The notes below the pieces were generated by a model. That model had not been told where the DNA came from. It made no database searches and worked only from the letters and a program-made list of their open reading frames with translations. DNA of 33,564 nucleotides from Candidatus Poseidonia sp. (GTDB taxonomy: Archaea; Thermoplasmatota; Poseidoniia; Poseidoniales; Poseidoniaceae), in assembly GCA_030827745.1 (NCBI GenBank), contig JAURDW010000017.1:1-33564 (forward strand). The letters run 5' to 3'. Made by a program: the position numbers and the translations under genes. How positions within the stretch are numbered: the first letter of the stretch is position 1; each line of letters starts with the position of its first letter. Below are positions 1 to 33,564 of this stretch, piece by piece.

Positions 1-178
1 TGCACCAACTCAAGACGGTTGGTCCAGCCTCTCCATGGCCGTCGCAGGGGTTGGCTACGAAGGAAGTCTTGAACCAAAAATGGGGATTGACGGTGTTGAT
101 TTTGCCGACAAGGTGTTGCTTGCTTTGGGCCTGGCGGTGCTCGTCGGCTTGTTGTGGGTCAGCGCCCGCCCGTCGTGA
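1..178 (+). CDS. C-terminal end of a membrane-anchored protein (5' truncated)
   Basis: An open frame enters from the left edge (codons in phase with position 2) and stops with TGA at 176-178. The visible 58 residues end in a hydrophobic segment (KVLLALGLAVLVGLLWVSA) followed by ARPS, which looks like a C-terminal membrane anchor with a tiny cytoplasmic tail. Preceding residues are polar and glycine-rich. The stop abuts the stop of the convergent ftsZ gene with no spacer. The family cannot be told from this fragment; a cell-surface protein anchored at its C terminus is the simplest reading. Confidence 0.6.
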   Translation, partial: APTQDGWSSLSMAVAGVGYEGSLEPKMGIDGVDFADKVLLALGLAVLVGLLWVSARPS

Positions 179-1324
179 TCAATTGACGAACTCGATCTGT
201 CGGTTTCGTAGAGCTCGAAGTTGACGATTTTCCATAGAGCCGTGAATCTGCGGACTCTTCACTCCGGTAATGACCACCATCACTCGCAAGTCGTCGCCGT
301 GCTCCTGCTTGGAATCGGCGCCCCAGATGATTTTGGCGTTGGGCGAAATTTGTTCGCTGACCAATTGGTTGCACCGTTCAGCCTCGCCAAGGGTCAAACT
401 TGGCCCCCCGATGACGTTGATGAGCGCACCTCTGGCATCGCTCATGTCCATCTCAAGCAAGGGCGAATGAAGGGCTTCCATCACAGCGGCTTCGGCCCTT
501 CCGGGGCCTTTGGCCGAGCCCAGTCCGATCATCGCCACGCCGCCTCCTGAAGTGATGATGGCCTTGAGGTCTTCGAAGTCCAAGTTCACCATACCGTCGC
601 TGTTCAGCATCTCGGTGACACCGGTAATGGAGCGAACAAGCAATTCATCGCCGACTCGGAAGGCGCTCGCAATCGGCAAATCCTTGACGCCCTCAATTTC
701 CAACAAACGTTCGTTGGGGATGACGAGAATGGTGTCGCAATATTCTCGCAGGCGTTCCAGCCCCCACTCCGCATTCTGCTTTCGAAGCGAACCTTCGGAC
801 TTGAACGGATAGGTCACCACCGCGATGGTCAAGGCACCTTGTGCTTTTGCAAGTCGGGCAATGTGACCGGCTGCACCGGTCCCTGAACCTCCACCCATGC
901 CTGCCGTAATGATTGCAAGCTGGGTGTCGTTGGTGATGCGTCGGAGAACCATCTCGGACTCAAGCGCTGCAGCCTCGCCCTTGGTCGGATCGCCCCCTGC
1001 CCCTCGGCCTCTGGCAGTTCGCCCAATCAACACTTTTTCTTTGATGGGGGATTGGAGGAGCGCTTGAGCGTCCGTGTTGATGGCGTATCCGGTGACGTAG
1101 GACGAGTCGAAAAGAGCCTCATCAAAGAGGCGGTTGACGGCATTGCAACCAGCCCCGCCCACGCCGTAAACGCGAATTCGGGGTTGCAGCGATTCAAGCA
1201 AGGAACGCAATTCTTCGTCGCTTCCTTGGTCCGGGGTTTGCTCTCGAACGGGAATCCGTTCTTCCTCTTCGGTGAGTTCAAGCACACGGTCAATCAAATG
1301 GCGCATGAGTAAAGTCCGCTTCAT
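179..1324 (-). CDS. ftsZ: Cell division GTPase FtsZ
   Basis: Tubulin-like GTPase that polymerises at mid-cell into the division ring. With the ATG at 1324 the product is 381 residues. Near residue 55 is the GGAGCN nucleotide-binding loop, near residue 144 the signature GGGSGTG within ITAGMGGGSGTGAAGH, and near residue 245 the T7 loop region NLDFEDL, whose acidic residues complete the GTPase site of the next subunit. A charged N-terminal extension of about 50 residues precedes the GTPase core, and no extended C-terminal linker is obvious. An in-frame GTG at 1345 would add seven residues; I prefer the ATG, but no strong ribosome site decides it. The gene lies 70 nt downstream of radA on the same strand with no clear TATA between them, so co-transcription is possible. 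Confidence 0.95.
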   Translation of the reverse strand: MKRTLLMRHLIDRVLELTEEEERIPVREQTPDQGSDEELRSLLESLQPRIRVYGVGGAGCNAVNRLFDEALFDSSYVTGYAINTDAQALLQSPIKEKVLIGRTARGRGAGGDPTKGEAAALESEMVLRRITNDTQLAIITAGMGGGSGTGAAGHIARLAKAQGALTIAVVTYPFKSEGSLRKQNAEWGLERLREYCDTILVIPNERLLEIEGVKDLPIASAFRVGDELLVRSITGVTEMLNSDGMVNLDFEDLKAIITSGGGVAMIGLGSAKGPGRAEAAVMEALHSPLLEMDMSDARGALINVIGGPSLTLGEAERCNQLVSEQISPNAKIIWGADSKQEHGDDLRVMVVITGVKSPQIHGSMENRQLRALRNRQIEFVN

Positions 1325-1394
1325 GACATTTTCAACTTGCCGCACCGCGATGGTGCCGGTAGGACGGTTTGGCTGCCCGCTTCACGATGCCGCC

Positions 1395-2429
1395 TCAGTC
1401 ACGAAGCCCTTCTTCGGTGACCTGGTAGACGCACTCGCCATCCGGTAGGTTGGGGGAGTCGACCAAGCGAGCAATTCGGCGCCCACCCTTGGCTTTTCGG
1501 AGGTAAAGTCGGAAGGTGCTGGCGTGAGCAAGAATGTGGCCCCCGATGGGCTTGGTTGGGTCACCCCACATCGCATCGGGTTTGGAGTGCACCTGGTTGG
1601 TGACCAAGACAAGGGCGTTGTTGACATCGGCCAGCTGCTTCAAATCTTTCAGGTGGCTGTTGAGTTTCTGCTGTCGGCGGGCGAGCATGCCACGTCCAAT
1701 GAATTCAGCACGGAAGTGGCTGGTGAGGGAGTCAACGATGATCATCTTGACGTTCAATCCCTTGCTCATTCGCTTGATCTCGTCGGCCAGGAGCATTTGG
1801 TGAGCCGAGTTGTAGGCTCGAGCCACGTGGATGCGGGAGAGCACATATTCGGGGTCAAGTCCATGGCCACGGGCCATTTGCGTGATTCGCTCTGGACGGA
1901 AGGTGTCTTCCGTGTCAATGTAGAACACATCGCCGTCAAGGCCGCCTTGGTCAACGGGTAAGGTGCAGTTGACGGCCAATTGGTGGCCGATTTGGGTTTT
2001 CCCGCTTCCGAATTCCCCGTACACCTCGACCAGAGCTTGGGTCTCGAACCCGCCACCGAGGAGGTCGTCAATGGACTGGACCTTAGAGCACAGTTTCTGA
2101 ACTTCGCGTCGGCGCTCGAGGAGGGCATCACCGGAAACGAATCCACCGATGTTTGCCATTTTCTTCGCAGCAGCGATGATCTTCGCAGAGACCGCTTCGC
2201 CGAGTTCGGCTTCTTCAGCAAGGTCGCCAGGCGACATGACGGCCAGAGCGAGCAGTTCTTCAAATCCGGCCTCGCGGAGTTTTTCAGCGGTTGCTGGTCC
2301 CACACCAGGCAGGTCTTCGATGGTGAGTTGGACTTCCTCCTCTTCGGTCATCGGAGCGACAACCTCCTCCTCCGGTGCTTCATTCTTTTCAACTTCAATT
2401 TTCACGTTTTTCTTTGATTTCGTCGGCAT
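1395..2429 (-). CDS. radA: DNA repair and recombination protein RadA
   Basis: Archaeal RecA/Rad51-family recombinase that forms ATP-dependent filaments on single-stranded DNA and catalyses strand exchange. The 344-residue product is a normal family length. It has a Lys/Glu-rich N-terminal tail, a helix-hairpin-helix domain at about 36-95 ([16 protein letters not shown]), Walker [10 protein letters not shown] at 138-146, and Walker B VKMIIVD near 227-233 followed by [10 protein letters not shown]. The later VTNQV and [12 protein letters not shown] regions match the L2 part of RadA. The start ATG is preceded by a purine-rich GGATGAAG stretch, and a TATA-like box lies about 36 nt upstream. No intein is present. 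Confidence 0.97.
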
Positions 2430-2464
2430 TCTTCATCCCTTCAACACCTTCTGTGCTGGCGTCC

Positions 2465-2475
2465 CTATATGAACG
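2465..2475 (-). promoter_or_regulatory. Probable core promoter of radA
   Basis: Read on the minus strand the site is CGTTCATATAG. It ends 36 nt before the radA ATG, which would place transcription start roughly 10-12 nt before the start codon. It closely resembles CGTTCATGATAG seen at 30907 and 31592, so it looks like the BRE/TATA-type core promoter of this genome. Confidence 0.55.
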
Positions 2476-2560
2476 GACGAAAGACGGCTCGTTGCTCAAA
2501 GCCTTCATTTTCAGGTATCTCTTCCTTCTCGAGGAGGCTTAGTGCCCCTTTTATTCACTT

Positions 2561-3409
2561 TCACTTCTCATTTTTTGATGCTGAAAGTGAATCACCCTCG
2601 TCGGTTGATGGTGCGAGCATCACCGGGTTCGGGGTGGACTCGAGGGGTTCGTAGAGGACGCTGACGACGTGGTGGATGGAGATGGAGTCGTTCCCGGCGT
2701 CGATGGTGACCTCGAGGGTCCACTCACCCTTCTCGAGGTTGTATTGGTTGTGGGTCCACGATGCTTCCTGTCCATCACCGATTTGTTCGGTGTGGAAGGC
2801 TTGTTCTTCGCCGTCGGGGTCGTTCAGGTGCCACGTCGTTGTGACTTGGGTGGCCGGGACCAGGTCATCTGGGTTTGATATGGTCGAGTCGATGGTGATT
2901 TTTTCTGCAGTATCGCAACCGCAATCAGGGATCGTTGAAACCACCATCGTCGCAGGAGAATCGGTGTTGGTTTGGGTCCAATCAACGGTTTTGTCGATGC
3001 GAACCGTGAGGGTTGTCGTACCGAGGTTATCGGCCTCGTCGGTTGCGCTCAGCGTCACCGTGAACAAACCGTGGGTGAGGTAGGTGTACCTGAGTTCGGC
3101 CCGTTCGTTGGCGTTGACGGTGAGGGAGTTTGACCCGTCCTCGTCGTCTCCCGGGTCAAGCGTGAAGGTCTTCATCGCCCCCGCCTTCGATGTAACTCGA
3201 GCGAAATCAAAGATTAGTTCAGCGCCGGTCTGCGAGAGGACGGCGTTGTTTTGGATGCGCTCGGTGATGGTTCCCGAGGTGGTGTCGTAATGAACGGCCA
3301 TGGTGATGGGGTTGCTGTCTTCCTCGCCCTCTTCGCCGAGGCAACCCGTGAAGGGTGCAAAGAGCAGAAGAGCGAGCACCAACGCCGGGAGGGGTGCGTT
3401 TGCTCGCAT
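2561..3409 (-). CDS. Secreted lipoprotein with PKD/Ig-like beta domains
   Basis: Predicted exported lipoprotein of 282 residues, function unknown. From the ATG at 3409 it begins with an arginine and a hydrophobic stretch (LPALVLALLLFAPF) ending in a TGC lipobox-like motif, after which the mature protein would start with Cys-Leu-Gly-Glu-Glu, an acidic linker. The rest is Thr/Asp-rich beta sequence. The middle part (FDFARVTSKAGAM through YTYLTHGLFTVTLSATDEADN) has the look of a PKD domain. A second beta domain follows, around TTWHLNDPDGEEQAFH and GEWTLEVTIDAGNDS. An in-frame GTG at 3430 is an alternative start. The gene is separate from radA (131 nt gap) and its partners are unknown. Confidence 0.8.
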   Translation of the reverse strand: MRANAPLPALVLALLLFAPFTGCLGEEGEEDSNPITMAVHYDTTSGTITERIQNNAVLSQTGAELIFDFARVTSKAGAMKTFTLDPGDDEDGSNSLTVNANERAELRYTYLTHGLFTVTLSATDEADNLGTTTLTVRIDKTVDWTQTNTDSPATMVVSTIPDCGCDTAEKITIDSTISNPDDLVPATQVTTTWHLNDPDGEEQAFHTEQIGDGQEASWTHNQYNLEKGEWTLEVTIDAGNDSISIHHVVSVLYEPLESTPNPVMLAPSTDEGDSLSASKNEK

Positions 3410-3504
3410 GCGCGGGGTAGGACCCCTCACCTCATGAAATCACCCTTTCGTCGTGTGACACATCAAACGGTGGTTTCAAGACGGTGAACCGTGGCGGTTG
3501 GTTT

Positions 3505-3579
3505 AGCGAGGTGGGGTAGTCTGGATATCCCGTCGGGCTCATAACCCGGAGATCGATGGTTCAAATCCATCCCTCGCTA
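3505..3579 (+). tRNA. Initiator tRNA-Met (anticodon CAT)
   Basis: A full cloverleaf can be folded: acceptor AGCGAGG (3505-3511) with CCTCGCT (3572-3578), anticodon stem TCGGG/CCCGG around loop CTCATAA, T arm GATGG/CCATC around TTCAAAT, and discriminator A at 3579. The D stem has only three good pairs. The A1:U72 pair and the three consecutive G:C pairs at the bottom of the anticodon stem are hallmarks of archaeal initiator tRNA, which separates it from elongator Met. The CCA end is not encoded. The stop codon of the convergent gene begins two bases after the tRNA end. Confidence 0.95.
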
Positions 3580-3580
3580 C

Positions 3581-4366
3581 TCATCCATACTTGTAGTAAT
3601 CGTGCTTGGGTTGCAGGCTGTCCAAGGCGGACTGCAAGCGAGCGTTGGCGGCTTGTTCACCGGCGAAAATCGCCGTTTGTTGTTGACGAAGGTTCGCTTG
3701 AACCTCCCTACACGCATCGGCCTGCGCGGGGGCGGCCGAAGCGGCACCGTCCAAAGCGGCCAACACGTCGTCAAGGGGAACCAATGGCGAGGTTGCAGGT
3801 TGAAGGGCGAACACGCCGTTTGTTTGGATCACGCTTCCTGCTGCTTGAATGGTCTCGAGAAAACGAGCGATGTGCGCTTTTGAGGGGGAGGAAGAGACGG
3901 CTGCAAGCGAGGCCGCAAGGTGCCCAGGTGCCAGTTTTTCGCACCGTGCAAAGGCTTTCGTTGCGGCTTTCGTTTTGCCTGCAGCTGCGTACAAACGACC
4001 TGCACGAAGGTGGTCTTCGTGCTCTGGTTGCATTGAATCCAGCATTTGAGGAGCGTGTTTTTGCAGCACGTTGACGAGCGTTTTGCGCTCGTTGTGCATC
4101 CGTTTGATGGCCTTCATGCTCTGGTCGGCTTTTCCACGAAGGAGGTACACATCGCACATCAACCGAAGGCCCTTCAGCAGGAAGATTTGTTGTTGTGGGT
4201 CACGTTTTTTGGTGGACAACATCAGTTCGCAAAACTGGCTGGCCATCACTTCGGAAAGTTCCAGTCGGCCTTCCGCCATGTACCGCTCGATTTGGAGAAG
4301 CGTTTGGGACGGGTCTTGCATGCCAAACATGGGAACATCAGCGGTGAGAACGCCGCTGGCTATCAT
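3581..4366 (-). CDS. Uncharacterised helical (TPR-like) protein
   Basis: Alpha-helical protein of about 261 residues; I do not recognise a named family. Several amphipathic helix pairs resemble tetratricopeptide repeats, most clearly HLRAGRLYAAAGKTKAATKA followed by FARCEKLAPG. That is the usual small-Gly-Ala pattern with the AxxxxxxAxxLxP spacing. An Ala/Gln-rich C-terminal helix follows. No signal peptide or membrane segment is visible, so a cytoplasmic scaffold is the reasonable guess. The frame stays open to 4483, but that would overlap the divergent kinase gene. ATG at 4366 or 4330 are the realistic starts; I list 4366 because a weak TATA-like element (minus-strand reading around 4402-4414) fits it better. 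Confidence 0.65.
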   Translation of the reverse strand: MIASGVLTADVPMFGMQDPSQTLLQIERYMAEGRLELSEVMASQFCELMLSTKKRDPQQQIFLLKGLRLMCDVYLLRGKADQSMKAIKRMHNERKTLVNVLQKHAPQMLDSMQPEHEDHLRAGRLYAAAGKTKAATKAFARCEKLAPGHLAASLAAVSSSPSKAHIARFLETIQAAGSVIQTNGVFALQPATSPLVPLDDVLAALDGAASAAPAQADACREVQANLRQQQTAIFAGEQAANARLQSALDSLQPKHDYYKYG

Positions 4367-4433
4367 GCCTTTGCTGGAACAGGTCCGTTGGTCGGCGTGT
4401 GGCTTTAGATACGAGCAGCACCGAAGGTCGTTC

Positions 4434-4985
4434 ATGAACGAACGCTGTGTGCTGGCCGTCACGGGTACTCCTGGAGTCGGCAAATCCGCTTTGTCGGCAT
4501 GGCTTGACGACCAAGGTTGGGGCGTGCTTTCGGTGGCTGAACTCGCCGCCTCTCACGGCTGTCTTGGAGAAAGAGACCCTATGGACGGCGCTGCCCCGGT
4601 GGACATCCGTGGTTTGGACGAGGCTTGGGATGTTCCCCAAAGTGGCCGCTGGGTGGTCGACGGGCACCTCAGTCATTTCTTGGACGTGGACGGGGTGATT
4701 GTCCTGCGATGCGCGCCGCCGATTCTTTCGGAGCGGTTGGCGCTGCGAGGTTACGATGAGGCCAAGGTCCGGGCCAATGTCGAATGGGAGATGATGGCGG
4801 GTCATTGGGCGGAACTTTCGGAATTTGAGGTTGAAGTTCCGTTGTTGGAACTGGACGCCGGTGTTGCCGATGTGGAAGCGCTTGGCCGGGAGGTGGAAGC
4901 CTGGGTGAGTGACGGAATGCCTTGGGACGGGCTCGAGAACCACCTTACCAGCGTCATCGATTGGCTTGCGGAATCAGCCGATTAG
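4434..4985 (+). CDS. Fap7/AK6-like adenylate kinase (NTPase)
   Basis: P-loop kinase of the Fap7/hCINAP (AK6) family, 183 residues. In archaea and eukaryotes this family transfers phosphate between ATP and AMP and takes part in 30S/40S ribosome maturation. The P-loop GTPGVGKS lies at residues 11-18. VVDGHLSHF is the region after the NMP-binding part, VIVLRCAPPILSERLALRGY is the LID-like arginine segment, and KVRANVEWEMM is a conserved family helix. The ATG at 4434 was chosen because the P-loop sits at the usual distance from it and because upstream sequence belongs to the divergent gene. A TATA-like TTTAGATA lies 20-30 nt upstream. The next gene starts 49 nt downstream on the same strand. Confidence 0.88.
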   Translation: MNERCVLAVTGTPGVGKSALSAWLDDQGWGVLSVAELAASHGCLGERDPMDGAAPVDIRGLDEAWDVPQSGRWVVDGHLSHFLDVDGVIVLRCAPPILSERLALRGYDEAKVRANVEWEMMAGHWAELSEFEVEVPLLELDAGVADVEALGREVEAWVSDGMPWDGLENHLTSVIDWLAESAD

Positions 4986-5034
4986 GTTGAAAGCCGTCCA
5001 CAAACCATAACACCCGTTCGGAGGTCGTTGCCTC

Positions 5035-5751
5035 ATGGCCCTTGAGAAGATGCGACGCCGATGGGAAGCCGCCCTTCAACCCGTGCTGCGGAGCTTTCAC
5101 CGATTTTCGCCAGCAACCGTGACATGGTTGGCCCTTCCGTTCGGAGTGGGTGGAGGCCTGTTGGCCATGTACGCTCCCGACAACGCCTCGGGCGGCGGTT
5201 GGTTGCTGGGCGGGGCTTTGATGATCGCCCTTGCCATGTTGTTCGACGGTTTGGACGGTTCCCTGGCCCGAGCCAAGGGTGAGGTGACGCGTTGGGGCGA
5301 CTACCTCGACCACACGATCGACCGGTTGCTGGATGCAACCTGGGTGGTGTGCATCAGTGCCTCCGTCTTTGTCGGCGACCTCACCCTTGGGCTTGCTGCT
5401 GCCTTCTTGACGCTGCTGGGCTCGTACATGGGGACGCAAGCCCAAGCGGTGGCCGGCGCCCGGAATTATCGCGGCTTTTCTCGGGCCGACCGCACGGTTC
5501 TCACGTTGCTTTCTTTGGTGGCGATGGGTGTCATGCTCATCGCTGGCGTGGAGGTGGCGACCACCTACCCCTCTCCGTATGCCCACATCACCGTCAATCC
5601 GCTGAGCCTGATCGTCTTCATCTCGGCCCTGGGCGGCATCTGGACGTTTCTCGTACGCTTTTTGCAAGCAAAAGGCGAGATACAAGCGCTCGACGAACGT
5701 GAGCCGTTGCCTCAGCCGAATCAAAAAGCCGAGTCGGACGCCTCGTCTTGA
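5035..5751 (+). CDS. CDP-alcohol phosphatidyltransferase family protein
   Basis: Integral membrane enzyme that swaps CMP of a CDP-activated lipid for an alcohol head group, making archaeal phospholipids. The complete family signature D-x2-D-G-x2-A-R-x8-G-x3-D-x3-D is present: D71, D74, G75, A78, R79, G88, D92 and D96. About six hydrophobic segments flank it, and the 238-residue length is normal. The acceptor alcohol (inositol phosphate, glycerol phosphate or serine) cannot be decided from sequence alone; archaetidylinositol-phosphate synthase is one possibility. GGAGGT lies 10 nt before the ATG. A GC hairpin with a T run follows the stop. Confidence 0.88.
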   Translation: MALEKMRRRWEAALQPVLRSFHRFSPATVTWLALPFGVGGGLLAMYAPDNASGGGWLLGGALMIALAMLFDGLDGSLARAKGEVTRWGDYLDHTIDRLLDATWVVCISASVFVGDLTLGLAAAFLTLLGSYMGTQAQAVAGARNYRGFSRADRTVLTLLSLVAMGVMLIAGVEVATTYPSPYAHITVNPLSLIVFISALGGIWTFLVRFLQAKGEIQALDEREPLPQPNQKAESDASS

Positions 5752-5756
5752 TGGCG

Positions 5757-5787
5757 GGGCCATTTCGGCCCTTGGAAGCCCTTTTTT
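5757..5787 (+). terminator. Hairpin plus T run after the phosphatidyltransferase gene
   Basis: GGGCC (5757-5761) pairs with GGCCC (5767-5771) around a five-base loop, followed ten bases later by TTTTTT at 5782-5787. Archaeal termination depends mainly on T runs, so the T6 tract is the stronger signal. It separates this gene from the promoter of the surface protein. Confidence 0.5.
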
Positions 5788-5806
5788 GACGTCTTCGAAG
5801 CGACAT

Positions 5807-5815
5807 AGTGATAAC
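5807..5815 (+). promoter_or_regulatory. TATA-like box of the large surface protein gene
   Basis: AGTGATAAC is centred 28 nt before the ATG at 5839, the spacing expected for a leaderless archaeal transcript. A near-identical GTGATAAG sits at the same distance before the methyltransferase gene at 12573. Confidence 0.5.
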
Positions 5816-5838
5816 GGACGAAGGCTACATATGCGTTG

Positions 5839-9075
<3,237 letters not shown>

Positions 9076-9112
9076 GCCCATCCGTCAACCCCCGCGAGGA
9101 GAGTTGCTGAGC

Positions 9113-9175
9113 ATGACCACCTTGCATGACCTCGGGACGACGGTTCAAGCCACGGTTTTGGAGGTGGATCGATGA
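9113..9175 (+). CDS. Possible 20-residue upstream peptide overlapping the next gene
   Basis: ATG at 9113 opens a 20-codon frame (MTTLHDLGTTVQATVLEVDR) whose TGA overlaps the ATG of the next gene as ATGA. A purine-rich GCGAGGAGAG lies about 10 nt before its start. It could be a translated leader that couples translation to the downstream gene, or chance. The strong ribosome site GGAGGTG of the next gene lies inside it. No homology is apparent. Confidence 0.25.
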   Translation: MTTLHDLGTTVQATVLEVDR

Positions 9176-9711
9176 GGAAACAGGAAAAGATTGGCTACGG
9201 TATCGTGGCTTTCGCTGTGCTCCTGATGCTGGGGGGAACGGTTGGCATCTCCGTTGAAGGCGCTGTTGATGATATCACCACTCCCAACTACCCTGAACGG
9301 ACGTTTTTTGCCGATGAGGCGCTTCCTGAACAATCGCTGGCGGTTTTTGTTTCCGCTACGTTGACCCTGACGTGGGACCGAGACGACATCTACGTCGTGA
9401 TCGCTGATGAGGACGAAAAGAACACCTGCGAATCCCAACCCCCCGGTTTGTTCAATCAAGGCACGAGCACATCTTGCGGTCCGTTTGACACCGACCTGGT
9501 TGCATCGGGCAACGACGGAAACGAAGGGCTGACATGGAAGGTTGAGGAGGGTACCTACTATGTTGGTATTGGGACCCTCGAGCAAGAAGGCCTGCCTGAA
9601 GGAACGGTGGTGGATTTGACCTATACAGTGGACCTGAGCGCCGGCTTTGCCCTCTACTTCGTGTTCGCTCTCATCGGCATCGCAGGTCTCGCCTACACAC
9701 GAGTTGAGTGA
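9172..9711 (+). CDS. Small membrane protein with external beta domain
   Basis: Unrecognised protein of 179 residues. An N-terminal hydrophobic segment (IGYGIVAFAVLLMLGGTVGI) and a C-terminal one (FALYFVFALIGIAGLAYT) enclose an acidic extracytoplasmic domain of about 120 residues. That domain contains two Cys (CESQPPG and SCGPFD) that could form a disulfide. The pattern AVFVSATLTLTWDRDDIYVVIAD resembles archaeal surface beta-sandwich domains. GGAGGTG eight bases before the ATG is a good Shine-Dalgarno site and fixes the start. It lies 96 nt after the large surface protein on the same strand, so the two may work together at the cell surface. It converges with the amidohydrolase, with one base between the genes. 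Confidence 0.72.
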   Translation: MRKQEKIGYGIVAFAVLLMLGGTVGISVEGAVDDITTPNYPERTFFADEALPEQSLAVFVSATLTLTWDRDDIYVVIADEDEKNTCESQPPGLFNQGTSTSCGPFDTDLVASGNDGNEGLTWKVEEGTYYVGIGTLEQEGLPEGTVVDLTYTVDLSAGFALYFVFALIGIAGLAYTRVE

Positions 9712-9712
9712 C

Positions 9713-10972
9713 TCATTCCACGCCCTCATAATAGGTGGCGACGGCTTCGTCAATCTCGTCCAAGATGGCAGGCTCGTCAAGCGTCAGTGTGGTTGCGTCC
9801 CGGCGCAGAGCCTTCCCGTTGACCCACAGGTCAAGGCAGGTAGCACCGTTGAAAACGAGGTTCGCCAAATGGCGGTTGTCCGAGCGGCCTCGAGGGCGCA
9901 TGCGAACGTCGGCAAGGTCCCAAACAGCCCAGTCCTTGCTGCCTTTCGTGGCCAAATCCATGGCGTCCACGGCCGGGAGCAATGTTGGGTCCCAATGGTC
10001 ATGCCGCTGCACCAACGAGGCGAGGCGAACCTCGCCTTGCATGTTGAGTCCGTTGCCCGAAGAGGCAGCACCGTCGGTTCCCAGGCGCACATCGACGCCC
10101 GCTTCCATATAAGCGGGGAGGGACAGTGTTCCGCCGCAGGCCAATTTCATGTTTGAGGACGGGCAGTGAACCGCCGTTGCTTCGTGATGCTTGAGCAACC
10201 GAATTTCGTTTTTCTTGACCCACGATGCGTGGGCACAAACGGTACCGGGCTGGAAGAAATCAATACTGTCGAGGTATTCAACGGGATACTTTCCGGTCTT
10301 TGCATGGCAGTCAGCGATTTCCTTTCGGGTTTCGCTCACGTGAATGTGCAACCGACCGTTGCGTTTTTCCGCCAACTCCGAAGCCCTTCGCAACGTGTCT
10401 TCCTCGCACAAATACACCGAATGGGTGGCGATGGCGTACTGCACGAGGTCGTCTTCGCTGTTGGCAGCCAACAGGCCGTCCAGTTCAGCAAGTGCTGAGG
10501 CGGCATCGGGGTGGCTTGGGAGAGCGGCATCGCTGACAGGCCCCCCCACCAAGCCTCGCAGGCCAGCTGAAGTGAGCACTTCACCCGTCACGTGGGGAAA
10601 GAAGTACATGTCTGCAGCAAAGGAACTGCCGGTTCGTATCATCTCCGCTGCAGCGCACCGAGAACCCATGCGCACGTATTCCGGCGTGATGCGTGCTTCG
10701 GTGGGAAAGATGGCTTCGTTCAACCAACGGTGCAGGGGGAACCCGTCGCTGAAGTCACGGGCGTTGAGTTGCATGGCCAAATGGGTGTGCCAGTTTTGAA
10801 AACTGCGGGTGATGAGGCGCTTGGAGCCGTCAATGTCCTCCACGACATCTTCGTCTCCCTTGGATGCCGTCCACGAGCCATCGGCATGGAGCAGAACATC
10901 GCCCGCCACCCGTTGTCCACCGTGGTCATAGAGGACCGTGTTTCGGTAGCGCACCGGGGCAGGCTCGCTCAT
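9713..10972 (-). CDS. Amidohydrolase, SAH/MTA deaminase type
   Basis: Zinc-dependent hydrolase of the amidohydrolase superfamily, closest in pattern to 5'-methylthioadenosine/S-adenosylhomocysteine deaminase (MtaD/DadD). Such an enzyme would recycle the SAH produced by methyltransferases through inosyl intermediates. The HxH metal motif is in FQNWHTHLAMQL (His62, His64). The third His is in HIHVSET, the fourth region is CAHASWVKKNEI followed by HCPSSNMKLACGG, and the catalytic Asp is in LGTDGAASS. Length from ATG 10972 is 419 residues, typical for the family. The frame extends to 11134 but would run through tRNA-Thr, so the ATG before SEPAPVRYRN is taken. Guanine or cytosine deaminase activity is a less likely alternative. 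Confidence 0.87.
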   Translation of the reverse strand: MSEPAPVRYRNTVLYDHGGQRVAGDVLLHADGSWTASKGDEDVVEDIDGSKRLITRSFQNWHTHLAMQLNARDFSDGFPLHRWLNEAIFPTEARITPEYVRMGSRCAAAEMIRTGSSFAADMYFFPHVTGEVLTSAGLRGLVGGPVSDAALPSHPDAASALAELDGLLAANSEDDLVQYAIATHSVYLCEEDTLRRASELAEKRNGRLHIHVSETRKEIADCHAKTGKYPVEYLDSIDFFQPGTVCAHASWVKKNEIRLLKHHEATAVHCPSSNMKLACGGTLSLPAYMEAGVDVRLGTDGAASSGNGLNMQGEVRLASLVQRHDHWDPTLLPAVDAMDLATKGSKDWAVWDLADVRMRPRGRSDNRHLANLVFNGATCLDLWVNGKALRRDATTLTLDEPAILDEIDEAVATYYEGVE

Positions 10973-11023
10973 GTCAAGGCCTGTGCCCCATGCTTCAAGA
11001 ATGCAGAGGTTTGCACCGTGTGC

Positions 11024-11032
11024 CTTATGTTT
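11024..11032 (+). promoter_or_regulatory. TATA-like box of tRNA-Thr
   Basis: CTTATGTTT is centred 28 nt before the first base of the tRNA, the canonical archaeal spacing. The reverse reading (AAACATAAG) could also serve the divergent amidohydrolase, though its distance to that ATG is longer (about 55 nt). Confidence 0.5.
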
Positions 11033-11055
11033 GATTGGGGTAGCCGCAGGTTGCC

Positions 11056-11128
11056 GCCACTGTGGCTTAGTTGGTAGAGCATCTGATTCGTAATCAGAAG
11101 GTCGGGAGTTCGAGTCTCCCCAGTGGCT
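11056..11128 (+). tRNA. tRNA-Thr (anticodon CGT)
   Basis: A clean cloverleaf: acceptor GCCACTG/CAGTGGC, D arm GCTT..GAGC, anticodon stem TCTGA/TCAGA with loop TTCGTAA (anticodon CGT, reading ACG), T arm GGGAG/CTCCC with TTCGAGT, discriminator T. There is no intron and CCA is not encoded. It ends two bases before the stop codon of the convergent pgk gene. Confidence 0.96.
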
Positions 11129-11130
11129 CC

Positions 11131-12393
11131 TCACGCTTTGCGAGGGCCCGTCTTGATGTCAATGCCGAAGGCAACAGCGCTCTGCTCGAGACTGACCACG
11201 CCTGGAAGCGGCCGCCCGGCGATGTAATCCAAACAGGCACCGCCGCCGGTGGAAACGTGCCCCATCTTGCTCGCCAATCCTCGCTTGGCCACCAGCGTGG
11301 CCGTGTGGCCACCGCCCATCACGGCGAAGGCAGAGGATTCAGCGCAAGCGTTCAACATTTCAACCGTTCCAAGAGCAAAGTCGTTGTTCTCAAACACGCC
11401 TGCTGGACCGTTGAGGATGACGGTGCCGGCCTTTTTGATGGCGGTTGAAAGGTGGACGACGGACTTGAGGCCGAGGTCGTGGAACGGAGCGTCGAGGGGA
11501 AAATCGTCAATTGAGATGTCCACGCGGTTGCCCTCGATGTTGGCGGCAAGGTCGACGGGGAGGTGGATTTTGTTTCCGTGGTCCTCGATGAGGTCCCGTG
11601 CGCGTCGGACCGTGGCCGGCCAATTCTTTCCAATCTGAGATTTGAGGAAGTCTCGGTTTCCATCGCCGATGTCGTACCCAGCAAGGTCGAGCAACAGGTT
11701 GGCAACGCCCCCGGTCGGCCAGAGCGCATCGGCAATGCCGTTTCTCAGCATGTTTTCAGCGACTTCAATGGAATCGTCCACTTTGACGCCGCCAAGGACG
11801 GCAAGGCAGGGGCGTTGCGGACTTTCCAAGGCTTGGTCCAAGTTGCTCAATTCGTTGTTCATCAATTCGCCCGCAACGCAGGGAAGCAGGTTTGCGAAGC
11901 CGACGATCGACGGTGTGGAGCGGTGGGCGCACGCAAAGGCGTCGTTGACATAGATATCGGCGACGCTGGCCAGACGTTGCACCAATTGGGTGTCGGCCAT
12001 CGCCGCCATGTCGCCTTTGAAGGACGTCTCTTCCTCGTCCATCCTCACGTTGTTCAACATCAAAAGTTGACCCGCATCAAGCGCTTCGATGGCCTCCATC
12101 GCTTTCTCGCCGTGGATGTCTTCCACCCACTTGACTTGCCGTCCCAGGAGGCGCCCCAATTCCCGGGCGTGACCCAAGGTGCTGGTGAAGTCGTACAGAC
12201 CGGGCCGTGATTGATGAGCCAAGAGGATGACTTTGGCTTTCGACAATTTTTGCAAAGTGGGCAAAATGGCACGAATTCGAGTGTCGTCGAGGAAGGTTTT
12301 GGTGCCGGGGTCGAGCGGGCTGTTGATGTCAACACGCAGCAAAACGGTCTTGCCGTCGACATTGACATCGTCCAAGGACAGGACCTTTGCCAT
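11131..12393 (-). CDS. pgk: Phosphoglycerate kinase
   Basis: Cytosolic glycolytic/gluconeogenic enzyme that interconverts 1,3-bisphosphoglycerate plus ADP and 3-phosphoglycerate plus ATP. The 420-residue product carries the family landmarks: VDGKTVLLRVDINSPLDP at the N terminus (substrate-binding Arg and Asn/Asp region), LLAHQSRPG, VYVNDAFACAHR-like sequence (IYVNDAFACAHRSTPS), LGGVKVDDSIEV in the hinge, GPAGVFENNDFALGT, and the C-terminal nucleotide loop STGGGACLDYI. ATG 12393 (AKVLSLDDV) gives the usual archaeal N terminus. ATG 12423 with a GAGGGCGAGG just upstream is a serious alternative, adding ten basic residues. Confidence 0.95.
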   Translation of the reverse strand: MAKVLSLDDVNVDGKTVLLRVDINSPLDPGTKTFLDDTRIRAILPTLQKLSKAKVILLAHQSRPGLYDFTSTLGHARELGRLLGRQVKWVEDIHGEKAMEAIEALDAGQLLMLNNVRMDEEETSFKGDMAAMADTQLVQRLASVADIYVNDAFACAHRSTPSIVGFANLLPCVAGELMNNELSNLDQALESPQRPCLAVLGGVKVDDSIEVAENMLRNGIADALWPTGGVANLLLDLAGYDIGDGNRDFLKSQIGKNWPATVRRARDLIEDHGNKIHLPVDLAANIEGNRVDISIDDFPLDAPFHDLGLKSVVHLSTAIKKAGTVILNGPAGVFENNDFALGTVEMLNACAESSAFAVMGGGHTATLVAKRGLASKMGHVSTGGGACLDYIAGRPLPGVVSLEQSAVAFGIDIKTGPRKA

Positions 12394-12540
12394 TGCCCTT
12401 GCGAGGGCCCGTCGGTTTTTCATTCCTCGCCCTCTTTCGGAGGGAGGTTCCACGGCCGTATGTCCAAGCGGTCGGGGGCAGCCTTCGGTTTTCCAGTCGG
12501 GGTGGACAGACGCGCGTCTTTACCGCCATCGGGGCGCGAA

Positions 12541-12550
12541 AGGTGATAAG
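12541..12550 (+). promoter_or_regulatory. TATA-like box of the DNA methyltransferase gene
   Basis: AGGTGATAAG is centred about 27 nt before the ATG at 12573, giving a leaderless arrangement like that of the surface-protein gene at 5839. Confidence 0.45.
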
Positions 12551-12572
12551 TCCCGCGACGCCCTTGGCCTTC

Positions 12573-13529
12573 ATGGCCGATGAACCGCTCCAAGACTCGG
12601 CACCTTTGGAGGGTGCTCGTCGCCGGGCATCAACCGCGACCTCAGCCTTTGGGGTCTCCCGGCGAGAAGGCCACGATGCGAGCGTGTACTACACCAGCCG
12701 CCTCAACGAGGGTCTCGTCAGTTCCCGTGAGGTCGGACCGGAACAACCCTTGCCTCCGTCGTCTGCCAACACCGTGATCTGCGGCGATGCTCGCTCTTTG
12801 CCCCTTCCAGACAATTGCGTCCACCTCGTGGTGACCTCGCCGCCTTACAACGCTTCCAAGGAATACGACGAAAACCTCTCGCTTCCCGAATATCTGACTT
12901 TGCTTCATGAGGTGTTTGCAGAATGTTACCGTGTGCTCGCCCCCGGCGGTCGTATGGTCGTTAATGTGGCGAACTTGGGGAGGAAACCCTACATCCCATT
13001 GTCGTCCCACATCAACGTCATGATGGGCGAAATCGGGTTCCTGATGCGTGGTGAAATCATTTGGGACAAATCGGCCAGCGCCGGTTCTTCCTGTGCGTGG
13101 GGTTCATTCCAATCGGCCTCCAACCCCTGCCTTCGCGACATTCACGAATACTTGCTCGTGTTTTCAAAGGGCGATTACAAATTGCCCCGCTCCAAAAAGG
13201 AGCGAGCAGAAGGTCGCTTGGACACGATTCCGAGGGAGGATTTCATTCAACACACGAAGTCGATTTGGTCGTTCGCCACCGAACGCGCTTCAAGGGTGAA
13301 CCACCCTGCACCGTTTCCCGTGGAGTTGCCCAAGCGTTGCATTGAGTTGTACACCTTCGCTGGCGATGTCGTCCTTGACCCGTTCAACGGGTCGGGCACC
13401 ACCTGCGTGGCAGCGAAAATGCACGGTCGCACTTACATCGGTGTTGACCTTTCGCCCGAATACTGCAGCATTGCCGAAGACCGCCTCGCCGATGTGACCG
13501 AAGTGACGCTCGATGCGATACGGTCATGA
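12573..13529 (+). CDS. Orphan site-specific DNA methyltransferase (N4-cytosine/N6-adenine type)
   Basis: SAM-dependent amino-methyltransferase of 318 residues that acts on DNA bases. Motif IV, TSPPYN (about 88-93), comes first and motif I, LDPFNGSGTT (about 268-277), is near the C terminus, which is the beta-class order. The serine form SPPY is common in N4-cytosine enzymes, but base specificity cannot be settled by eye. HPAPFPVELPKRCIELYT matches motif X and VDLSPEYC follows motif I. The N-terminal 60 residues are low in family similarity. ATG 12573 is chosen over the longer frame from 12387 because of TATA spacing and because the upstream part is antisense to pgk. No restriction endonuclease lies nearby, so it looks like a solitary regulatory or epigenetic methylase. 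Confidence 0.88.
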   Translation: MADEPLQDSAPLEGARRRASTATSAFGVSRREGHDASVYYTSRLNEGLVSSREVGPEQPLPPSSANTVICGDARSLPLPDNCVHLVVTSPPYNASKEYDENLSLPEYLTLLHEVFAECYRVLAPGGRMVVNVANLGRKPYIPLSSHINVMMGEIGFLMRGEIIWDKSASAGSSCAWGSFQSASNPCLRDIHEYLLVFSKGDYKLPRSKKERAEGRLDTIPREDFIQHTKSIWSFATERASRVNHPAPFPVELPKRCIELYTFAGDVVLDPFNGSGTTCVAAKMHGRTYIGVDLSPEYCSIAEDRLADVTEVTLDAIRS

Positions 13530-13575
13530 GAGGGACGCAACGGCCGAACGGGTTTTGAACGGTTGCCGGTCACCG

Positions 13576-14862
13576 ATGACCATGACCACCTGGTCGCCCG
13601 CTGATATCGTTGGCCCCGACGGGGAGGACTGGAGGGTGCCGGTGGCCGAACTCGAAGCCCGCCAACGGCGGTTGGGGGTCATGTTGGCTGATGTCGGTTT
13701 GCCGGGGGCGCTCATTCAACACCCCGTAGACCTGTACTATTATGCGGGGGGTCGCCAAGATGGCTCTCTGTTCGTTCCGGCTGAGGGCGCAGGTGGGAGT
13801 GAAGCGGCCGGCGGTGACGGGCCTGTGGCCTTCGTTCGCCGCTCGCTCAAGCGCGCCGTTTGGGAGGCGGGAGGTGACGATGCCCCCCATGTTGTGCTAC
13901 CGTTCCCAAGGCTCTCTACGCTCGCTCAAACGCTTGGTGAACGGGGTGTGAGTGCTGCCCCTGCGCTTCAATTTGGCGAGGCTCCAGCCTCGTTCACCGC
14001 TCGCTTTGCATCGGCCCTCGCCTCGCTGGGCGAGGCAGGCGATGCGACTGCTACGGTTCACCGCCAACGGGAAATGAAGTCCGCGTGGGAACTGGAGCAG
14101 ATGGAGACCGGTGCTGCCGTCCAGTTTCGCATGTTTGAGGCGGTTCAAGCGATCGGCGGCGAGGGCGTCAGCGAACTTGACATGGTGGCGGCCGCTGAGG
14201 CCGTCAGCAGAAGCGAGGGCTTTGGTGGGAACGTGCAGATGCGCCGTTATCCACTTCAATGCGACCGCGGCGTCATCGTGGCCGGTCGAGCCGGAGGCAT
14301 CCCCTCGTTCTTCGATTCCGCCGTCGGCGGAACGGGCCCCCATCCGCTTGGCGGCATGGGTTCGGGCTTCACTCGCGTCAAACGGGGTGAACCGGTGCTG
14401 GTTGACCTCGTCCACGCTCACCGCGGCTACATGGTGGACGCCACCCGCATGTTCGTGGCTGGCGGCTTGGACGAAGCGTGGCAGACCCGTCTCGACGACA
14501 TGCTGCTGGTGAAGGAAGAGGTCGTTGATGTGCTCGACCAAGGCCTGAACTGCAGCGACGCATGGCAGGCGGGGCTCTCGCTCGCGACCGAATTGGGTTA
14601 CGCCGACCATTTGATGGGTGCGGCGCCGGATCAAAGCCGCTTCTTGGGCCATTCCATCGGTCTTCAACTCGACGAATCGCCGGTGGTGGCTGCCGGATTC
14701 GACCGGCCTTTACCGGTGGGTGGGACCATGGCCATCGAGCCAAAAGTGGTCTACGGCGAGGGCAGCGTCGGCACCGAGGACACCTGGGTTCGCGACGAGG
14801 AAGGCATGCGGCCCATCACCGCTGATGGTGGTCTGCCGTGGTTGATGGAGTGGGACGCATGA
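13576..14862 (+). CDS. M24-family metallopeptidase (Xaa-Pro aminopeptidase-like)
   Basis: Pita-bread-fold peptidase of 428 residues, likely cleaving N-terminal Xaa-Pro bonds in cytoplasmic peptides. All five metal ligands are in their normal contexts: D277 and D288 (VLVDLVHAHRGYMVDATR), H359 (FLGHSIGLQLDE), E388 (MAIEPKVVYG) and E401 (GTEDTWV). The N-terminal half is a creatinase-like domain (DLYYYAGGRQDGSLFVPAE). The start could be ATG 13576 or 13582; upstream sequence back to 13513 overlaps the methyltransferase stop and is unlikely coding. Its TGA overlaps the next ATG as ATGA, so translation of the two is probably coupled. Confidence 0.9.
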   Translation: MTMTTWSPADIVGPDGEDWRVPVAELEARQRRLGVMLADVGLPGALIQHPVDLYYYAGGRQDGSLFVPAEGAGGSEAAGGDGPVAFVRRSLKRAVWEAGGDDAPHVVLPFPRLSTLAQTLGERGVSAAPALQFGEAPASFTARFASALASLGEAGDATATVHRQREMKSAWELEQMETGAAVQFRMFEAVQAIGGEGVSELDMVAAAEAVSRSEGFGGNVQMRRYPLQCDRGVIVAGRAGGIPSFFDSAVGGTGPHPLGGMGSGFTRVKRGEPVLVDLVHAHRGYMVDATRMFVAGGLDEAWQTRLDDMLLVKEEVVDVLDQGLNCSDAWQAGLSLATELGYADHLMGAAPDQSRFLGHSIGLQLDESPVVAAGFDRPLPVGGTMAIEPKVVYGEGSVGTEDTWVRDEEGMRPITADGGLPWLMEWDA

Positions 14863-15122
14863 CACAGGACGCACACGGCGAAGAAATCTGCGAGAAAACA
14901 TCGGGATGGACCCGAGAGGATGTCGGCAAGCGCATACCGCAACGCGACACCCCCAACGGCACGTACTACAACGAACTCGTCGTCAATGTCTTTTGCTCCA
15001 TGTGCGGAGCGGAATTTATCGGCCCCTCACGGGAGGCCGGTGGTTTCCTTGGAGGCCATGAGTGCCTCCATGCTTGGGAATTTAACCAAGTGATGGGGCG
15101 AGACGACGGTCTGACCGAGTAA
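14859..15122 (+). CDS. Small zinc-ribbon-like protein
   Basis: Protein of 87 residues with no family that I recognise. A CxxC knuckle (VFCSMCGAEF) and a second HxC-type cluster (GGHECLHAWEF) could bind one zinc ion, although the second half is not a standard CxxC. The N terminus is charged and there is no signal peptide. It overlaps the stop of the M24 peptidase by four bases (ATGA) and ends 52 nt before the histone-fold gene. It therefore appears to belong to a plus-strand operon running to 17147. Confidence 0.7.
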   Translation: MTQDAHGEEICEKTSGWTREDVGKRIPQRDTPNGTYYNELVVNVFCSMCGAEFIGPSREAGGFLGGHECLHAWEFNQVMGRDDGLTE

Positions 15123-15174
15123 GCCATGGCGTTCCACCACATCATTCAAGGGCGGCACGGCACCAACACGGTCC

Positions 15175-15969
15175 ATGGTCGCGAAACCCTACTCACCCAG
15201 CCATATCGCCGCCGTTTCCGCCCACTACACGACCATGCGGTTGTCAGGGGACGTCAAGACCCGTTTGGTCGAGCTTCTTTGCGAAGAGCTGGACCGACTT
15301 GTACCTCAGATGGAATCCCAAACCCTCTCGCAGGACCCCGAGCGAAAGACGCTTGATGATCCGCAACGAAGCCGCCTGAACTACAACCGAACCCGAGAGT
15401 TGATGATCGCCCGTATCGAGCACGTGGATTCGGTCGGCTCCGCCGCCGTTCAAGCCGGAATTGACCACCTTGAGCAGCACCTCGCACAACTGCTTCGCCA
15501 CGCCTCCGAAGCGGCCGAACGCGACCGGGTTGCAACCATTAAGCCACGTCACCTTGACCGTGCGGTGCTGAACACTGCGCCCAGCGAGGGGGAAGGTGAC
15601 GAGGACGGCGAAGGTGAACTCAGTGCAGCCGAGGAATTTGTCGCCAGTCAAGCCGGGGGTTTGGTGACGCCTACGGCGCTGCTGGCGATGGCCAAAAGCA
15701 TCGCTGGCATGACCGTGACACGGGAGGCTTTGGACGAATTGTTGGACCTTTATTCAGAGGTGTTGGAAGACCTTGAGGAGGATATTCGCAACCACGCCCA
15801 ACTCGGGAGCAACCCCATGCATTTCATCGAATCCATCAACGCTATGAAGGGCATGATGACCTTGGGCTGGATGCGTTCTCGCCTGAACCGTGCGGCTGAA
15901 CACGCCAAAGGTCGGGGAACCAAGGTCATCGAACTTCAGGACGTCATCAACAGCCAATCCTACGCTTAG
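15175..15969 (+). CDS. Putative duplicated histone-fold protein with helical insertions
   Basis: Protein of 264 residues that reads as two diverged histone folds. Residues 7-42 (SPSHIAAVSAHYTTMRLSGD onward) align without gaps to 165-200 (TPTALLAMAKSIAGMTVTRE onward), both fitting helix 1, loop 1 and the start of helix 2. The ends also align without gaps: 107-132 (LRHASEAAERDRVATIKPRH onward) and 237-260 (LNRAAEHAKGRGTKVIELQD onward), matching loop 2 and helix 3 of archaeal histones (compare KTIKAEDI). About 65 residues (first half) and 35 residues (second half) are inserted between these parts. A Gly/Glu/Asp linker (SEGEGDEDGEGE) joins the halves. It may be a chromatin protein or a TAF/NF-Y-like factor; DNA binding is inferred only. 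The next gene begins directly after the stop. Confidence 0.6.
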   Translation: MVAKPYSPSHIAAVSAHYTTMRLSGDVKTRLVELLCEELDRLVPQMESQTLSQDPERKTLDDPQRSRLNYNRTRELMIARIEHVDSVGSAAVQAGIDHLEQHLAQLLRHASEAAERDRVATIKPRHLDRAVLNTAPSEGEGDEDGEGELSAAEEFVASQAGGLVTPTALLAMAKSIAGMTVTREALDELLDLYSEVLEDLEEDIRNHAQLGSNPMHFIESINAMKGMMTLGWMRSRLNRAAEHAKGRGTKVIELQDVINSQSYA

Positions 15970-16302
15970 GTGAGCACCGTGTTGGTGGAAGTGTTGACCC
16001 AACCTGCCGAAGCGTTGGGTTTTGACCAACCCGCCGTGCTCATCTTGGGTCGGCCAACCTGCGACGATTGCATCGCCTTGTATGCCGAATTGGCCGAATG
16101 GACTCCCTCTTTTCCGGTTGATGTGTTCACGCTTGACTTGACCACGGAGGCCGGCGCTTCGTTCAAACACGCCCATCCTTGGACGGCGCACATCGATTAC
16201 ATCCCTTTCAACGTCCTCTACGTCAAAGGAGAAGTGGTTGGTCAGTGGACAGGTGGTGGCGTTGACCGGTTTCAAGCCCACTTGTCCGCTTTGGAGGATT
16301 GA
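15970..16302 (+). CDS. Thioredoxin-like protein with CDDC motif
   Basis: Protein of 110 residues with a thioredoxin-like layout: a strand (PAVLILGRP), the redox-type motif TCDDC, an amphipathic helix (IALYAELAEW), a second strand (VDVFTLDL), then IPFNVLYVKGEVVGQWTGGG. In the last segment IP occupies the place of the usual cis-Pro loop. The acidic CDDC is unusual, so the redox role is an inference. The start is GTG immediately after the TAG of the histone-fold gene. GGAGG just before its own stop serves the next gene. It is probably a cytoplasmic disulfide reductase or a small redox partner. Confidence 0.7.
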   Translation: MSTVLVEVLTQPAEALGFDQPAVLILGRPTCDDCIALYAELAEWTPSFPVDVFTLDLTTEAGASFKHAHPWTAHIDYIPFNVLYVKGEVVGQWTGGGVDRFQAHLSALED

Positions 16303-16304
16303 CC

Positions 16305-17147
16305 GTGGCGTTTTCCTCGATTCTGGTCTCAGCCCTCTTCGCCGGCATCGTCGCCACGGCTGTTACCGTAGCCATTGAGAAATGGGGCGGTCTTATCGGG
16401 GGTTTGTTGGGCACCGCTCCCTCCACCATCGTTCCCGCTGCTGTCGGTATGTACCTCGCCGGGGGCGAAGCAGCGCTGGTATCCAGCATGTCGATCGTGC
16501 CCTTTGGGATGTTGCTCAACGCCTTGTTCTTGGGAGCTTGGTTGGTGCTTCCTCGCTGGTTTGAGGGTTCATCCCGAGCCCTCTTGTGGACCGCTTTGGG
16601 CGCGTTGACCCTTTGGGGGGCGCTCGGCCTGACGATGCTTTGGTCGGTGGAGCGTGTGTTGTTGCCTGCGATGAGCGAGCGGTGGTTGGCGATGCTCGGT
16701 TTTGCCTGCTTGTTTGCCGTTGCGATGGTGTTCAATGCTCGACCCCAACCCGCTCCAAAGGGAAACAAGTCGGTCTCCAAACAGGTGCTGGTTGCACGCG
16801 GTACGATGGCGGCGCTGGCCATTGGCGTGGCGGTCTGGCTCTCGGGGCTTGGTGAACCGCTTTTGGCGGGCCTGGCAAGCGTTTTTCCCGCCATTTTCCT
16901 CACCAGCATGGTGGCGCTTTGGCTTGCTCAGGGGCCGACCGTTCCACAAGGCGCAGCCGGACCGATGATGTTGGGTGGAGCCAGCGTGGCGGTGTTTGCC
17001 AACATCGCCATGTGGTCTCTCCCAGCGCACGGGGTCATCCTCGGTTCGCTCATCGCTTGGTTTGGCTCGGTGCTTGGTTGGTCATTACCTGCTTTTTTGG
17101 TGCTGCGCAAGGTCCATGCCAGAGCCCAAACCACGGTTTCGGTCTGA
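16305..17147 (+). CDS. Polytopic membrane protein, unknown function
   Basis: Very hydrophobic protein of 280 residues with about eight to nine membrane spans. I do not recognise its family. The region LLGTAPSTIVPAAVGMYLAG resembles a later one, LASVFPAIFLTSMVALWLAQ, in the order of small and aromatic residues. This hints at an internally duplicated transporter or permease, joined by a basic cytoplasmic loop (RPQPAPKGNKSVSKQ). GTG 16305 is chosen because GGAGG lies seven bases upstream; TTG 16299 would sit only one base from that site. It is the last gene of the plus-strand run and converges with the MIP18-like gene, 14 bases apart. Confidence 0.65.
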   Translation: MAFSSILVSALFAGIVATAVTVAIEKWGGLIGGLLGTAPSTIVPAAVGMYLAGGEAALVSSMSIVPFGMLLNALFLGAWLVLPRWFEGSSRALLWTALGALTLWGALGLTMLWSVERVLLPAMSERWLAMLGFACLFAVAMVFNARPQPAPKGNKSVSKQVLVARGTMAALAIGVAVWLSGLGEPLLAGLASVFPAIFLTSMVALWLAQGPTVPQGAAGPMMLGGASVAVFANIAMWSLPAHGVILGSLIAWFGSVLGWSLPAFLVLRKVHARAQTTVSV

Positions 17148-17161
17148 AAGGAAAACGAGGC

Positions 17162-17461
17162 TCAACGGTTAATGGCGCGGGTCCATCGAGGTGCTGCTGG
17201 AACGCCAACCACGTTGATGTGGACAAAGGTCACCCCTTTGATTTCGGCCAACCGCTTGCGAAGTTTGTTCAGGTCCAACAGGCAGCAAGGGCAGTGGGGC
17301 CGAGCAGGCCGAACCGTCAAATTGACCTCGCCGTCTTCGGCAATCTCCACGCCTTGGACCACATCAAGTTCGGGATAGGGGCGAACATCGTGGGGGTCGG
17401 TCCATGAGGCAAGCAAACGAGCAACGCGACGCTGGAGAGCCACATGCTTTCGTTTGCTCAT
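17162..17461 (-). CDS. MIP18/DUF59-like protein
   Basis: Protein of 99 residues resembling the MIP18 (DUF59) domain used in Fe-S cluster assembly and delivery (SufT, PaaD and Cia2 relatives). The sequence goes PELDVVQGVEIAEDGEVNLT, then a Cys-rich HCPCC, a helix (LLDLNKLRKRLAEI) and a final strand (VTFVHINVVGV), then PRWT. This is the order of the DUF59 fold. The short basic N-terminal helix is extra. GAGGCGG five bases before the ATG is a good ribosome site. It lies nine bases after xseB, so it should be co-transcribed with xseA-xseB, although a functional link is unclear. Confidence 0.65.
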   Translation of the reverse strand: MSKRKHVALQRRVARLLASWTDPHDVRPYPELDVVQGVEIAEDGEVNLTVRPARPHCPCCLLDLNKLRKRLAEIKGVTFVHINVVGVPAAPRWTRAINR

Positions 17462-17470
17462 GCAACCGCC

Positions 17471-17689
17471 TCATGCGTCGTCCTTGACCAAGGCTTCGGC
17501 ATCGGCGAGGTTCAATTCGGCCAATCGGCCCTCGACCTCCGTCAACTCAGCCTGACACCGCTTGAGCAAAGCCGTGCCCTCCTCAAACATCGCCAATGTT
17601 TCGTCGAGGTTCTTACCACCACGCTCCAGTTGAGCCACAAGTTCTTCCAGTCTTCGTAGGGCTTCGTCGTAGGTTTTCTCTTCAGTCAT
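17471..17689 (-). CDS. xseB: Exodeoxyribonuclease VII small subunit
   Basis: The 72-residue helical hairpin protein matches XseB: TYDEALRRLEELVAQLERGG, then LDETLAMFEEGTALLKRCQ and a final helix. Several copies bind the large subunit and are required for degradation of single-stranded DNA to oligonucleotides. Its ATG overlaps the xseA stop (ATGA), the classic translational coupling of this pair. Confidence 0.93.
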   Translation of the reverse strand: MTEEKTYDEALRRLEELVAQLERGGKNLDETLAMFEEGTALLKRCQAELTEVEGRLAELNLADAEALVKDDA

Positions 17690-18948
17690 GCGTTTTCCTC
17701 CTTGGTGGCTATGGTGTGAACATCGGCTTGGGCGCTGCCGTCGGCGAATTGAAGGTTGATGGTCTGCCCTTGTTCAAGGCTCGTGACGTTGGACACGACT
17801 TGGCCGGCGCTGTCCTGGACCATGCTGTAGCCGCGCTCAAGCACACGTCTGGGATGGGCCGCCTGAAGAGTTGCCTCCAAACGGGCAAGGCGCTGATGTT
17901 GTTGGGCGACGTGCGCTTCCATGTTTCTGTTGAGGCGGTGGTGAAGCAGGCCCAACCGTTCTTTTGCAGCAAACATGCCTTTGGAAGGTGCATGGCGCAG
18001 TTGGTTTGAGAGCAAAGAAAGATGCTGCCGCCATTCGTTCAGACGACGGTGCAGGGCTGCGCCGAGTCGCCCGTCCAAGTCGTCAAACCATTGCACCACC
18101 TCATTTTGGATGGGCACGAGGCGCTCGATGGCGTTGGACGGCGTGGAGGCCCGAACATCCGCCACCAAATCCGAGACGAGGTGGTCCTGTTCGTGACCAA
18201 CCGCTGAAACAACGGGCACCGTGCTGGCCAGGATCGCCCGGGCGACCGGTTCGAGGTTGAAGGCCCACAGGTCCTCGGGAGAACCGCCACCTCGGCCGAC
18301 GATGACAACGTCCACCGGAGGAAGGCCGAGCCGCAGGGCGACTTCAGGGCGTGCGAGTTCACGGGTGACGGCCAGACCACGAACGATTTCCCGAGCGGCG
18401 TGTTCACCCTGAACGAGGACTTCAATCACCGTTGCTCGAAGCCCCGGCCATCGGTCAGCCATCAACCGCTTCATGTCGGAAAGCGCTGCTGAATCCGCAC
18501 CGGTGACGATGGCGACGTGCTTGGGCAGCACGGGCAAAGGTCGAGAAGGGAGGTCGAGCGCCCCCTCGGCACGGAGGGTTTCGATGAGTTGTCGCTTGGC
18601 TTCCTCGATGGCGCCAAGGGTTTGGACGGGTTGGATGCGAGCCACGACGATTTGTAACCGCCCTCGCTTCGGCCAAACATCAACGCTGCCGATGATGATG
18701 ACCTCACTTCCAACCTTGATACGGGGGTCCACGGAGAGGCGGGCGTTTCGCCAAATGACGCAATCCATCTGACCGTCGTCGTCCCGCAGCGTGAAGTACA
18801 CGTTGCCGTTGTGGACGCTCCACGAGGAAATCTCACCGTGAAGGGCCTGATGTTGAAAGAGCGGGTCGTTCTTGACCGTGTGTTGGACCAAACGGGCGAA
18901 CTGACCGATGGGCAGCGGACCGGTCGTCGTTTCATGACCCGCTGACAT
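17686..18948 (-). CDS. xseA: Exodeoxyribonuclease VII large subunit
   Basis: Catalytic subunit of a metal-independent single-strand exonuclease, 420 residues as usual for XseA. An N-terminal OB fold (about 10-105, with LHGEISSWSVHNGNVYFTL) binds DNA. The catalytic core contains VAIVTGADSAALSDM, VDVVIVGRGGGSPEDLWAFN and VVSAVGHEQDHLVSDLVADV followed by RASTPSNAIE. A long coiled-coil region precedes a short C-terminal domain (RGYSMVQDSAGQVV). The family is essentially bacterial, so its presence in an archaeal setting points to old lateral transfer. Codon use and GC look like the neighbours, so it is not a recent arrival. corA ends 90 nt upstream. Confidence 0.95.
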   Translation of the reverse strand: MSAGHETTTGPLPIGQFARLVQHTVKNDPLFQHQALHGEISSWSVHNGNVYFTLRDDDGQMDCVIWRNARLSVDPRIKVGSEVIIIGSVDVWPKRGRLQIVVARIQPVQTLGAIEEAKRQLIETLRAEGALDLPSRPLPVLPKHVAIVTGADSAALSDMKRLMADRWPGLRATVIEVLVQGEHAAREIVRGLAVTRELARPEVALRLGLPPVDVVIVGRGGGSPEDLWAFNLEPVARAILASTVPVVSAVGHEQDHLVSDLVADVRASTPSNAIERLVPIQNEVVQWFDDLDGRLGAALHRRLNEWRQHLSLLSNQLRHAPSKGMFAAKERLGLLHHRLNRNMEAHVAQQHQRLARLEATLQAAHPRRVLERGYSMVQDSAGQVVSNVTSLEQGQTINLQFADGSAQADVHTIATKEENA

Positions 18949-19038
18949 GTCAACTGAACGGCCGTCAAGGGTTCTTGAAGCATCGCTTGGCTTGCCTTGG
19001 TTTGTCGCTGCCGGCGGAAGGAAGTGCAGCGAGGCACC

Positions 19039-20040
19039 TCAAGGCCGGCGCGGGTTGAACCACCCTTTGCGCCAAAAATACGCCATCATCATTGCAGCAA
19101 AGAGGCCCATGATTCCCACGATGCCCCAAAATCCACCGAATCGGTCGGCCGGCAGGTCAACGTTGTTCATGCCGAACAAGCCTGCGATGAGCGTCAACGG
19201 CAGCATGATGGCCCCCACCATCGTCAGTGTTGTCATCACCTCGGTGAGTTTGGCGTTGGATTCGGAAAGTTGCATGCTGATGTTGCTGAGGTAGGCGTCG
19301 CGGGTGGAGGCTGCTCCCGCAGAGTAGTTCGACACCCGTTTCACCAAGGCGGTGGTGAGTTGATGAAGGTCGGTGAAGTACCCCATGACGTTGGTGCCCA
19401 CCAAGCGTACACCGGGTTGGAGGCAGCGCATGGTGATGGAATTGAGCGATTCAATGGACTTGTTGGCTTCACGTAAATTTCCTTTCAAACCGTGAAGTCG
19501 CTCGAGCAGGTTGTCGTAGGTGTTGCTGGGGTCAAAAACCTGGAACTCCAAATCATCCAACGTTCCCGAAAATCGACTCAGCACGGGGGTCCAATCGTCA
19601 GCGATGGCGTCCAGCAATTCGTAGAGGAGGTAATCCACGCCCAAGGCTAAATCCTCGGGGTCGCTTTTTGCAACACGTCGGCGAAAGATGGCCAAGGCGG
19701 GGAGGGAGCCGCGGTGAACGGTGATCAGAATGTTGCCTTTTACAATCACGAAAACGAATTCGGTATCAAGCCTCTCAGCGTCGTTTCTGGCCCTGACGGC
19801 AAAGAAGGTGTGGTTGTCAAATTTCAACGAAGCGGTTGTGGCATCGCCGAAGACATCCTCAACGATCAGTTCGTCAACGGCCATCGTATCGGTGAGAAAG
19901 GCTCTGACCTCCTCGTTGATTTCCGCCAGGTCCAACCACGCCAAGCCTTGGCCTTCAACGGCTTGGGGAACTTCGCCGAGCGCCATGGACGAGGTGTCGA
20001 TGAGCCCGGCGTATGTGGTGTGCAGGCGAAAGGCGCTCAT
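19039..20040 (-). CDS. corA: CorA-family magnesium/divalent cation channel
   Basis: Pentameric membrane channel for Mg2+ (or Co2+/Ni2+). A long acidic and helical cytoplasmic N-terminal domain is followed by two C-terminal membrane spans. The selectivity motif GMN is present in LTLIAGLFGMNNVDLPAD after the first span, and the protein ends with a basic FWRKGWFNPRRP tail, as in the family. Length is 333 residues from ATG 20040. An in-frame GTG at 20076 overlaps the stop of the preceding 62-residue gene and would give 345 residues by coupled translation; the choice is open. It is the fourth gene of a minus-strand run that begins at 21716. Confidence 0.92.
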   Translation of the reverse strand: MSAFRLHTTYAGLIDTSSMALGEVPQAVEGQGLAWLDLAEINEEVRAFLTDTMAVDELIVEDVFGDATTASLKFDNHTFFAVRARNDAERLDTEFVFVIVKGNILITVHRGSLPALAIFRRRVAKSDPEDLALGVDYLLYELLDAIADDWTPVLSRFSGTLDDLEFQVFDPSNTYDNLLERLHGLKGNLREANKSIESLNSITMRCLQPGVRLVGTNVMGYFTDLHQLTTALVKRVSNYSAGAASTRDAYLSNISMQLSESNAKLTEVMTTLTMVGAIMLPLTLIAGLFGMNNVDLPADRFGGFWGIVGIMGLFAAMMMAYFWRKGWFNPRRP

Positions 20041-20072
20041 GCTCCGGTCTTGCGCTCCTTGTTCTAATGGTT

Positions 20073-20261
20073 TCACTTTGGAGGAGCTTCTTTGGTGTTC
20101 GAGGCGCTGGAGTTTTTTCGCATCAAGCGTTCGTGGGCTTGCCGAGCCTCAACTTCGCGAAGTTTGTGTTGGATTTTCCGTTTGAGGAAGGTGGCGACGA
20201 CGACGATAGCGAGGACATCCACGACGAGAATGAGCCAGTCGGAGAGCGTCCAGTCCGCCAC
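20073..20261 (-). CDS. Small single-span membrane protein
   Basis: Protein of about 62 residues with one membrane span (WLILVVDVLAIVVVATFL) and a basic, coiled-coil-prone cytoplasmic tail (KRKIQHKLREVEARQAHERL). No family is recognised. There is no ATG; GTG 20261 is eight bases from a GAGGTG ribosome site that overlaps the ferredoxin stop, and TTG 20264 is the alternative. Tight packing between ferredoxin and corA supports it as real. It may be an accessory subunit or anchor for CorA. Confidence 0.6.
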   Translation of the reverse strand: MADWTLSDWLILVVDVLAIVVVATFLKRKIQHKLREVEARQAHERLMRKNSSASNTKEAPPK

Positions 20262-20273
20262 CAATTCAGCACC

Positions 20274-20621
20274 TCAAATGGGAGGACGGATGTCAATGTC
20301 AACGTCCCCGCGGGGCTTGCCAATGCAACCCAATCGAGCCCCTTCTTCGACAAGGAAATCGTCCAGTCCTGGCGGCAACACATCAGGCAGCGGAACCTCA
20401 CCCAAGATGAGGCTGACCATGCAGGTGCCGCAGGTGCCGGATGTGCAGTTGGTGGGGAGGGAAATACCGCAAGCTTCGGCGTGTTCAACAAGGGTTTCTC
20501 CCGGGTTGACGGGACACTGACCGAGCAGAACATGGCCCTTGAGAAAGCGAATGACGGGCGTGGGCGGCGCGGCTTTCGGCGGTTTCTCGTCGAGGGTGAG
20601 GCCGGCCGGACTTGCGGACAT
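20274..20621 (-). CDS. [2Fe-2S] plant-type ferredoxin
   Basis: Small electron carrier of 115 residues. The cluster ligands follow the plant/mammalian ferredoxin pattern C-x4-C-x2-C-x31-C: Cys59, Cys64 and Cys67 in NCTSGTCGTC, and Cys99 in RLGCIGKP. A Pro-rich N-terminal extension of about 22 residues precedes the fold. It lies nine bases after the unknown HhH/zinc gene and nine bases before the small membrane protein, so it is in their operon. No reductase partner lies in this window. Confidence 0.9.
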   Translation of the reverse strand: MSASPAGLTLDEKPPKAAPPTPVIRFLKGHVLLGQCPVNPGETLVEHAEACGISLPTNCTSGTCGTCMVSLILGEVPLPDVLPPGLDDFLVEEGARLGCIGKPRGDVDIDIRPPI

Positions 20622-20630
20622 GGCCAGCCC

Positions 20631-21716
20631 TCATCGTCCCTTTTCTCGGGTCCAACGACCGGTTTGCTTGTTGAAGAAAAGCCCAGCCTTTTTCATCCAC
20701 TTGTTGAACTTGGTCGCTCCTGCGCCGGTTCGCAAAATGAAGTCCTCACGGTCTTCTTGCGCTTGGATGTAGTCTTTCGCGGCGAGGGTTTGGTCAATCC
20801 AGTCGTTGATGTCCATCAGGCCACCGGCCACAACGCTTTCCTCGACTGCACGGGTCATTTCGTCGGCGTTGGCGCCCGTTTCTTCAAGGTCGCGGCGAAT
20901 CAGGTCGCTGACCGAGGAGAAGTCCATGGAGGCGGGCTTGGGTGGCACCGGGTTACGCGGCGGCTTGTCGGGGTCGATGGTGATGCGGGTCTCATCGAGA
21001 ATGGATTCAACGCCTTGGGTCAAGTCGGGAAGCCAGCTCGTTTCGCACTCCCAGCAGATGAACGCCCAGTCGTCGGGGCGGTCGGGGTCACGGGATTGGC
21101 GGGGGTCCAGTTCATCGTTGCACTCCGGACAAGCGTGGAAAATGAGACCGGGGACATGTTGTCGTCGGAAATCAACGATGTCTTGGGGTGTGCCTTCCAA
21201 TTCCAGCATTTCGTGATCGCGGGCGGCTTCAAGGCCACGGGTTTCCAATTGGTCACGGATTTTGACCTTCTGGTCGTCTTTGCCTTCATCGTGAAGGCTG
21301 TTTTCCAATTTGACGATGAGTTCAACGGTTTTCCCCAGTCGGTTCATGATGAGTTTCTGGGCACGGAACGCCTCTACCTTGGCGATTTTCAGGCGTTCCT
21401 TTTGCTCGGCCAATTCGGTCAGGACATCCTTTTGCTTGCGTTGGAATTTTATTTCCTCAATGCGGGATTCCTGCTTTCGTTCTGGGGCCAGCACCTTGGA
21501 AAGAAAACGTTCTTTTCCATGGGATTGCGGACCTGCGGTGATGATTTCGATAACACCCTGAGCGATTTCTTCTTTCAGGCCGTAATTCTCGACGAGCATG
21601 TCCTTGTCGATTTTCTTGAGATCTCCGATTTTCAAGCCGGCGTCGGCGAGTTGATTGGCGGTTGTATCGTCGATACCTCGACGAAGCAGCGCAAGATAGG
21701 TGTCCTTCTTTGCCAT
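20631..21716 (-). CDS. Uncharacterised HhH-like / coiled-coil / zinc-ribbon protein
   Basis: Cytoplasmic protein of 361 residues; I do not recognise the family. Residues 5-60 look like helix-hairpin-helix or DUF4332-type repeats (RRGIDDTTANQLADAGLKIG). Residues 75-150 are a charged coiled coil. A four-Cys zinc ribbon is formed by Cys196, Cys199, Cys221 and Cys224 (CPEC...CWEC). The C-terminal part has conserved-looking helices (DINDWIDQTLAAKDYIQAQE) and ends with a basic WMKKAGLFFNKQTGRWTREK. These features suggest nucleic-acid or ribosome contact, but that is inference. It is the first gene of the operon with ferredoxin, the small membrane protein and corA. A GGGGGGAATGGG stretch precedes the ATG. 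Confidence 0.75.
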   Translation of the reverse strand: MAKKDTYLALLRRGIDDTTANQLADAGLKIGDLKKIDKDMLVENYGLKEEIAQGVIEIITAGPQSHGKERFLSKVLAPERKQESRIEEIKFQRKQKDVLTELAEQKERLKIAKVEAFRAQKLIMNRLGKTVELIVKLENSLHDEGKDDQKVKIRDQLETRGLEAARDHEMLELEGTPQDIVDFRRQHVPGLIFHACPECNDELDPRQSRDPDRPDDWAFICWECETSWLPDLTQGVESILDETRITIDPDKPPRNPVPPKPASMDFSSVSDLIRRDLEETGANADEMTRAVEESVVAGGLMDINDWIDQTLAAKDYIQAQEDREDFILRTGAGATKFNKWMKKAGLFFNKQTGRWTREKGR

Positions 21717-21805
21717 CCCATTCCCCCCGACAAGTTGAGGCGAGCAGACACTCCTAAGAAAAGTCTCTCCCCAAGGCGTTCAACCGGTCAACCTCTTTTC
21801 AACGT

Positions 21806-22681
21806 TCAAGCCTCTTCTTCACACGACGCGAAGTCCACGCCCAAATCGGCCCACTCCTCCAGTTCAAAGGTCTCTGGCCGTCGGTCCAACCGGGGGTCGT
21901 TCTGCATCGCTGCGTACGCTCGGTCCCAACGGGATGCATGCCAGCCCGGCACACGAGCGATTCGGCGGGGGGCTCTTCGCAAGGTTCGCCTCATCTTTTT
22001 TCTGCGTTGAGCGAAAGTCGTTTGAATCATCATCACCAGAAGCCTTCGGTCGCACGGCCAATCTTCGCCGTGAGGGGTCATGCGCAGCAGGCGGGAGTGG
22101 ACCTTGGGCATGGGCGAGAAGGCGTGTGGTGGAACGCGCTCGCCCATTTCAACATCAAAATCCAAGGCGACGACCATGCCCAAGGACCCGACATCACTTT
22201 CGTACTCCATCACGACGCGTTCGGCAAATTCCTCTTGGACGAGCATCACCACTTCGCTCAACGGCGCTGTTTTTGGATGACGGTGGTGCCGTGTGAGGGC
22301 GTCGATGAGCGGCGAGGAGATTTGGTAGGGGATGTTGGCGACGATTTTCGTGATGTCCCGAGGCCAAGCTACCGTCAGGGCGTCGCCTTCAATCAGCGTC
22401 AATCGACCGTCAGCGAGGTCTTCGGCAAAGACCTGACGAAGGTGAGCGCAAGCACCTGCGTCCAATTCAACGGCGGTCACCGCACATCCCGTGGCGAGCA
22501 AGGCTTCGGTCAAAACACCGGGGCCGGGGCCGACTTCAAGCACATGGTCCTCCACGTCCACTTCGGCCCAAGCCACGGTGCGCTCAAGCACATCGTCGTG
22601 GACAAGAAAATGTTGGCCGAGGCTCTTCTTCGTCGGTTGCAGGGCTCGCAGGGCGTCCACCAGTTGGCGAGCGCCCCTCAT
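21806..22681 (-). CDS. ksgA: rRNA adenine dimethyltransferase KsgA/RsmA
   Basis: SAM-dependent enzyme that dimethylates two adjacent adenosines near the 3' end of 16S rRNA during small-subunit maturation. The product is 291 residues. SLGQHFLVHDD is the conserved N-terminal segment, LEVGPGPGVLT (48-58) is SAM motif I, VELD is motif II, and NIPYQISSPL (116-125) is the catalytic NxPY motif. FSPMPKVHSRLLRM and TTFAQRRKKMRRTL are typical of the C-terminal domain. Its ATG overlaps the DUF655 stop (ATGA). The order rpl21e-rpoF-DUF655-ksgA is a widespread archaeal cluster. Confidence 0.96.
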   Translation of the reverse strand: MRGARQLVDALRALQPTKKSLGQHFLVHDDVLERTVAWAEVDVEDHVLEVGPGPGVLTEALLATGCAVTAVELDAGACAHLRQVFAEDLADGRLTLIEGDALTVAWPRDITKIVANIPYQISSPLIDALTRHHRHPKTAPLSEVVMLVQEEFAERVVMEYESDVGSLGMVVALDFDVEMGERVPPHAFSPMPKVHSRLLRMTPHGEDWPCDRRLLVMMIQTTFAQRRKKMRRTLRRAPRRIARVPGWHASRWDRAYAAMQNDPRLDRRPETFELEEWADLGVDFASCEEEA

Positions 22682-23508
22682 GCGGTCACCGGCAAGAGGA
22701 GGTCGATGAGGCGAGGCTGGAGGGCGGGGTCGTTGATCTCCTCAACAAAGCGCTGTGCCAACAAATCGGGGCCTCTGATTTTGGCCAGGCTGTTGAGTTC
22801 GTCCATGGACGCGAACACGCCCACACCTTCTCGGGCTTTGACCATGTTGCGAGCCTTCACCGGTCCGACATCAGGCAACAATTCGTAAGAGTGCTGTTTG
22901 AGGGAAATCGGTCCCGCTTTGTTGTAAAACTCGTCCACGAAGTACTGTGCGTGCTCGGTCACAAACAACTCGACCACCACCGGGAGGTCCTGGCGGGCCA
23001 TGTTTGACATTTTGTCAGCGTGGGCCATGCCGAGAATGCCCGTCACCTCCACGCGTCGGCTGGCGTCGGTGCCGATGTAGAGGCGGTGGTTGTGAGGCAG
23101 CATCTCGCTTGCCTTCACTTTCAGTCGGCAGCACTTCATGCCGTTTTCAGAGAGCGCAGTCACGACCCCTGTGGTGACGTCGTGCTCGACCACTCGAGCC
23201 CAATTTTCGCCCTTGAGTTGTTCGGGACGCTCCCTTCGCGGTTGGTCTCGGCGTCCGCCGCCTTGTTGGCGGCCACGTCCTCCTTGCTGCCGACCTCGGC
23301 CACCTTGTTGCCTTCCCCGTCCGCTTGAGTCGTTGCCCGGGCGGTTGCGGTTTTGCCGCGGTTGATTGGGGTCGGGCTTGGGCTTGGGCTTGGGGACCTC
23401 AGCACGGCCCATAGGCGGGGGGTTCATTCTGAACTTGGACGGGTCCGTTGTCTCCTTCTTGCGAGGCCCGCTTGGGGCTTTGATGGAGCGTCTTCGCCGT
23501 TCAGTCAT
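22678..23508 (-). CDS. DUF655 putative nucleic-acid-binding protein with RGRQQGG repeats
   Basis: Protein of 276 residues. The C-terminal 175 residues match the archaeal DUF655 family: an OB-like beta region (GVVTALSENGMKCCRLKVKA) and a helix-hairpin-helix region (LLPDVGPVKARNMVKAREGV). The family is regularly encoded beside ksgA, and a role in RNA binding or ribosome maturation is assumed from that. The first 100 residues are a low-complexity, strongly basic extension with Pro-Lys repeats (KPKPKPDPN) and three exact RGRQQGG repeats. This RGG-like tail is probably disordered and may bind RNA. Confidence 0.88.
   Translation of the reverse strand: MTERRRRSIKAPSGPRKKETTDPSKFRMNPPPMGRAEVPKPKPKPDPNQPRQNRNRPGNDSSGRGRQQGGRGRQQGGRGRQQGGGRRDQPRRERPEQLKGENWARVVEHDVTTGVVTALSENGMKCCRLKVKASEMLPHNHRLYIGTDASRRVEVTGILGMAHADKMSNMARQDLPVVVELFVTEHAQYFVDEFYNKAGPISLKQHSYELLPDVGPVKARNMVKAREGVGVFASMDELNSLAKIRGPDLLAQRFVEEINDPALQPRLIDLLLPVTA
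23257..23319 (-). repeat. Three tandem RGRQQGG heptads in the DUF655 protein
   Basis: Residues 64-84 of the DUF655 protein are three exact copies of RGRQQGG, followed by GRR. At DNA level the three 21-base units use different synonymous codons. The repeat is therefore conserved as protein and is not a fresh DNA duplication. Confidence 0.85.
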
Positions 23509-23540
23509 CGGTCATCACCGTAAGGGGATGCGGAAGCGCA

Positions 23541-23894
23541 TCAAATGACTTGGCGCACGATGTCAAGGACAGCGTTAATTTCGCTGTCCTCAATCTTGAT
23601 GCGCTTCGAGCCGAACACGGCGCGAACGTCTTCAGGAGCGGCCGGCATGAGTTCGGCCAACTTGGCGGCGAGGTCGGGGTGCTTGGCACAGGTTTCGACA
23701 CCGAGGAGTTTGGAGCGAAGTTCTTCGAAGACTTCGGGTTGGGTGGAGATGCCGTTGCGAGCCTCGCTGGCGGCCCACTCAGCGTGCTGGAGGGCCCACT
23801 TCTGCTCGTACTTCAATGCACCACGGCGCTCTTGGGCGTCGTACAGCATCTCTCGAACGGTGGCAAAATCCAGGAATCTTTCTTCTTCGGTCAT
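23541..23894 (-). CDS. rpoF: DNA-directed RNA polymerase subunit F (Rpo4)
   Basis: Subunit that pairs with Rpo7 to form the stalk of archaeal RNA polymerase (Rpb4 homologue), 117 residues as expected. The N-terminal strand/helix EERFLDFATVREMLYDAQ is followed by long helices and an HRDC-like C-terminal part ending in VFGSKRIKIEDSEINAVLDI. Its position between rpl21e (10 nt upstream) and DUF655 (32 nt downstream) is the standard archaeal order and strongly supports the call, because the sequence itself is divergent. Confidence 0.9.
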   Translation of the reverse strand: MTEEERFLDFATVREMLYDAQERRGALKYEQKWALQHAEWAASEARNGISTQPEVFEELRSKLLGVETCAKHPDLAAKLAELMPAAPEDVRAVFGSKRIKIEDSEINAVLDIVRQVI

Positions 23895-23904
23895 GGTGCA
23901 TCCC

Positions 23905-24195
23905 TCATTCCAGTGGGCGGAGGTGCTCAGGGCGAGCGATCACGGTTTTCTGCATGTTGCCGTCTTTGACAGCGACAATCCATGCGACGCCCTGACGCTT
24001 CGTGATGAAGCCGGTGCGGCCGTGGAAACGGCGGTGAGGCATGCCGCCTTGCTGGCCACCGTCAAGGACGATGGCGACGCGGTCCCCTTCTTCGTACTCG
24101 TGCATGACGCGACGAATGTTCAAGCGACTTCGCTCGTTCTTCCGTCGTCGCAAAATGCTTCGGGTGCCGACTCGCTGTCCCTTTGAGCGCTTCAT
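23905..24195 (-). CDS. rpl21e: 50S ribosomal protein L21e
   Basis: Archaeal/eukaryotic large-subunit protein with an SH3-like fold, 96 residues from ATG 24195. KRSKGQRVGTRSILRR is the conserved N terminus, EEGDRVAIVLDGGQQGGMPH and FHGRTGFITKRQG form the beta core, and IARPEHLRPLE is the typical C terminus. GGAGGC eight bases upstream decides for this ATG over a TTG at 24219. It is the first gene of the rpl21e-rpoF-DUF655-ksgA operon. Confidence 0.97.
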   Translation of the reverse strand: MKRSKGQRVGTRSILRRRKNERSRLNIRRVMHEYEEGDRVAIVLDGGQQGGMPHRRFHGRTGFITKRQGVAWIVAVKDGNMQKTVIARPEHLRPLE

Positions 24196-24264
24196 TTTGT
24201 TCGCCTCCGTTGTCTCCAATCAGCGCAAGCGCCACTTCGGAGCAAATTGCCGACTTACCCTCCC

Positions 24265-24272
24265 CATATAAG
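24265..24272 (-). promoter_or_regulatory. TATA-like box of the rpl21e operon
   Basis: The minus strand reads CTTATATG here, about 70 nt before the rpl21e ATG. This implies a leader of roughly 45 nt that contains the GGAGGC ribosome site, a longer leader than at the other promoters in the window. Confidence 0.45.
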
Positions 24273-24307
24273 CACCGCGACGAGGAATGCCCGCCGTTTC
24301 GCAGCGC

Positions 24308-26038
24308 TCAGTCGGCATGGATGTCGCCCACGTCCAACCAGACCACGTTGCATTTGGCCTTGATGAGCGCGGCGACGCACGGTTGCGTGCGCCCGCTGTC
24401 GCCGTGGACGGTCTCTTTGACATAGGTGCCCGATTCGCAACGCAAGGTGAATTCGATTTCCCGTTCCCCGTTTTCGTTAACTTCGATGAAAGGGGTGTGC
24501 GCCTCAAACACCGTCCGTTTCCGAATCAAATCGGAGCGGCGATGGGCCACGCGCTTGGGGGTGCGTTGGGCGAGTTTGAGGCCGTTTAGGCCCTCGATGA
24601 CCTTCAGAATGGTTTCGTCATCAGGCAAATCAAAGGAGGCCGGAGCGGGAGGCAGGGCCGCCAGAATTCGTGCGACCAACTCGTCCTTCTTGCCGGTCTT
24701 TGCCAAGCCGTGGTTCTCGGCCAAGGCCACCAACTCCGGCTTCTTCATGGCCTTGAGCTCGGCCTCGCTCGGTCCGGCCTCAGGCACTTCAATGGGGGCT
24801 TCAAGCGGCTTGGTTCGGTCTGCACCTTTGTCGCCACGACGTTGCCGTCGGCGTTTTTTGCTGCGTTCCTGAACGTCTTCCTTCGTCATGTCCACCGGAG
24901 CGGTCAACACGGCGTATTCGGCCTCGTTCATCGGTTCGATGGTGAAGCGAATCGTGTAGGATTTTTCCGCAGGCGTGTCCTTGATGCGCACCACTTCGCT
25001 GCGGCTGGATGCTCGTATCCCCAAAACCTCCACCGAGCCTTGAGCGGCTTCGTTGATGATGTCGGTCAGTTTTTCCGCATTGAAGGCTCGCCTCTTTGGC
25101 TCTTTTATTTCCAATACAAACGGACGCCCTCGTCCCAAGCAACGCACGTCGATATCCTCTCGCCCCATCCCGTGGAAGGCGTGTTCCGCCCCCTCAAACG
25201 CTTCGAGCATCGGGTTGCCCACCAGGTCCTGGACGCTGCGCTTGTACTGCAATCCGGTCTCGTCGCACCGTTCGCAACCGCGACCTTTGCAGGCTCGGCA
25301 AGGCCAGCGGGTTTGGGGAATGCCACGCTCCAATTTTCGGTAGCGTCCGTAGACGTAAACTGCTCGGATGTCGAGCTCAACGGTGAGCGTGAGCACGTCG
25401 ATCAGCGCCAAGATGTCGGGCTTGTCGTTGACCAGTGCCACCCCTTCGAGCCGGTCTTTCAGTCGAGCGCCAATCTCTTCGACGAGCGATGATTTCAACG
25501 GGTTGGAACCGCCGGCGCCGAGGCGTTTTCGTAAATCCTCTTCGCTTTCCATCTGATCTTTTGGAAAACGGGCTCCGAGTTGCAAGCGACTGACATCGTA
25601 GGGTTCGATGGCTTCGTGGATCAGGTCAGCGAGCAGGTCCACTTCCTCAAACAGGTTCTCGCAAAACGGACACAACGGCGATTCATCTCGGGCCTTTGCC
25701 ATGTGGGGGTCTTGGTCTTCCACGGAACTTCGAACACCAAGGCCTGCCTCTTCGAGAGTCTGGCCGTACATGCGTTTGCCACCAACGCGGCCCAAACACG
25801 CATCGCAGGTGCCTTGTCGAACGAGGTACTTGTGGCCCGCCGCCGAGGGCGCTCGGGGAATTTCCTCAACATGGGTGCCCAATTGCATGGCGACTTCCGC
25901 AGCGTGTTCTTCGTCCTCCTCAACGGGTTCAACATCGTCCCAAAGGGAATAGTCCGTCTCACCAAAACTGGCGGTGGCGTACTTCATCCAGTCCTCTTCA
26001 TCGTCGTCGTCGGGCCGCTTCGCCTCGTTTTCGGTCAT
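24308..26038 (-). CDS. pus10: tRNA pseudouridine synthase Pus10 with inserted SAP-like motif
   Basis: Enzyme that makes pseudouridine at positions 54/55 in the T arm of archaeal tRNA. Product of 576 residues, longer than usual. After an acidic N terminus come zinc knuckles C78xxC81 and C123xxC126, and a THUMP-like region. Next is the Pus10 signature QTRWPCRACKGRGCERCDET followed by GLQYKRSVQ, and the catalytic segment FHGMGREDIDVRCLGRGRPF with the active-site Asp in GREDID. Then come QRTPKRVAHRRSDLIRKR and the C-terminal CESGTYVKETVHGDSGRTQP. Between YTIRFTIEP and ETILKVIEG there is an extra block of about 100 residues: a basic KKRRRQRR linker and a SAP-like helix pair at 425-461 (LKAMKKPELVALAENHGLAK). 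ATG 26038 has GGTGAGG just upstream. Confidence 0.93.
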   Translation of the reverse strand: MTENEAKRPDDDDEEDWMKYATASFGETDYSLWDDVEPVEEDEEHAAEVAMQLGTHVEEIPRAPSAAGHKYLVRQGTCDACLGRVGGKRMYGQTLEEAGLGVRSSVEDQDPHMAKARDESPLCPFCENLFEEVDLLADLIHEAIEPYDVSRLQLGARFPKDQMESEEDLRKRLGAGGSNPLKSSLVEEIGARLKDRLEGVALVNDKPDILALIDVLTLTVELDIRAVYVYGRYRKLERGIPQTRWPCRACKGRGCERCDETGLQYKRSVQDLVGNPMLEAFEGAEHAFHGMGREDIDVRCLGRGRPFVLEIKEPKRRAFNAEKLTDIINEAAQGSVEVLGIRASSRSEVVRIKDTPAEKSYTIRFTIEPMNEAEYAVLTAPVDMTKEDVQERSKKRRRQRRGDKGADRTKPLEAPIEVPEAGPSEAELKAMKKPELVALAENHGLAKTGKKDELVARILAALPPAPASFDLPDDETILKVIEGLNGLKLAQRTPKRVAHRRSDLIRKRTVFEAHTPFIEVNENGEREIEFTLRCESGTYVKETVHGDSGRTQPCVAALIKAKCNVVWLDVGDIHAD

Positions 26039-26052
26039 CGTCCTCACCGCTC

Positions 26053-26072
26053 TCCTGGGGCCAACCCCGGGG
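26053..26072 (-). other. GC-rich hairpin just upstream of pus10
   Basis: A stem of seven to eight pairs with two G:U wobbles (CCTGGGG against CCCCGGG) encloses a four-base CCAA loop (plus-strand reading). It ends 14 nt before the pus10 ATG and next to its ribosome site, so it would lie in the 5' leader. The remainder of the 189-base gap 26039-26227 shows no gene, tRNA or repeat that I can support. Confidence 0.4.
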
Positions 26073-26227
26073 ACAGCAACCTCCCGGCAGCCTCAACCCT
26101 TCATGAAGTCACCGATGTGCTGTTGATTCCATCGTAGGGTGCTCGTCAAAACGGGCAGCCGCTCGGTCGAAGCGAAGGCCATGACTCGCGCGAGGTTCAC
26201 CCGCCGCAGGCGTTTACCATCGTCCGC

Positions 26228-29200
26228 TCAAGCTTCCTCATCTGCGGGGCTGGGGGTCGTGGGCTGAGGACCGTCTTCGTCCTTTGAGATGAGCCCGAGG
26301 GCAGCGGTGGTCAACACCAAACTGGCCACCAGCGACAGGGCGATCATCGCTGCGGAAAAGATGCCGAAATTGGCAAACAGTCCCATCGGCGAAAGGGCGA
26401 TGACGAGGAAACCGGCGATGTCGGAGGTGGCCGAGCCGAGCAGGGCCAAGCCGCACGCCCCTCCAACGGCGGCCAAGGCATCAGCGTGAGATTCACCGTT
26501 TTCTCGTCCTTCCCTGTAGCGTTCGGTGACGTGGATGCAGTAATCGATGCCCACGCCTAAGGAGATGGTGGCGATGGTCACGGTCACGATGTTGAGGGAG
26601 GAACCGGCCACGAACATCAGGCCGTAGAGCCAAATCACGACCAGCAGAATGGGCACGAAGGTCACCACCGCTTGCTTAGGGGAACGGAAGCCAATGGACA
26701 GGGACGCCAGCACGAACACCGACCCGAGGACGAGGGAGGATTGCATTTCGTCTTGCATGGCCGTGGACGCCGTGAATCGTGTGATGGGTCTCCCAGTCAG
26801 CATGACCCACGTCAAGGGTTTGTCCTCCTCCCTTTCGCCCTCTTCTTCGTAGGTGCCGCTTGAAAGGTTCGTAAACACTTCCAAATCCCGCCACACCTCG
26901 GCCACACCGCCCTGCATGCCGGGGAAGTCTTCGGGTTGCGTCATGCCGAACCGAATCTGCATCATGCCGTAGGCAGCGGGCTCGCCGTTGACGTCCAACC
27001 ACGGTTGGTCCGGGTTGAGGTCCACCACGGGCATGATGTAGAGCTGAACGATGCTGGCGGGGATGTCGGGAATCGGGCCGACGCCGGGCACACCGTACAA
27101 CGAGAGAAAGCCGTAGAAGAAGGCGAGGCATTCACGGTCGGAGGTGTCGACCAGCGGGCCGTTGCCCGCCAGCGAGCAATTCATGCCGAACCCGTCAATT
27201 TCAGGCTGCCAGCCGGCTGCCTCGAAGGGCGTGCTGTCGAGCACGAGGCTGCCTTGGGCAGCGAACACCATTTCGTCAAGGGCGAGGATATCGATGGTGC
27301 CGTCGGGTTGCCGGGTGATCTTGTCCGGAATGCCTTCGGGCAGAGCGTCCATGTCCTGGCGGAACGTGTCGATGGCAGCGAACACTCTTGGGTCGAGGAC
27401 ATCGCCCAAGATCAGCAGGTTGGCCGGTTCGCCTTCGTCAGCAAACCGCTTGGAGAGTTCGTCCACGCCAATGGCGAAGTCCGAACGCTCGTCGAGGAAA
27501 TCTTCCACGGCAAAGTCTCCCTCGAGCTGGGCCATCCCGTAGGCGGCGGGGACCGTCAGGAGAAGAGCGACGCTTGCGATGAGGAAGGCGTTGCGGCGTT
27601 GACCTGAGCCGTGGGTGAGGTTTCTCAACCAGTCTGGGTTGACCAAGGACTTCACCTCCTTCTGCTGCCGTTTCGCCGCTCGTGCATCGAGCCAATCGTC
27701 CACGCTGACCCGAACCAACGGCGCCCAAACACCGGTGAGGAGGAAAGCGGCGAGGATACCGAGCGCCGCTTCAATGCCGAAGGAACGCAGCGCAGCGATG
27801 TCGCTGAACAGGTTGGCGGCAAACGCCGAAATGGTCGTCAGGGACGTCAGGGTGATGGCGCGGCCGACTCGGGAGAGCGTGATGCTTCCAGCCTCGTGTG
27901 AAGTTTTGCCGTTGGCGCGCTCTTCTTTGTAGCGATGGAGCGCATGCAGCGAATCGTCAATGCCCAGCGCGAGCACGAGGATGGGCAACAGGTTGGAAAA
28001 TTGAGAACGAGCGATGAGGCTTAAGCCGAGCCAACCGGTCACGTTGGAAAAGTGCCCGATGAGACCTTGCATCCACAACAACGCAGCGCCGAGGGACACC
28101 ATCGTGATGGCGACGTCGCTCCAGCGTCGTAGGCTGAAGAAAAGCAGCACAACGATGGCCACCCCCATCAAGGCGATGAGGCCGGCACTGGACTGGAGTT
28201 CTCGGTTGACTTCAACGTTCACGCCTTGACCGAGCAGCAAGGTCACGGTGGTTCGGTCGTGACTGCGAAGGTGGCCTTCAAGGTCCATGTAGGTCCATTC
28301 GGTAGCGCAACCGGCACCCTCGGCTTTCAATTCAAGGCACTGTGCCTCGGTGTATTGAGGTGGGTGAAGCACCAACTGGCCGTCAGCCAGCCGGTAGCCT
28401 CCGACGCGGAAGCCTTCGTCGGTGAATTGGACGCTCTTCTCTTGGTGAGCGTCCTTCCAAACCACTTCCCAGCCCATGTTGGCAAGTTGAGTGCTGTCGA
28501 GTTGAACCAGCAACCATGTCGTTGAGGCCGTCCAACGTCCCTTGCCCCACAGGGCTCCCTCCCATGTTCCATCGGACTGGAGTTTTCCGTAAATGGGGCC
28601 TTCTTGGTGGGCCGTGTAGTCGGCCTTGAACCCTCGGTCAAGCGACAACCAGCGGAGGAAATTGTTGTCCGAGGCTTCGGCCATGCGGGCCGCTGCCATG
28701 TCGATGTGGGCTTGAGTGACGTTCGCATCGTCAAAGGTCAAACAGTCGAGCGGAAAACAATCCGACCAATTTGTGGGGGGGTCGGTGACGACACCGAGCG
28801 GGGTCAGCCCGGGTTGCGTGAGGATGGAGGTGTTGTTCATGAAACCCCTGAAGTGGTCCGAGAGCGAAATCGCCCCGTTGGATTGGTGGCCCGTGACATC
28901 GTTCACCAGCGGCTTGAGGGCCGGCCCAAGCGGATGCTCAAGCACGAGGTTCAATTTGGTGTCCAATTCCTGAAGCACGGTGAGGTTGAGGATGCCGCCG
29001 GTGGGCGCATCAATGCCGCTCCAAGCTTCTCCGGCAGGAAGCATCTCGGAGGGCTGGACCAACTCGGCATAATCCGGTGACCCATCGGCCGTTCGCGGGA
29101 CAGGCTCCCAGTCTTCAACCGAGGGAACATGGACGGGGTCCCGCACCGAGACGAGGAAGCCAAGAATGATTTCTGAATTGGGAAATTCTTCGTTGATCAT

Positions 29201-29413
29201 CGTTTGTGCGGACAATTCGGGCGATTCCATCTCGTAGGATTCCATGTCGATGGGTTGCAGGGCGGTCATGGCTCCGGGTATCATCAGCAGCGTGAGCAGA
29301 GCCACGGCCATGTGGGCGCCCCGCCTTCGCAGCAAGAGCCACGCTGCGAGACGGTCGTAGCGACGGCTCATATCCCAAGCCCTGCGCACCGCCTTTTGAA
29401 GGAATGTTTTCAC
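26228..29413 (-). CDS. MMPL/RND-family membrane exporter
   Basis: Large transporter of about 1061 residues in the RND superfamily (MMPL/HpnN-like, SSD-type). Two repeats of one span, a big external loop, then five spans. Span 1 is HMAVALLTLLMIPGAMTA. Loop 1 has about 400 residues. Spans 2-6 include LALGIDDSLHALHRYKEE. Span 7 (FLIASVALLLTVPAAYGMAQ) is followed by loop 2 and spans 8-12 with ISLGVGIDYCIHVTERYREG. The GIDD/GIDY acidic residues in the fourth span of each half are the proton-relay positions of the family. Substrate unknown; lipids or hydrophobic compounds are usual. The frame is open to 29668. GTG 29413 has GGAAGG seven bases upstream and avoids overlap with the divergent channel gene; ATG 29488 is the alternative. 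Confidence 0.87.
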   Translation of the reverse strand: MKTFLQKAVRRAWDMSRRYDRLAAWLLLRRRGAHMAVALLTLLMIPGAMTALQPIDMESYEMESPELSAQTMINEEFPNSEIILGFLVSVRDPVHVPSVEDWEPVPRTADGSPDYAELVQPSEMLPAGEAWSGIDAPTGGILNLTVLQELDTKLNLVLEHPLGPALKPLVNDVTGHQSNGAISLSDHFRGFMNNTSILTQPGLTPLGVVTDPPTNWSDCFPLDCLTFDDANVTQAHIDMAAARMAEASDNNFLRWLSLDRGFKADYTAHQEGPIYGKLQSDGTWEGALWGKGRWTASTTWLLVQLDSTQLANMGWEVVWKDAHQEKSVQFTDEGFRVGGYRLADGQLVLHPPQYTEAQCLELKAEGAGCATEWTYMDLEGHLRSHDRTTVTLLLGQGVNVEVNRELQSSAGLIALMGVAIVVLLFFSLRRWSDVAITMVSLGAALLWMQGLIGHFSNVTGWLGLSLIARSQFSNLLPILVLALGIDDSLHALHRYKEERANGKTSHEAGSITLSRVGRAITLTSLTTISAFAANLFSDIAALRSFGIEAALGILAAFLLTGVWAPLVRVSVDDWLDARAAKRQQKEVKSLVNPDWLRNLTHGSGQRRNAFLIASVALLLTVPAAYGMAQLEGDFAVEDFLDERSDFAIGVDELSKRFADEGEPANLLILGDVLDPRVFAAIDTFRQDMDALPEGIPDKITRQPDGTIDILALDEMVFAAQGSLVLDSTPFEAAGWQPEIDGFGMNCSLAGNGPLVDTSDRECLAFFYGFLSLYGVPGVGPIPDIPASIVQLYIMPVVDLNPDQPWLDVNGEPAAYGMMQIRFGMTQPEDFPGMQGGVAEVWRDLEVFTNLSSGTYEEEGEREEDKPLTWVMLTGRPITRFTASTAMQDEMQSSLVLGSVFVLASLSIGFRSPKQAVVTFVPILLVVIWLYGLMFVAGSSLNIVTVTIATISLGVGIDYCIHVTERYREGRENGESHADALAAVGGACGLALLGSATSDIAGFLVIALSPMGLFANFGIFSAAMIALSLVASLVLTTAALGLISKDEDGPQPTTPSPADEEA

Positions 29414-29451
29414 GGCGTTTCCTTCCTTTTTCAGGGCGGGTTCGGATTGAG

Positions 29452-29460
29452 CGTAAAAAT
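29452..29460 (+). promoter_or_regulatory. Possible TATA box of the MscS gene
   Basis: GTAAAAATC is centred about 31 nt before ATG 29487 in the short divergent region between the exporter and the channel. AT content stands out from the surrounding GC-rich sequence. The same AT patch may serve the exporter in the other direction. Confidence 0.35.
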
Positions 29461-29486
29461 CGGCGAACTTGTTATGAAGAGGAGGC

Positions 29487-30815
29487 ATGAGGAAGGTTTG
29501 GAGTGCCCCCAAGATGACCGTCCTCGACGACATCACCGACAAAGCCAACGGGCTTGACACGTGGGCGCAGTGGTCCTTGGGCGCCGGCCTCACCTTGCTC
29601 ACGCTGCTCATCGTCCGCTTCCTGATGAAGAAAATCATTCTCGACTTCGTCAAGGCGACCTCATTCAAGTGGGACGATGCGCTTTACCGTCCAGTCACCT
29701 TGCGCCTTTACTCGTTCATTTTCTTCGTCGGCATTCAACTCACGATGCTGTGGGTGATAGGCCGTGAGCACGAACTCAACGAAGCGCTCGACCCCGTGTT
29801 CAGCGCCACCTACATCCTCTTGACGACCTCGCTGGCCAGCGTCGCCATCAAGATCATGATTCCCGTCATCATCGACAAGTTCTCCAACCCCGGCACGGTC
29901 ACCGTCTCGGGGAGCAACTCCCTCGTGGTCTTTCTCTTCCGTGCTGGCGTCTGGTTCGGAGGTCTTTACCTCGCTCTCAACGAACTGGGCTTCGAACTTC
30001 TTGGGCTCCTCGCCTCCTTAGCGGTGTTCTCCCTCATCATCGGTTTGGCCATGCAGCAAACCTTGGGCAACATCGTCAACTCCTTCATGCTCGCCCTTGA
30101 CCAACCCTTTGAGGTCGGCGACCGCATCGAAGTGGACGGCCACCTCGGGTCCGTCGTCTCGGTCGGCATCCTCTCGACCAAGGTGCTGACCATCGGCGAA
30201 AACCTCGTGGTCATCCCCAACAACAACCTCGTGAACTCCACGGTCATCAACCACGCCCGTGGTGGTGGCGACGGTCAGGGTCGACGTATCTCGCTGGTGC
30301 TCGACATTGGCGTGGAGTACGACGAAGACATCTCCCACGTGAAGTACACCACCCTGCAACTGTTGAGGGAGTGCCCCTACATCCTCGAGTCGCCAACCCC
30401 TCGAGTTCTGCTGAACGAATTGGGTGAATACGCCAAGATTTTTCGCATGTACGCCTGGGTTGAGGACTATTCTGATGAATACGTCGCCAAGGATTGGCTG
30501 TTCAAGAACATCGCCGAGCGCTTTGAACAAGAAGGCATCGGCATTCCGTTCCCCACTGCTGTGGAAATCGGGGCCACCCTCAAAGAGACCTACAACAAGC
30601 AGCGCAAGGCCACCAACGTTCGGCGGGCGCGCTTGCACATGATCAAGGAAGACAAAGCCCTCGTGCGTGAGCGCGCTGAGGCCAAGTGGGAAATTGAAGC
30701 CATCACGGAGAAGCTCAAGGACCCCGAATTGGGAAGGCTTGAACGAGAAGGCCTTGAAAACTCGCTGCTTGAACTCCAACGCGTGCTGAGTATGTTTGAG
30801 GCTGGCGACAGCTGA
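29487..30815 (+). CDS. Small-conductance mechanosensitive channel (MscS family)
   Basis: Heptameric membrane channel that opens under membrane tension to release solutes. Product of 442 residues with about four to five spans. The pore-lining helix and beta domain carry the MscS signature (LIIGLAMQQTLGNIVNSFML, FEVGDRIEVDGHLGSVVSVG, VVIPNNNLVNSTVINHAR). The cytoplasmic alpha/beta vestibule ends with IPFPTAVEI. An additional C-terminal charged helical region of about 75 residues (EDKALVRERAEAKWEIEAIT onward) is predicted to be a coiled coil and is not in the minimal family. ATG 29487 fits the upstream AT-rich box; ATG 29514 is the alternative. The divergent arrangement with the exporter may mean joint control. 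Confidence 0.93.
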   Translation: MRKVWSAPKMTVLDDITDKANGLDTWAQWSLGAGLTLLTLLIVRFLMKKIILDFVKATSFKWDDALYRPVTLRLYSFIFFVGIQLTMLWVIGREHELNEALDPVFSATYILLTTSLASVAIKIMIPVIIDKFSNPGTVTVSGSNSLVVFLFRAGVWFGGLYLALNELGFELLGLLASLAVFSLIIGLAMQQTLGNIVNSFMLALDQPFEVGDRIEVDGHLGSVVSVGILSTKVLTIGENLVVIPNNNLVNSTVINHARGGGDGQGRRISLVLDIGVEYDEDISHVKYTTLQLLRECPYILESPTPRVLLNELGEYAKIFRMYAWVEDYSDEYVAKDWLFKNIAERFEQEGIGIPFPTAVEIGATLKETYNKQRKATNVRRARLHMIKEDKALVRERAEAKWEIEAITEKLKDPELGRLEREGLENSLLELQRVLSMFEAGDS

Positions 30816-30882
30816 GGCGGCAGAACTGAATCCCGAAACGGGTCACGATGGGCCTCTTCGGAGAACGTTGGTTCAAAATTGG

Positions 30883-30910
30883 AACGGGATGTTTTTAGCA
30901 AAAACCCGTT
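30883..30910 (+). other. Inverted repeat between MscS and the HTH_10 gene
   Basis: AACGGG-AT-GTTTTT, a three-base loop, then AAAAACCCGTT. The arms pair almost fully with a two-base bulge. The T5 tract could end the MscS transcript. The right arm overlaps the promoter element of the next gene, so it could equally be an operator. Confidence 0.45.
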
Positions 30911-30918
30911 CATGATAG
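30907..30918 (+). promoter_or_regulatory. Core promoter element of the HTH_10 gene
   Basis: CGTTCATGATAG, identical over 12 bases to the element at 31592 and one indel from the radA element. It ends 29 nt before ATG 30947 but only five before ATG 30923, which supports the inner start codon. Confidence 0.5.
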
Positions 30919-30946
30919 ATTCATGGGCGAATCGGACCTTCGGTAC

Positions 30947-31570
30947 ATGCAGTTGACCATCACCCCCGAGGTCGGTGGCAACCTGCCGGGAGCGAGCCTG
31001 ATGGATTGGTTTCCTCACGTCGAATTCCTTGCCCACATCAACCTCGTGGAAGACCATCTCCGCTGTTTGATTCGTGTCCACTTCCACGACCCGAGTGCGC
31101 TGGAGCAGGTCTTTGCGTCGTTCGAAATCGTTGATGTGGTGGAGCAAGGCCCCTCCACGGCGTTGCTGGAGGTCCTCCTCACCGGGCCGATTCCTCGGCT
31201 TTTTGCGGTGCTCAAGCACGTGTGGTGGGTCGCGCCCACATACTTGGACGCCGATGGCTTCGTGTTGACCATTCGAGGCACTCGCGGTTCCCTTCGCACC
31301 GTCCGCAACGGCATCGCCGACCTCCTGGGTGAGGCCTTCAAACTCAAGCTCGGCGCCCAATCGCTGCACAACACCCAGTTCCTTGAATTGCTGCCCAACC
31401 GTCAACGTACGGTGCTTGACAAGGCCGTTGAATTGGGCTACTACGACCGTCCGCGCGGATGCACCCAGCGCATGATCGCCGAGGCCTTGAACATCAAACA
31501 AGCGACGGTGAGCGAACACTTGCAATCCGCCGAGGCGACCATCATTCATGCCTTTGTCAACGAGCCTTGA
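30947..31570 (+). CDS. HTH_10 (Bat-type) transcriptional regulator
   Basis: Probable DNA-binding regulator of 207 residues. The last 55 residues match the HTH_10 domain of bacterio-opsin-activator-like archaeal proteins: LPNRQRTVLDKAVELGYYDR, then PRGCTQRMIAEALNIKQATV and SEHLQSAEATII. The N-terminal 150 residues are an alpha/beta domain (LRCLIRVHFHDPSALEQVF, TALLEVLLTG, GFVLTIRGTRGSLRTVRNGI) that could sense a ligand, with no family named with certainty. ATG 30947 is preferred over 30923 from promoter spacing. The same promoter-like element precedes the large secreted protein 71 nt downstream, making that gene a candidate target. Confidence 0.85.
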   Translation: MQLTITPEVGGNLPGASLMDWFPHVEFLAHINLVEDHLRCLIRVHFHDPSALEQVFASFEIVDVVEQGPSTALLEVLLTGPIPRLFAVLKHVWWVAPTYLDADGFVLTIRGTRGSLRTVRNGIADLLGEAFKLKLGAQSLHNTQFLELLPNRQRTVLDKAVELGYYDRPRGCTQRMIAEALNIKQATVSEHLQSAEATIIHAFVNEP

Positions 31571-31591
31571 GGTCTGAAAACGAGCCCCTCT

Positions 31592-31603
31592 CGTTCATGA
31601 TAG
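31592..31603 (+). promoter_or_regulatory. Core promoter element of the secreted propeller-like protein
   Basis: CGTTCATGATAG, ending 38 nt before ATG 31642. It is identical to the element at 30907. Spacing suggests a leader of about 15 nt. A second AT-rich patch (CTATCTCCAATATG) overlaps the start codon. Confidence 0.5.
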
Positions 31604-31641
31604 GGTGGGAGTCTATCAGCCGTCGGCGTTCTATCTCCAAT

Positions 31642-33564
31642 ATGTCCAGCGGACGCTTTGCCGAAGTTCGAACCCCCCTGATGCTCTCCATCCTGATGGT
31701 GCTGATGACGCAGGTCGGCTACCTTGACACGATGAATCCGTGGTCCGAGGCGTGGTCTGGCGACGAAGAAACGCTGGACGAGACCAACGACGTTCTCGAA
31801 ACGGGCGGCCAAGGATCGGCCAACTATTCGCTTGCTCAATCCACAGAAGGCGAGGCGGTTGCACTGAACGCAGCCATGGACCCCATCACCTTCGGGTACG
31901 CTGAAGATGCTGACGCTGCACCAATCTACGGAAACGGATCCATCTGGACGGTTTCCTCTAGCAGTGTTTTATCCTTGATCAGCCCACAGCGCACCACCAC
32001 CGCAAACAACTCGATGTTCAGCGACGATGTGTTTTTCTTCGCTTCTGGGGTCTGCGCTTTGTCCATGCACAACATCAGCAACGGAACCACCTGGGAGGAG
32101 TTCGACGTTTCAGGGTGTACTTCACAATCCCAATTCTACCGTTCGTTTTTCCTCCTTGGCCAGACGTTCATTTTTGAGATCTATGATGGCACCGATAAGG
32201 GGCAAATTTGGGCACATAACGTCTCCAATGCCACCACTTGGCGGGTTGGAGGGGGCACCTTCTCAAACGGAGCGGTGACGACCCACAGTGCACTGTTCCA
32301 ATACGGCAACGATGTGTGGTTCTATTCAACTCGTCAACTGTACAGGATCAACGGTTCCACATTTGACGTTGAACAACGCTCAGATTTTTCTGGAGGGTCT
32401 TCAAGCTATCATTATGGGTGGGCCTCTTCCAACGGCAGCATCTACTTTGTAGGGAAGCCAGAAAGCGATGGCCTTGAGTTGTACCGCCACGACGTGACCT
32501 CAAACCAATCCTACCGCATCACGGACCTCAATCCCTCGGGGGACGGCGTATACAGCATCCGGTCCGTTTCGGACGATCTTCTGTGGATAAGGGGACGCAA
32601 CTCATCGTCAACTGGAACCTCATTATGGGTTCATAACACCACCTTGAATCAAACATACCAACTCTCAACCATCTCTCCATCCCTGAGCGACGCGGTCTTG
32701 GTCAATGATGTGATGTACTTTTACGCCTCAACCACCGGCGATGGTTCGGAACCTCACGCATACAGTTTGGCCAACAATTCAACGTGGCTTCTGAAGGACA
32801 TTTACCCGGGAAGTACTGGAAGCAGTGTACCTACATCTAACCCCACACGTTGGACAACGCGCCTGCAAGCACACAACGGTCTGCTGTACATGCTACGAAA
32901 TGGTGGTGCCTCTCAAGGCGATGAAGAAGTGTGGGTGTACGACCCCTCAACGACTGAGACGTATCGAGTATCGGACATATCGGGCTCAAACGAGGTGGTC
33001 AACATCATGGGTGCAGCCGGTGACACGGTCTACTTCACCACGGAAAAGATCGGATATTGTTGTTACATGTACGCTCATTCCTCAACGAGCAATAGCACCT
33101 TTGAATTAACCAACTTCCCTGATGGTAGAGACTACAAAACCGGAGGTAATTTCTTTCTGCCGCTAAACGGCACGGTGTACATGAACGGAGATTATCAGCC
33201 TTCAGGGTTGGTTGCGTGGTCGCCGGATGTTCTCACGACGAAGGCAACGCCGGTCTCGGGGGCAACCTGTACCGTTTCCCCTACCCTTCCAGCGGGTCTG
33301 TCGCTCAACCAAGGCAATTGTACCGTGAGTGGAACGCCCACAGCCATCACGTCTCAAACCAGTTACACCCTGACGGCGACCATCAACGGGCAAACATACG
33401 GTGCAACCTTCTGGCTGATCACGGATTACCTACCACTGACACCTAGCGTTGCTGACCTCGACGCCACCGTTGGAGCACCGATTGAACCGATCACCTTTGG
33501 TATTCCAACGGGCGCAAAGGCCGGCGACGGAGGGCACGACGCGCCTTATAGAGGCACAACCATG
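31642..33564 (+). CDS. Large secreted surface protein, beta-propeller-like and putative Ig repeats (3' truncated)
   Basis: An open frame of 641 codons without a stop runs off the right edge. A signal peptide or anchor (PLMLSILMVLMTQVGYLDTM) is followed by an acidic linker. About 450 residues of repeating beta units follow, recurring as GSIYFVGKPESDGLELYRHD, VMYFYASTTGDGSEPHAYSL, LLYMLRNGGASQGDEEVWVY and TVYFTTEK. Each is followed by a TYRVSDISG-type stretch, the pattern of a beta-propeller built from ELW-like units. Then comes LPAGLSLNQGNCTVSGTPTA, a putative Ig (He_PIG) domain. PITFG occurs near both ends of the visible part. N-x-S/T sites are very frequent, suggesting heavy glycosylation. 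Base composition is less GC-rich than in neighbouring genes. The function is unknown; adhesion or polymer binding is a guess. Confidence 0.82.
   Translation, partial: MSSGRFAEVRTPLMLSILMVLMTQVGYLDTMNPWSEAWSGDEETLDETNDVLETGGQGSANYSLAQSTEGEAVALNAAMDPITFGYAEDADAAPIYGNGSIWTVSSSSVLSLISPQRTTTANNSMFSDDVFFFASGVCALSMHNISNGTTWEEFDVSGCTSQSQFYRSFFLLGQTFIFEIYDGTDKGQIWAHNVSNATTWRVGGGTFSNGAVTTHSALFQYGNDVWFYSTRQLYRINGSTFDVEQRSDFSGGSSSYHYGWASSNGSIYFVGKPESDGLELYRHDVTSNQSYRITDLNPSGDGVYSIRSVSDDLLWIRGRNSSSTGTSLWVHNTTLNQTYQLSTISPSLSDAVLVNDVMYFYASTTGDGSEPHAYSLANNSTWLLKDIYPGSTGSSVPTSNPTRWTTRLQAHNGLLYMLRNGGASQGDEEVWVYDPSTTETYRVSDISGSNEVVNIMGAAGDTVYFTTEKIGYCCYMYAHSSTSNSTFELTNFPDGRDYKTGGNFFLPLNGTVYMNGDYQPSGLVAWSPDVLTTKATPVSGATCTVSPTLPAGLSLNQGNCTVSGTPTAITSQTSYTLTATINGQTYGATFWLITDYLPLTPSVADLDATVGAPIEPITFGIPTGAKAGDGGHDAPYRGTTM

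What the first reader, a model, noticed from the sequence alone, without database searches (positions are those of the whole stretch)
24655..24930. SAP-like DNA/RNA-binding motif inserted in the catalytic region of Pus10
Pus10 normally runs directly from the strand after the catalytic Asp to the QRTPKRV segment. Here about 100 residues intervene: a basic KKRRRQRR stretch, an acidic/Pro linker, and a helix pair fitting the SAP pattern (LKAMKKPELVALAENHGL...KTGKKDELVARIL). Catalytic and C-terminal motifs are intact on both sides, so the enzyme should be active with an extra nucleic-acid-binding module. I know of no described Pus10 with this architecture.
Basis: partly seen in the sequence, partly recalled or inferred. 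Interest (0 to 1): 0.65.

Follow-up and report, generated by a model that had tools for sequence, protein, structure and literature searches.

The report
SAP domain inserted in Pus10
In one family of ocean archaea (Poseidoniaceae), the tRNA-modifying enzyme Pus10 carries an extra SAP module, a small fold that usually binds nucleic acids, spliced into the middle of its catalytic domain; this is a real, inherited, apparently undescribed variant of a well-known enzyme.

Summary
The window gene at 24308-26038 (minus strand; Poseidonia, Marine Group II archaea) is a bona fide Pus10 (TIGR01213, 388 bits) with about 100 extra residues between the strand after the catalytic half and the QRTPKRV segment. 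The insert contains a true SAP domain: PF02037, residues 431-465, E 8.8e-8, above Pfam's cut-off. AlphaFold predicts a confident SAP fold (0.5-0.7 A rmsd to solved SAP domains of DEK and Tho1).

It is not unique to this gene. It occurs in 10 of 11 sampled genera of Poseidoniaceae and is absent from the eleventh (basal in the Pus10 tree), the sister family, and all other aligned phylum Pus10s. The tree needs one gain. The insert is under purifying selection. The basic KKRRRQRR stretch is dispensable: one genus has the SAP with almost no linker.

The wider context is more surprising: SAP domains are expanded across the class Poseidoniia (4-9 per genome) and fused to ribosomal proteins eL32, eS1 and uL24, an FKBP isomerase and an NYN RNase. 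I read the Pus10 SAP as a flexibly tethered nucleic-acid-binding arm, more likely for RNA than DNA. Binding partner and effect on activity are inferred, not shown.

The parts
24308..26038 (-). pus10 gene (archaeal tRNA pseudouridine 54/55 synthase) with internal SAP domain; most likely start ATG at 26038 (tool ORF starts at GTG 26047)
   Evidence: TIGR01213 388.5 bits vs cut-off 200; Pus10_C and Pus10_THUMP_arc; start by alignment with relatives
24635..24934 (-). whole insert relative to Pus10 of the sister family (residues about 372-471)
   Evidence: alignments of 56 and 40 Pus10 proteins
24836..24859 (-). basic stretch KKRRRQRR (residues 397-404), predicted disordered; conserved within the genus, absent in genus g125
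24653..24757 (-). SAP domain (residues 431-465)
   Evidence: PF02037 E 8.8e-8; AF2 helices 428-433, 436-445, 454-464 with pLDDT about 90; SAP-only model pLDDT 90.8
25154..25156 (-). catalytic aspartate D298 in GREDIDVR (assigned from family knowledge)
   Evidence: nearly invariant column D298
24932..24967 (-). beta strand (residues 361-372) after which the insert begins; contains invariant Y364
   Evidence: DSSP of model
24542..24568 (-). segment QRTPKRVAH (residues 494-502) where the conserved catalytic core resumes
   Evidence: invariant columns Q494 T496 P497 R499 V500
23905..24219 (-). ribosomal protein eL21 gene, neighbour of pus10 in both families; supports orthology
   Evidence: PF01157; tblastn found it next to Pus10 in 100 loci, including L038 and L042

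Best explanation
This is an ordinary, catalytically intact archaeal Pus10 into whose catalytic domain a SAP domain was inserted once, in an ancestor of most Poseidoniaceae. Shown: the insert, its SAP identity (profile plus predicted structure), a single gain on the tree, and purifying selection on it. Inferred: the SAP sits on a flexible linker that leaves the catalytic domain between a core strand and the helix before the QRTPKRV strand, and works as a second, low-specificity nucleic-acid-binding arm. In genera that have the basic stretch, the linker adds to it. Its most likely partner is RNA: tRNA or pre-tRNA bound by Pus10, or ribosomal or messenger RNA holding the enzyme near the translation machinery. 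It would raise local substrate concentration or residence time rather than change the chemistry.
For: SAP profile hit above cut-off. AF2 gives a confident SAP fold within the full protein and alone. Foldseek matches solved SAP domains: DEK on nucleosome (rmsd 0.5), Tho1 (0.7), 3'hExo bound to a histone mRNA stem-loop (0.7-0.8) and FAN1-DNA (1.0), though with E of 0.5 or more for this 41-residue query. Profile search of solved chains: SARNP/Hcc-1 SAP, E 6e-7. Residues K435, K436, L439, G452, K454 and L457 are invariant and R460 nearly so in 22 diverse Pus10 SAPs. dN/dS about 0.07 for the SAP, like the THUMP half (0.09) and near the catalytic parts (0.05). One gain on the core tree, SH-aLRT 96. 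In the same class SAP is fused to RNA-associated proteins: eL32, eS1, uL24, NYN RNase.
Against: No binding data exist. Most characterised SAP domains bind DNA, and the Tho1 SAP, a close structural match, bound dsDNA but not dsRNA (PMC4909252). The net charge of the SAP itself is near zero. SAPs in this class also sit on tails of predicted membrane proteins, which an RNA-only role does not explain. The position of the SAP relative to the active site was not measured: the tool gave no inter-domain error and no coordinates.
Confidence: 0.55

Rival explanations
1. The SAP binds chromosomal DNA and keeps Pus10 at the nucleoid, so that tRNA is modified co-transcriptionally.
For: Classical SAP domains bind DNA; closest fold matches include DEK-nucleosome and FAN1-DNA; the Tho1 SAP binds DNA and not dsRNA. 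SAPs on ribosomal proteins and membrane proteins could equally tether to DNA in a cell without a nucleus.
Against: Fusion with ribosomal proteins, an RNase and a tRNA enzyme is more simply read as an RNA context. No DNA-modifying or replication protein was among the SAP proteins I identified.
Confidence: 0.2
2. The SAP is a protein-protein docking module that recruits Pus10 to a partner, for example the ribosome or another tRNA-processing enzyme.
For: SAP is attached to very different proteins in the class, as a general docking tag would be.
Against: The invariant residues are Lys, Gly and Leu of the nucleic-acid-binding SAP pattern; no partner is evident.
Confidence: 0.14
3. A neutral insertion in a surface loop that tolerates extra sequence, with no function beyond folding.
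For: The same site carries an unrelated acidic insert of about 30-35 residues in genus g12 of the sister family (L040, L044) and a short one in g5, so the loop tolerates insertions. The linker before the SAP varies from almost nothing to more than 60 residues.
Against: The SAP has been kept in 10 of 11 genera with invariant binding-type residues and dN/dS about 0.07.
Confidence: 0.08
4. Assembly or gene-calling artefact.
For: The genome is a fragmented, 82% complete assembly.
Against: The same in-frame insert is found in many independently assembled genomes, including a single-contig genome, G073.
Confidence: 0.01

Closest known systems
Archaeal Pus10 (TIGR01213; Pyrococcus furiosus and Methanocaldococcus jannaschii Pus10), tRNA pseudouridine 54/55 synthase
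   Same: THUMP-containing N-terminal half, conserved Cys clusters, PUS catalytic domain and catalytic motifs
   Different: about 100-residue insert with a SAP domain between the two halves of the catalytic domain; acidic N-terminal tail typical of Poseidoniales
Human PUS10 (PDB 2v9k)
   Same: same fold; best structural match of the model, E 1e-26
   Different: no SAP; the corresponding loop is short
SAP domains of SARNP/Hcc-1 (2do1), Tho1 (4uzw), DEK, and 3'hExo/ERI1
   Same: helix-extended loop-helix fold and sequence pattern; 3'hExo is a precedent for a SAP in an RNA enzyme bound to an RNA stem-loop
   Different: those are domains of eukaryotic, mostly nuclear proteins; here the SAP lies inside an archaeal tRNA-modifying enzyme
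SAP-fused ribosomal proteins eL32, eS1 and uL24 of Poseidoniia (found here)
   Same: same class of organisms, same domain, RNA-associated hosts
   Different: the SAP is terminal there and internal in Pus10; TVxELK type there, KKxEL type in Pus10

Membership tests
Pus10 | Full-length match to the curated archaeal Pus10 model above cut-off | tested here: met
   TIGR01213 388.5 bits vs 200, in two stretches split by the insert
Pus10 | Pus10 THUMP-type and C-terminal catalytic domains | tested here: met
   PF22023 and PF21238
Pus10 | Conserved catalytic Asp and surrounding motifs | tested here: met
   D298 nearly invariant; Y364, K544 invariant over 45 sequences
Pus10 | Human PUS10-like fold | tested here: met
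   AF2 mean pLDDT 84; Foldseek 2v9k E 1.3e-26
Pus10 | Makes pseudouridine 54 and/or 55 in tRNA | not testable with these tools
   needs biochemistry
SAP domain (PF02037) | Profile match above gathering score | tested here: met
   32.0 bits vs 23.9; 25 of 45 Pus10 proteins match
SAP domain (PF02037) | Helix-extended loop-helix fold | tested here: met
   models; rmsd 0.5-0.7 to solved SAPs, with Foldseek E of 0.5 or more for the small domain
SAP domain (PF02037) | Binds DNA or RNA | not testable with these tools
   conserved Lys and Arg only
Rho_N / SAP_new25 (related small domains) | Match above their own gathering score | tested here: not met
   Rho_N 20.2 bits vs 24.9; SAP_new25 21.2 vs 26.3

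The most novel reading that the evidence does not exclude
Poseidoniia use SAP domains as a general cytoplasmic nucleic-acid tether. The ancestor put them on ribosomal proteins (eS1, eL32 or uL24), a peptidyl-prolyl isomerase and membrane-protein tails, and Poseidoniaceae later added Pus10. Translation, tRNA maturation and membrane insertion would then be held together, or to the nucleoid, by many weak SAP contacts.
Probability: 0.2. Interest if true: 0.8.

Novelty: new variant of a known kind. Interest (0 to 1): 0.5.

Why it matters
Pus10 is a conserved tRNA enzyme of archaea and eukaryotes whose accessory domains differ between lineages. A single, phylogenetically placed gain of a nucleic-acid-binding-type module inside the catalytic domain is a natural experiment on how the enzyme selects or holds tRNA: closely related Poseidoniaceae with the SAP, with a minimal SAP (g125), and without it (g5) can be compared directly. 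The class-wide attachment of SAP domains to ribosomal proteins suggests an unexplored feature of translation in some of the most abundant archaea of the surface ocean.

Tried and rejected
Artefact: rejected by recurrence in many genomes. Alternative small domains (Rho_N, SAP_new25, FANC_SAP): all below their cut-offs. Independent gains: the tree needs only one change. Phylum outliers with long Pus10 ORFs or split hits (G129, G112, G127, G238): no insert at this site; G129 and G112 seem to have extra residues elsewhere that I did not study. Direct test of the SAP position relative to the active site: model coordinates are not exposed. Origin of the Pus10 SAP from a particular paralogue: 35 residues are too few; nearest to the window SAP outside Pus10 are other KKxEL-type SAPs in L145, L150 and L152, about 41-53% identical. 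Two key Pus10 papers (PMC3753934, PMC5863725) are not held. Pus10 from Pyrococcus and Methanocaldococcus was not aligned directly; the TIGR01213 model and the phylum sample stood in for them.

Full report
WHAT IS THERE. The window comes from a Poseidonia-like genome (Marine Group II, Ca. Poseidoniales; close Pus10 hits in named records are titled Poseidonia sp. or Poseidoniaceae). The minus-strand ORF 24308-26047 encodes a protein that matches the curated archaeal Pus10 model at 388.5 bits against a cut-off of 200 and Pfam Pus10_C and Pus10_THUMP_arc. The Pus10 match is cut into two stretches by an insert. Relatives suggest that the true start is the ATG at 26038. The downstream gene order eL21 - RpoF - DUF655 - KsgA was identified by Pfam in the window, RpoF just below its cut-off. 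eL21 adjoins Pus10 in both families, including the SAP-less L038 and L042, so the compared genes are orthologues.

THE INSERT. Between F368, the end of the SYTIRF strand, and I484 there are 115 residues, where sister-family Pus10s such as L042 have 14. It runs through a helical segment, the basic stretch KKRRRQRR (397-404), a Pro/acidic linker, and a SAP domain at 431-465 (PF02037, 32 bits, gathering score 23.9, E 8.8e-8). AlphaFold2 on 45 aligned relatives gives mean pLDDT 84; the linker from about 391 to 420 is of low confidence and the SAP helices 428-433, 436-445 and 454-464 are confident. The SAP modelled alone (pLDDT 90.8) superposes on solved SAP domains of DEK (0.5 A), Tho1 (0.7 A), SARNP (0.6 A) and the RNA-bound 3'hExo (0.7-0.8 A). 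Foldseek E-values for this 41-residue query are 0.5 or more, so the sequence profile carries the statistical weight. A profile of 22 Pus10 SAPs finds the SARNP SAP among solved structures at E 6e-7. The full model's best match is human PUS10, E 1e-26. Motifs on both sides are intact over 45 sequences.

DISTRIBUTION. In the own genus, every genome in which the Pus10 region is assembled has the insert. Within the family (sequences checked) genera g1, g2, g3, g4, g6, g16, g17, g18, g19 and g125 have it. Genus g5 lacks it: three genomes checked by sequence, two more by split hits. The sister family f2 lacks it in all 24 genomes of the relatives sample; most have a linker of about 14 residues, and g12 has an unrelated acidic insert at the same place. 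In the remaining phylum sample, the Pus10 hits listed are mostly contiguous over about 400 model positions, and the outliers that I aligned have nothing at this site. Human PUS10 has only a short loop here. On a tree of the core without the insert, the SAP-bearing proteins form one clade (SH-aLRT 96) with g5 as sister; one gain suffices. In g125 (L108-L111) the SAP is present with almost no linker and no basic stretch, so the SAP is the constant part.

SELECTION. Among close own-genus sequences dN/dS is about 0.07 for the SAP and 0.085 for the basic linker, compared with 0.09 for the THUMP half and 0.05 for the catalytic halves (synonymous sites are near saturation, so these are rough). K435, K436, L439, G452, K454 and L457 are invariant and R460 nearly so in 22 diverse SAPs.

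CONTEXT. SAP is expanded in the class: all 27 Poseidoniia genomes sampled have 4-9 hits, against 12 of 89 other phylum genomes with 1-2. Hosts identified by Pfam: ribosomal eL32 (N-terminal SAP), eS1 (C-terminal SAP), uL24 (C-terminal SAP, third family), FKBP isomerase, NYN RNase, M28 peptidase, DUF7121. With eS1 and eL32 as queries, the fusions run through both Poseidoniales families; eS1-SAP also reaches the third family, whereas that family's eL32 has none. Elsewhere in the phylum no SAP-fused eS1 or eL32 was seen in these searches. I found no report of this in the held literature.

INTERPRETATION. Shown: the insert, its SAP identity, intact Pus10 motifs, single origin, conservation. Inferred: the enzyme is active, and the SAP is a tethered nucleic-acid-binding arm. 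RNA is favoured over DNA because the substrate is tRNA and several other SAP hosts in the class are RNA-associated; the fold match to 3'hExo-histone stem-loop complexes shows that a SAP can occur in an RNA enzyme. Against this, the Tho1 SAP binds DNA and not dsRNA (PMC4909252). Earlier work as reviewed in PMC9957541 reports residues for tRNA binding and activity, and the importance of the thumb loop and N-terminal cysteines; the QRTPKRV region after the insert is, by my own recollection of the TruB alignment, the thumb region, so the insert enters just before it.

VERDICT. The class-wide SAP-ribosomal protein fusions deserve at least as much attention.

Noticed in passing
L001 (eL32), L002 (eS1), L131 (uL24), L003 (FKBP), L142 (NYN RNase) and homologues: SAP domains fused to ribosomal proteins and other RNA or protein-folding factors across the class Poseidoniia; eS1-SAP in all three families sampled, eL32-SAP in two, uL24-SAP in the third.
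   Followed up: partly
window 25844-26038, Pus10 N-terminus: Strongly acidic N-terminal tail (net charge -18 to -24 in the genus) with a conserved motif like EEDWMxYAxAGFGxTDYSLWDD in Poseidoniaceae and a related motif in the sister family; absent from the other phylum Pus10s aligned. Possible partner-binding peptide.
   Followed up: partly
L040 and L044 (genus g12, sister family): Unrelated acidic insert of about 30-35 residues at the same site of Pus10 as the SAP insert: an insertion-tolerant loop.
   Followed up: partly
window about 23190-23340, minus strand, N-terminal part of the DUF655 protein (22678-23508): Long basic, low-complexity tail with GGRGRQQ repeats, RGG-like, ahead of the DUF655 domain.
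   Followed up: no
L004, L006, L152: SAP domains on the N-terminal, presumably cytoplasmic, tails of predicted membrane proteins, including an M28 peptidase; topology judged by eye.
   Followed up: no
L115 (G129) and L116 (G112): Pus10 of other Thermoplasmatota with roughly 45-100 extra residues at a different place from the SAP site.
   Followed up: no
L119 (G105:C18:11066-12205): Pus10 reading frame with one in-frame TAA; possibly a sequencing error or a decayed copy.
   Followed up: no
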